Source: Tepidanaerobacteraceae bacterium
Lineage (GTDB): Bacteria; Bacillota; Thermosediminibacteria; Thermosediminibacterales; Thermosediminibacteraceae
Direction of reading: 5' to 3'
DNA length: 41,228 nt
Assembly (NCBI GenBank): GCA_030446005.1
Contig: JASUSP010000012.1
Span: forward strand, 1-41,228
The notes beneath the pieces are model-generated. The model ran no database searches and had not been told where the DNA came from. It worked only from the letters and a program-made list of their open reading frames with translations. Positions 1 to 41,228 of this stretch are shown one piece after another. Numbering within the stretch: position 1 is the stretch's first letter; the number at the start of each line of letters is the position of its first letter. The translations under genes and the position numbers were made by a program.

Positions 1-2
1 AG

Positions 3-80
3 GTGCGCGAGTTCCTGCTTCTTGGGGCAGGGGCTATGGGAGTGCTTAAATACCGCCTGCTGGGAATGAGCACTCTCTGA
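3..80 (+). CDS. 3' end of an unidentified gene (partial)
   Basis: An open frame enters from the left edge and stops with TGA at 78-80. The 25 visible residues end in KYRLLGMSTL and are hydrophobic with glycines. I cannot assign a family from so short a tail. It is preferred over the other two forward frames because those stop earlier and look less protein-like. No terminator hairpin was seen directly after it before the DnaA-box region. Confidence 0.4.
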   Translation: MREFLLLGAGAMGVLKYRLLGMSTL

Positions 81-173
81 AAGGGCGGAATACAAATAGT
101 CCAGCCTTCTAAACTGGGAAGTTTGTCACAGTTTAGATGACCAGGATTTTACTTTTTTACACTGTGTGGTTAT

Positions 174-286
174 TGTGGATAAGTTATCCCCAATGGGGAT
201 AAATGCCCCGGATTTAATTTTTATGCTGGGAACAAGCCTTTCTATTTATCAACAGTTGTGGATAACTTTGTGGATAACGTGGATAA
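174..286. other. Cluster of DnaA boxes, oriC-like element
   Basis: Three perfect DnaA boxes TGTGGATAA lie on the plus strand at 174-182, 257-265 and 269-277. One-mismatch boxes are CGTGGATAA at 278-286, TTATCAACA at 246-254, TTATCCCCA at 184-192 and TGGGGATAA at 194-202. The last two form an inverted repeat with 8-bp arms and a 3-nt loop. The spacing between the boxes at 257, 269 and 278 is tight (12 and 9 bp), as in initiator-binding arrays. In Firmicutes such clusters normally flank dnaA, but the next gene here is a giant surface protein. This could be one half of a bipartite origin, a DnaA titration or reactivation site, or a DnaA-regulated promoter. No clear AT-rich unwinding element could be fixed by eye. 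Confidence 0.75.
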
Positions 287-368
287 AAAGTCTTATTTTC
301 TCATGCGACAAAATACCCATTTTGATGGAACCATGATTTGTCAAAACAGGAGGATTTTAAATAGGGGA

Positions 369-375
369 TGTCGAA
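369..375 (+). promoter_or_regulatory. Possible Spo0A box
   Basis: TGTCGAA is an exact match to the 0A box. It lies between the DnaA-box cluster and the start of the surface operon. A 7-bp match occurs by chance every several kilobases, so support comes only from the context of an origin-like region in a spore former. Confidence 0.25.
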
Positions 376-414
376 TCTTAAAATTTAACCTAAAATATAA
401 AGAGGTGGAAATCA

Positions 415-3400
415 ATGCTTTTGAAGCATATAAAGCCTTTAAAAGCATTTATTATAGTGTTTTCCATAATATGTTTGGTGTTTCATGGATTGCCCGCTCC
501 GCGGACACTTGCTGCTATTCCTTCCGTTACGGAGATTAGTCCGGCGGAAGGCTCAGCGGCTGGAGGTACACAGGTAACCATAAAGGGTTCGAATTTTGCT
601 CCGGCAGATAAGATTAAGGTCCTGTTCGGCGGTGCCGAAGGAAAAGTGGTGTCGGTAAATTCAGAGGGCACCGTGATAACGGTTATAACTCCTCCGTATC
701 CGCAGCTAGGACCGGTCAACGTGACCGTTAAGAACTCGGAAAGCGAAATCGAAATCGTGCCCAACAGCTTTACGTATAAGCAGAGCTCGCCGGTTATAAC
801 TAACGTGTCCCCGCTTACCGGCACCGCAGGTACCGAGATAACCATAACGGGCAATGAGTTCATGAAGGATATCGACTCAAACAAAAAATTGCTGGTGCTG
901 ATAGGCGGCATACTTTCTTCGAAAGTTACGTTCGTAAGCTCCACTACCATTAAGGCTGTGGTTCCTGCCCAGATATCGGGATACAAGGAGATTAGGGTTG
1001 AAAACCCGGATGGCGGAAGCTATACCTATTTCCCCGCGGAGGACAGCAAAAAATTCTTCTACCAAAAGAGCACCCCTACCATTACCAGCGTGGACCCCAA
1101 CAAGGGGCCGATAAATACGGCAACCCCCATTACGATAAAAGGGACCAATTTCATTGCCGGCAATTATCCCAATACTTCAACGCCTATCACTACAGTTACA
1201 ATAGGGGGCCAGCCCGCCACCGACGTTCAGGTGGTCAATGAAAACACGATAATCGCCAAAACCCCATCCAACATATCCACCACCGGTCCGCAACACGTCA
1301 TAGTTACTGTAGACGGCGTTAGCGCCATAAAGGAAAACGGCTTTACCTTCATTTCAAACCCGGTCATAACTTCGGTAAGTCCTTCTCAGGGCAGCGTTCT
1401 CGGCGGAATGGAGGTTACCATAACAGGGTCTGGCTTCATGAGCGGAGCCCAGGTAAAGTTCGGCGGACTTTTGGCAAAGGACGTTTCTGTTAAAAGCAGC
1501 AGCGTGATAACCGCAAAGGTGCCCCAAACATCCACGCCCGGTTCCGTGACTGTGACGGTGACGAATTCGGACGGAGGCACGGCGGTATTGGAGGGTGGAT
1601 TTACTTATACTCAAAGCGTGCCTTCGATATTTTCCATTTCAAACACTTTAAGCGGCACGGGGCCTGCAAAAAGCAGCGTCCTGGGGGGAGAAACTATATA
1701 CATAAAGGGATTGGGGTTCGGTTCCGACGGTTTTCCTAACGAAGTTAGCGTATACATAAATGGCAAGCTCGCAAGCAATGTAGTGCTAACTAAGACCCCG
1801 GAGCAGGACATAATCTCTGCCGTAACGCCTCCAAGCAGTTCGGAGGGATTGGCGGTTGTGGAAGTAGTGAACAAGGACGGCGGCAGGGCAAAGAACAACA
1901 ATGACGACCCGAATACCCGATTCGAATACGTAAGGAGCAAGCCCTCGATTGAAAGCTTTACTCCCGAAAAATCGACCACAACGAAGCAGGAAACCATCAC
2001 CATTAACGGTCAAAACTTCATGGATGGCGCGAAGGTCTATTTCGGCAGCATTGAGGCCAAGGATATTACGGTATCCCCGGACGGGCAGAAAATAACGGCG
2101 ACTATACCGGAAGCAGCAAGCTCCGGGACCGTGGACCTTAAGGTGGTAAATCCCGATCAGGGAAGTGCTGTTGCCGAAAAAAAATTTGTATTTGAAAAAA
2201 GTAATCCGCAAATAGATTCGGTATCCAACCTCGAAATAGAATCTCTTACGGGGGAAAAAGTAAATACGGGGAGCACTGCCGGTGGAACTCCCATATGGAT
2301 AGCAGGAAGGGATTTTTCGAATTACGCACAGGTTACGATAGGAGGAAGGCCTGCCACCGGCGTTAAAGTAACAAAGCAAAGTCCCGATTTGCACGTAATA
2401 GAAGCGGTGGCTCCGGCAAACGATGTTGGTGAAAAGGTAATTACTGTGAAAAACCCCGATGGCTCAAGTGCACAGGCTACCTTCCGGTACGTGGTAGCCC
2501 CGACCATTATTGGAATTACCCCGAATACCGGAACGACGGAAGGGGGTACTACCGTTGTCATCGACGGTACGGGCTTTGCGGCAGACCCGGAAAAGGTGTG
2601 GGTTTTCTTTGGAGGAGCTAAGGCCACGGTGGAGTCCGCTTCCTCCACCCGGTTAGTCGTCAGGACCCCGGCCAATTCGGAAGGGGCAAAAGACGTTGTA
2701 GTTATAAACCTCACCGATTACGGAAGCTACGTGAAAAAGTCGGGCTTCACCTACGTGCTGCCCCCCAGCCGTCCCGTCATTGAAAGCATAGAGCCCTCCT
2801 CCGGCTCCACCGCGGGAGGAACCGAAATAAAAGTAATAGGCACAGATATAAGAAGCGGCGCCAAGCTCTATATCGGTGGGAAGCTTGCGACGGTGACGGG
2901 CGTCGAAGTGGTGGAAATCGGCGGTGTGTACAAGAGCGTGCTCACTGCTACTACACCTCCCGGAAATGCCGGAGAACAGGAAGTAAAGGTAGTAAATCCG
3001 GATGGCAATTTCGCCATTTCGCCAAAACCCTTCACCTACAAGATACCCGAAAAAGCCCTCGCCATTACCAGCATTACGCCAAACAAAGGGTCCGTGCAGG
3101 GCGGTACTCAGGTTACGGTGAAGGGTGCAAACTTCGTAAAGAAAACCTTTCTTTCAGGTTCGATATACCGGGAAACCCGTCTTACAATAGGGGGCAACAA
3201 TGCAACCGATGTAGTGGTGAGCGATGACCTGACAACCCTTACTGCCATTACTCCGGGAGGAAGTTTAGGAGCTCAGGATGTCATAGTAAAGGTGGTAAAG
3301 GTGGATGATACCACCGGAGAGGAAATCGAAGTAGAAAGTCAGGCAATTTTGAAAGGAGGCTTCACTTACGAGCTTCCCAAGAGCAACCCAGAAATCTTCA

Positions 3401-6400
3401 ACGTCCGCGTATATAACCCGAAAACTCAAAAAGAGGAAGATCCCATAGGTCCAACCTCTGGCGGAAGCATCGTGAGGATCTATGGAAGCGACTTCATCGC
3501 CTCATCCGGCGGGAAGGTGCTGGAAGTCTATTTTGGAACCAAAAAAGCTCCCATAGCCGAAGTGATCCATTCGGGGCTTATCGAGGCCATAACTCCATCT
3601 ACAACCCAGGTGGGAGCGGTGGACGTTAAGGTCGTAAATCCCGACGGTGCGGAGGCGGTGCTGTGGGGAGGTTTCATATACAAGGGAAATAACCTCGTCA
3701 TAACTTCCATAACGCCCAACAGCGCCCCGGTGACGGGAGGGATAGAAGCAACAATTTTTGGTGCCAACTTCATCCAGGGAACTCAGGTGACTATAGGCGG
3801 TGAAGCAGCTTACAATATAGTTGTCGAAGATTCTACAAAAATTACCCTTACGGTGCCCCCAAATACCCCGGGAATTAAGGATGTGGTGGTTCAGAACGCT
3901 TACGGCAGCGCAACTTTAAAGGGTGGTTTTCAATACTATGTGGAGCAAAGCAGACCTTCAATATCTTCGGTAAGCCCAAGCCAGGGCAGCGCCGCCGGAG
4001 GCGAGGACATTACCGTTAAAGGAGAAAACTTCATGAGCGGAGCTCGAGTCCTGGTAGGGGGAAAGGATGCCAATAATGTTGTGGTAAAAAGCACGATGGA
4101 GATCGTGGCAAAAACTCCACCCGGTACTCCCGGGGTTTGCGATGTGGAGGTTCTCAACCCCGATGGAGGGAAAGCCGTCCTTCCCGAAAGCTTCTTGTAC
4201 ATCAGCAATCCGGTCATAGAATCGGTTACCCCTGCGAAGGGCCCCGCAACGGGCGGTATACTTGTGGAAATCAGGGGCAGGAACTTCGAGGAAGGGGCGG
4301 TTGTGCGCTTTACCCACGCCGGTGGGAGCCTTCCGCTGGATGATGTGAAAATTATAAGCGGTACCGTCATAAAGGCGAAGGTGCCGCAGGCACCGGAGGG
4401 CTTTACGGGCTACGTGGACCTGGAAGTTATAAACCCCGACGGCGGAAGGGGAGTGAAGCAGAAGGCTTACCTTTATAAAACCACCTATACCGAGCCGAAA
4501 ATCTTTACGGTAACGCCCAACAGGGGGCCAGTGCAGGGTGGAACGGAAATCACCATAAAAGGCGAGGATTTCCAGAGCGATGCCCTGGTGGTAATAGGAG
4601 ACTCCTTTGCCGCCGATGTGAAGTACATCGATAACACCACCCTGACTGCTAAAACCCCGCCGGGCAGGGAAGGCAGCGTTGACGTGCAGGTTATAAATCC
4701 TTCGGACGGAGGATTTGCCGTAAAATCGGGAGGTTTTACCTACACCGTTCCGAGGAGCAGCCCTACGATAGCCAAGGTTGCCCCCTCTACGGGAAGCTCC
4801 GAAGGCGGAACTCCGGTAACGATTACGGGCAGTGACTTTAGGGAGGGTGTTTCCGTCATAATAGGCGGTGTGGAAGTGCCTAAAGAGGATGTTAACCTGA
4901 TAAGCCCAACGGAGATAAGGGTGGTGACTCCGAGGGCTGTAAGTTACGGCAAAAAGGACGTGGTGGTGGTCAACGAAGACGGAGGTTCCTATACTTTGAA
5001 AAACGGTTTCGAGTACGTGCCCCCTGCAACACTACCGATAATAAAGAGCGTGGACCCCTTGCATGGAACCATATACGGCGGAACTCTCGTTAAAATAACG
5101 GGCGTCAGGTTTTCAAAAGGGGCAAAAGTGTACTTCGGCGGAGTGGAATCCCCGGAGGTCACGGTGGATGATACAGGTACCCTAGCCGTAGCCGTAACAC
5201 CCCCGTACACCACCGGCAGTGCCGACATCCCGGTAGACGGAAAGTACCCGGTAAAAGTGGTGCTCGTAAATCCCGATGGCGGTCTTGCTGTTTTCGACGG
5301 CAATTTCGAATTCAGCATCCCCCAAAGCAGCCCCAAGATAATAGGCATAGCTCCGCCTAAAGGCCCCTTTTCGGGAGGCAATTTGGTGACCGTAGAGGGT
5401 ATGGACTTCCGGCCCGGAGCGAAGGTATTGTTCGGAACGGCTGAGGCGGTGGTGGAAAAGATTGAGGATGACCAGGGGCGTTCTCCGGATGAGGACGGTT
5501 TCGTTTCGGGTACGAAGATATCCGTTACCGTGCCTGCCGGTACGCCGGGCAAAGTGGACGTAAGAGTCGTAAACCCCGACGGGGGTCTTGCGCTCCTGAA
5601 GACAGGCTACGAATATTTAAACGTCACGGGAACGATCGAGCTGGAGTTCATAAACCCCACGGAGGGAGCCATATCCGGAGGAACTCCCTTCACCATCAAG
5701 GGAAGGGGCTTTGTGAACCCGGTTACCGTTTACTTCGGCGGAGAAGAGGCTGAAGGGGTAGTGGCGGTGGATTCTAACACTATCACCGGCAGGACTCCAC
5801 CAAATACGCCCGGCAAAAAGGATGTGGTAGTGCTAACCGGAAACGGCCTTTCCGCGACCATAAAAGACGGGTTTGAATACAAGGTCCCCGAAAAATACCC
5901 GCGCATAATGCAAGTTCAGCCCAACCGGGGTCCCGCCTACGGTGGGATAAAAGTCGATATATTCGGGGAAAACTTCCAAAGCAATGCAAAGGTATACATA
6001 GGAGAAAATCAGGCAGAAGTTATTTGGGCAGAACAGAATAAGATAACCGTTATTCTTCCCGAGGGAACATTAGGCACCAAGGACGTGATTGTGATAAATC
6101 CGGATACGGGACTTGATGTGCTGGAAGAAGGCTTTACCTATGTGGACTTTCCCAGGATAGAAAAAGTGGAACCCTCCGAAGGTCCTGTGGATGGTGGGAC
6201 CGAAATCACCATTACCGGCCAGCTTTTCAAGAAGGGTGCCGTCGTGCTAATCGGCGGGAAGTCTGCGACCGGAGTTACCGTCATAAGTGAAAATACCATA
6301 AAGGCAAAGACGCCGCCCCATTCTGCAGGCTACAAAGACGTGACCGTAATAAATCCGGACGGCGCAGAGGCGACCTTAAAGGACGGTTTCTATTATAAGC

Positions 6401-7284
6401 CGCCGAGAACGAAACCTGACGTGCCCGAAGATTTCTCGGCAAGGCGAATCGACGAAACCGCCGTATTGCTGACGTGGTCTTCATCGCTCAATGCCAATTA
6501 TTACGAAATCTACGGTTCTACGAAAGCTAGCGGTCCTTTTAAGTACATAGATAAGACCGTAGGTACGAGCTACATCGTAACCAGCCTGGAGCCCGACACC
6601 GGATATTACTTCAGGATAAGGGCGGCAAATGAGCTCGGGTTTTCCGATTACACCTATGCCGATTACGTCCGCACCGCCGATGGCGAAGTTGAAAAGCTGA
6701 TAGAATTGCCTGCGGATATCGTGGTGGATACCACAGGAAAAAGGGCTTCGGTCATAGTCAAAGACGCGGATTACCTGAAAAAGAAAGATTACCGCGTTAC
6801 CGTAAAGTCGAAAAAAACCCCTCCGTACAGGGAATATTCAGCGGTTTTGCCCTACGAAGTTTTGTCCAAAACATCTTCTCTGACCCTTGTTTTCGATGAA
6901 GTAAGCATTAAAGTAGCCCCTTCATCCCTATCGATTCCGGCTTTCAATAACCTGACCGCAGCGGAGGAAAAGGATGCGGCCCTGATAATAACCGTAAAAA
7001 GAGCCGGAGGAGCGGTCCTGGAAGAGATTTTGAAGTTTAAGGAAACCGGTATGAAAAAACTTGGAGATATCGTTAAGGTGGAATTTTCATACAAAGTGGG
7101 TAAAAAGAGCGGGAATCCCGATAGCTTAAGTGCGTGGCTTTTCATCGAAAGCGGCTCCGGCGAAACTTATTCCGGCAGTATACGGAGTCTAAACCTTTAC
7201 CGCTACGACCCCGAAATAAGAAAGTGGAAGGAATCCGGAGGATACATTTCGCTTCCGGGATGGTACGGGGTTTTCGGAAGGTGA
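415..7284 (+). CDS. Giant secreted IPT/TIG-repeat protein with fibronectin III domain
   Basis: 2289 residues. The N-terminus is a signal peptide (basic MLLKHIKPLK, a hydrophobic core, probable cleavage near LAA). About 21 IPT/TIG immunoglobulin-like repeats of roughly 80-100 residues follow. Each opens with a pattern like I-x-S-V-x-P-x-x-G, then GGT-x-V-T-I-x-G-x-x-F, and ends near VVNPDGG...GGF-x-Y. The repeats fill residues ~35-2000. A fibronectin type III domain follows (starts PDVPEDFSARR, contains LTWSSS and YYFRIRAANELG), then a C-terminal region of ~230 residues I do not recognise. There is no SLH, LPXTG or membrane anchor. The start ATG has the RBS GAGGTGG. It heads an operon with two SLH proteins. 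IPT repeats are common in adhesins and surface or carbohydrate-associated proteins; an extracellular stalk or adhesin role is inferred, with no ligand known. Confidence 0.88.
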   Translation: MLLKHIKPLKAFIIVFSIICLVFHGLPAPRTLAAIPSVTEISPAEGSAAGGTQVTIKGSNFAPADKIKVLFGGAEGKVVSVNSEGTVITVITPPYPQLGPVNVTVKNSESEIEIVPNSFTYKQSSPVITNVSPLTGTAGTEITITGNEFMKDIDSNKKLLVLIGGILSSKVTFVSSTTIKAVVPAQISGYKEIRVENPDGGSYTYFPAEDSKKFFYQKSTPTITSVDPNKGPINTATPITIKGTNFIAGNYPNTSTPITTVTIGGQPATDVQVVNENTIIAKTPSNISTTGPQHVIVTVDGVSAIKENGFTFISNPVITSVSPSQGSVLGGMEVTITGSGFMSGAQVKFGGLLAKDVSVKSSSVITAKVPQTSTPGSVTVTVTNSDGGTAVLEGGFTYTQSVPSIFSISNTLSGTGPAKSSVLGGETIYIKGLGFGSDGFPNEVSVYINGKLASNVVLTKTPEQDIISAVTPPSSSEGLAVVEVVNKDGGRAKNNNDDPNTRFEYVRSKPSIESFTPEKSTTTKQETITINGQNFMDGAKVYFGSIEAKDITVSPDGQKITATIPEAASSGTVDLKVVNPDQGSAVAEKKFVFEKSNPQIDSVSNLEIESLTGEKVNTGSTAGGTPIWIAGRDFSNYAQVTIGGRPATGVKVTKQSPDLHVIEAVAPANDVGEKVITVKNPDGSSAQATFRYVVAPTIIGITPNTGTTEGGTTVVIDGTGFAADPEKVWVFFGGAKATVESASSTRLVVRTPANSEGAKDVVVINLTDYGSYVKKSGFTYVLPPSRPVIESIEPSSGSTAGGTEIKVIGTDIRSGAKLYIGGKLATVTGVEVVEIGGVYKSVLTATTPPGNAGEQEVKVVNPDGNFAISPKPFTYKIPEKALAITSITPNKGSVQGGTQVTVKGANFVKKTFLSGSIYRETRLTIGGNNATDVVVSDDLTTLTAITPGGSLGAQDVIVKVVKVDDTTGEEIEVESQAILKGGFTYELPKSNPEIFNVRVYNPKTQKEEDPIGPTSGGSIVRIYGSDFIASSGGKVLEVYFGTKKAPIAEVIHSGLIEAITPSTTQVGAVDVKVVNPDGAEAVLWGGFIYKGNNLVITSITPNSAPVTGGIEATIFGANFIQGTQVTIGGEAAYNIVVEDSTKITLTVPPNTPGIKDVVVQNAYGSATLKGGFQYYVEQSRPSISSVSPSQGSAAGGEDITVKGENFMSGARVLVGGKDANNVVVKSTMEIVAKTPPGTPGVCDVEVLNPDGGKAVLPESFLYISNPVIESVTPAKGPATGGILVEIRGRNFEEGAVVRFTHAGGSLPLDDVKIISGTVIKAKVPQAPEGFTGYVDLEVINPDGGRGVKQKAYLYKTTYTEPKIFTVTPNRGPVQGGTEITIKGEDFQSDALVVIGDSFAADVKYIDNTTLTAKTPPGREGSVDVQVINPSDGGFAVKSGGFTYTVPRSSPTIAKVAPSTGSSEGGTPVTITGSDFREGVSVIIGGVEVPKEDVNLISPTEIRVVTPRAVSYGKKDVVVVNEDGGSYTLKNGFEYVPPATLPIIKSVDPLHGTIYGGTLVKITGVRFSKGAKVYFGGVESPEVTVDDTGTLAVAVTPPYTTGSADIPVDGKYPVKVVLVNPDGGLAVFDGNFEFSIPQSSPKIIGIAPPKGPFSGGNLVTVEGMDFRPGAKVLFGTAEAVVEKIEDDQGRSPDEDGFVSGTKISVTVPAGTPGKVDVRVVNPDGGLALLKTGYEYLNVTGTIELEFINPTEGAISGGTPFTIKGRGFVNPVTVYFGGEEAEGVVAVDSNTITGRTPPNTPGKKDVVVLTGNGLSATIKDGFEYKVPEKYPRIMQVQPNRGPAYGGIKVDIFGENFQSNAKVYIGENQAEVIWAEQNKITVILPEGTLGTKDVIVINPDTGLDVLEEGFTYVDFPRIEKVEPSEGPVDGGTEITITGQLFKKGAVVLIGGKSATGVTVISENTIKAKTPPHSAGYKDVTVINPDGAEATLKDGFYYKPPRTKPDVPEDFSARRIDETAVLLTWSSSLNANYYEIYGSTKASGPFKYIDKTVGTSYIVTSLEPDTGYYFRIRAANELGFSDYTYADYVRTADGEVEKLIELPADIVVDTTGKRASVIVKDADYLKKKDYRVTVKSKKTPPYREYSAVLPYEVLSKTSSLTLVFDEVSIKVAPSSLSIPAFNNLTAAEEKDAALIITVKRAGGAVLEEILKFKETGMKKLGDIVKVEFSYKVGKKSGNPDSLSAWLFIESGSGETYSGSIRSLNLYRYDPEIRKWKESGGYISLPGWYGVFGR

Positions 7285-7304
7285 GGATGGGGGGAGATGA
7301 TAGG

Positions 7305-9746
7305 ATGATAAGCACTTTAAAGAAAATGTGGAGAATACTCACTGTTTTGCTCGTGGCATTGATGATGGGAGTTTCTGAAACTTTCGCGGGGATTTCGGCG
7401 GCTTCGGGACTCGAATACGGCGGTACTGTTTACGCCCCCTCCATCATAAATGCGGCAAACTTTTCGGATACCGCCCGGCATTGGGCCAACAGTTCCATTG
7501 CCCGGGCGGCTGCCATGGGGGTGTTGTTAGGAGAAAATGGAAGATTCTTCCCGGAAAGGCCGGTGAGCCGCGAAGAAGCTTTGACCGTACTTGTAAGGAT
7601 GATAGGAGGGGAACAGCTTCCTTCCGGAAAAAGGGCTGCTGCTAACCTATCCGCATCTGACTGGGCAATGGACTACGTAAGCGCTGCCATCCAGATGGGC
7701 TTTGTAGAACGGAGCGAGATTGCGCTGGACTTTAAAAAGAGTTCTGCCCGGCAGGAGGTATTTACGTGGGTGGCGAAAGCCATGAAAATAAAGCCTACTT
7801 CTTACACCGGTGCGGCGCTTTTTTTTAAAGATTACGGAGATATCGAAAAAGATAGACTGCCGTACATTATAGCCCTTGCCCAAAAGGGGATAACGGCGGG
7901 GTGGAACGGCAGGTTTTACCCGAACAGGACCATGACCCGAGGGGAGTTGGCCGCTCTTGTCGACAAAATAAAGGGTGATCCCGTTTTCGGCTTATCGGTC
8001 AAGCGGGGATGGATAATTTCGGTATATGAAAACGCTTCGGATGTGGTTTACGAAGTTAAGACCGAGGACGGACCGATATACGAGCTTAAGGTTATCCGGG
8101 GGAAGACCGACTTTCCGGTAATAAGAGATGGAAAAATCTACGGTTCTAGGGCATTGTCTCGCGGGGATTACGCTGCGGTTTTCCTGAAGGGAAGCCAGGT
8201 GGTTTTTGCCGAAGTTGCGGGTTACGTAAATCAAAGGATTTCCGGAGAATTGATTGATATAAAAGGCGGGTTTGTTTACATAAAGGATGGAAGGGGCAGT
8301 GTTTTTTCTTTTAAACTCCCCGAATATCCTGAAGTGTACGTGTACGGTAAAAAAGGGAATATATACGACCTCTTGCCCGGAGTGGAAGTTACGGCATTTG
8401 CGACAAACGGCACCCTTTCCCGCATAGAAGTGACCGCGGTTGAAGGTGGTGCTTTAGCATATTCCTTCCGCTATCCCCTGGAGGGCACGGTAAAGCAAAC
8501 CCAAAAAAGCGACGAAGGGCTTGAAGTCACCGTAAGACTTCCGAGCGGTGGGGATGAGACGCTGATGTTCCCGGAAGACGTTTCCGTGATAAAAAACGGG
8601 AAAAGTGCGGACCTTGCGGATATAAGACCTGGAAATAAAATCATGGTATATTTTGACGCAGCAGGTTACGGAAGCCCTGTAAGGGTTGAGCTGTCTACAA
8701 GCGGTACGGTAGATGGAATAATAAAAGGGACCTTGATGGGTGGAATACCGGGAGAATCCCTGGTTCTTTCCAATATAAAGGAATTTTACTTCGGGATATT
8801 CCGCGAAAAGGAAAATCTGGCAAGGCTGAGGATTACCGAGGATACGAAGATATACGGCCCATGGGGGGAAATAGGGTCCGAAGAATTAATATCTAACTAC
8901 AAGGGCAAGGAACTTTACGTTGCTTTGAACGGGGAATACGGGGAGAAAAGAGCCTTGAAGGTGGTCGTGAAAACCGGAAGAGAATACGGGGAAAACGGCT
9001 TTATAAAAGATGCAAGATGGTCTACCGGAGAGATGGCGGTGGGGGACCTGGAAACCCTTTTTGACGAGAGCGCGATAGCAGTTCTTGGGGGCGCGCTGGT
9101 AAGCCCGGATTTCCTGGAAGATGAAAAAGGAACTTTCCTAGTGGTTAACAAAAACGCCTCGGGTTCTAAAGCTGCAATTATTTACCAACCGGAATTTTAC
9201 GAAAGCACCCTGAAGATATTGAAGGGACAAATTTATGAAATAAAACGGGACAGTATTGCCATTAGATTTAGAAGCGAGCTAGAAGAAAGCCTGTGGTCTT
9301 CGGAGACGAGCAAAAGTTCGGACTTTGAGCTTTACGACGATGCGGTCATCGTGGATGCTACTGCTGATATCCCCAAAAAAATGTCAAAAAAGGAACTCTT
9401 GATGGATAGGTACGAGGAAAATTATTACTATAAGAATGCCTACGTGATACTAAAGGATGACAAGGTGCTTGCTATGGTAATAAAAAACGGCGGGCGAAGC
9501 GATGACACCGTAAGCCTCGGAACTTTAAAAGGAGTATCCGGCAATCAAATTACCCTTTCTGACATGCTGGATTACAATCAATTTAACGAAAGATGGAATT
9601 TAAATTTGGATACACTTGAAATTCACGTTGGCGGTGCCGTTATAATGAGGGGGAAGGAATTCATTGAAGCGGATGACTTGGAGTCCGGAGATTTCCTCTA
9701 CGTAATAAGGGAAAATAACGTTTGCCTTTTAGCTTTTGCTTTCTAA
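7305..9746 (+). CDS. S-layer homology (SLH) domain surface protein
   Basis: 813 residues from ATG 7305, chosen because a GGGGGAG ribosome site precedes it and the protein then begins with a proper signal peptide (MISTLKKMWR, hydrophobic core, ETFAG). The frame itself is open further upstream inside the preceding gene. Three SLH motifs occupy residues ~52-225: one contains FSDTARHWA and ENGRFFPERPVSREE, a diverged middle one follows, and a third contains GRFYPNRTMTRGELAAL. SLH domains bind pyruvylated secondary cell-wall polymer, so the protein should sit on the cell wall. The remaining ~590 residues are beta-rich by eye (alternating hydrophobic residues, many short KxGxxxxL turns) and of unknown function. 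It starts 20 bases after the IPT gene stops, so the two are almost certainly cotranscribed. Confidence 0.88.
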   Translation: MISTLKKMWRILTVLLVALMMGVSETFAGISAASGLEYGGTVYAPSIINAANFSDTARHWANSSIARAAAMGVLLGENGRFFPERPVSREEALTVLVRMIGGEQLPSGKRAAANLSASDWAMDYVSAAIQMGFVERSEIALDFKKSSARQEVFTWVAKAMKIKPTSYTGAALFFKDYGDIEKDRLPYIIALAQKGITAGWNGRFYPNRTMTRGELAALVDKIKGDPVFGLSVKRGWIISVYENASDVVYEVKTEDGPIYELKVIRGKTDFPVIRDGKIYGSRALSRGDYAAVFLKGSQVVFAEVAGYVNQRISGELIDIKGGFVYIKDGRGSVFSFKLPEYPEVYVYGKKGNIYDLLPGVEVTAFATNGTLSRIEVTAVEGGALAYSFRYPLEGTVKQTQKSDEGLEVTVRLPSGGDETLMFPEDVSVIKNGKSADLADIRPGNKIMVYFDAAGYGSPVRVELSTSGTVDGIIKGTLMGGIPGESLVLSNIKEFYFGIFREKENLARLRITEDTKIYGPWGEIGSEELISNYKGKELYVALNGEYGEKRALKVVVKTGREYGENGFIKDARWSTGEMAVGDLETLFDESAIAVLGGALVSPDFLEDEKGTFLVVNKNASGSKAAIIYQPEFYESTLKILKGQIYEIKRDSIAIRFRSELEESLWSSETSKSSDFELYDDAVIVDATADIPKKMSKKELLMDRYEENYYYKNAYVILKDDKVLAMVIKNGGRSDDTVSLGTLKGVSGNQITLSDMLDYNQFNERWNLNLDTLEIHVGGAVIMRGKEFIEADDLESGDFLYVIRENNVCLLAFAF

Positions 9747-9768
9747 AAAAAGGCGGGATGTGATACTT

Positions 9769-11304
9769 TTGAAGAAGTTTTTTATGATTCAAATTGCAAT
9801 AATCGTTTTCGCATTGCTTTTTGCAAACGCCGCTTTTGCTCTGGCGTATTATTACCCTGAAAGCTACGAGGGGGGCGTAAAGGGCGATTCGGAGTACCAG
9901 GAGATGCTCTTCATTACGGGAGAGCCCGTCCTTTTAAAAGGGACCGTTAGGGTTTCCTTGGGCAGGCTGAGGGATGGGAAAAGGCAGGATAGGATAACCT
10001 ATAGTCTCTTTAGCGATGATAAAAGCGTGAACCTTTCCCGCAGCATAACCCTTTCCGTGACGATGGAAGGACAAAAGGAAAAAAGTCAAATCAAAACCAC
10101 CTGCGAGGTAATCCGTGCGAGCGAAACGGTGAGCGTAAAAAAGGAAAATGGTGCATCGGAAAGGTACACCCTGAAGAGTTATAGCCTTACGGCTTCTACC
10201 ATTACCGATATATCGGCTGCGGTAGATTATTCCGCTACGATAATAAGGGGAAGTAAGGTATACGAGGTAAATAACGGCCAGGGGACCGTTACCGTCGAAA
10301 TCAGCGGAAAGGGTGTGGGCTACGACAGCGCCTGGGGTGCCACGGAAAGTAGGCAAATTCAGCTTTTAATATCATCTCGGCGAAAAGCCGACTTAAAAAA
10401 GGGAACGGAAGCTTTCAGCTGGAAGGGTAGCGTCGAGGAGGAGCTGTCCCTGAGCAGGACCCGGGATATCTCATACGTTGAAAACCAGCCCACCCGCATA
10501 AGTTTTAAAGGGGCGTACGCTGAAATAAAGAAGGAAGAATCGATAGCCAGTTATAGTTACGACCTTCCCCGCTTCGATGAGAACGGGATGCCCGAAGACA
10601 AAAGGAATCGCGGGAGCAAAGTTATAAGCCTTTCGCTTACTCCGAAAAGCGAAATGGCCTACATCCCCAAAGTTGCCGACCTTGCCGGCCACTGGGCCCG
10701 TTCGGATGCGGAAAAGCTTCTGGCACTCGGGATCATAAGGCAGGAGGGAAGTTATTTTTGGCCCAAAATTCCGGCCAAGAGGCTGGAATTTGCCCTGGCG
10801 ATGGGAAGGCTTACGGATGCCGCTGCCCGTGCCGAAAGATGGGCGGAGCTTTTCGAAAACACGAGCACAAGGAAGTCTAGGAAAACTGTTCAAAGTTCCC
10901 TGCCTTTTGATGACCTTGTGCTTTCGGAAGAAGATGCGGCATACGTGCTGGCCCTTTCCGAGATGGGGGTGATGGAAGGCACCACACCACGCCGGTTTTC
11001 TCCCAATGAGAACCTTACCAGGGCACAGGTGGTTACAATCATGGTAAGAGCTCTGGGGCTTGAAAAAAATATCCCGCGGATGTACCGCCTGGGATTCAAG
11101 GATGAAGGGGAAATACCCCCCTGGGCGAAAGATGCGGTATACGTTGGAAGCAGCATAGGCCTCGTCCGGGGAGATGAGGCCGGTTACTTCCGTCCCGATG
11201 ACCCCGTGACCAGGGCGGAAGCCGCAGCCTTTTTGAACCGCTTCATGACCTACCTCAAGGATGACCTGAGGCGGGATTTCCGTGACAGGTTAATGGAATT
11301 TTAG
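9769..11304 (+). CDS. Secreted protein with three C-terminal SLH motifs
   Basis: 511 residues from a TTG start at 9769. The upstream AGGCGGGA at 9751-9758 gives good spacing to it, and the product then begins with a compact signal peptide (MKKFFMIQ, hydrophobic core, cleavage near AFA). ATG 9784 is an alternative. Residues ~25-300 form a domain I do not recognise. Three SLH motifs follow in the last ~200 residues: VADLAGHWARSDAEKL, then FDDLVLSEEDAAYVLAL with FSPNENLTRAQ, then FKDEGEIPPWAKDAV with YFRPDDPVTRAEA. Anchor position is opposite to the preceding gene (C-terminal rather than N-terminal). It is the last gene of the three-gene surface operon and ends at a strong hairpin terminator. 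Confidence 0.85.
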   Translation: MKKFFMIQIAIIVFALLFANAAFALAYYYPESYEGGVKGDSEYQEMLFITGEPVLLKGTVRVSLGRLRDGKRQDRITYSLFSDDKSVNLSRSITLSVTMEGQKEKSQIKTTCEVIRASETVSVKKENGASERYTLKSYSLTASTITDISAAVDYSATIIRGSKVYEVNNGQGTVTVEISGKGVGYDSAWGATESRQIQLLISSRRKADLKKGTEAFSWKGSVEEELSLSRTRDISYVENQPTRISFKGAYAEIKKEESIASYSYDLPRFDENGMPEDKRNRGSKVISLSLTPKSEMAYIPKVADLAGHWARSDAEKLLALGIIRQEGSYFWPKIPAKRLEFALAMGRLTDAAARAERWAELFENTSTRKSRKTVQSSLPFDDLVLSEEDAAYVLALSEMGVMEGTTPRRFSPNENLTRAQVVTIMVRALGLEKNIPRMYRLGFKDEGEIPPWAKDAVYVGSSIGLVRGDEAGYFRPDDPVTRAEAAAFLNRFMTYLKDDLRRDFRDRLMEF

Positions 11305-11326
11305 TTTTCTTTGGGAAAATGACCGG

Positions 11327-11355
11327 AAAATCCCCGCCTTTATGACGGGGATTTT
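11327..11355. terminator. Bidirectional rho-independent terminator
   Basis: AAAATCCCCG at 11327-11336 pairs with CGGGGATTTT at 11346-11355 across a 9-nt loop. A-rich and T-rich flanks serve both strands. It sits between the convergent surface operon and the UPF0210 gene. Confidence 0.9.
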
Positions 11356-11378
11356 TAGCATAACAATGAGGAATGAAC

Positions 11379-12743
11379 TTAATTTGTGAGGCTCTGCACT
11401 GGCGGTGGAATTCTTCCGCCGCGCCGGACGAAAATCGATGAATCGAAGGAATTGACGGGCATGACCGGAGCCCTGCCGAGGAGCCCGCCGAACTCCACGA
11501 AATCCCCCGCCTTTTTGCCGGGAGCAGGGATGATGCGGACCGCTGTTGTCTTTTTGTTCACAACCCCTATTGCCATTTCATCGGCTATAATGCCCGCTAT
11601 GGTTTCGGCACTGGTATCTCCGGGAATGGCTATCATGTCGAGACCCACCGAGCAGACGCAGGTCATGGCTTCCAGCTTTTCGATGGTCAGGGCTCCGTCG
11701 CTTGCCGCCCTTATCATTCCGGCGTCCTCGCTTACCGGTATAAAAGCACCGGAAAGCCCCCCTACATAAGATGCGGCCATGGCGCCGCCTTTTTTTACGG
11801 CGTCATTTAGGAGCATGAGTGCCGCCGTTGTCCCGGGTGCGCCGCAGCGCTCCAACCCCATGGCCTCAAGTATGTTGGCTATGCTGTCTCCCACAGCGGG
11901 GGTGGGGGCGAGGGAAAGGTCAATCACCCCGAAGGATGCTCCGAGCCGTCTTGCGGCTTCCCTGCCTATGAGTTCGCCGGCTCTCGTTATCTTAAAGGCC
12001 GTCCGCTTTACGGCCTCCGCAAGTTCTCCGAAATCGGCGCCTTCGCCAAGCCGCCTTATTACCGTATTGACTACGCCCGGTCCGCTAATTCCAATATTTA
12101 CCGTGGTTTCGGCCTCTCCGGGTCCGTGGAATGCGCCGGCCATAAAGGGGTTGTCCTCCACCGCGTTGGCAAATACCACAAGTTTTGCACAGCCTATTCC
12201 GTCGCGGGCCGCCGTGAGTTCGGCGGTTTTTTTAATTACGTGGCCCATGGCAAGCACCGCGTCCATGTTTATCCCGGCACGGGTGGAAGCTGCGTTGACC
12301 GAAGCGCAGACCCTTTCTGTCGCTGAGAGGGCTTCGGGTATCGAATTTATCAAGTTTATGTCCCCCCTGGTGAATCCCTTCTGGACCAGGGCCGAAAAGC
12401 CGCCGATGAAGTCTATGCCAAGCTCCCTTGCAGCATTGTCCATGGCTTCGGCTATGGGAGTTAGGTCCTTTTCCCTGCAGGATTCGGCGACGATGGCGAT
12501 GGGGGTTACGGATATGCGCTTATTTACTATCGGTATTCCGAATTCCGCCTCGAGTTCTTTAGCCACGGGCACCAGACTACCGGCGGTAGAGGTGAGCTTC
12601 CGGTAAATTTTTTCGGAAACTTCAAAGACGCTTTCTCCCGTGCAGTCCCTGAGGCTTATCCCCAGCGTTATCGTCCTTATGTCTAAATTTTCCGCCTGTA
12701 CCATTCTTATGGTTTCTATGATTTCGTCCCTGGAAAAGCTCAT
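11379..12743 (-). CDS. UPF0210 / DUF711 (PFL-like) family protein
   Basis: 454 residues from ATG 12743. The frame extends to an ATG at 12758, but GAGGAGG directly precedes the inner codon and the family usually begins close to the EIIETI...[14 protein letters not shown] segment seen here. The length is typical of the family. The sequence is rich in conserved glycine/alanine loops ([44 protein letters not shown]). Members have a pyruvate-formate-lyase-like fold by structural genomics; their reaction is not established. The gene nearly overlaps the ACT-domain gene upstream (stop at 12755). This UPF0237-UPF0210 pairing is conserved in many Firmicutes and archaea and suggests ligand sensing by the ACT partner. 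Confidence 0.85.
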
Positions 12744-12754
12744 CTTCATCCTCC

Positions 12755-13204
12755 TCATATCCTGTGCATAAAGCGAAAGACTTCTTCCCTCTGCGCGTCC
12801 ACTCTTACTGAAAGGGATTTTCCTCTGTCTTCCAGAAGCTTTTTCAAATCTTCAAAACTCACCGTGCAGCCCGAAATATCCACCACCATTATCATTGTAA
12901 AAAGTCCCTCGATGGAGGTCTGGGTTATGTCGAGGATGTTGACGTTGTTTTTTGCAAGAACCTCCGAAATTCCCGCAATTATCCCCACTCTGTCCTCTCC
13001 AATCACCGAAATTACCGCTTTTTTTGCCGGCGGGGAGTTCGCTGGGAAGGGCTCCTTTAAAAGCTCGTTCCCTACGTAAATCTTGATGCCCTTGGATGCA
13101 GCAAAGATGCGGGCTTCTTTGGTAACGAGGGAACCCGGCGGAAGTTTTAAAATTTCGCTTCCGTCGTAATTTTTTATGGTATCCAAGGTAACGAGAATCT
13201 CCAT
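12755..13204 (-). CDS. ACT-domain regulatory protein (UPF0237-like) with N-terminal extension
   Basis: 149 residues. Residues ~62-149 are an ACT domain of the UPF0237 type: [21 protein letters not shown], then [25 protein letters not shown] domains bind amino acids or similar small ligands. Typical UPF0237 proteins are only ~90 residues; this one carries about 55 extra residues at the N-terminus with [24 protein letters not shown]. By eye that resembles the short leader segment found in ethanolamine-utilisation EutT/EutQ-type proteins (a pattern like L-T-P-x-A-R-x-x-x-x-x-x-G-I-x-I). It forms an operon with the UPF0210 gene and has its own promoter upstream. Confidence 0.8.
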
Positions 13205-13247
13205 GACGTTGAAGCACCCCTTATGAAAATGGTTTATATAATTCTAA

Positions 13248-13276
13248 AGTATAAGTATAAAAATGAAAAACATCAA
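13248..13276 (-). promoter_or_regulatory. Sigma-A promoter of the ACT/UPF0210 operon
   Basis: Read on the minus strand, TTGATG (13276-13271) is followed after 17 bases by TATACT (13253-13248). The start codon is at 13204. A second TATACT copy at 13259-13254 lies at poorer spacing. Confidence 0.6.
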
Positions 13277-13372
13277 GATACTCGGAAAAATTTTTATAAC
13301 GGGCAGGCGGAATAAAATTGCAGCCGTAAGAGAAAATAAATATGAAAACCCGTAAAGAAGGTGGTCGGAGCT

Positions 13373-13582
13373 TTGGAGATTCTTAAAAATCTTGCTGAAG
13401 ATTTAGTGGAAGCCTATACCCCATCTACAGTGGCAATATTTGTATTAATAGGTCTTTTCCTGTTTTTCGTGGAATCAAGGAGCATGGCCCAGAAAAAGCT
13501 GAAATCCGAAAAACTCCTGCTAAAAGCGATAGGCGTCCTGTACGCAATAGGCAGCATTGTCGTCTATCTGATAATCAGCTGA
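13373..13582 (+). CDS. Small membrane protein heading the germination operon
   Basis: 69 residues from TTG 13373, preceded by AAGGTGG nine bases upstream; a GTG at 13361 overlaps that ribosome site and is less likely. Two hydrophobic segments (VAIFVLIGLFLFFV and AIGVLYAIGSIVVYLII) flank a short positive loop (MAQKKLKSEK), giving a two-helix hairpin topology. It lies 24 bases before the GerA-type gene and is probably cotranscribed. Similar short two-helix proteins accompany ger operons in clostridia; I cannot give a function. It may assist receptor assembly, which is inference from position. Confidence 0.65.
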   Translation: MEILKNLAEDLVEAYTPSTVAIFVLIGLFLFFVESRSMAQKKLKSEKLLLKAIGVLYAIGSIVVYLIIS

Positions 13583-13606
13583 GATGATTTCGGGGGGATA
13601 TTCTTT

Positions 13607-15214
13607 ATGGGAATTTTCGACACCCTGGGCAAAAGGAAAAAAACCGAGATTTTCTTCGAAAGGGACATGACTCCGGATAAAAACAGGAAGCTTTACAAGG
13701 ACATAGACGAAAATTTGAAGGTATTTAAGGAGTACCTGGCGGACTGCGACGACCTGATAATCAGGGAGTTCGTGATGGGAAATCCCGACAAAACCAAGCA
13801 CAGAATGGCTATGATAAATATCGACGGGCTCGTCGACAAAAGGCTCGTGCATGAAGAAATTATGAAATCGCTGATGCTGCATGCCAGGCAGACACCCCTG
13901 GAACACAGCGTGGGAGACAAGTTTTTACAGCTGATTAAGGTAGGACTGCTCACGGTGGCGGAATTGAAAGAAACGGATAACTTCGGAGAGCTGGTGCTGG
14001 CGGTGCTCTGCGGCGATACCGCTCTCATCATTGACAAATTAGACAGGGCTTTGATTTTAAACACGAAAGGCTGGGAAAAAAGGGGAGTGGAGGAACCCCA
14101 GACCGAATCTGTGATAAGAGGGCCGAGGGACGGTTTTACGGAAACCTACAGGGTAAACGTGGCCCTTGTTCGGCGAAGGATAAAGGACCCCAATTTGAAG
14201 GTCAAGACCGTGAGGATTGGAAGGCATACCAGGACCGACGTGGGAGTGCTTTACATCAAGGGAATCGCAAACCCTTCCATCGTGGAAGAGGTCTTAAAGA
14301 GGTTAAACAAGGTGGACATAGATGGTGTGCTGGAAAGCGGGTATATAGAGCAGATGATAGAGGACAACTGGGTTTCGTTTTTCCCGCAGTTCAGGCGCAC
14401 CGAAAGGCCAGACGTGGCGGCGGCGGCCCTTTTAGAGGGCAACGTGCTTATCATCTGCGACACCACACCCTTCGTCCTTATAGCCCCTACCACCCTGTTC
14501 AGTCTCTTTCATTCTTCCGAAGACTACTATGAGAGGTGGTACATCGCATCATTAATCAGGCTCCTTCGCTTTGCCGCGGCGGCACTCGCTATTGCAGCTC
14601 CCTCCTTTTACGTGGCCATGGTGGCCTACCATCCGGGCATGCTGCCAACGGACCTTGCGCTGTCCATTGGCGCGACGAGGGAAGGAGTGCCGTTTTCAAC
14701 CACGGTCGAAGCCCTCATAATGATGCTTTCGCTGGAAGTTTTGAGAGAAGCGGGAATAAGGCTGCCGGGCCCCATAGGCCAGACCATAGGTATCGTTGGA
14801 GGCCTCGTCGTAGGGGAGGCAGCCGTGAGGGCGGGAATCGTTAGCCCCATAATGGTCATCCTCATAGCCATCAACGCCATATCCTCCTTTGCTGTGCCCA
14901 ACTTCAGCGTGGCCATAGGCTTTCGCCTGCTTACCTTCATATTTTTGATCCTCGCGTCGGTGGCCGGGCTTTACGGCGTCATGCTCGGGTTTCTGGGGCT
15001 CACTGTCCACCTCGTGACGTTAAAGAGCTTCGGAGTCCCCTATTTGTCCCCGGTAATCTCGTTTAAATTTACCGGGTTGAGGGACCTCGTAGTGAGGGCA
15101 CCGCTTCCTTCGCTAAAAGAAAGGCCGGAGTATACCGTGCCGGTGGATAAAACCAGGATGCGGGATTCCAGGGTAAAGGAAAGAGGCGGTGGTGAGGAAA
15201 ATGATAATGGATGA
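13607..15214 (+). CDS. Spore germinant receptor A subunit (GerA/GerAA family)
   Basis: 535 residues, the usual length for the family. The N-terminal half is soluble and hydrophilic. It contains the conserved stretches ESVIRGPRDGFTE and VNVALVRRRIKDPNLKV, hallmarks of GerA-type proteins. The C-terminal half has several membrane segments around FYVAMVAYHPGMLPTDLALSIGATREGVPF and ends with a cytoplasmic tail after the FGVPYLSP motif. The protein sits in the spore inner membrane and, with B and C subunits, forms a nutrient-gated channel that starts germination. ATG 13607 follows a GGGGG ribosome site. The 3' end overlaps the B-subunit gene by 8 bases. Confidence 0.95.
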   Translation: MGIFDTLGKRKKTEIFFERDMTPDKNRKLYKDIDENLKVFKEYLADCDDLIIREFVMGNPDKTKHRMAMINIDGLVDKRLVHEEIMKSLMLHARQTPLEHSVGDKFLQLIKVGLLTVAELKETDNFGELVLAVLCGDTALIIDKLDRALILNTKGWEKRGVEEPQTESVIRGPRDGFTETYRVNVALVRRRIKDPNLKVKTVRIGRHTRTDVGVLYIKGIANPSIVEEVLKRLNKVDIDGVLESGYIEQMIEDNWVSFFPQFRRTERPDVAAAALLEGNVLIICDTTPFVLIAPTTLFSLFHSSEDYYERWYIASLIRLLRFAAAALAIAAPSFYVAMVAYHPGMLPTDLALSIGATREGVPFSTTVEALIMMLSLEVLREAGIRLPGPIGQTIGIVGGLVVGEAAVRAGIVSPIMVILIAINAISSFAVPNFSVAIGFRLLTFIFLILASVAGLYGVMLGFLGLTVHLVTLKSFGVPYLSPVISFKFTGLRDLVVRAPLPSLKERPEYTVPVDKTRMRDSRVKERGGGEENDNG

Positions 15215-16298
15215 TGACCGAATATCAACCGAGCAGGCCATCGCACTGATTGTAAATGCGGCGGTAGGCGTGGGGATTTTAAGCCTTCCGAGGGTTGCGG
15301 TAAAAAGCGCGGGCCCCGACTGCTGGATCGTCGTGCTCCTGGGAGGATTAATAGCCCTCTTCGGTGCCCTGGTGGTCGGCGGGATTATAAAGCGGCTGGA
15401 GGGGAGGACTTTCGTCGATTATATTTCCTTAGTCTTCGGAAGGCCCGTGGGTCTGATACTGGGGGTTGTTTACGGGATTTACTTTACCCTGATTGCTGCG
15501 GTCGTGCTGAGGGGCTTCGCGGAGGTGATGAAGAATTTCGCCCTGGAGGAGACCCCTTTAGAATTTTTCGTCGTGACGCTGCTGGTGCTCTCGGCCTACC
15601 TCATACGGCACGGGCTCGAACCCATGGTGAGGCTGATGGTGGTAAATTTCCCCTTCTGGTTCATCCCTTCGGTGGCCATGCTTATACTCAGCCTTTATAA
15701 TGCCGATTTTTCCGAACTGCTGCCGTTTTTGAGGACGCCGCCGGAAAAGCTTTTACAGGGGGCCTTGAGTTCAATGCTGAGCCTGGTGGGCTTTGAGGTG
15801 CTTTTGACGTCGGCCCAGGGCTTGAAGACGGTGAAGGACGTAAACAAAGTTATGGTGGTTTCGATGGGCATCGTGACGGCGTACTACACGTTCGTTGTGG
15901 TTACGGTGGTCGTGTCGATGGGCATTGCCGAAACTTCAAGGACCATCTGGCCCACCATGGCCGTCGTGAGGAGGATAAGCGTGCCGGGCGAGATCCTAGA
16001 GAGGATGGACGCCCTGGCGGTGGCGCTCTGGGTGATGGTGGTTTTCACGACGGTGTGCGCCTACTATTTTGCGGCCTCGATTACCTTCACCAACGTTTTC
16101 AGGGCGAGGGAGTTTAAAATATTTGACTCCATCCTTTTCCCGTGGATATATCTTGCTGCGATGCTCCCGGAGAACATCCTGGAAGTGGAGGATTGGCTGA
16201 AATTTGCCGGGAACTTTTCGATCCTAACGTGTTTTTTATTACCCATCATTATCCTTGTTGCAGGCATGGCCAGGGACAAGTGGGGGAGGAAGGGATGA
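15207..16298 (+). CDS. Spore germinant receptor B subunit (GerAB-type permease)
   Basis: 363 residues from ATG 15207, nine bases after GGTGAGG; ATG 15201 and upstream GTGs are in frame but badly spaced. The sequence is an APC-superfamily transporter-like protein with about ten membrane helices, starting RISTEQAIALIVNAAVGVGILSLPR. That opening is the family signature, and the GVGILSLPR loop corresponds to the unwound first helix that binds ligand. GerAB subunits recognise the germinant, often an amino acid. The gene lies between the A and C subunits, overlapping both, so the three are translationally coupled. Confidence 0.93.
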   Translation: MDDDRISTEQAIALIVNAAVGVGILSLPRVAVKSAGPDCWIVVLLGGLIALFGALVVGGIIKRLEGRTFVDYISLVFGRPVGLILGVVYGIYFTLIAAVVLRGFAEVMKNFALEETPLEFFVVTLLVLSAYLIRHGLEPMVRLMVVNFPFWFIPSVAMLILSLYNADFSELLPFLRTPPEKLLQGALSSMLSLVGFEVLLTSAQGLKTVKDVNKVMVVSMGIVTAYYTFVVVTVVVSMGIAETSRTIWPTMAVVRRISVPGEILERMDALAVALWVMVVFTTVCAYYFAASITFTNVFRAREFKIFDSILFPWIYLAAMLPENILEVEDWLKFAGNFSILTCFLLPIIILVAGMARDKWGRKG

Positions 16299-17428
16299 AG
16301 CTGAGAAAAATCATACTGGCAGGTCTTTTGTCAATTGCGATTTTCGCCGTGTCGGGCTGCTGGGACATGGTGGACATAGACCGCAGGTTTTTCGTGGGGA
16401 ACATAGGCATAGATAAAGCCGCAGTGGACGACAAACTTAAAGTTGAGTTCACGATGCCCATAGTCAGGAAAATCTCAGGCGAGGGAGGCCAGGGAGGCGG
16501 CGGCGGGGGCTCCACCATCGCCTCGGTCAGCACGGTGGCCGACTCCATCCACGCCGCCGCACGCCAGATGTCCCACCGCCTCAGCCGGCGGCTCTTTTTC
16601 GAACACACCCGGGTGATATTGATAGGAGAGGAAGCAGCGAGGGACGGGATAGAAGGGGTCGTGAATTTCCTTTCGAGGAACACCGAAATAAACCGCCGCG
16701 GGAGGATAATGGTAGTAAAAGGGAAGGCTGAAGATGCGCTCAAGGTAAAAAACGAGTACGAGACGCTTCATGCAATGTATATAGCCAACATCTTTGAGAA
16801 CTGGATGTTCTGTTCTAAATTTATAGAAATCACCATCGACGATTTCATGAAGAGCGTCTACTCCACGAAGGGCAACGTCCTCCTTTCGCGGCTTACCCCC
16901 GGGAAAATGGACGTCTCGATAGGCGGTGCGGCGGTCATCAAAAATTACAAACTGGTGGGGTGGCTGGATGAAAACGAAACCCTAGGGGTAAACTTCGTCC
17001 TCGGCAAGGTGAGAGGAGGCGATTTGACCTTCAAACAGCCGGGCGAGGATTATCCAGTGGTGATGAGCATCATCCAGATTTCGACGAAAATGGAACTTGT
17101 GGAAGCGGGTACCTACCCCAAGTTTAAAATATCGCCCAGAATAGTGGCCGATATAGTTGAAACGCCTGTTGATGCAAAAATAGACGGCGATAAGCTGAAA
17201 TCCCTGGAAAAGGACCTGGAAGAAAAGGTGAACCAGATAATTTTAAAAGGGGTGAAAAAGCTGCAGAAGGAATTTCAGGTGGACGTCCTGGGCTTCGGCG
17301 AATACCTCTACAAATACAGGCCCGATATCTGGGAATATTACAGGGAGGACTGGGAGAATATCTTCCCTGACGTGGAGGTTGTCGTTGACACGAAGGCCAC
17401 GATACGCGGTATAGGTGCTTCCCTGTAG
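16295..17428 (+). CDS. Spore germinant receptor C subunit (Ger(x)C lipoprotein)
   Basis: 377 residues from ATG 16295, which overlaps the upstream stop as ATGA and follows GGGGGAGGAAGGG. A lipoprotein signal peptide ends in VSGC with the lipidated Cys at residue 22, followed by WDMVDIDRR, the standard opening of Ger(x)C proteins. A Gly-rich insert (GGQGGGGGGS, about residues 66-75) interrupts the first domain. The C-terminal third contains long helices typical of GerC. The protein is attached to the outer face of the spore inner membrane and completes the receptor. Confidence 0.94.
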   Translation: MKLRKIILAGLLSIAIFAVSGCWDMVDIDRRFFVGNIGIDKAAVDDKLKVEFTMPIVRKISGEGGQGGGGGGSTIASVSTVADSIHAAARQMSHRLSRRLFFEHTRVILIGEEAARDGIEGVVNFLSRNTEINRRGRIMVVKGKAEDALKVKNEYETLHAMYIANIFENWMFCSKFIEITIDDFMKSVYSTKGNVLLSRLTPGKMDVSIGGAAVIKNYKLVGWLDENETLGVNFVLGKVRGGDLTFKQPGEDYPVVMSIIQISTKMELVEAGTYPKFKISPRIVADIVETPVDAKIDGDKLKSLEKDLEEKVNQIILKGVKKLQKEFQVDVLGFGEYLYKYRPDIWEYYREDWENIFPDVEVVVDTKATIRGIGASL

Positions 17429-17470
17429 GGGAATAATTTAGATAGATTAAATTAGCAAGGGGGAGGACCT

Positions 17471-18400
17471 ATGGCGGTTTTCAGGAAATTGATTACGATA
17501 GCTTTAGCTGTGGCTTTGCTTTCCATTCTCGGCGCTTTGGCAGGGGCATCGGGCATAGCGGGCCACGGCCTCGATGCGGGGAAAAATTCCGGAATGGATG
17601 TGGAGGACCTTTCATCAAAAATTATAAGGTTTCACGTGGTGGCAAGCGGAAATTCGCCCAAGGAGCAGGAGTTGAAGCTTCGGGTCCGCGATGCGGTATT
17701 GGATGCCCTGAAGGACGACCTTTCGAAAATGGAAGACATCGAGGAAACGAGAAATTATATAAAATCGCACCTGAAGAACATAGAAATGATAGCGAAAAAA
17801 GAAGTGGAAGAAAGTGGAAAGGATTACGAGGTGAAGGCCTTTTTCGGGAAGTTCCCCTTTCCGGTAAAAACCTACGGCTTCATCACCCTTCCGGCTGGCG
17901 AGTACGAGGCCTTGAGGATTATCATAGGAAAGGGGGGAGGAAAAAACTGGTGGTGCATATTATTTCCGCCGCTTTGCTTCGTGGACATCACCCACGGCAT
18001 AGCCACCGAAGAGGCTAGATTAAAGCTGAGCGAGGCTTTTACGCCGGAAGATATGTCTGCAGCGAAAAATCCACTCAAAGGCCAAAAAGAACTGGAACAA
18101 AGGCAATCCCGGGACAACACCCAAGATAAAAGAAACGAACCGGCCATAGAAAAAAGACCCCAGCAGGAAAAGCGAGCCTTCGATAACTACCAAAAAAGCA
18201 AAAATGAGCCTGTTTTGGATGACGCAAAAAACCTGGAAGAAAAACCGGCGCAGCCTAACACCCGAAATGGTGCGGCCATTGTAGCCGTTGATAAAAACCC
18301 TGCAAACGAGCCCGTGGTGGTGAAATTCAGGATGATAGAGTGGCTGCACGCCGCCTGGGACAGTCTCCGGCAAAACTTTAAGGTCGCCTTAAACAATTGA
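17471..18400 (+). CDS. spoIIR: Stage II sporulation protein R
   Basis: 309 residues with an N-terminal signal/anchor segment. The conserved SpoIIR core is clear: KIIRFHVVASGNSPKEQELKL, then VRDAVLDAL, and the WWCILFPPLCFVDIT motif around residues 157-171. SpoIIR is made in the forespore under sigma-F, secreted to the intermembrane space, and triggers SpoIIGA to process pro-sigma-E in the mother cell. Bacillus subtilis SpoIIR is about 224 residues. Here ~85 residues of Lys/Glu/Gln/Asn-rich sequence (about 197-281) separate the core from a C-terminal VVVKFRMIEWL segment that looks like the normal SpoIIR end. The start ATG follows GGGGGAGG. The gene follows the ger genes by 42 bases; a sigma-F promoter could not be recognised. 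Confidence 0.92.
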   Translation: MAVFRKLITIALAVALLSILGALAGASGIAGHGLDAGKNSGMDVEDLSSKIIRFHVVASGNSPKEQELKLRVRDAVLDALKDDLSKMEDIEETRNYIKSHLKNIEMIAKKEVEESGKDYEVKAFFGKFPFPVKTYGFITLPAGEYEALRIIIGKGGGKNWWCILFPPLCFVDITHGIATEEARLKLSEAFTPEDMSAAKNPLKGQKELEQRQSRDNTQDKRNEPAIEKRPQQEKRAFDNYQKSKNEPVLDDAKNLEEKPAQPNTRNGAAIVAVDKNPANEPVVVKFRMIEWLHAAWDSLRQNFKVALNN

Positions 18401-18406
18401 AAAAAT

Positions 18407-18439
18407 GGCCCCGGCGAAGCGAAAGCCAGGGGCTTTTTT
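18407..18439 (+). terminator. Rho-independent terminator after spoIIR
   Basis: GCCCC at 18408-18412 pairs with GGGGC at 18429-18433, extended inward by GGC/GCC with one bulge, and is followed by six T residues. It ends the germination/spoIIR transcription unit. Confidence 0.8.
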
Positions 18440-18652
18440 CTCGCTTTTAAAGCCATTATACGGGCGTATAACCCCGGCATCCCCAATTAAACTAAATAGC
18501 GTTCATGTAATTCGGTTATAAAAAAATTTGTTCACTTTTGCACCGTTTCTTAACATAAATTTAACATTTTGTTCTGGTTTTTATATTGAATTTCACCGTA
18601 TTCTGTGCTTTAATTAGTAATATGTTCGAGAAATGAAGGGAGGGTGAGTGTG

Positions 18653-20161
18653 ATGAGAATCGAAGAACAGCAAGAAACGCCACTCTTTACGGCTCTCAAA
18701 AGGTACGTGGAAGACAGGACCATATCCTTCCATGTACCGGGGCACAAGGGCGGCAAAGGGATTCCCGAGTTCAGGGAATTTGTGGGAGAGAATATCTTGG
18801 CCATTGATGTCACCGCAGGTCTCCTGGGCCTTGACAACGTTTGCAACCCACTGGGAGTTATAAAAAGGGCGGAAGAGCTGGCTGCCGATGCCTTCGGAGC
18901 GGACCATGCCCACTTCCTGGTAAACGGCACCACTTCCGGCATCCAGGCCATGATACTGTCGGTGGCCGGGCCCGGAGATGAGATAATAATCCCGCGCAAC
19001 GCCCACCGTTCGGTGGTAGGAGGCCTGATATTAAGCGGTGCAAGGCCGGTTTATATAAAGCCCGTTATCGACGATTACATGGGGATAGCCATGGGCATAA
19101 CGCCGGAAAGCGTAAGGCGGGCCCTGGTGGAGCACCCCAACGCCAAAGCCGTTTTTGTTATCAATCCCACCTATTACGGGGTGGCTTCGAACCTGAAGGA
19201 AATCGTGGAAATCGCCCATGCCTTTGACAAGCCCGTGATAGTGGACGAGGCCCACGGGGCTCACTTCGGCTTTCATCCCGACCTTCCGCTTTCGGCGATG
19301 GAAGCCGGTGCCGACATGAGTGCCGCCAGCATCCACAAGCTCGTGGGGTCCATGACCCAGAGCTCCATACTGCTCGTAAAGGGAACCCTGGTGGACGACA
19401 AGAGGGTGAAGGCGGCAATGAACCTGACCCAGACCACCAGTCCTTCCTATCCCCTGATGGCATCCCTGGACGTTGCCCGAAAGCAGATAGCCCTGAAGGG
19501 CAGGGAGATGCTGGACAGGACCATTAAACTCTGCGAAGAGGCGAGGCGGGAGCTCAACGAGGTAGAGGGAATATACGTAATGGGCAGGGAAATAGAGGGC
19601 AGTGAAGGGTGCTATGCCTATGACCCCACAAAGCTTGCCATCAACGTTAGAGAGCTCGGACTTTCCGGCTTTGAGGTAGAAAGGATACTGAGGTACGAAT
19701 ACCATATCCAGGTGGAACTTTCCGACCTTTATAACGTGCTGGCTGTGGGGGCCATAGGCGACAGCGAAGAAAGCATGTCGGCATTGGTTGAGGCCATAAA
19801 AGAAATAGCGCAAAAGTACGCCAGGAAGAACGTCATCAAAATAGCGGCCAACCTCCCGGAAAATCAGGAACTGGTGGTTTCGCCCAGGTTTGCCTTTTAC
19901 GGCGAAAAGAAGGTGATGAACCTGGAGGATTCGGAAGGCGAAATAAGCGCCGAGATGCTGATGGCGTACCCACCTGGCATTCCGATAATATGCCCCGGAG
20001 AGCGCATTACCCGTGAAGTTATAGAATACGCCAAGGCCCTTAAGGCCGAAGGCTGCCACCTGCAGGGCACCGAAGATCCCGAGGCCAATTTCATAAAGGT
20101 GCTGGCTGACAGGGAAAGCGTGGAAATAGAATATTACCGGAGGGCCGAACAGGTAGGATGA
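18653..20161 (+). CDS. speA: PLP-dependent Orn/Lys/Arg decarboxylase (arginine decarboxylase-like)
   Basis: 502 residues from ATG 18653, eight bases after GGGAGGG. It is a fold-type I PLP enzyme of the short Gram-positive Orn/Lys/Arg decarboxylase group. Visible motifs are FHVPGHKGG near the N-terminus, FLVNGTTSGIQAM for cofactor phosphate binding, VDEAHGAHFGF with the Asp that contacts the pyridine nitrogen, and SIHKLVGSMTQ, in which Lys229 should form the Schiff base. The C-terminal domain has AYPPGIPIICPGE, characteristic of the family. Members decarboxylate arginine (to agmatine), lysine or ornithine and feed polyamine synthesis; substrate cannot be read from sequence, so the symbol is provisional. 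It appears monocistronic, with terminators on both sides. The 210-base leader holds no clear promoter or riboswitch. Confidence 0.85.
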   Translation: MRIEEQQETPLFTALKRYVEDRTISFHVPGHKGGKGIPEFREFVGENILAIDVTAGLLGLDNVCNPLGVIKRAEELAADAFGADHAHFLVNGTTSGIQAMILSVAGPGDEIIIPRNAHRSVVGGLILSGARPVYIKPVIDDYMGIAMGITPESVRRALVEHPNAKAVFVINPTYYGVASNLKEIVEIAHAFDKPVIVDEAHGAHFGFHPDLPLSAMEAGADMSAASIHKLVGSMTQSSILLVKGTLVDDKRVKAAMNLTQTTSPSYPLMASLDVARKQIALKGREMLDRTIKLCEEARRELNEVEGIYVMGREIEGSEGCYAYDPTKLAINVRELGLSGFEVERILRYEYHIQVELSDLYNVLAVGAIGDSEESMSALVEAIKEIAQKYARKNVIKIAANLPENQELVVSPRFAFYGEKKVMNLEDSEGEISAEMLMAYPPGIPIICPGERITREVIEYAKALKAEGCHLQGTEDPEANFIKVLADRESVEIEYYRRAEQVG

Positions 20162-20170
20162 AAGAGGTCC

Positions 20171-20196
20171 AAAGCCCCTATGTAAAAGGGGCTTTT
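20171..20196 (+). terminator. Rho-independent terminator after the decarboxylase gene
   Basis: AAAGCCCC at 20171-20178 pairs with GGGGCTTT at 20188-20195 around a 9-nt loop, followed by a T-rich run. Confidence 0.88.
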
Positions 20197-20298
20197 GATT
20201 TTTAAAAAAGATGGAAAAATTGACGGATTTTATTAACATATTTTTCGGTTTATAAATGCACCATAATAATGTGCGAAAAAATTTGAGGAGGGAGCTTG

Positions 20299-20490
20299 AT
20301 GGCCCGACGGCGCGGCGTTATGTCGGAAGCCCTCAAGTACGAACTTGCAAAAGAACTGGGGGTGGCGGATATCGTCGCGAGAGAGGGTTGGGGAAGCGTG
20401 TCTTCCAGGGACTGCGGCAACCTGGTAAGGCTTGCCATAGAGCGCGCTGAGCGGATGCTCATGGAAGACAACGCGAAAAATAAAAAGTAG
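20299..20490 (+). CDS. Alpha/beta-type small acid-soluble spore protein (SspF-like)
   Basis: 63 residues from ATG 20299, five bases after GAGGAGGGA; a TTG at 20296 is adjacent but unnecessary. The sequence has the SASP signature helix YELAKELGVADIV and a second helix GNLVRLAIERAERML, with the REGWG linker typical of the clostridial/SspF subgroup. These proteins coat DNA in the dormant spore, hold it in an A-like form and protect it from UV and heat. Expression should be in the forespore under sigma-G; CATAATA at 20262-20268 resembles its -10 element but no properly spaced -35 was found. The SASP signature near ELAKELG is also where germination protease cleaves. Confidence 0.92.
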   Translation: MARRRGVMSEALKYELAKELGVADIVAREGWGSVSSRDCGNLVRLAIERAERMLMEDNAKNKK

Positions 20491-20508
20491 GCTCCCGAAA
20501 AGCGCACG

Positions 20509-20535
20509 ACCAGGGTTTATAAAAACCCTGGTTTT
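20509..20535 (+). terminator. Rho-independent terminator after the SASP gene
   Basis: ACCAGGGTTT (20509-20518) pairs with AAACCCTGGT (20523-20532) across a 4-nt loop and runs into TTTT. This is one of the strongest hairpins in the window. Confidence 0.92.
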
Positions 20536-20605
20536 ATCTTTTCACCAAAAAAATTCATGATGAATAAGTTAAGATTATGGGGAAAACCGGCGGAGGTGAT
20601 GAAAA

Positions 20606-21850
20606 TTGAGATTGCCCGAGTTTGCCCCGTCAAGCAGGAAGCTACACAAAACAAGGCCGTACATGAGAGGCACCGATGTGAGGTATGTCCAGCAGTTCCT
20701 TAAGTGGTTTGGGCTTTACCACGGCAAGGTCGACGGCATATTTGGCCCCGAAACGGAAAACGCCGTAAAGCGGTTTCAAAGTTTTATAAAAATTAAACCG
20801 GCCGGCGTCGCGGACGAAAAGTTATTCGAGATTCTGCAAAAAATGATAAAGGGAGGTGCGGGAGAATGGGTGACGCTTAAGAAGGATTTTTACCATTCCG
20901 CTTATTCTCCGGTGCTTTTATCCGGAGACCTTGAGGCTACAAAACTCCTTAAGGTAAAAGAGCCTGTGGCATTGGTGGCAAAGAGGAACGTAGTTTTTAC
21001 TGCGGATGAAAGCTATATCGGAGCCTTCGACCTTAAAAGCGGGAAATTTATGTGGAAAAGCGAAAAAATAACTCCTTTTTCCATCAGCCTTGCTTCGGAT
21101 AGGGTTTTGGTCTCGGCTTCAGACCTTGTGGCGGTGGATGCCCTTTCCGGGAAAACCTCATTTAAAGTAGATGGGGATGTTTTTGATGCGCCCGCTGTAG
21201 CGCACGGGGGCGTCATATACGCCTCATCCAGGAGCGGCGCGGTATATGCCCTGAACCACAGGGGAGAAATGCTGTGGCGCTTCGGGACGAGAACCAATCA
21301 CATCACCCCTTTGGCCTGCGCCCTGGGATTTTTGTATTTCGGCTCCATTTCCTACGTTTGCTGCTTGGATGAAAAAGGTACAATTTACTGGAAGACCAGG
21401 CTTCCCGGCCTTATAAAAGAACCTCTTTCGGTTTACGAAAACAAAGTGTTTGCGGTAAGCGGCGAGGGGAGCATCTTCACTCTGGATGCGATAAAAGGGA
21501 AGATGATTTGGAAGAGAAATTTTGGAGAGGCAATCCTTGCCCCCTGCTTTTTGGGAGAAAGCGTCATCATCGTTACCACTGGCGGAAAAGTCATCTCCCT
21601 CGATACCGAAGACGGGAGGGTAAACTGGCAGGAGGATGTAAACGCGACTCCCGCTACCCCGCCCCTGGCGTGCGCCGATGCGATATTCATAGGGACCGAT
21701 GCCGGCCTTGTGGTGCTAAAGCCGAACGGGGTAAAAATAAAAACCTATTTTGAGGGAAAGAGGATAAGCCATGTCATCCAGGCAAGACTGGGACTAATCG
21801 TGGCTGCGGAAGGCTTTTTATGGGAGCTTTCGCCGCTGGAATTAAAGTAA
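20606..21850 (+). CDS. Peptidoglycan-binding domain fused to a PQQ-type beta-propeller
   Basis: 414 residues from a TTG start at 20606, justified by GGAGGTGAT at 20592-20600 just upstream. Residues ~17-78 are a PG_binding_1 domain (GTDVRYVQQFLKWFG, then GIFGPETENAVKRFQ). Residues ~110-414 form seven or eight beta-propeller blades of the PQQ/WD40-like type, each with a pattern such as G-x-V-Y-A-L-x-x-x-G-x-x-x-W (for example VYALNHRGEMLW, IFTLDAIKGKMIW, VISLDTEDGRVNW). No signal peptide or membrane segment is visible, which is odd for a wall-binding protein. Its neighbour is an SASP gene. A spore role, perhaps mother-cell-made and binding cortex, is possible but inferred. No catalytic residues were recognised. 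Confidence 0.82.
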   Translation: MRLPEFAPSSRKLHKTRPYMRGTDVRYVQQFLKWFGLYHGKVDGIFGPETENAVKRFQSFIKIKPAGVADEKLFEILQKMIKGGAGEWVTLKKDFYHSAYSPVLLSGDLEATKLLKVKEPVALVAKRNVVFTADESYIGAFDLKSGKFMWKSEKITPFSISLASDRVLVSASDLVAVDALSGKTSFKVDGDVFDAPAVAHGGVIYASSRSGAVYALNHRGEMLWRFGTRTNHITPLACALGFLYFGSISYVCCLDEKGTIYWKTRLPGLIKEPLSVYENKVFAVSGEGSIFTLDAIKGKMIWKRNFGEAILAPCFLGESVIIVTTGGKVISLDTEDGRVNWQEDVNATPATPPLACADAIFIGTDAGLVVLKPNGVKIKTYFEGKRISHVIQARLGLIVAAEGFLWELSPLELK

Positions 21851-21853
21851 AAA

Positions 21854-21882
21854 TTGGTGTAAACTAAATACTAAATTATTAC
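21854..21882 (+). promoter_or_regulatory. Possible sigma-A promoter of murI
   Basis: TTGGTG (21854-21859), a 17-base spacer, then TATTAC (21877-21882), 27 bases before the murI start. Each box has mismatches to consensus. Confidence 0.4.
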
Positions 21883-21908
21883 TTTCAGCGGCAGGGGGTA
21901 AATCGGAT

Positions 21909-22721
21909 ATGGAAATAAGGGAAAAACCAATAGGAATATTCGACTCCGGTATCGGAGGACTTACCGTGGCAAAAGAAATAATGAATTTGATGCCTCATGA
22001 AAATATCGTTTATTTCGGCGACACGGCAAGGGTACCCTACGGTTCTAAATCGAAAGAGCTTATAACCAGGTTTGCCAGAGAGGCAGCGAGTTTCCTCATG
22101 AAGCAGGATGTAAAAATGATAGTGATTGCCTGCAACACCGTAAGCGCCACGTGCCTCGAAGAACTTCGGGAAATGCTTCCCGTCCCGGTGGTGGGGGTTA
22201 TAGAACCCGGTGCCAGGGCCGCAGTAAAAGCCACGAAAAACGGCATGATAGGAGTCATAGGCACCGAGCGCACCGTAAAGAGCGGGGCGTACGAAAAGGC
22301 CATACGAATGCTAAGCGGAACCGTAAAAATTTTTTCCAAGGCCTGTCCCCTTTTCGTGCCCTTGGTAGAAGAAGGTTGGCTTGACAACAATGTGGCGTAT
22401 TTTGCGGCAAAGGTCTACCTCGAACCGCTAAAAGAAGAGGGAATCGACACGCTGGTATTAGGCTGCACCCATTATCCCCTTTTGAAACCGATGTTAAAAA
22501 GGATTATGGGCGATGGCGTTGTCTTGGTGGATTCGGCAAGAGAAACGGCGGCTGAAGTTGCGCAGATACTTTCCGAAAGGTCGCTTAAAAGGACCGGTAC
22601 CGGACCTTCTTGTTACCGGTTTTTCGTAAGCGACAATCCAGAAAAGTTCATCGAGGTGGGGGAGAGATTTCTACAGCGCTCTATTGACCTCATAAGCGTT
22701 GTAAATCCCGAACTTCGGTAG
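21909..22721 (+). CDS. murI: Glutamate racemase
   Basis: 270 residues, normal for MurI. It interconverts L- and D-glutamate to supply D-Glu for peptidoglycan precursors in the cytoplasm. Diagnostic motifs are IGIFDSGIGGLTV at the N-terminus, YFGDTARVPYGS, ACNTVSA with catalytic Cys75, and GCTHYPLL with catalytic Cys186. The ATG follows AGGGGGT. It is followed after 109 bases by a symporter gene that has its own -10-like sequence. The next two genes (symporter, asparaginase) also deal with acidic amino acids or their amides, so the region may form a loose functional cluster. Confidence 0.95.
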   Translation: MEIREKPIGIFDSGIGGLTVAKEIMNLMPHENIVYFGDTARVPYGSKSKELITRFAREAASFLMKQDVKMIVIACNTVSATCLEELREMLPVPVVGVIEPGARAAVKATKNGMIGVIGTERTVKSGAYEKAIRMLSGTVKIFSKACPLFVPLVEEGWLDNNVAYFAAKVYLEPLKEEGIDTLVLGCTHYPLLKPMLKRIMGDGVVLVDSARETAAEVAQILSERSLKRTGTGPSCYRFFVSDNPEKFIEVGERFLQRSIDLISVVNPELR

Positions 22722-22764
22722 GTTATTTCTATTTTCCAAAAAATCGAAATACTGCTTAAAAATA

Positions 22765-22793
22765 TTTCCCCCTGAGAAAAATTCGGGTATAAT
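22765..22793 (+). promoter_or_regulatory. Possible promoter of the symporter gene
   Basis: A perfect TATAAT at 22788-22793 lies 37 bases before the symporter ATG. The best-spaced -35 (TTTCCC, 22765-22770, spacer 17) is poor. Confidence 0.4.
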
Positions 22794-22830
22794 AATATTT
22801 GGTAATTAAAAAAGATGGGGGGAAGCTATT

Positions 22831-24069
22831 ATGGGTTTTAGGTCCTGGTACGGCAGGATAAGCCTTGCCAACAAGATTCTCATCGCTATGGTCCTTGGTG
22901 CAATCATAGGTTATATAGTGGGACCGGGTATTACTGTATTGGACCCGATAGGGACTATCTTTTTGAGGCTCCTCAAAATGGTCATCCTGCCTTTGGTGTT
23001 CTTTTCGATTGCTTCTGGAGCCTCCAGCGTAGTTGACCTTTCACGCCTTAAGAAAATAGGCGGCATATTTTTGGTGTATTGGATTCTTTCTTCGTTAGCT
23101 GCAGCCACCATAGGCCTCTTTTGGGCATCCGTTATAAAGCCCGGGGTTGGCGTTAAGCTGGCAGAAAAGGCTGCGGAAAAGGCGGGTCAGGTAAATCTTT
23201 TGGAGTCCTTCATTAACTGGATTCCGGACAATGTGGCGGCGGCTTTTGCCAACTTTAACATGATTCAGGTAATAGTTTTTTCCGTATTTAGCGGCCTTAC
23301 GGCAGCGGCTCTTGGCGAAACGGAAGCGGGCAAGTTCCTCAGGAACCTTTTTAAATCTGGCGATGAATTAATGATGAAGATGGTGGGCTACATAATGGAA
23401 TTTGCGCCTTTCGGCGTATTCGCCCTCATGGCCAACATAACCGGGACGGCTGGAACCATTGTCATAGGCGCTCTGGCTAAAATGCTGGTGACCCAGTATG
23501 TGGCTTACGCTACGATACTGCTTTTGGTGTACCCCGTTTTCCTCGCGGTTTTCGCTAAGGTAAATCCGGTGCAGCACTTCAAAAACATCTTTCCGGCCAT
23601 GGTAGTAGCTTTTTCCACCTGCTCTTCCAGTGCCACGCTCCCGGTTACCATGGAATCAGTCAAAAAGCGGGCAGGGGTGCCCGAGGATATAGTGAATCTC
23701 ATAGCACCGCCTGCAGCAACCATTAACATGCACGCGGTAGCTGCGGAAATGCCGATTTACGCGCTTTTTGCAGCCCAAATTTTCGGAGTGGAACTTTCGC
23801 CGTCTTCGCTCGTCTCGATAATCGTTCTCGGAGTGGTGATGGCGGCTGGCGTTGCGGGAGTTCCCGGTGGAGCCATAATGATGGCCTCGGTCCTCATGAA
23901 TATTATGGGACTTCCCATGACCATAATTCCGTGGATAGCGGGCATATACAGGCTGATAGATATGCCGAACACCATGCTCAACGTAACGGGAGATACCGTG
24001 GGTATGGTTACGGTAGCGAGCCTGATGGGAGAGCTGGACAGAAAGACATTTGAAGAAAGCAAGAAGTGA
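22831..24069 (+). CDS. Dicarboxylate/amino acid:cation symporter (DAACS family)
   Basis: 412 residues, with the helix pattern of GltP/GltPh-type elevator transporters. Opening helices begin NKILIAMVLGAIIGYIVG, with MVILPLVFFSIASG in TM2/3. Hairpin-1 tip is STCSSSATLP (residues 262-271). Hairpin 2 carries VAGVPGGA (341-348). TM8 has NVTGDTVGMVTVA (384-396). Family members import glutamate, aspartate, C4-dicarboxylates or neutral amino acids with Na+ or H+. The TM7 motif that is normally NMDGT reads NMHAV here (Asn299-Val303), so the Asp that helps form a Na+ site in GltPh is His301. Substrate and coupling ion therefore cannot be taken from the family default. The start ATG follows GGGGGGAAG. 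The asparaginase gene follows 43 bases after the stop. Confidence 0.9.
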   Translation: MGFRSWYGRISLANKILIAMVLGAIIGYIVGPGITVLDPIGTIFLRLLKMVILPLVFFSIASGASSVVDLSRLKKIGGIFLVYWILSSLAAATIGLFWASVIKPGVGVKLAEKAAEKAGQVNLLESFINWIPDNVAAAFANFNMIQVIVFSVFSGLTAAALGETEAGKFLRNLFKSGDELMMKMVGYIMEFAPFGVFALMANITGTAGTIVIGALAKMLVTQYVAYATILLLVYPVFLAVFAKVNPVQHFKNIFPAMVVAFSTCSSSATLPVTMESVKKRAGVPEDIVNLIAPPAATINMHAVAAEMPIYALFAAQIFGVELSPSSLVSIIVLGVVMAAGVAGVPGGAIMMASVLMNIMGLPMTIIPWIAGIYRLIDMPNTMLNVTGDTVGMVTVASLMGELDRKTFEESKK

Positions 24070-24112
24070 TTAAGCAGTAAGTTTGGAGGTTAGGATTAAA
24101 GGAGAGAGGAAT

Positions 24113-25123
24113 ATGAAAGAGAGTAGAAAAAGGATAGCCTTCCTTGCCACCGGAGGTACGATAGCATCCGTGCCCGGCCCTGAAGGCTTGAGGCCCGCAT
24201 TTACGGAAAGGGAGATGCTTGCTCTTTTACCGGAACTTTCGGACATCGCTCAAATAGAGGGAAGGCTTGTGATGAACATAGACAGCTCCAACATGCAGCC
24301 CGAAGACTGGGTGACCATCGCCCGGACGGTGAACGAAGCTCTTTTTGATTGTGACGGCGTGGTGGTGTCCCACGGCACCGACACCATGGCCTATACTGCA
24401 GCGGCCCTTACTTACATGCTTATGTACCTGAAAAAGCCGGTGGTGCTGACCGGTGCCCAAAAATCCATCGGCGAGGAAAAAAGCGACGCCAGAAGAAATT
24501 TGGTCGACAGCTTCCGGGTGGCCGCTTCTGGCAGGTCCGGGGTTTTCGTGGTATTTGACGGAAAGGTTATTTTCGGCGACAGGGCGAGCAAGATGAAAAC
24601 CTCGAGCTTTGATGCTTTCTGGAGCGTAAACGCTCCTTATGCCGGAAAGGTGTGCGAAGGGGCCGTCGGATGGGATGAGGAGGCCTTGAAGGCCGAAGGG
24701 GGGCGGATTGCAAAAGTTTGGAACCTTATCGCCGAAAGAGGAGGAATAAACCCGGAGGAAAAAGAAGCTCGCCCCGCCGCTCTTTACGACAGGCTCGACC
24801 CCGGGGTGCTCCTCATCAAACTCTACCCGGGCATCGAGCCAGAAGTGCTGCTTTTTGCCAAAGAAAAGGGTTACCATTCGGTGCTGATAGAAAGTTTCGG
24901 GGCGGGGGGCGTGACGTTCCGTCCGCCGCGGAACCTCCTTCCGGCCATCAGGGAACTTGTGGAGTCGGGAATAACGGTGGCGGTCACCACCCAGGTGCCC
25001 TTCGAAGGGGTGGACCTGACTCTCTACGAGGTCGGAGTTAAGGCCCTGGAAGCCGGAGTCGTCTCTATGGGTGCGGACACCAGAGAAGCAGCCCTGGCAA
25101 AATTGATGTTAAAATGCGTTTAA
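24113..25123 (+). CDS. ansA: L-asparaginase, type I-like
   Basis: 336 residues from ATG 24113, placed after GGAGAGAGG; a TTG at 24083 is in frame but adds an unneeded leader. Asparaginase hydrolyses L-asparagine to aspartate and ammonia. Both active-site signatures are present: FLATGGTIAS with nucleophile Thr16, and VVVSHGTDTMAYTA with Thr89 and Asp90. GAQKSIGEEKSDARRN follows as the family Lys-containing loop. No signal peptide is present, so the enzyme should be cytoplasmic. It is probably cotranscribed with the symporter 43 bases upstream, suggesting uptake and use of Asn/Asp-type amino acids. Its last 15 bases overlap the end of the convergent racemase-family gene. Confidence 0.92.
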   Translation: MKESRKRIAFLATGGTIASVPGPEGLRPAFTEREMLALLPELSDIAQIEGRLVMNIDSSNMQPEDWVTIARTVNEALFDCDGVVVSHGTDTMAYTAAALTYMLMYLKKPVVLTGAQKSIGEEKSDARRNLVDSFRVAASGRSGVFVVFDGKVIFGDRASKMKTSSFDAFWSVNAPYAGKVCEGAVGWDEEALKAEGGRIAKVWNLIAERGGINPEEKEARPAALYDRLDPGVLLIKLYPGIEPEVLLFAKEKGYHSVLIESFGAGGVTFRPPRNLLPAIRELVESGITVAVTTQVPFEGVDLTLYEVGVKALEAGVVSMGADTREAALAKLMLKCV

Positions 25124-25777
25124 GTGTGAAACGAAATCTTTCAACACTTCCTCCATCGGGTCGACGACGGCTACATCGAGCTTTTCTTCGAGTATTTTTT
25201 TCAAATAAGGAAAATGCGTGCAGCCGAGCACCAGTCCCTCGGCTCCGAAACTTCTTGGTAAGAAATTGGCAAGGCCGAACTTCTCTAAGATGTCTTCCGG
25301 CGGCATTAAATTTTCGATGGCATTTACCACCGGGAGGAGGGTAACTCCGATGACCCGGATGTATGGGTTGCTCTCGTATAGAATCTGTTCTATGACCTTG
25401 AGGGACTGGGCGTTTGCGGCCCAGACGATAAGACGGCTGTATCTTAATGCCAGGTTGCAGTATGCTTGAAGCGGTGTTAAGATATTGGAAGAAGGATATT
25501 TGTTTTCTACGAGCTTAAAGTCTATGGCTGCCGAAAGGGAATTGCAGTATATCATAATGCTTTTTATGTTCTTTTTATGGAACTCGTCGATAATGGCGAT
25601 GACTTTTTGAGTAAGGGTATCGGCTTTTTGGTACTGCAGCATGTTTTGTTCTTCGGGGCTTGATGCGGCAGGAATTCCCACCGCATCAAACCCCATGCTT
25701 TTTATGAAATCCACGCCCATCTTTGTATCTACGGGAGTGCCGGCGATGACGCCGAAGGTTGCCGCGGGTTTTGCCAT
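25109..25777 (-). CDS. Asp/Glu/hydantoin racemase family protein, last gene of the met operon
   Basis: 222 residues from ATG 25777, seven bases after GGAG; an in-frame TTG at 25795 is less well placed. The two halves each carry a racemase-type cysteine: IMIYCNSLSA with Cys78 and LVLGCTHFPYL with Cys186. That arrangement is the Asp/Glu racemase superfamily signature for two-base, cofactor-free racemisation. N-terminal FGVIAGTPVDTKMG differs from true MurI (DSGIGG), and a separate MurI gene is present nearby, so this is unlikely to be the cell-wall enzyme. It begins 14 bases after the metQ stop and lies downstream of a SAM-I riboswitch. A role in handling D-amino acids, possibly D-methionine, is inferred from position only. 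Confidence 0.8.
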   Translation of the reverse strand: MAKPAATFGVIAGTPVDTKMGVDFIKSMGFDAVGIPAASSPEEQNMLQYQKADTLTQKVIAIIDEFHKKNIKSIMIYCNSLSAAIDFKLVENKYPSSNILTPLQAYCNLALRYSRLIVWAANAQSLKVIEQILYESNPYIRVIGVTLLPVVNAIENLMPPEDILEKFGLANFLPRSFGAEGLVLGCTHFPYLKKILEEKLDVAVVDPMEEVLKDFVSHLNAF

Positions 25778-25791
25778 AATATCACTCCGCT

Positions 25792-26625
25792 TCAAAAAGC
25801 AGGCACTACCGCGCCCTGATATTTCTCTTCAATGAACTTTTTGACTTCGGGGGTGTTTAAGGCTTCGGCGAGCTTTTTGAGCTCCGGCCTCGATTCATCG
25901 CCCTTTCGGACCACCAGGACGTTTACATAGGGCGAATTGGCATCTTCAATGATGAGCGCGTCCTTTGTGGGAACGAGCCCTGCCTCCAGAGCATAGTTGG
26001 TGTTGATTACCGCCAGGTCCACGTCCGGCAGTACCCTGGGAAGGGTCGCGGCCTCAAGTTCGGTTATTTTTAGCTTTTTCGGATTTTCCACGATGTCACC
26101 GACCGTGGCTTTTATGCCGGCATCAGGCTTTAATTTAATGAGTCCCGCTGTCTGCAGGAGCAGGAGAGCCCTTCCGGCGTTGGTCGGGTCGTTGGGGATG
26201 GCAACGGTGGCTCCTTCCTTCAGTTCGCCGAGATTTTTAATCTTTTGGGAATAGGCCCCCATGGGCTCGATGTGGACTTTCGCGATGTAGGTCAAATCCA
26301 GGTTGTGTTCCTTTGAAAACTCCTCAAGGTACGGAATGTGCTGGAAATAGTTGGCGTCGAGTTCCTTTTCCGCCAGCTTCAAATTGGGCTGAACATAGTC
26401 GGTAAATTCCACAATTTCTAGATTAATCCCCTCTTTTTCCAGAATCGGCTTTACAACTTCCAGAATTTCGGCGTGGGGCACCGGAGAAGCTCCAACCTTT
26501 ATCGTCACTTTTTCATTTTGCACCTGATTTGCGCTATTTTCGCCGGCAGATTGATTTTGCCCGCATCCCGAAAGCAGGAATGCAAGGATGCTGAGTGTTA
26601 AAAACACCGCAAGAAATTTTTTCAT
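25792..26625 (-). CDS. metQ: Methionine ABC transporter substrate-binding lipoprotein
   Basis: 277 residues of the NlpA/MetQ family. The lipoprotein signal ends in LLSGC with Cys21 as the lipidated residue. The mature part opens KVTIKVGASPVPHAEILEVV and contains ELDANYFQHIPYLEEF and NDPTNAGRALLLLQ, all standard MetQ segments. It binds L- and often D-methionine outside the membrane and delivers it to MetNI. It lies 92 bases downstream of metI, with GGAGGGA before the ATG. It is followed closely by the racemase-family gene. Confidence 0.95.
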   Translation of the reverse strand: MKKFLAVFLTLSILAFLLSGCGQNQSAGENSANQVQNEKVTIKVGASPVPHAEILEVVKPILEKEGINLEIVEFTDYVQPNLKLAEKELDANYFQHIPYLEEFSKEHNLDLTYIAKVHIEPMGAYSQKIKNLGELKEGATVAIPNDPTNAGRALLLLQTAGLIKLKPDAGIKATVGDIVENPKKLKITELEAATLPRVLPDVDLAVINTNYALEAGLVPTKDALIIEDANSPYVNVLVVRKGDESRPELKKLAEALNTPEVKKFIEEKYQGAVVPAF

Positions 26626-26717
26626 TCAAGGTCCCTCCTTAATGCAAAAATTTTTGATTGAGAATGCTATAAAGTTGTATTTGTTGTTTTTAAGGGCTGG
26701 TCTTAAGAAATCAAAGA

Positions 26718-27371
26718 TTAACGGTTTTTAGAAAGGTATTTTACCACCAAATCTCCAAGGACCTGGATGAGCTGCACCATTACCACGAGTATTGCAACGG
26801 TATAGAGCATGATGTCGAGCATGAAGCGCTGGTATCCGTAACGCACCGCCAGGTCTCCCAGTCCACCACCTCCTATCACGCCGGCCATGGCGGAATACCC
26901 CACCAGGTTTATGGCGGTTATGGTTATTCCAGCGGCGATTGAAGGCAGGGCCTCCGGGATTAAAACTTTTGTGATGACCTGAAAGGGAGATGCTCCCATG
27001 GCCTGTGCTGCCTCAATGACGCCGCGGTCTACCTCGCGAAGCGCCGTTTCGGTGAGTCTTCCCACGAACGGAATTGCTGCCACCGAGAGGGGTACTATGG
27101 CGGCCGTGGTGCCTATGGATTTGCCTACGAGCCACCGAGTAAAGGGGATGAGCATTATCAGCAAAATGACGAATGGAATGGAGCGGAAAATGTTCACGAG
27201 AGTCCCCATTATTTTGTTAAGGAGGCTGTTTTGCAAAATTTTTCCTTTATCGGTGGAATAGAGCAGGACGCCGAGAGGTATTCCGAAAAAACATGCTATG
27301 AGCACCGATACTGCCACCATGTAGACGGTCTCCGTGGTAGCATTGAAAAGCAGCTTTAGAGTTTCAGTCAA
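26718..27371 (-). CDS. metI: Methionine ABC transporter permease
   Basis: 217 residues with five predicted membrane helices and the permease EAA-loop region ALREVDRGVIEAAQAMGASPFQ that docks onto the ATPase. FRSIPFVILLIMLIPFTR is typical of MetI. Two copies form the membrane channel. The start overlaps the end of metN by 8 bases, indicating translational coupling. Confidence 0.95.
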   Translation of the reverse strand: MTETLKLLFNATTETVYMVAVSVLIACFFGIPLGVLLYSTDKGKILQNSLLNKIMGTLVNIFRSIPFVILLIMLIPFTRWLVGKSIGTTAAIVPLSVAAIPFVGRLTETALREVDRGVIEAAQAMGASPFQVITKVLIPEALPSIAAGITITAINLVGYSAMAGVIGGGGLGDLAVRYGYQRFMLDIMLYTVAILVVMVQLIQVLGDLVVKYLSKNR

Positions 27372-28398
27372 TTTCTACCACCTCCACGTCAAGGCCTATA
27401 TCCCTCAGATATGAGAAGGCGCTGTCGGCCGTCCCGTTTTTTCCTTCGAGCTGCACCACCAGGGTTCCGAAGGGCATGCCCTGGATGTGGTCTATGTTTC
27501 CGTACAAAATATTGGCGTTCACGTCGAATTTTTTGACAACCTCCGAGAGAATGGGCTTGGCGGTAATTTCGCCGAAAAATCCTATTTTGACCACGCGACC
27601 CTCCGCGAGGTTGCCGTTTAAAGCCTTTATTTTTACCTTCAGTTCTTCGGGAATTTCACTAATAGATACGGATTTCAGGAAGTTGCGGGCCGTCTGAGTT
27701 TTCGGCCTCGAAAATATTTCGAAAGTCGGACCCTGCTCCACTACCCGGCTTTTTTCTATGACCGCCACTTTGTTGCATATTTGCTTTATCACGTTCATCT
27801 CGTGGGTTACAATCACCATTGTGATGCCCAGCTTTTCATTGATGTCTTTTAGAAGTTTCAAAATTGAAAGGGTGGTTTCCGGGTCCAGGGCCGAGGTCGC
27901 TTCGTCGCAGAGCAGCACCTTCGGGTCGCAGGCCAGGGCTCGAGCAATGCCGACTCTCTGCTTCTGTCCTCCCGAAAGCTGTGAAGGGAAGGACTTTGCC
28001 TTGTCGGTAAGCCCTACCAGTTCAAGGAGTTCATCCACCTTTTCGTCTATGGTTTTTCTATCAAAACCGGCGATTTCCAGCGGAAAGGCCACATTCCCCC
28101 GAACGGTTCGGGAGGAAAGCAGGTTAAAGTGCTGGAATATCATGCCGATTTTCTTTCGCATTTCCTTCAACTCTCTGGGAGAAAGTCCGGTCATCTCCAC
28201 ACCGTCGATTTCGATGGAGCCGGACGTGGGCTTTTCCAGCAAATTGATGCACCGAAGCAGGGTGCTTTTTCCTGCGCCGCTGAGGCCTATTATTCCGAAA
28301 ATGTCGCCCCTTTCGATGTCGAGATTTATGCCGTCTAACGCTTTGACGGTTCCTGAAGCCGAAGTGTAGACCTTTGTGAGATTCCTTATGCGGATCAA
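27364..28398 (-). CDS. metN: Methionine ABC transporter ATP-binding protein
   Basis: 344 residues. The ABC domain has Walker A GLSGAGKST, signature LSGGQKQR and Walker B VLLCDEATSALD, plus the H-loop in VIVTHEMNV. The last ~90 residues (from about 255) form the C-terminal NIL/ACT-like domain (VVKIGFFGEITAKPILSEV) that binds methionine and allosterically inhibits MetNI. First gene of the metNIQ-racemase operon. The leader carries a SAM-I riboswitch and terminator, so transcription should fall when SAM is plentiful. Confidence 0.96.
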   Translation of the reverse strand: MIRIRNLTKVYTSASGTVKALDGINLDIERGDIFGIIGLSGAGKSTLLRCINLLEKPTSGSIEIDGVEMTGLSPRELKEMRKKIGMIFQHFNLLSSRTVRGNVAFPLEIAGFDRKTIDEKVDELLELVGLTDKAKSFPSQLSGGQKQRVGIARALACDPKVLLCDEATSALDPETTLSILKLLKDINEKLGITMVIVTHEMNVIKQICNKVAVIEKSRVVEQGPTFEIFSRPKTQTARNFLKSVSISEIPEELKVKIKALNGNLAEGRVVKIGFFGEITAKPILSEVVKKFDVNANILYGNIDHIQGMPFGTLVVQLEGKNGTADSAFSYLRDIGLDVEVVEID

Positions 28399-28424
28399 TT
28401 AAATCCCTCCCCTCCCAAAAATGC

Positions 28425-28460
28425 AACAAAAAACCCCCTTCTGACAGCGAGAAGAGGGTT
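28425..28460 (-). terminator. Riboswitch-controlled terminator before metN
   Basis: On the minus strand AACCCTCTTCTCG pairs imperfectly with CAGAAGGGGGTT, followed by a run of T. It lies 8 bases after the aptamer P1 stem and about 25 bases before the metN start. It is the expression platform of the SAM-I riboswitch. Confidence 0.88.
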
Positions 28461-28467
28461 AAAAAAC

Positions 28468-28582
28468 CTCTTATCTGCCAGAACGTAACGTTCTGCTGGA
28501 ATTAGCACCGCTGCAACTGCCCTTGCAGTTGCCGGTTGCCGGGTTTCATCGGGCCAGTCCCTCCACCTGCTCTCGATAAGAG
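28468..28582 (-). ncRNA. SAM-I riboswitch (S-box) aptamer
   Basis: Read on the minus strand, CTCTTATC (28582-28575) and GATAAGAG (28475-28468) form P1. Conserved core sequences between them are AGAGCAGGTGGAGGGACTGG, CCGATGAAACCCGGCAACC, and GGTGCTAATTCCAGCAGAAC. These are the standard S-box signatures: kink-turn region, pseudoknot loop and P3/J3-4 elements. SAM binding stabilises P1 and allows the terminator to form, shutting off metNIQ and the racemase-family gene. Confidence 0.97.
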
Positions 28583-28610
28583 TTTTTCTTATTCAATTTT
28601 GTTGATATAA

Positions 28611-28639
28611 ATATTAGCATTCCTTTCGGATTATGTCAA
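28611..28639 (-). promoter_or_regulatory. Sigma-A promoter of the met operon
   Basis: Minus strand: perfect TTGACA (28639-28634), a 17-base spacer, then TAATAT (28616-28611). It lies ~30 bases before the aptamer begins and only ~27 bases after the stop of the upstream osmolyte-binding gene. Confidence 0.88.
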
Positions 28640-28666
28640 TTATTTTTTTTATGCCCAAATATAGCG

Positions 28667-29575
28667 CTAAATTAAACCCTTTTCCTTGAGGAACTCTTCG
28701 GCTACCTGGGAAGGTTCTTTTCCTTCGCCGTCCACCCGGTAGTTGAGCTGCTGCATCTCTTCGTCGGAAATTTGGCCCGCGAGCTTATTGAGCACCTCTT
28801 TAAGCTGCGGATATTTTTCAAGCACGTCCTGCCTTATGAGCACTGCGGCGTGATAGGGCGGAAAAAAGTGCTTGTCGTCCTCAAGGATTTTAAGATTGTA
28901 GCGCACCAGAAGACCGTCGGTAGCAAAGGCGTCGATTACCTGGACTTCATTGTTGGCTATAGCCTGATATCTTAGTCCCACATCCATGGACTTGGTATCC
29001 TTAAAGTTAAAACCATATACTTTCTTCAAGCCCGGGTATCCATCGGGCCTTTCGAGAAATTCCATAGTAGCGCCCAATATAAGACTGTCGCTTATTTTCG
29101 CCAGGTCCGAGAAGGTTTGAAGGCCATGCTCTTGGGCAAACTCCTTTTTTACGGCGAGAGTATAGGTGTTGTTGAATCCCAGGGGTTTCAACCACACCAA
29201 GTTCCAGCGCTTTTTGAATTCTTCCGAGACTATCCTGTAGGCTTCGTCGGGGTCTGTGATGGATTCCATGCCGAGCAGGTTCACAAGGCCCGTGCCGGTG
29301 TATTCCACGTAGGTGTCGATACCCCCGTTTTTTCCTCCGCGCTTTAAGGCCTCAAAGCACACGCTGGTACCTCCGAGCCCCGTTTTTAGTTCCACGTTCA
29401 GGTTGGTATGGGCCTTTATCATCTCCGCCACTATGTTGGCCATTATAACCTGTTCGGTAAAGTTTTTAGAGCCAATCACTATGGTGTCCTGAGCCTTCTT
29501 TTCTCCCAGACTGCATCCTGCTGCTATAGTCAGGACCAAAAGCGATGAAAGAAAAATCGCGAGTTTCTTTTTCAA
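28667..29575 (-). CDS. opuCC: Osmoprotectant (glycine betaine/choline-type) ABC substrate-binding lipoprotein
   Basis: 302 residues of the OpuC/OsmF group. A lipoprotein signal ends AAGC with Cys21. The mature protein opens [21 protein letters not shown], the hallmark of quaternary-amine binding proteins. [15 protein letters not shown] and [14 protein letters not shown] follow, along with [14 protein letters not shown] in the second lobe. It captures betaine-, choline- or carnitine-like solutes. Third gene of the opuC operon, 14 bases after the permease gene. No terminator was seen after it before the met promoter. Confidence 0.92.
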
Positions 29576-29589
29576 CCTAAACTCCTCCT

Positions 29590-30240
29590 TTACAATTTTA
29601 TTCCTTTCGGCATTACCTTCCTTTCCAGGAAGAAGAAGACCCTATCTATTAAAAGGGCCAGTATCATAGCCGGTACAGCACCCGCCAAAATTAGCTTGGT
29701 GTTTACCATGGATATCCCGCGGTATATGAGCTGTCCCAGACCTCCCGCGCCTATGAGGGCAGCCAGGGTAGTATACCCCACGGCCATTACCGCCGCAATT
29801 CGGATTCCTGCCATGATTACGGGGAGGGCAAGAGGTATCCTCACCATAGTCATCAGCTGGAATTCGGTCATCCCCATGCCGATGCCCGCTTCAATTATGG
29901 CCCTGTCTATGCTGGTAAGGCCGGTGTAGGTGTTTTTTATAATTGGAAGCAGTGCATAAACTATTACCATTACAATTGAGGGAGTGGAGCCGATTCCCAA
30001 AAGAGGCACCATAAAACCCATGAGGGCAAGGCTGGGCATGGCCTGGACGGCGTTGGCCACCCCCAGGATAAAAGGCGACATTCCGGGAATCATAGTCATG
30101 ATTATTCCCATGGGAACACCTATGGATATGGCGATGAGAATTGCCATGAAGGAAAGCTGCAGGTGCTGGCCGGAAAAAAGCAGGATGTCGTCCATGCGCT
30201 GCACAATGAAATTTATATATTCGCTTACCATCCGAATCAC
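29590..30240 (-). CDS. opuCB: Osmoprotectant ABC transporter permease
   Basis: 216 residues with five to six membrane helices and the ABC permease docking segment [54 protein letters not shown] is broken into helices typical of the OpuCB/OpuCD family. Many OpuC systems carry two different permeases; only one gene is present here, so the channel is probably a homodimer. It starts 9 bases after the ATPase gene ends. Confidence 0.92.
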
Positions 30241-30249
30241 CCTTTTTTA

Positions 30250-31359
30250 TTATTCTAAGCTTTCCCCCAGCAGATTCACCAGAGTGCTGCGGGTAACCAG
30301 CCCTTTTAAAATGTTGTTCTCGTCCACTACTGGCACGTATCCAATCCTCTTTTGCGACATGAGTTTTAAAACGTCTAGAACCGAATCCTCGGGCCTTACC
30401 GTAAAAAGATTTCTGGTATAGATTTCTTCCAACTTCCTGGCTTTATCCTTATTCTGCCGTATGTTTTCCGCCGTCACTATTCCCAAAAGGCGGTTTTCAT
30501 TGTCTACCACCAGGACGCTGTCCACGCCGCTTTCGGTCATAATTTCAACAGCCTGGGTTAAAGTCCTTGACGGCAGGGCTTTTACGGGATTGGTTATCAT
30601 GACATCCTTTACTGACATAAGTTCCGGCTGCTTCCATAGACGTTTCTTTCCGATGAGATTTTCCACGAATTCGTTGGCGGGGTTTTTAAGGATTTCTTCA
30701 GGAGTATCGAACTGGACGACCTTCCCTTCCTTCATGATGCATATACGGTCCGCCAGCTTTAAAGCTTCGTCGATGTCGTGCGTTACGAACACGATGGTCT
30801 TTTTTAGCTTTTCTTGGAGTTCGTAAAGTTCGTCCTGTAACTGGGTCCGAGCTATTGGATCGATGGCGCTAAAGGGTTCATCCATAAGGATTATTTCTGG
30901 GTCTGCTGCCAAGGCCCTTGCGACGCCTACCCGCTGCCTTTGACCGCCGGAGAGTTCCAAAGGAAATCTGTTGATGAACTGTTCGGGCGGCATACCCACC
31001 AGCATCAAAAGTTCCTCAACCCTCTTTAGCCTTTTTTCCCTGGGCCATTTTTTTAAAAGCGGCACCAGCTCTATGTTCTGCCTTACCGTCATGTGGGGAA
31101 AAAGGCCTATCTGCTGGATTACATAACCGATATTGCGGCGAAGTTCTATTGGGTCTTTTTTGGATATATCCTCACCGTCTATAAAAATTGTTCCCGATGA
31201 TGGTTCGACGAGTCTGTTTATCATTTTCAGGCAGGTGGTCTTGCCGCATCCGCTCGGGCCTATGAGAACCACGAATTCGCCGTCATTTATCTCGAGATTT
31301 ACCCCACTTATGACTTCGGTTTCTCCGTATTTCTTGGTAATGTTATCGAACTTTATCAA
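30250..31359 (-). CDS. opuCA: Osmoprotectant ABC transporter ATPase with CBS pair
   Basis: 369 residues from a TTG start at 31359, eight bases after the AAAAAGGGGGG ribosome site; the frame is open upstream, but that part coincides with the promoter/operator. The ABC domain has Walker A GPSGCGKTT, signature LSGGQRQR, Walker B IILMDEPFSAID and H-loop FVTHDIDEAL. Residues ~255-369 form two CBS motifs (TQAVEIMTESGVDSVLVVD and SVLDVLKLMSQKRIGYVPVVD). In Listeria and Staphylococcus OpuCA, the CBS pair binds c-di-AMP and lowers uptake. It is first in the transporter operon, directly behind a BusR-type regulator gene. Confidence 0.93.
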   Translation of the reverse strand: MIKFDNITKKYGETEVISGVNLEINDGEFVVLIGPSGCGKTTCLKMINRLVEPSSGTIFIDGEDISKKDPIELRRNIGYVIQQIGLFPHMTVRQNIELVPLLKKWPREKRLKRVEELLMLVGMPPEQFINRFPLELSGGQRQRVGVARALAADPEIILMDEPFSAIDPIARTQLQDELYELQEKLKKTIVFVTHDIDEALKLADRICIMKEGKVVQFDTPEEILKNPANEFVENLIGKKRLWKQPELMSVKDVMITNPVKALPSRTLTQAVEIMTESGVDSVLVVDNENRLLGIVTAENIRQNKDKARKLEEIYTRNLFTVRPEDSVLDVLKLMSQKRIGYVPVVDENNILKGLVTRSTLVNLLGESLE

Positions 31360-31383
31360 GACCGTCACCCCCCTTTTTGCAAG

Positions 31384-31415
31384 TGACAACTTAGATTATA
31401 TCATTAGAGTTGTCA
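31384..31415. promoter_or_regulatory. Bipartite operator, probable BusR-type binding site
   Basis: A perfect inverted repeat: TGACAACT at 31384-31391 and AGTTGTCA at 31408-31415. Counting the inner half-sites as TGACA and TGTCA, exactly 22 bases separate them (31389-31410). BusR of Streptococcus agalactiae is known to recognise a bipartite motif separated by 22 bp through a coiled-coil ruler. The repeat spans the -10 of the opuCA promoter, so binding would block RNA polymerase. Confidence 0.8.
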
Positions 31416-31424
31416 TTTTGGCAA
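31395..31424 (-). promoter_or_regulatory. Sigma-A promoter of the opuC operon
   Basis: Minus strand: TTGCCA (31424-31419), an 18-base spacer, then perfect TATAAT (31400-31395). The -10 box lies between the two operator arms. It is about 36 bases upstream of the opuCA start. Confidence 0.82.
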
Positions 31425-31433
31425 ATTTTATTT

Positions 31434-32054
31434 TTACTGACTGTTTATGAAGGCCTCGCACCTTGCGAGGATGTCCTCCTTTCCCACCAGCACCAAAAAG
31501 TCTCCTGCCATTATTCTGAAATGGGGTCCTGGCGAAAGAAAAAGTTCTTCCTCTCTTCTCACCGCTATGACGGTGGCGCCGGTATTTTCCCAGAACTTTA
31601 GCTCAGATATAGTTTTCCCCACTGCAGAGCTTTTTTCATTCACCCGAATTTCCACAGGGTTGAAGGCATTTATATTTCTCAGGCGGTTGGCGTATTCTAT
31701 TATTTTCATCAAAATGGATTCCAGCCTTTCGTCCAACAGTCTTCTTGCGTTAAGAATTTCTGCCAGTTCGTTCCTCAAAGATTCGAGGGTATGTTTTTCG
31801 TTGAAACGGGCGACGTAACTGTAGGCGGCCTGCCTTGATGTTACGATAATACCCCTTCCGTGTTCCGCGTGAACTACTCCCATGTCTTCCAATAAAGAAA
31901 TTGCCCTTCTTACTGTTTCGGGGGAGACGTTATAAAGCCCGGCCAGGTTGGACCTACCGTACAATTTTTCTCCTTCCTGAAATTCTCCCTGAACTATTCT
32001 CCTTGCTATATCGAGGGCTATGTACTCGTATTTAGGTCTTGCAAATTCACTCAT
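31434..32054 (-). CDS. busR: GntR-type regulator with RCK_C (TrkA-C) domain, BusR-like
   Basis: 206 residues. Residues ~8-73 are a GntR winged helix (YIALDIARRIVQGEFQEGEKL, then GLYNVSPETVRRAISLLEDMGVV, then a HGRGIIV wing). Residues ~86-128 look like a coiled coil (ESLRNELAEILNARRLLDERL). Residues ~133-204 are an RCK_C domain (VEIRVNEKSSAVGKTISEL, GDFLVLVGKEDIL). This domain order is that of BusR, a c-di-AMP-activated repressor of betaine uptake in lactic-acid bacteria and streptococci. It lies just upstream of the opuC operon on the same strand, and a BusR-type operator sits in the gap. The ATG follows GGAGGT. c-di-AMP binding is inferred from the family. Confidence 0.88.
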   Translation of the reverse strand: MSEFARPKYEYIALDIARRIVQGEFQEGEKLYGRSNLAGLYNVSPETVRRAISLLEDMGVVHAEHGRGIIVTSRQAAYSYVARFNEKHTLESLRNELAEILNARRLLDERLESILMKIIEYANRLRNINAFNPVEIRVNEKSSAVGKTISELKFWENTGATVIAVRREEELFLSPGPHFRIMAGDFLVLVGKEDILARCEAFINSQ

Positions 32055-32100
32055 ATTCGAAATACCTCCAGTTTTTTGCTAAATTATTGAAACTTGTACT

Positions 32101-32130
32101 ATTATAGACCGTAAAAAAGCGGCGAAGCAA
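32101..32130 (-). promoter_or_regulatory. Promoter of the busR-like gene
   Basis: Minus strand: TTGCTT (32130-32125), an 18-base spacer, then TATAAT (32106-32101). It is 47 bases before the start codon. No second copy of the TGACA-N22-TGTCA motif was found here, so autoregulation is not evident. Confidence 0.6.
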
Positions 32131-32260
32131 GGTGAAATAGACAGCATATTAAAGGAGCGCAGTAAAAAATGGCAGGTTCCAAGGCGCCCATATGGACTGG
32201 ATTGGAGCGGATACCAACGGATGGGGATTTTAGCCCTACCCAAAATTTTTACCCAAGTTT

Positions 32261-32303
32261 GTTAAAAATTTAACTTGAAACGGCGCGATATATATGGTAA
32301 AAT
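32261..32303 (+). promoter_or_regulatory. Promoter of the FecCD-type ABC operon with adjacent palindrome
   Basis: TTGAAA (32275-32280), a 17-base spacer, then TAAAAT (32298-32303) form a good sigma-A promoter. Immediately upstream GTTAAA (32261-32266) and TTTAAC (32269-32274) make an inverted repeat touching the -35, a possible operator for an unknown regulator. The interval 32131-32260 before it holds no gene I can support. Confidence 0.65.
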
Positions 32304-32358
32304 AGTGTTACGAAATATGAAAAAAGTAGCACCTAAATAGCATGAAAGGGATGCTTTT

Positions 32359-32536
32359 ATGGAACTTTTGCCCATTGGAAAGATTCACAGCCCATACCGA
32401 ACGGTGAAGGAAGCACCGCGCCAGGGGCGTCCATAAGACCAGAACGCCCTTTGGACCGGAAATCCGGAGAGTTTTTGCCTGCCGATCTCCAGCACGGCCT
32501 AATCTAATTTGGTTTATAAAAAAACAAAAAGGATGA
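32359..32536 (+). pseudogene. Remnant of a TrmO/TsaA-family tRNA methyltransferase gene
   Basis: ATG 32359 follows AAAGGG and encodes MELLPIGKIHSPYRTVKEA then PRQGRP before TAA at 32434. That is the N-terminus of the TrmO/TsaA (UPF0066) family, which adds a methyl group to t6A37 of tRNA-Thr using SAM. The +1 frame from 32429 to the TGA at 32536 encodes RTPFGPEIRRVFACRSPARPN, matching the family's conserved GVFATRSPxRPNPIG motif. About 50 residues between the two blocks, and the whole C-terminus, are missing. The gene has thus lost an internal segment with a frame change and its 3' part. It lies in the leader of the ABC operon, 6 bases from the next start. A riboswitch was considered but the protein match is much better. 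Confidence 0.8.
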
Positions 32537-32542
32537 GACGAA

Positions 32543-33673
32543 ATGGAAAGAAAAATATCAAAAGGAGCCGTGTTAACCGCTTTAATATTAGCCTTATTGG
32601 TATTAATTTCAGGTTGCGGTACGAATATGCCGGGAGGGAAGAGCACGGAAGCAGAAAAAGAAAAAATAGTCATCACGGATATGGCCGGAAGAGAACTTAA
32701 GGTTCCCGTTCCGGCAAATAAGGTGGTGGCAATAGGACCCGGTGCTTTGAGGCTCGTGATATACGCCGGCGGGGCAGGTAAGGTGGTGGGCGTAGAAAAC
32801 ATTGAAAAAAGACAGCCTACGGGAAGACCATACATCTTGGCGTATCCTGAACTAAAAGAATTGCCTTCAATAGGTGAGGGAGGACCTAACTCCGCACCTG
32901 ATGCGGAGGCAATCCTTTCGGCAAACCCCGACGTGATTTTTGCGGCAAACCTTTCGGATAAGGCACAGGTGGAGGAATTGCAGCAAAAGACTGGGATTCC
33001 CGTAGTGGTCTTGAGTTACGGTAACCTTACGGTTTTCAGCGAAGAACTATACAAATCGATAGAGCTTGTGGGAAAGGTCATCGGAACTGAAAAGAGGGCA
33101 CAGGAAGTTATCGAATTTTTGAAGGACTGTCAAAAAGACCTTAATGAAAGAACCCGGGATATCCCCGAAGAAGAAAAGCCGAAGGTTTACGTGGGAGCGC
33201 TAGGGATGAGGGGTGCCCACGGAATAGAGAGCACCCAGGCGGGATATCCTCCCTTTGAGGCGATAAATGCCAAGAATGTGGCGAACGAAATCGGAAAAAC
33301 GGGCAGCGTCATGATAGACAGGGAAAAGCTCCTTTCATGGGACCCGGATATTATTTTCATAGACGAAGGGGGCCTCAAATTGGTGCTTGAGGATTACGAA
33401 AAAAATCCCGCCTTTTATCATTCACTGAAAGCGGTGAAAACGGGAGAGATATACGGCCAAATACCCTTTAATTACTATGCCACCAATGTCGATACCGCTT
33501 TGGCAAACGCGTACTACGCCGGGAAGGTAATTTTCCCGGAAAGGTTTAAGGACGTAGATCCCGCCCAAAAAGCGGACGAGATTTACCGCTTCCTTCTAGG
33601 CAAGCCGTTGTATGAAAAAATGGCGGCGGATTACGGCGGTTACAAGAAGCTCGATTTAGCAAAATCAAAATAA
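32543..33673 (+). CDS. Metal/chelate ABC transporter substrate-binding lipoprotein (FepB/BtuF type)
   Basis: 376 residues. A lipoprotein signal ends ISGC with Cys25. The mature protein opens VVITDMAGRELKVPVPANKVVAIGPG-like (IVITDMAGREL, then VVAIGPGALRLV), the standard N-terminal lobe of helical-backbone class III binding proteins. NPDVIFAANLSDKAQVEEL and DPDIIFIDEGGLKLVL follow. Such proteins bind ferric siderophores, haem, cobalamin or, in the MolB branch, molybdate/tungstate; the ligand cannot be named here. First intact gene of a four-gene operon with a FecCD permease, ATPase and FmdE-family protein. The ATG follows AAAAGGATGAG inside the end of the TrmO remnant. Confidence 0.9.
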   Translation: MERKISKGAVLTALILALLVLISGCGTNMPGGKSTEAEKEKIVITDMAGRELKVPVPANKVVAIGPGALRLVIYAGGAGKVVGVENIEKRQPTGRPYILAYPELKELPSIGEGGPNSAPDAEAILSANPDVIFAANLSDKAQVEELQQKTGIPVVVLSYGNLTVFSEELYKSIELVGKVIGTEKRAQEVIEFLKDCQKDLNERTRDIPEEEKPKVYVGALGMRGAHGIESTQAGYPPFEAINAKNVANEIGKTGSVMIDREKLLSWDPDIIFIDEGGLKLVLEDYEKNPAFYHSLKAVKTGEIYGQIPFNYYATNVDTALANAYYAGKVIFPERFKDVDPAQKADEIYRFLLGKPLYEKMAADYGGYKKLDLAKSK

Positions 33674-33692
33674 GTCCGGGGAGAATAATAAG

Positions 33693-34736
33693 ATGAATGA
33701 ATATACGTCGAGGAGTATAGCAGTTAGATACGTTGAGCATACAAGAAAAAAACTTTTCGTCGTTATTGTCTTCCTCCTCGCTACGCTATTGGCTTCGATA
33801 TATGCCCTGAATGCAGGCGCGGAAAGGATCAACATCGAAAGTCTCATTTTGGCACTTCTAAATAAGGGGGATGTGAAGGTAAGAACCATCTTATGGAATA
33901 TAAGGCTCCCCCGCGTAATGGCATCCATTTTTGCCGGTGCCGGGCTTTCGGTGGCGGGCCTTATTATACAGACCCTTTTGAGAAACCCTCTGGCTTCCCC
34001 TTACACCCTGGGGGTTTCTCAAGGGGCGGCCTTTGGCGCAGCGGCCGCCATCATCGCCGTTGGAACTGGCGTCAATTACAGCCCTTACCTGGTGACGGCC
34101 TGTGCGTTTTTGGGTGCTATAACGACATCCTTTATAGTGCTCTTTTTAGCCCGACTAAGGGGTGTGACGCCGGAAGCCATGGTCCTCGCAGGAGTTGCCC
34201 TCGGGTCCCTCTTTCAGGCGGCTACTATAATATTGCAGTATTTTGCAAACGATGTGCAGCTTGCTTCCATCGTGTTTTGGACCTTCGGAGATATGGGAAG
34301 GGCCTCCCTTTTGGACTTGAAGATAATGGCGGCCGTAACCCTTATTGCATCGGTGTATTTTACCTTGCAGCTGTGGAACTACAATACTATAGAAAGTGGA
34401 GAGGAAACTGCAAAAGGCCTCGGAGTGGAAGTCGAAAGGGTAAGATTTTGGGGGATGGTGGTCGTATCGCTGCTTGCCGCTACTATAGTTTCCTTCCTCG
34501 GAATCATCGGGTTTGTAGGCCTTGTGGGGCCGCACATCATGAGAAGACTTTTGGGGACTGACCACCGCTTTCTAATCCCGGGGTCGGGTATGGCGGGTGC
34601 TTTTTTGCTCCTCGTCTCCGACACCCTGGCGAGGACCGTCGTTTCCCCTGTGGTGCTTCCTGTGGGGGCGGTTACTTCGTTCATGGGGGCGCCGCTGTTC
34701 CTTTATCTTCTCTACAGGGGGTTCGGGAAAAGATGA
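33693..34736 (+). CDS. FecCD-family ABC transporter permease
   Basis: 347 residues, about ten membrane helices. Signature segments are LWNIRLPRVMASIFAGAGLSVAG, LLRNPLASPYTLGVSQGAAFGA near the N-terminus and FLGIIGFVGLVGPHIMRRLLG in the ATPase-docking loop. These are shared by BtuC, FhuB, FecCD and MolB. Two copies form the channel. GGGGAG lies ahead of the ATG, 19 bases after the binding-protein stop. The stop overlaps the ATPase start as ATGA. Confidence 0.93.
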   Translation: MNEYTSRSIAVRYVEHTRKKLFVVIVFLLATLLASIYALNAGAERINIESLILALLNKGDVKVRTILWNIRLPRVMASIFAGAGLSVAGLIIQTLLRNPLASPYTLGVSQGAAFGAAAAIIAVGTGVNYSPYLVTACAFLGAITTSFIVLFLARLRGVTPEAMVLAGVALGSLFQAATIILQYFANDVQLASIVFWTFGDMGRASLLDLKIMAAVTLIASVYFTLQLWNYNTIESGEETAKGLGVEVERVRFWGMVVVSLLAATIVSFLGIIGFVGLVGPHIMRRLLGTDHRFLIPGSGMAGAFLLLVSDTLARTVVSPVVLPVGAVTSFMGAPLFLYLLYRGFGKR

Positions 34737-35485
34737 TCCTTTCGGTGGATGGTGTGGAATTTTCTTACGGCAGCAGGTCCGTATTGAAAAACGTGATGCT
34801 CGAGGTAAAGCCTGGAGAAGTCCTGGCGATCCTTGGAAATAACGGGGCGGGAAAATCCACGCTGCTGAAATGCTTGAATAAAATTTTAAAACCCCAGAGG
34901 GGGACGGTTCTCATAGAAGGAGAGGACCTTTATTCAATGGACCGGTGTGAAATTGCAAGGCGCGCCGGCTATGTGGCGCAGAAGCAGGATGGCATGAGGT
35001 GCACCGTTTTCGATGCGGTACTTTTGGGAAGGAGGCCTTATTTTTCCTTGCGAGCTACCCAAAGGGATTTAAAAGTTGTCGAAAACGTGCTTCGGCTTTT
35101 GGGGCTTGAGGAGTATTCGTTCAGGTATATAGACGAGCTGAGCGGCGGTGAACTGCAGAAGGTGGTGATAGCGAGGGCCCTGGCACAGGAGCCGCGGGTG
35201 CTTTTGCTGGATGAACCCACCAGCAGCTTGGATTTAAAAAACCAGTACGAGGTGTTGCAGATAATAAAAGATGCGGTAAAAGAGCAAAACATCGCTGCGG
35301 TAGTTGTAATGCACGATTTAAACTTGGCCCTAAGGTTTTCTGATAAATTCCTCCTGATGAAGAACGGCAGGGTGTTCGCTTTCGGCGGCATGGAAATTAT
35401 AACTTCCGAAAACATCGCCGGGGTTTACGGAATAAGGGTGGCTTTGGAAAACATAGCCGGAATTCCCGTTGTTGTCCCGCTTTGA
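34733..35485 (+). CDS. FecE/BtuD-type ABC transporter ATPase
   Basis: 250 residues. Walker A is GNNGAGKST (about residues 36-44), signature LSGGELQK, Walker B VLLLDEPTSSLD, H-loop VVVMHDLNLAL. The motif RRPYFSLRATQRDLKVVE in the helical subdomain is typical of iron-chelate/cobalamin importers. Starts on ATGA overlap with the permease gene. Confidence 0.94.
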   Translation: MILSVDGVEFSYGSRSVLKNVMLEVKPGEVLAILGNNGAGKSTLLKCLNKILKPQRGTVLIEGEDLYSMDRCEIARRAGYVAQKQDGMRCTVFDAVLLGRRPYFSLRATQRDLKVVENVLRLLGLEEYSFRYIDELSGGELQKVVIARALAQEPRVLLLDEPTSSLDLKNQYEVLQIIKDAVKEQNIAAVVVMHDLNLALRFSDKFLLMKNGRVFAFGGMEIITSENIAGVYGIRVALENIAGIPVVVPL

Positions 35486-35514
35486 TGAAATATTGTGAAA
35501 GAGAGGTGTGTGGT

Positions 35515-36057
35515 GTGGAAAACCGCTTTGAAAAAGAAGACTGGAAAAGGTGCGTGGAATTTCACGGCCACGTCTGTCCGGGCCTTGCCATAGGCTACAG
35601 AGCCTGCGAGGCTTTGATGGAAAGGCTCAAAGTAGAATTTTCCCGGGATGAGGAACTGGTGTGCGTCACGGAAAACGACGCATGCGGCGTCGATGCGGTG
35701 CAGGCGCTCACTGGGTGCACTTTCGGCAAGGGCAACCTCATATACCGTGGGACCGGCAAGATGGCCTTCAGTTTCTTCAAAAGAAACACCGGGGAGAGCA
35801 TAAGGATAGTTTACAGTCCAGCGAAAAATTTCGAGGATCGCCAAAAGAAGTTAGAGTATATAATGACCGCACCTCTTGAGGAGCTCTTCCAGTTCAAAAA
35901 GCCGAATTTTCAACTGCCAGAAAGGGCTAGAATTTTCAAGACCGAAATTTGCGAGATTTGCCATGAAGGCGCTCCGGAGCACAAGATCCGCCTGATGGAC
36001 GGCAAAAAGGTGTGCCTTGACTGTTTCGTGGACTACAGAAGAGAAATAATTGTATAA
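35515..36057 (+). CDS. FmdE-family metal-binding protein with C-terminal zinc finger
   Basis: 180 residues from GTG 35515, eight bases after AGAGAGG; an ATG at 35485 overlaps the ATPase stop but has no ribosome site. The N-terminal domain has the FmdE signature CVEFHGHVCPGLAIGYRA with His17, His19 and Cys21, then VTENDACGVDAVQALTGCTFGKG, which together form the metal site in FmdE structures. The C-terminal ~35 residues hold CEICHE...CLDC, a treble-clef-type zinc site. FmdE was named from molybdenum formylmethanofuran dehydrogenase operons, but most bacterial members stand next to metal/chelate ABC transporters, as here. Function is unproven; a metal-handling or cofactor-insertion role linked to the imported ligand is inferred. 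Confidence 0.9.
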   Translation: MENRFEKEDWKRCVEFHGHVCPGLAIGYRACEALMERLKVEFSRDEELVCVTENDACGVDAVQALTGCTFGKGNLIYRGTGKMAFSFFKRNTGESIRIVYSPAKNFEDRQKKLEYIMTAPLEELFQFKKPNFQLPERARIFKTEICEICHEGAPEHKIRLMDGKKVCLDCFVDYRREIIV

Positions 36058-36075
36058 AAAGAGGCGACAAATCCC

Positions 36076-36117
36076 CCCCCTCGCTGCATATTATGAATAG
36101 TGAGGGGGCACCTTTTT
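36076..36117 (+). terminator. Rho-independent terminator after the FmdE gene
   Basis: CCCCCTC (36076-36082) pairs with GAGGGGG (36102-36108), continued inward with a G-T wobble, and is followed by CACC and five T residues. Confidence 0.8.
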
Positions 36118-36118
36118 G

Positions 36119-36147
36119 TTGCATAAACTTAAGCAAAAATATATAAT
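36119..36147 (+). promoter_or_regulatory. Sigma-A promoter of argS
   Basis: TTGCAT (36119-36124), a 17-base spacer and perfect TATAAT (36142-36147), 51 bases before the argS ATG. No T-box leader was seen; the leader is too short for one. Confidence 0.75.
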
Positions 36148-36198
36148 AGTAGTATGCAGTGGGGCAAATAACTATTCTGACAATTTTGGGAGGGTTTT

Positions 36199-37905
36199 AT
36201 GAAGGACGTCAAGGCTTGGATGAAGGAAAGGCTGAGGAGAATTACCGAAGATGCTCTAAGAAGAGCCATCGAAGAAGGTGCCTTAAACCTTGCTAAAATC
36301 CCGGAATTCACCATAGAGGTGCCTCAGGCCAAAGAACACGGAGATTTTGCGGCCAATGTAGCGATGCTGGCGGCAAGGGAGGCCAAAATGCCTCCCAGGA
36401 GAATCGCGGAAATAATAACGGACAGGATGGAAATCGCCGGTTCCGGCGTGGAAAAAGTGGAAGTGGCCGGGCCGGGTTTTATAAATTTTCACCTTGAGCC
36501 CACGTGGGCCAACGGCGTAATCCGGATAATCCTTGAGGAAAAAGAAAATTACGGCCGCCTGGACATCGGAAAGGGAAAGAAGGTTCAGGTGGAATTCGTC
36601 AGCGCCAACCCCACGGGGCCGATGCACATGGGGAATGCCCGGGGGGCAGCCCTGGGAGATGCCCTCGCATCGGTGCTGGAAATGGCAGGATACGACGTCA
36701 CGAGGGAGTTTTACATAAACGACGCCGGAAACCAGATAGAAAATTTCGGCCTTTCCCTGGAAGCGAGGTATTTGGAGCTTTTAGGCTATGAAAGCCAGAT
36801 TCCCGAAGGGGGGTATCATGGCGAGGATATAAAAGACCACATGCGGGAGCTCATCGAAAAGGAGGGCGACCGCTTCCTTTCGGTGGACCCCGCCGAAAGG
36901 AGGGCCTATTTTGTAGAGTACGCACTGAAGAAGAACATTGAGAGAATGAAGAGGGACCTGGAAAACTTCGGGGTTCGCTTCGACGTGTGGTTTTCCGAAA
37001 GGAGCCTGCACGAGAGCGGGAAGGTGGACGAGGTAATAAAGCTCTTGACAGAGCGGGGATACACCTACGAAAAGGATGGAGCTCTTTGGTTCAAGGCGAC
37101 GGAGTTCGGCGTTCCGAAAGATGAAGTTTTGATAAGGCAAAACGGCATGCCGACCTATTTTGCCGCCGATATAGCCTACCACAAGGACAAATTCGACAGG
37201 GGCTTTGAATGGGTCATAGACATCTGGGGGGCCGATCACCACGGCCACGTGCCGCGGATGAAAGGTGCACTGGCGGCGCTGGGATACGACCCGGATAAGC
37301 TCACCATAATCATAATGCAGCTCGTGCGCCTTTACAGGAACGGCGAGATTGCCCGCATGTCCAAGCGCACGGGCCGGGCGGTGACGCTGGCGGACCTGGT
37401 TGAAGAGGTGGGGAAAGACGCCGCGAGGTTCTTCTTTAACCTGAGGGGGGCCGACACGCACCTGGACTTTGACCTGGACCTGGCGGTGAAGCAGTCGGAG
37501 GAAAACCCGGTGTATTACGTGCAGTACGCCCACGCCCGAATTGCCAGCATCTTAAGGCAGGCGGCACAGCAGAATGTAAAGGTGCCCGAGAAGGACGACC
37601 TTGCGCCTTCCGAAATGGAAAGGCTTCTTTCGATGCTGACTTGCGAGACCGAAATCGAGCTTGTAAAAAAACTTGCGGACTTTCCGGAAACCATAAGGGT
37701 TGCCGCCACCACCCTTTCGCCGTACCGCATTGCCAATTATACGCTTGAACTTGCCTCGGCATTTCACTCTTTTTACAACGTCTGCCGCGTGCTGACCGGC
37801 GACGAGGACCTCACTAAAGCCCGGCTGATGCTGGTAAAAGCCGTGCAGCAGGTCTTGAAAAACGCCTTTAAAATCCTGGGAATTTCAGCCCCCGAACGGA
37901 TGTAA
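36199..37905 (+). CDS. argS: Arginyl-tRNA synthetase
   Basis: 568 residues, normal for bacterial ArgRS. It ligates arginine to tRNA-Arg in the cytoplasm. The N-terminal Add-1 domain includes VPQAKEHGDFAANVA. The class I HIGH motif appears in SANPTGPMHMGNARGAALGD (HMGN, residues 143-146), and the KMSKS counterpart is ARMSKRTGRAVTL. The C-terminal anticodon-binding domain (DALR type) includes YVQYAHARIASILRQ. GGGAGGG precedes the ATG. It is followed after 44 bases by a RocR-like activator gene, likely cotranscribed. Confidence 0.97.
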   Translation: MKDVKAWMKERLRRITEDALRRAIEEGALNLAKIPEFTIEVPQAKEHGDFAANVAMLAAREAKMPPRRIAEIITDRMEIAGSGVEKVEVAGPGFINFHLEPTWANGVIRIILEEKENYGRLDIGKGKKVQVEFVSANPTGPMHMGNARGAALGDALASVLEMAGYDVTREFYINDAGNQIENFGLSLEARYLELLGYESQIPEGGYHGEDIKDHMRELIEKEGDRFLSVDPAERRAYFVEYALKKNIERMKRDLENFGVRFDVWFSERSLHESGKVDEVIKLLTERGYTYEKDGALWFKATEFGVPKDEVLIRQNGMPTYFAADIAYHKDKFDRGFEWVIDIWGADHHGHVPRMKGALAALGYDPDKLTIIIMQLVRLYRNGEIARMSKRTGRAVTLADLVEEVGKDAARFFFNLRGADTHLDFDLDLAVKQSEENPVYYVQYAHARIASILRQAAQQNVKVPEKDDLAPSEMERLLSMLTCETEIELVKKLADFPETIRVAATTLSPYRIANYTLELASAFHSFYNVCRVLTGDEDLTKARLMLVKAVQQVLKNAFKILGISAPERM

Positions 37906-37949
37906 TTTCTAATGCCGAAAGGTAAATCGGCTTGAAAGGCGGAATCCCG

Positions 37950-39350
37950 ATGACCGGCAGGGAGACCGATGAAATCCTGAAAGCGCAGTTTGAACTTTTG
38001 CTTTCCCACGTGGAAGAAGGGGTCCACATAGTGGACCACCGGGGGGTGACGCTCTATTACAACAAAGCCGCATCCAGGATAGAAGGTCTTTCACCTTCGG
38101 AGGTGGTAGGCCGGCCTCTTCTGGAAGTTTTTCCTTCGCTCACCGAAGAGGAAAGCACGATATACAAGGTGCTGAAGACAGGAGAGCCGATTTACGAAAA
38201 ACTGCAGACCTTCACCAATTACAAGGGGAAGAAGATAACCACCATAAACAGCACCCTGCCGGTTAAAGTGGATGGCAGGGTCGTAGGCGCCATGGAAATT
38301 TCAAGGGACGTGACTTCGGTAAAGTCTATGTCCGAACGCATAGCGGACCTAGAAGCTCTTCTTTACGGCCGGCCGGCGGTTGGAGCTGTCAAAAAAGGCT
38401 TTTTCGGGTACACCCTTGACGACATAGTGGGGGAAAGTATGGCTATCGCCGAATTGAAAAAGCTGGCCGTAAAGGTCGCGAAAAGCTCCATACCCGTGCT
38501 GGTATGGGGAGAGACCGGAACGGGTAAGGAACTTTTCGTGCAGGCGATCCACAACGAAAGCCCCAGGAAAAACGGACCCTTTATACCGCAGGACTGCGCA
38601 GCGCTTCCCGGCACGTTGCTGGAAAACGTGCTGTTCGGCACGGTGAGGGGGAGCTTTGCTGGTGCGGAAGACCGCCCCGGCCTTTTTGAGCTGGCCCATG
38701 GCGGGACGCTTTTTTTGGACGAAATAGACGCCATGCCCCATGAGCTTCAGTCAAAACTGCTCAGGGTGCTGCAGGACGGAATAATAAGGCGCGCGGGTGA
38801 TACGAAAGAGCGGTTGGTGGACGTAAGGGTAATCGCCGCATGCAGCGAAGACCCGGTGGAGGCGGTGAAAAGGAAAAAACTGAGAGGGGACCTTTTTTAC
38901 AGGATAAACGTGGTGACTTTTAGGATTCCGCCCCTAAGGGAGCGCCGGGAGGACATACCCCTTCTGGTGGACCACTTCATAAAAAAATTCTCGGCCGGGA
39001 AAGAAGTAAAAGTTTCACAGGAAGTGATGGACATTTTCCTGGAATATCCCTGGCCCGGCAATGTAAGGGAACTCGAGCATGCCATAGAAGGCGCGCTGGT
39101 CGTGATGGAAGGGGATGAAATAAGACCCGCCCACCTTCCGGTACAGATCAAGGCCCATTTTTCCCCTAAGAAAGGCACCATAGCTTCCTGTGACCGGCTC
39201 AATTTAAACGAAGCACTGGAAAAGGTGGAATCCGAGCTGATTAAAAAGGCCATTGAGGAATCTAAGGGCAACATCACCAAAGCGGCGAAGATGCTTGGCA
39301 TCCCGAGGCAGACCCTGCAGTACAAATTGAGGAAGCTCAGGGGCGAATGA
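37950..39350 (+). CDS. PAS-AAA+-Fis sigma-54-type activator, RocR-like
   Basis: 466 residues from ATG 37950, seven bases after AAGGCGG; an in-frame TTG at 37932 is less likely. Residues ~8-125 are a PAS sensor (GVHIVDHRGVTLYYNKAASR). The AAA+ domain has Walker A GETGTGKE (187-194), Walker B GGTLFLDEID (251-260) and the arginine-finger region FRIPPLRERREDIP. Residues ~430-466 are a Fis-type helix-turn-helix (GNITKAAKMLGIPRQTLQYKL). The sigma-54 contact loop, normally GAFTGA, reads GSFAGA (234-239). RocR-like proteins switch on amino-acid catabolism, and the adjacency to argS hints at arginine. No -24/-12 promoter was recognised nearby, so its targets lie elsewhere. Confidence 0.9.
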   Translation: MTGRETDEILKAQFELLLSHVEEGVHIVDHRGVTLYYNKAASRIEGLSPSEVVGRPLLEVFPSLTEEESTIYKVLKTGEPIYEKLQTFTNYKGKKITTINSTLPVKVDGRVVGAMEISRDVTSVKSMSERIADLEALLYGRPAVGAVKKGFFGYTLDDIVGESMAIAELKKLAVKVAKSSIPVLVWGETGTGKELFVQAIHNESPRKNGPFIPQDCAALPGTLLENVLFGTVRGSFAGAEDRPGLFELAHGGTLFLDEIDAMPHELQSKLLRVLQDGIIRRAGDTKERLVDVRVIAACSEDPVEAVKRKKLRGDLFYRINVVTFRIPPLRERREDIPLLVDHFIKKFSAGKEVKVSQEVMDIFLEYPWPGNVRELEHAIEGALVVMEGDEIRPAHLPVQIKAHFSPKKGTIASCDRLNLNEALEKVESELIKKAIEESKGNITKAAKMLGIPRQTLQYKLRKLRGE

Positions 39351-39427
39351 TTTTACCAGGAATTAACTGAAAAGGAAATGGTCAAAATAAAAGAGTCGAG
39401 CAGGAATTTTGTGTTTTTCCAAGAATA

Positions 39428-39433
39428 TATAAT
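39428..39433 (+). promoter_or_regulatory. Possible -10 element before the MBL-fold gene
   Basis: TATAAT stands alone in the 193-base gap after the activator gene; no acceptable -35 was found at 16-18 bases. The rest of the gap has no visible structure. Confidence 0.3.
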
Positions 39434-39543
39434 AAAGTATTGAGGTTTTTAACTTTTATGCATCGAGAAAAACGGGAAAAGACATAGATCGGCATGCTTT
39501 ACTAAAGGTTTATCCAAGCCTTGAAAGAAAGGGAGGTTTTAAT

Positions 39544-40185
39544 GTGAAGATTCGATGGTTCGGCCATGCGTGCTTCCTTCTCGAATCTCAAATAGGGACG
39601 AAAATAGTGACCGATCCTTTCGACGGAAGCGTGGGTTACAAGATACCCAAGGTGGAAGCCGATGTGGTGACCGTAAGCCACGACCATTACGACCACAACT
39701 ACGTGGAGGCCGTGCAGGGGGACCCCACCATCATCAAGGCTCCGGGAGAATACAACACCTGCGGGGTCAGCATAAAAGGCATCTCTTCTTACCACGATGA
39801 GGCCAAAGGGGCGAAGAGAGGTCCCAACATAATTTTCGTCTTCGAAATGGACGGCATAAGGATTTGCCACGTAGGGGACTTGGGACACCTCCTCACCAAG
39901 CATCAGGAGGAGGAAATAAGAAAGGTCGACGTGCTTCTTTTGCCGGTAGGCGGGACGTTCACGCTGGACGCCGAAGGGGCCGTTGCGGTTATGGAGCAGC
40001 TGATGCCCAAAGTGGTAATACCCATGCATTTCAAGACGCCGGCGGTAAGCATGCCCATAGACCCCGTGGAAAAGTTTTTGGAAAAGGTGGGCGGCGGGGA
40101 GTTTCTGGAAACCAACACTCTGGAAATAACTGCGGAAGACTTAAAGCAAGAAGGAAGGAGAATTGTCGTACTGAAATACGAATAG
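39544..40185 (+). CDS. MBL-fold metal-dependent hydrolase
   Basis: 213 residues from GTG 39544, seven bases after GGGAGG. It has the metallo-beta-lactamase fold of the Lactamase_B_3/UlaG-like group: IRWFGHACFLLES at the start, metal ligands in TVSHDHYDHNYV (the HxHxDH motif), later ligands in ICHVGDLGH and VVIPMHFKTP. Members hydrolyse phosphoesters or lactones; the substrate cannot be deduced. It seems to be transcribed alone, with a terminator after it. Confidence 0.88.
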   Translation: MKIRWFGHACFLLESQIGTKIVTDPFDGSVGYKIPKVEADVVTVSHDHYDHNYVEAVQGDPTIIKAPGEYNTCGVSIKGISSYHDEAKGAKRGPNIIFVFEMDGIRICHVGDLGHLLTKHQEEEIRKVDVLLLPVGGTFTLDAEGAVAVMEQLMPKVVIPMHFKTPAVSMPIDPVEKFLEKVGGGEFLETNTLEITAEDLKQEGRRIVVLKYE

Positions 40186-40191
40186 GAGGTC

Positions 40192-40225
40192 AAAAGCAGT
40201 GGCGATACCCTCACCGCTGCTTTTT
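40192..40225 (+). terminator. Rho-independent terminator after the MBL gene
   Basis: AAAAGCAGTGG (40192-40202) pairs with CCGCTGCTTTT (40214-40224) with one wobble, ending in a T run. Confidence 0.85.
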
Positions 40226-40242
40226 ATTTGCGAAAAGAGATA

Positions 40243-40272
40243 TTGACAATTGTCTTTTAAAATGTCTAGAAT
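40243..40272 (+). promoter_or_regulatory. Possible promoter at the left side of the insertion element
   Basis: TTGACA (40243-40248), an 18-base spacer and TAGAAT (40267-40272), 83 bases before the tnpA remnant. An inverted repeat GTACGG...CCGTAC occurs between it and the remnant and could mark recombinase-binding sequence. Confidence 0.5.
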
Positions 40273-40354
40273 AAAATGTATGGCTTTTTTTATGTACGGA
40301 ATTTCCTCATATACTGTAATTGACCGTACTTGAATATTTTGCTGCCATAGAAAT

Positions 40355-40493
40355 ATGGAAATCTTATCCATTGGAGAAGCAGCAAAAAAATTAGGCGTAC
40401 ACCCGAACAGGCTTCTGGTATAGGAAAAAAGGACTAATCAGACCTGTGCGGCTGCCCAGCGGCAAGCTAGATTGCCCGGCTTCCGGGAGCTGA
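40355..40493 (+). pseudogene. Frameshifted N-terminus of an IS607-type serine recombinase (tnpA)
   Basis: ATG 40355 encodes MEILSIGEAAKKLGVHPN and then stops at 40421. The other frame from 40416 continues WYRKKGLIRPVRLPSGKLD before a stop at 40491. Joined together they give the MerR-like helix-turn-helix that opens IS607 TnpA. The catalytic resolvase domain is entirely missing, so besides the frameshift there is a large deletion. The element cannot move itself. Confidence 0.75.
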
Positions 40494-40499
40494 TAAGAG

Positions 40500-41228
40500 A
40501 TGCCAAAGAAACACAAGAATGACAAATTTAGCATGACTGTGTGCGGAGAGTTCTTTCCGGAAGTTTACCCGGCCTTTCGTTCACAAAAATGGAGCCGTGG
40601 TGAAGAAGACCCTCTTGTGACGGAGATGCGCCTTTTTTCTGCCTGCATGCGTTGGGCCTTCAACCGGCTATTAGAGGGTGCATCCCGAGATGAAATCAAG
40701 AAGCTAGGACAAGAACTCTTCGGAATCAACTCCCGCTACGTGGACGATGCAAGGCTTAAGGCCCAGGCCGTCCTAGACTCCCAAAAAGAGCTGCTGGAGT
40801 TGGAGGTTGAGGAAACGGAAAACAAGCTACGCCGGGCGAGAAAGAAGCTCGGCACAGCCATGAAGAAGCTAGCGAAGGCAGGAGAAAAAGGCGATGCCCC
40901 AGACATTGTTGAAAAACTCCGCCTGGCAGTCAAGGGACGGAACAACCGGTTAGCATCTCTAGAGAAGAAGCTGGCCGAGCTTGAGGTTCACCGGGAGAAT
41001 GGTACGATACCAAAGGTAGTCTTTGGCGGCAGAAAACTCTGGGAAAAGGTCTGCAAGGGGCGGGCCACGCAGGAAGAGTGGCGAGCATCCCGCAAAAACC
41101 GCCTCTACTCCCGGGGAGACGAGACAAAAGGCGGTAACCCTAACATTAAGGTATCCTTTGACGGGCAAGAGTTCCACTTGGCTGTCTCCATATCCCACCT
41201 TTCCGAACAGACAGGCACGGATAAACTT
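40500..41228 (+). CDS. tnpB: TnpB family RNA-guided nuclease (transposon-encoded), 3' end missing
   Basis: 243 codons from ATG 40500 remain open to the window edge. Typical TnpB N-terminal features are FSACMRWAFNRLLEG, EIKKLGQELFGINSRYVDDA, a long helical coiled-coil stretch (LELEVEETENKLRRARKKL), and PKVVFGGRKLWEKVCKG. The RuvC-like catalytic residues lie further downstream and cannot be checked. TnpB proteins are omega-RNA-guided DNA endonucleases that help retain IS200/IS605 and IS607 elements. The ribosome site before the ATG is weak, as expected for translation coupled to tnpA. Confidence 0.85.
   Translation, partial: MPKKHKNDKFSMTVCGEFFPEVYPAFRSQKWSRGEEDPLVTEMRLFSACMRWAFNRLLEGASRDEIKKLGQELFGINSRYVDDARLKAQAVLDSQKELLELEVEETENKLRRARKKLGTAMKKLAKAGEKGDAPDIVEKLRLAVKGRNNRLASLEKKLAELEVHRENGTIPKVVFGGRKLWEKVCKGRATQEEWRASRKNRLYSRGDETKGGNPNIKVSFDGQEFHLAVSISHLSEQTGTDKL

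Follow-up and report, generated by a model that had tools for sequence, protein, structure and literature searches.

Known BusR systems and the opuC locus

BusR, its mechanism and the c-di-AMP-dependent osmoregulation in which it takes part are known from streptococci and lactococci. A BusR/c-di-AMP osmoregulatory circuit acting on BusAA-AB is reportedly also present in the spore-forming anaerobe Clostridioides difficile, where Oberkampf et al. are said to have described it in 2022. A paper citing Oberkampf et al. 2022 confirms c-di-AMP-dependent osmotolerance in C. difficile, and the presence of BusR homologues in Clostridium was pointed out in 2018 (PMC6108528). The OpuC importers of Listeria (5KS7) and Staphylococcus aureus are controlled at the level of the transporter protein, with c-di-AMP inhibiting through the tandem CBS domains of OpuCA; the CBS domain of Listeria OpuCA has been reported to bind c-di-AMP.

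The locus described here lies in a 41,228-nucleotide stretch of DNA (the window) from a heat-loving, spore-forming relative of Thermosediminibacter. On its minus strand, busR (32054-31434) is followed by a short gap harbouring a promoter and an inverted repeat, and then by opuCA, a permease gene and a substrate-binding protein gene (Table 1). By sequence the last three encode an OpuC importer, comprising a ProV-type ATPase with CBS domains, a permease and an OpuAC-type binding protein. OpuCA was assigned to the proV subfamily TIGR01186 (457.6 bits against a cut-off of 326.6), with ABC_tran and two CBS domains in Pfam, and its CBS portion matched Listeria OpuCA 5ks7 (E 3.8e-17). Directly downstream of opuC is a methionine-importer-like operon (MetN with a NIL domain, a permease and an NlpA lipoprotein), just ahead of which a SAM riboswitch was identified (RF00162, 88.8 bits, 28468-28582, minus strand). 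The plus strand of the window also encodes a 2289-aa protein (415-7284) with at least 16 IPT/TIG repeats and a 25-codon remnant, MELLPIGKIHSPYRTVKEAPRQGRP followed by a stop codon (32359-32436), which lies ahead of genes of the FecCD-type ABC importer and FmdE/zinc-finger kinds; the remnant resembles the start of a TrmO-like protein.

Table 1. Coordinates of the features of the busR-opuC locus in the window
Feature	Position	Strand	Remarks
Putative operator	31384..31415, imperfectly extended to 31381-31418	.	GAC-N24-GTC; kept in relatives
Promoter-upstream half-site	31408..31415	-	TGACAACT on coding strand; within -35/-10 spacer
Promoter-downstream half-site	31384..31391	-	AGTTGTCA on coding strand; at the transcription start expected from the -10
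-35 element TTGCCA	31419..31424	-	Promoter scan
-10 element TATAAT	31395..31400	-	18-bp spacer; position inside operator retained in relatives
RBS-like GGGGGG run	31368..31373	-	8 bases ahead of TTG start; sequence
busR, 206 aa	31434..32054	-	GntR 9-71, coiled-coil helix ~74-129, RCK_C/TrkA_C 134-201
opuCA, ABC ATPase with tandem CBS	30250..31359	-	TTG start 31359 inferred from relatives
Importer permease, OpuCB/ProW type, single permease gene	29590..30240	-	BPD_transp_1 6e-21
Importer substrate-binding lipoprotein, OpuCC type	28667..29575	-	OpuAC PF04069 3.2e-72

The repeat, which lies upstream of opuCA and about 19 bp from the busR stop codon on the same strand, was recovered by an inverted-repeat search as TGACAACT-N16-AGTTGTCA (31384-31415). 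Its 8-bp arms are perfect, as the original prediction had it, and 11-bp arms at 91% (31381-31391 and 31408-31418) extend it imperfectly. The prediction had also placed the repeat over the -10 of a good promoter for an osmolyte importer, and this held: the best promoter of the region, TTGCCA-N18-TATAAT on the minus strand (11 of 12 matches), has its -10 between the repeat arms and the opuC-type operon downstream. When up to three mismatches in 16 were allowed, two matches were found in the window against 0.04 expected from shuffles. The genome-wide search for TGACA-N22-TGTCA that had been suggested alongside returned the window's own site as the sole exact match in the 1.9-Mb, 83% complete genome, with none for the reversed-pattern control. 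All remaining matches carried three mismatches and occurred at six places, near the control level of three, which leaves a single operon as the visible regulon of this genome.

With the BusR-busA (opuA) systems of S. agalactiae and L. lactis (7B5T, 7B5U, 7OZ3) the locus shares a regulator architecture free of indels, clade membership, W159 and the PGP motif (residues numbered as in S. agalactiae BusR), GAC/GTC half-sites, an operator over an osmolyte-importer promoter and c-di-AMP enzymes in the genome. It differs from them in having GAC-N24-GTC rather than N22, half-sites extended inward (ACAACT), one visible operator instead of two, a three-gene OpuC-type operon in place of busAA-busAB, and the substitutions N157K, H160E and F182H. 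The best explanation of the operator, its geometry, the regulator family, and their conservation and association is, with a probability of about 0.77, that a BusR orthologue would bind a single operator on the opuC promoter and repress it in a c-di-AMP-dependent manner.

The regulator and its signal

A BusR-like gene of GntR-coiled-coil-RCK_C architecture had been proposed immediately upstream, and Pfam searches (GntR 3e-13, TrkA_C 2.6e-16), an ungapped alignment to S. agalactiae BusR 7b5t over residues 2-204 (E 7e-39) and phylogeny all agreed with this assignment. A tree was built from 96 proteins; its 23 Trp159 sequences, including that of the window, all fell on one side of a branch supported at 100/100, and this 23-row W-type clade also holds the BusR proteins of S. 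agalactiae and S. mutans (the 7wjg chain), with long branches flagged by the tool for SAG and others. In the AlphaFold model, helix 74-129 joins the GntR and RCK_C domains; a fold search with this model retrieved 7b5t, 7b5y and 7oz3 as top matches (7b5t E 7.7e-19), and its RCK_C domain lay at 1.5-1.9 A to c-di-AMP-bound 7b5u. The low full-chain TM-score may stem from how the domains are oriented in the monomer model, which was built from only four sequences. The coiled-coil ‘ruler’ spans 57 residues in both the window and S. agalactiae proteins, with no indel. At the DNA-contact positions Y13, K36, R38, R53, K54, G70 and G72 the window protein has Y, Y, R, R, R, G and G, position 36 being variable across the family. 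Among the autoinhibition and ligand residues, W159, A164, T165 and P179-G180-P181 are kept; in the autoinhibition patch (W159, P181 and F/Y182) only the third position is changed, F182 being H in the window. Judged by its sequence, the regulator is a true BusR.

The diadenylate cyclase gene that was to be looked for is present as cdaA within cdaA-ybbR-glmM, and the genome further encodes a 7TM-HD (PgpH-type) phosphodiesterase and a c-di-AMP riboswitch. At L201 1722-2729 the riboswitch precedes a D-Ala-D-Ala-ligase-like ATP-grasp gene, not a potassium transporter. The polar rim of the S. agalactiae c-di-AMP pocket is altered in the window protein and four close relatives, N157 being replaced by K and H160 by E. 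Since both positions vary in further members of the BusR clade, with Q, H, E or D at 160, the altered rim is best read as a caution regarding the ligand, neither as its exclusion nor as a defining criterion of BusR. The same substitutions would suit a BusR that represses opuC via this operator in response to another signal, either ionic strength, on which DNA binding by L. lactis BusR also depends (PMC10243994), or a different RCK_C ligand. We consider this unlikely, as the hydrophobic pocket, W159 and PGP are retained, the pocket contacts in 7b5u are mostly hydrophobic or made to the backbone, and the genome possesses the c-di-AMP enzymes and riboswitch described above. c-di-AMP is hence regarded as the likely ligand of the window BusR.

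A shared operator in Clostridia

As the window's class contains only 26 genomes, the phylum was sampled, and up to ~10 kb were fetched around 99 further BusR-like genes from a 398-genome phylum sample and the window's class; a contig search with the window BusR alone had given just three close relatives. Across these ~100 loci, TGACA-N22-TGTCA without mismatch was restricted to the window and two close relatives, a scarcity that led to the search yielding the shared core ACAAC[TC]-N14-16-[AG]GTTGT, most commonly as GAC-N23-GTC. The exact core was found at d = 14, 15 and 16 (corresponding to GAC-N22, N23 and N24) in 7, 18 and 3 loci, respectively (28 counts), against 0.29 loci per other spacing. 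A second peak of the core scan, at N22, was rejected, since it consisted mostly of these very sites counted with a 7-bp offset.

A site with at most one mismatch adjoined the gene in 15 of 21 BusR-clade loci, and in six relatives (L111, L112, L114, L115, L116 and L118) opuC is preceded by the same operator at the corresponding position. The layout is alike in the window and in Enterococcus, with the upstream half-site in the spacer, the -10 inside the repeat and the downstream half-site after it. In G023, busR and opuC occupy separate contigs; opuC keeps an N24 operator, GTGACAACC-N16-AGTTGTCAC, no operator site was found in the 3' flank of busR in this draft assembly, and an insertion or rearrangement between the two could account for the split. 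At L117, opuCA and opuCB have been lost and no site is present, whilst the close relative L118 has both. Of eight relatives of the window's family, five have both BusR and OpuCA and three have neither, G019, G021 and G025 lacking BusR as well as any close OpuCA.

The strict site ACAACTN{14,16}AGTTGTNA occurred in 41 of 96 genomes with a BusR-like gene, so that more than half of these are without one, compared with 44 of 302 genomes lacking the gene (Fisher p=4.4e-8, relatedness ignored); with the same half-sites at a control spacing of N18-20, the counts were 14/96 and 39/302 (p=0.73). The 44 sites in genomes with no detected BusR-like gene might suggest that the palindrome belongs to another regulator and that the busR neighbourhood is incidental, though the control spacing turned up in almost as many such genomes (39). 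This is very unlikely given that the link with BusR-like genes is confined to the N14-16 spacing, that the sites adjoin busR in most BusR-clade loci and that the Enterococcus busR-busA promoters share the layout.

An inverted repeat in a short gap between two same-strand genes could also act as RNA, either as a terminator or attenuator of busR read-through or as a 5' hairpin of the opuC mRNA. This is scarcely credible: the arms are AT-rich, the loop has 16 bases, no T run follows, no terminator was called, and the promoter -10 lies inside the repeat. Since the expected transcript begins inside the second arm, opuC mRNA could not fold into the hairpin. A chance palindrome, conceivable in that short inverted repeats are many in any 9 kb, has a negligible probability given the 0.04 matches expected in the window, and is refuted by conservation at the same place throughout the family. 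The evidence supports reading the repeat as an operator of the family rather than a coincidental palindrome.

Variant arrangements were also encountered. Three loci (L106, L107 and L108) encode 132-aa GntR plus coiled-coil proteins without RCK_C, beside a betaine-type ABC operon and with a one-mismatch N16 (GAC-N24-GTC) site 438-524 from the regulator start; these proteins are possibly a ligand-free version of the switch. Tandem operator pairs occur in L182 (2461-2514), before an amino-acid-type binding protein, and in L124 (719 and 753 from the regulator start), before a DapB gene.

Operator spacing and the molecular ruler

The BusR element has been defined as 5'-GAC-N22-GTC-3' in four measured sites, and binding was abolished by spacing changes of +5 and of -10 bp (Bandera et al., PMC8517857). 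In Enterococcus, two busR-busA promoters match AAGTGAC-N22-GTCACTT, preceded by TTGACA. The original prediction saw exactly this 22-bp separation in the window. By the published GAC/GTC definition the distance is 24, TGACA-N22-TGTCA being GAC-N24-GTC; the apparent agreement arose because the count had been made between other bases, namely TGACA and TGTCA. The window operator exceeds all measured BusR sites by 2 bp, computed to amount to a twist of ~69 degrees and a length of 6.8 A, which a coiled coil of equal length would have to absorb.

Members of the BusR clade have GAC/GTC spacings of 22, 23 or 24, with N24 in the window, L111, L114 and L205 and N23 in L112. The L112 BusR is 83% identical to that of the window and has no linker change, yet its operator is N23 rather than N24, indicating that the spacing drifts by single base pairs whilst the ruler stays. 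Coiled-coil length and operator spacing showed no covariation, N22, N23 and N24 all being accompanied by 57 residues. It would appear from these comparisons that GAC and GTC may lie anywhere from 22 to 24 bp apart in the family without a change in the coiled coil, and that exact spacing is a variable rather than a defining feature of BusR.

Likely targets of BusR and its sister group

The genes downstream of the sites were mostly osmolyte genes. Across the ~100 clostridial loci, core sites were found on the promoters of OpuC, BusAB-like, ProU-like and BCCT importers, including sites, some beside busR-like genes and some elsewhere, upstream of ProV/OpuCA ATPases (L181, L183, L194), OpuAC-type binding proteins (L130, L198, L129) and a BCCT betaine transporter (L195). 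Other sites stood upstream of genes for the synthesis of osmolytes, beta-glutamate, N-acetyl-beta-lysine and sucrose being compatible solutes: at glutamate 2,3-aminomutase in L102 and, divergently, in L049 (both above the NCBIfam cut-off), at lysine 2,3-aminomutase in L187 (above cut-off) and L188 (by Pfam), and in L105 at a GT4 glycosyltransferase gene, behind which lies a sucrose-phosphate-phosphatase-like gene, GT4 being found in L190 as well. Less clear targets were citrate synthase, an amino-acid binding protein and DapB.

The R-type sister group, which makes up 73 of the 96 tree rows and mostly has Arg at 159, consists of GntR-RCK_C regulators with the same domains as the window BusR and the same operator core, at N14-15. 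They differ from BusR in having R rather than W at 159 in most members, in mostly lacking PGP and in a coiled coil that aligned one residue shorter, and their targets include the aminomutases. Since most synthesis targets were found in genomes with an R-type regulator, c-di-AMP control of synthesis is put forward as a hypothesis. A large R-type subclade (L041, L069, L079 and other f31 loci) consistently stands before a gene of ~800 aa, which in L041 encodes a class A penicillin-binding protein; the operator core was not found near those f31 loci.

Slightly better than even, in our estimation, is a broader reading in which the clostridial BusR superfamily (BusR proper and R-type) would govern a joint osmolyte regulon through ACAAC[TC]-N14-16-[AG]GTTGT. 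Its uptake arm would comprise OpuC, BusAB, ProU and BCCT, and its synthesis arm beta-glutamate (glutamate 2,3-aminomutase), N-acetyl-beta-lysine (AblA) and possibly sucrose; the ruler would accommodate 22-24 bp while the coiled coil stays the same, and the published N22 rule would not be general.

Proposed mechanism and significance

For the window itself, BusR with c-di-AMP most likely represses opuC. If it acts like its S. agalactiae counterpart, BusR would as a dumbbell-shaped tetramer contact both half-sites simultaneously, the upstream one in the -35/-10 spacer and the downstream one at the transcription start with the -10 between them, and would so block RNA polymerase. Binding of c-di-AMP in the RCK_C dimer would free the winged helices and favour DNA binding, such that opuC would be off when c-di-AMP is high, at low external osmolarity and high turgor, and on after an osmotic upshift. 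The OpuCA CBS domains might add direct inhibition of the transporter. Such two-level control, by BusR on transcription and by CBS on activity, is plausible given the c-di-AMP enzymes and riboswitch and the match of the CBS domains to Listeria OpuCA. In Listeria and S. aureus control acts on the transporter protein, to which transcriptional control by BusR is here proposed as an addition.

The original prediction regarded both the host and the target as new. A BusR circuit in a spore-former is not, C. difficile reportedly having BusR and c-di-AMP osmoregulation with BusAA-AB as the target there; OpuC as target in place of BusA does look new against the open-access literature searched. No report of BusR at opuC or at aminomutase genes was found in the open-access literature, which is weak evidence of absence. 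BusR at an opuC promoter, the clostridial core with its 22-24 bp tolerance, and compatible-solute synthesis genes as likely targets all appear to be new.

Until now OpuC has been known as a protein on which c-di-AMP acts directly; here its transcription is placed under proposed control by a BusR with a definable operator, and the family-wide motif can be used for regulon prediction in Clostridia. The natural N22, N23 and N24 operators, found even between regulators that are 83% identical, make the molecular-ruler model directly testable. The findings also point to c-di-AMP-type control of compatible-solute synthesis as well as uptake.
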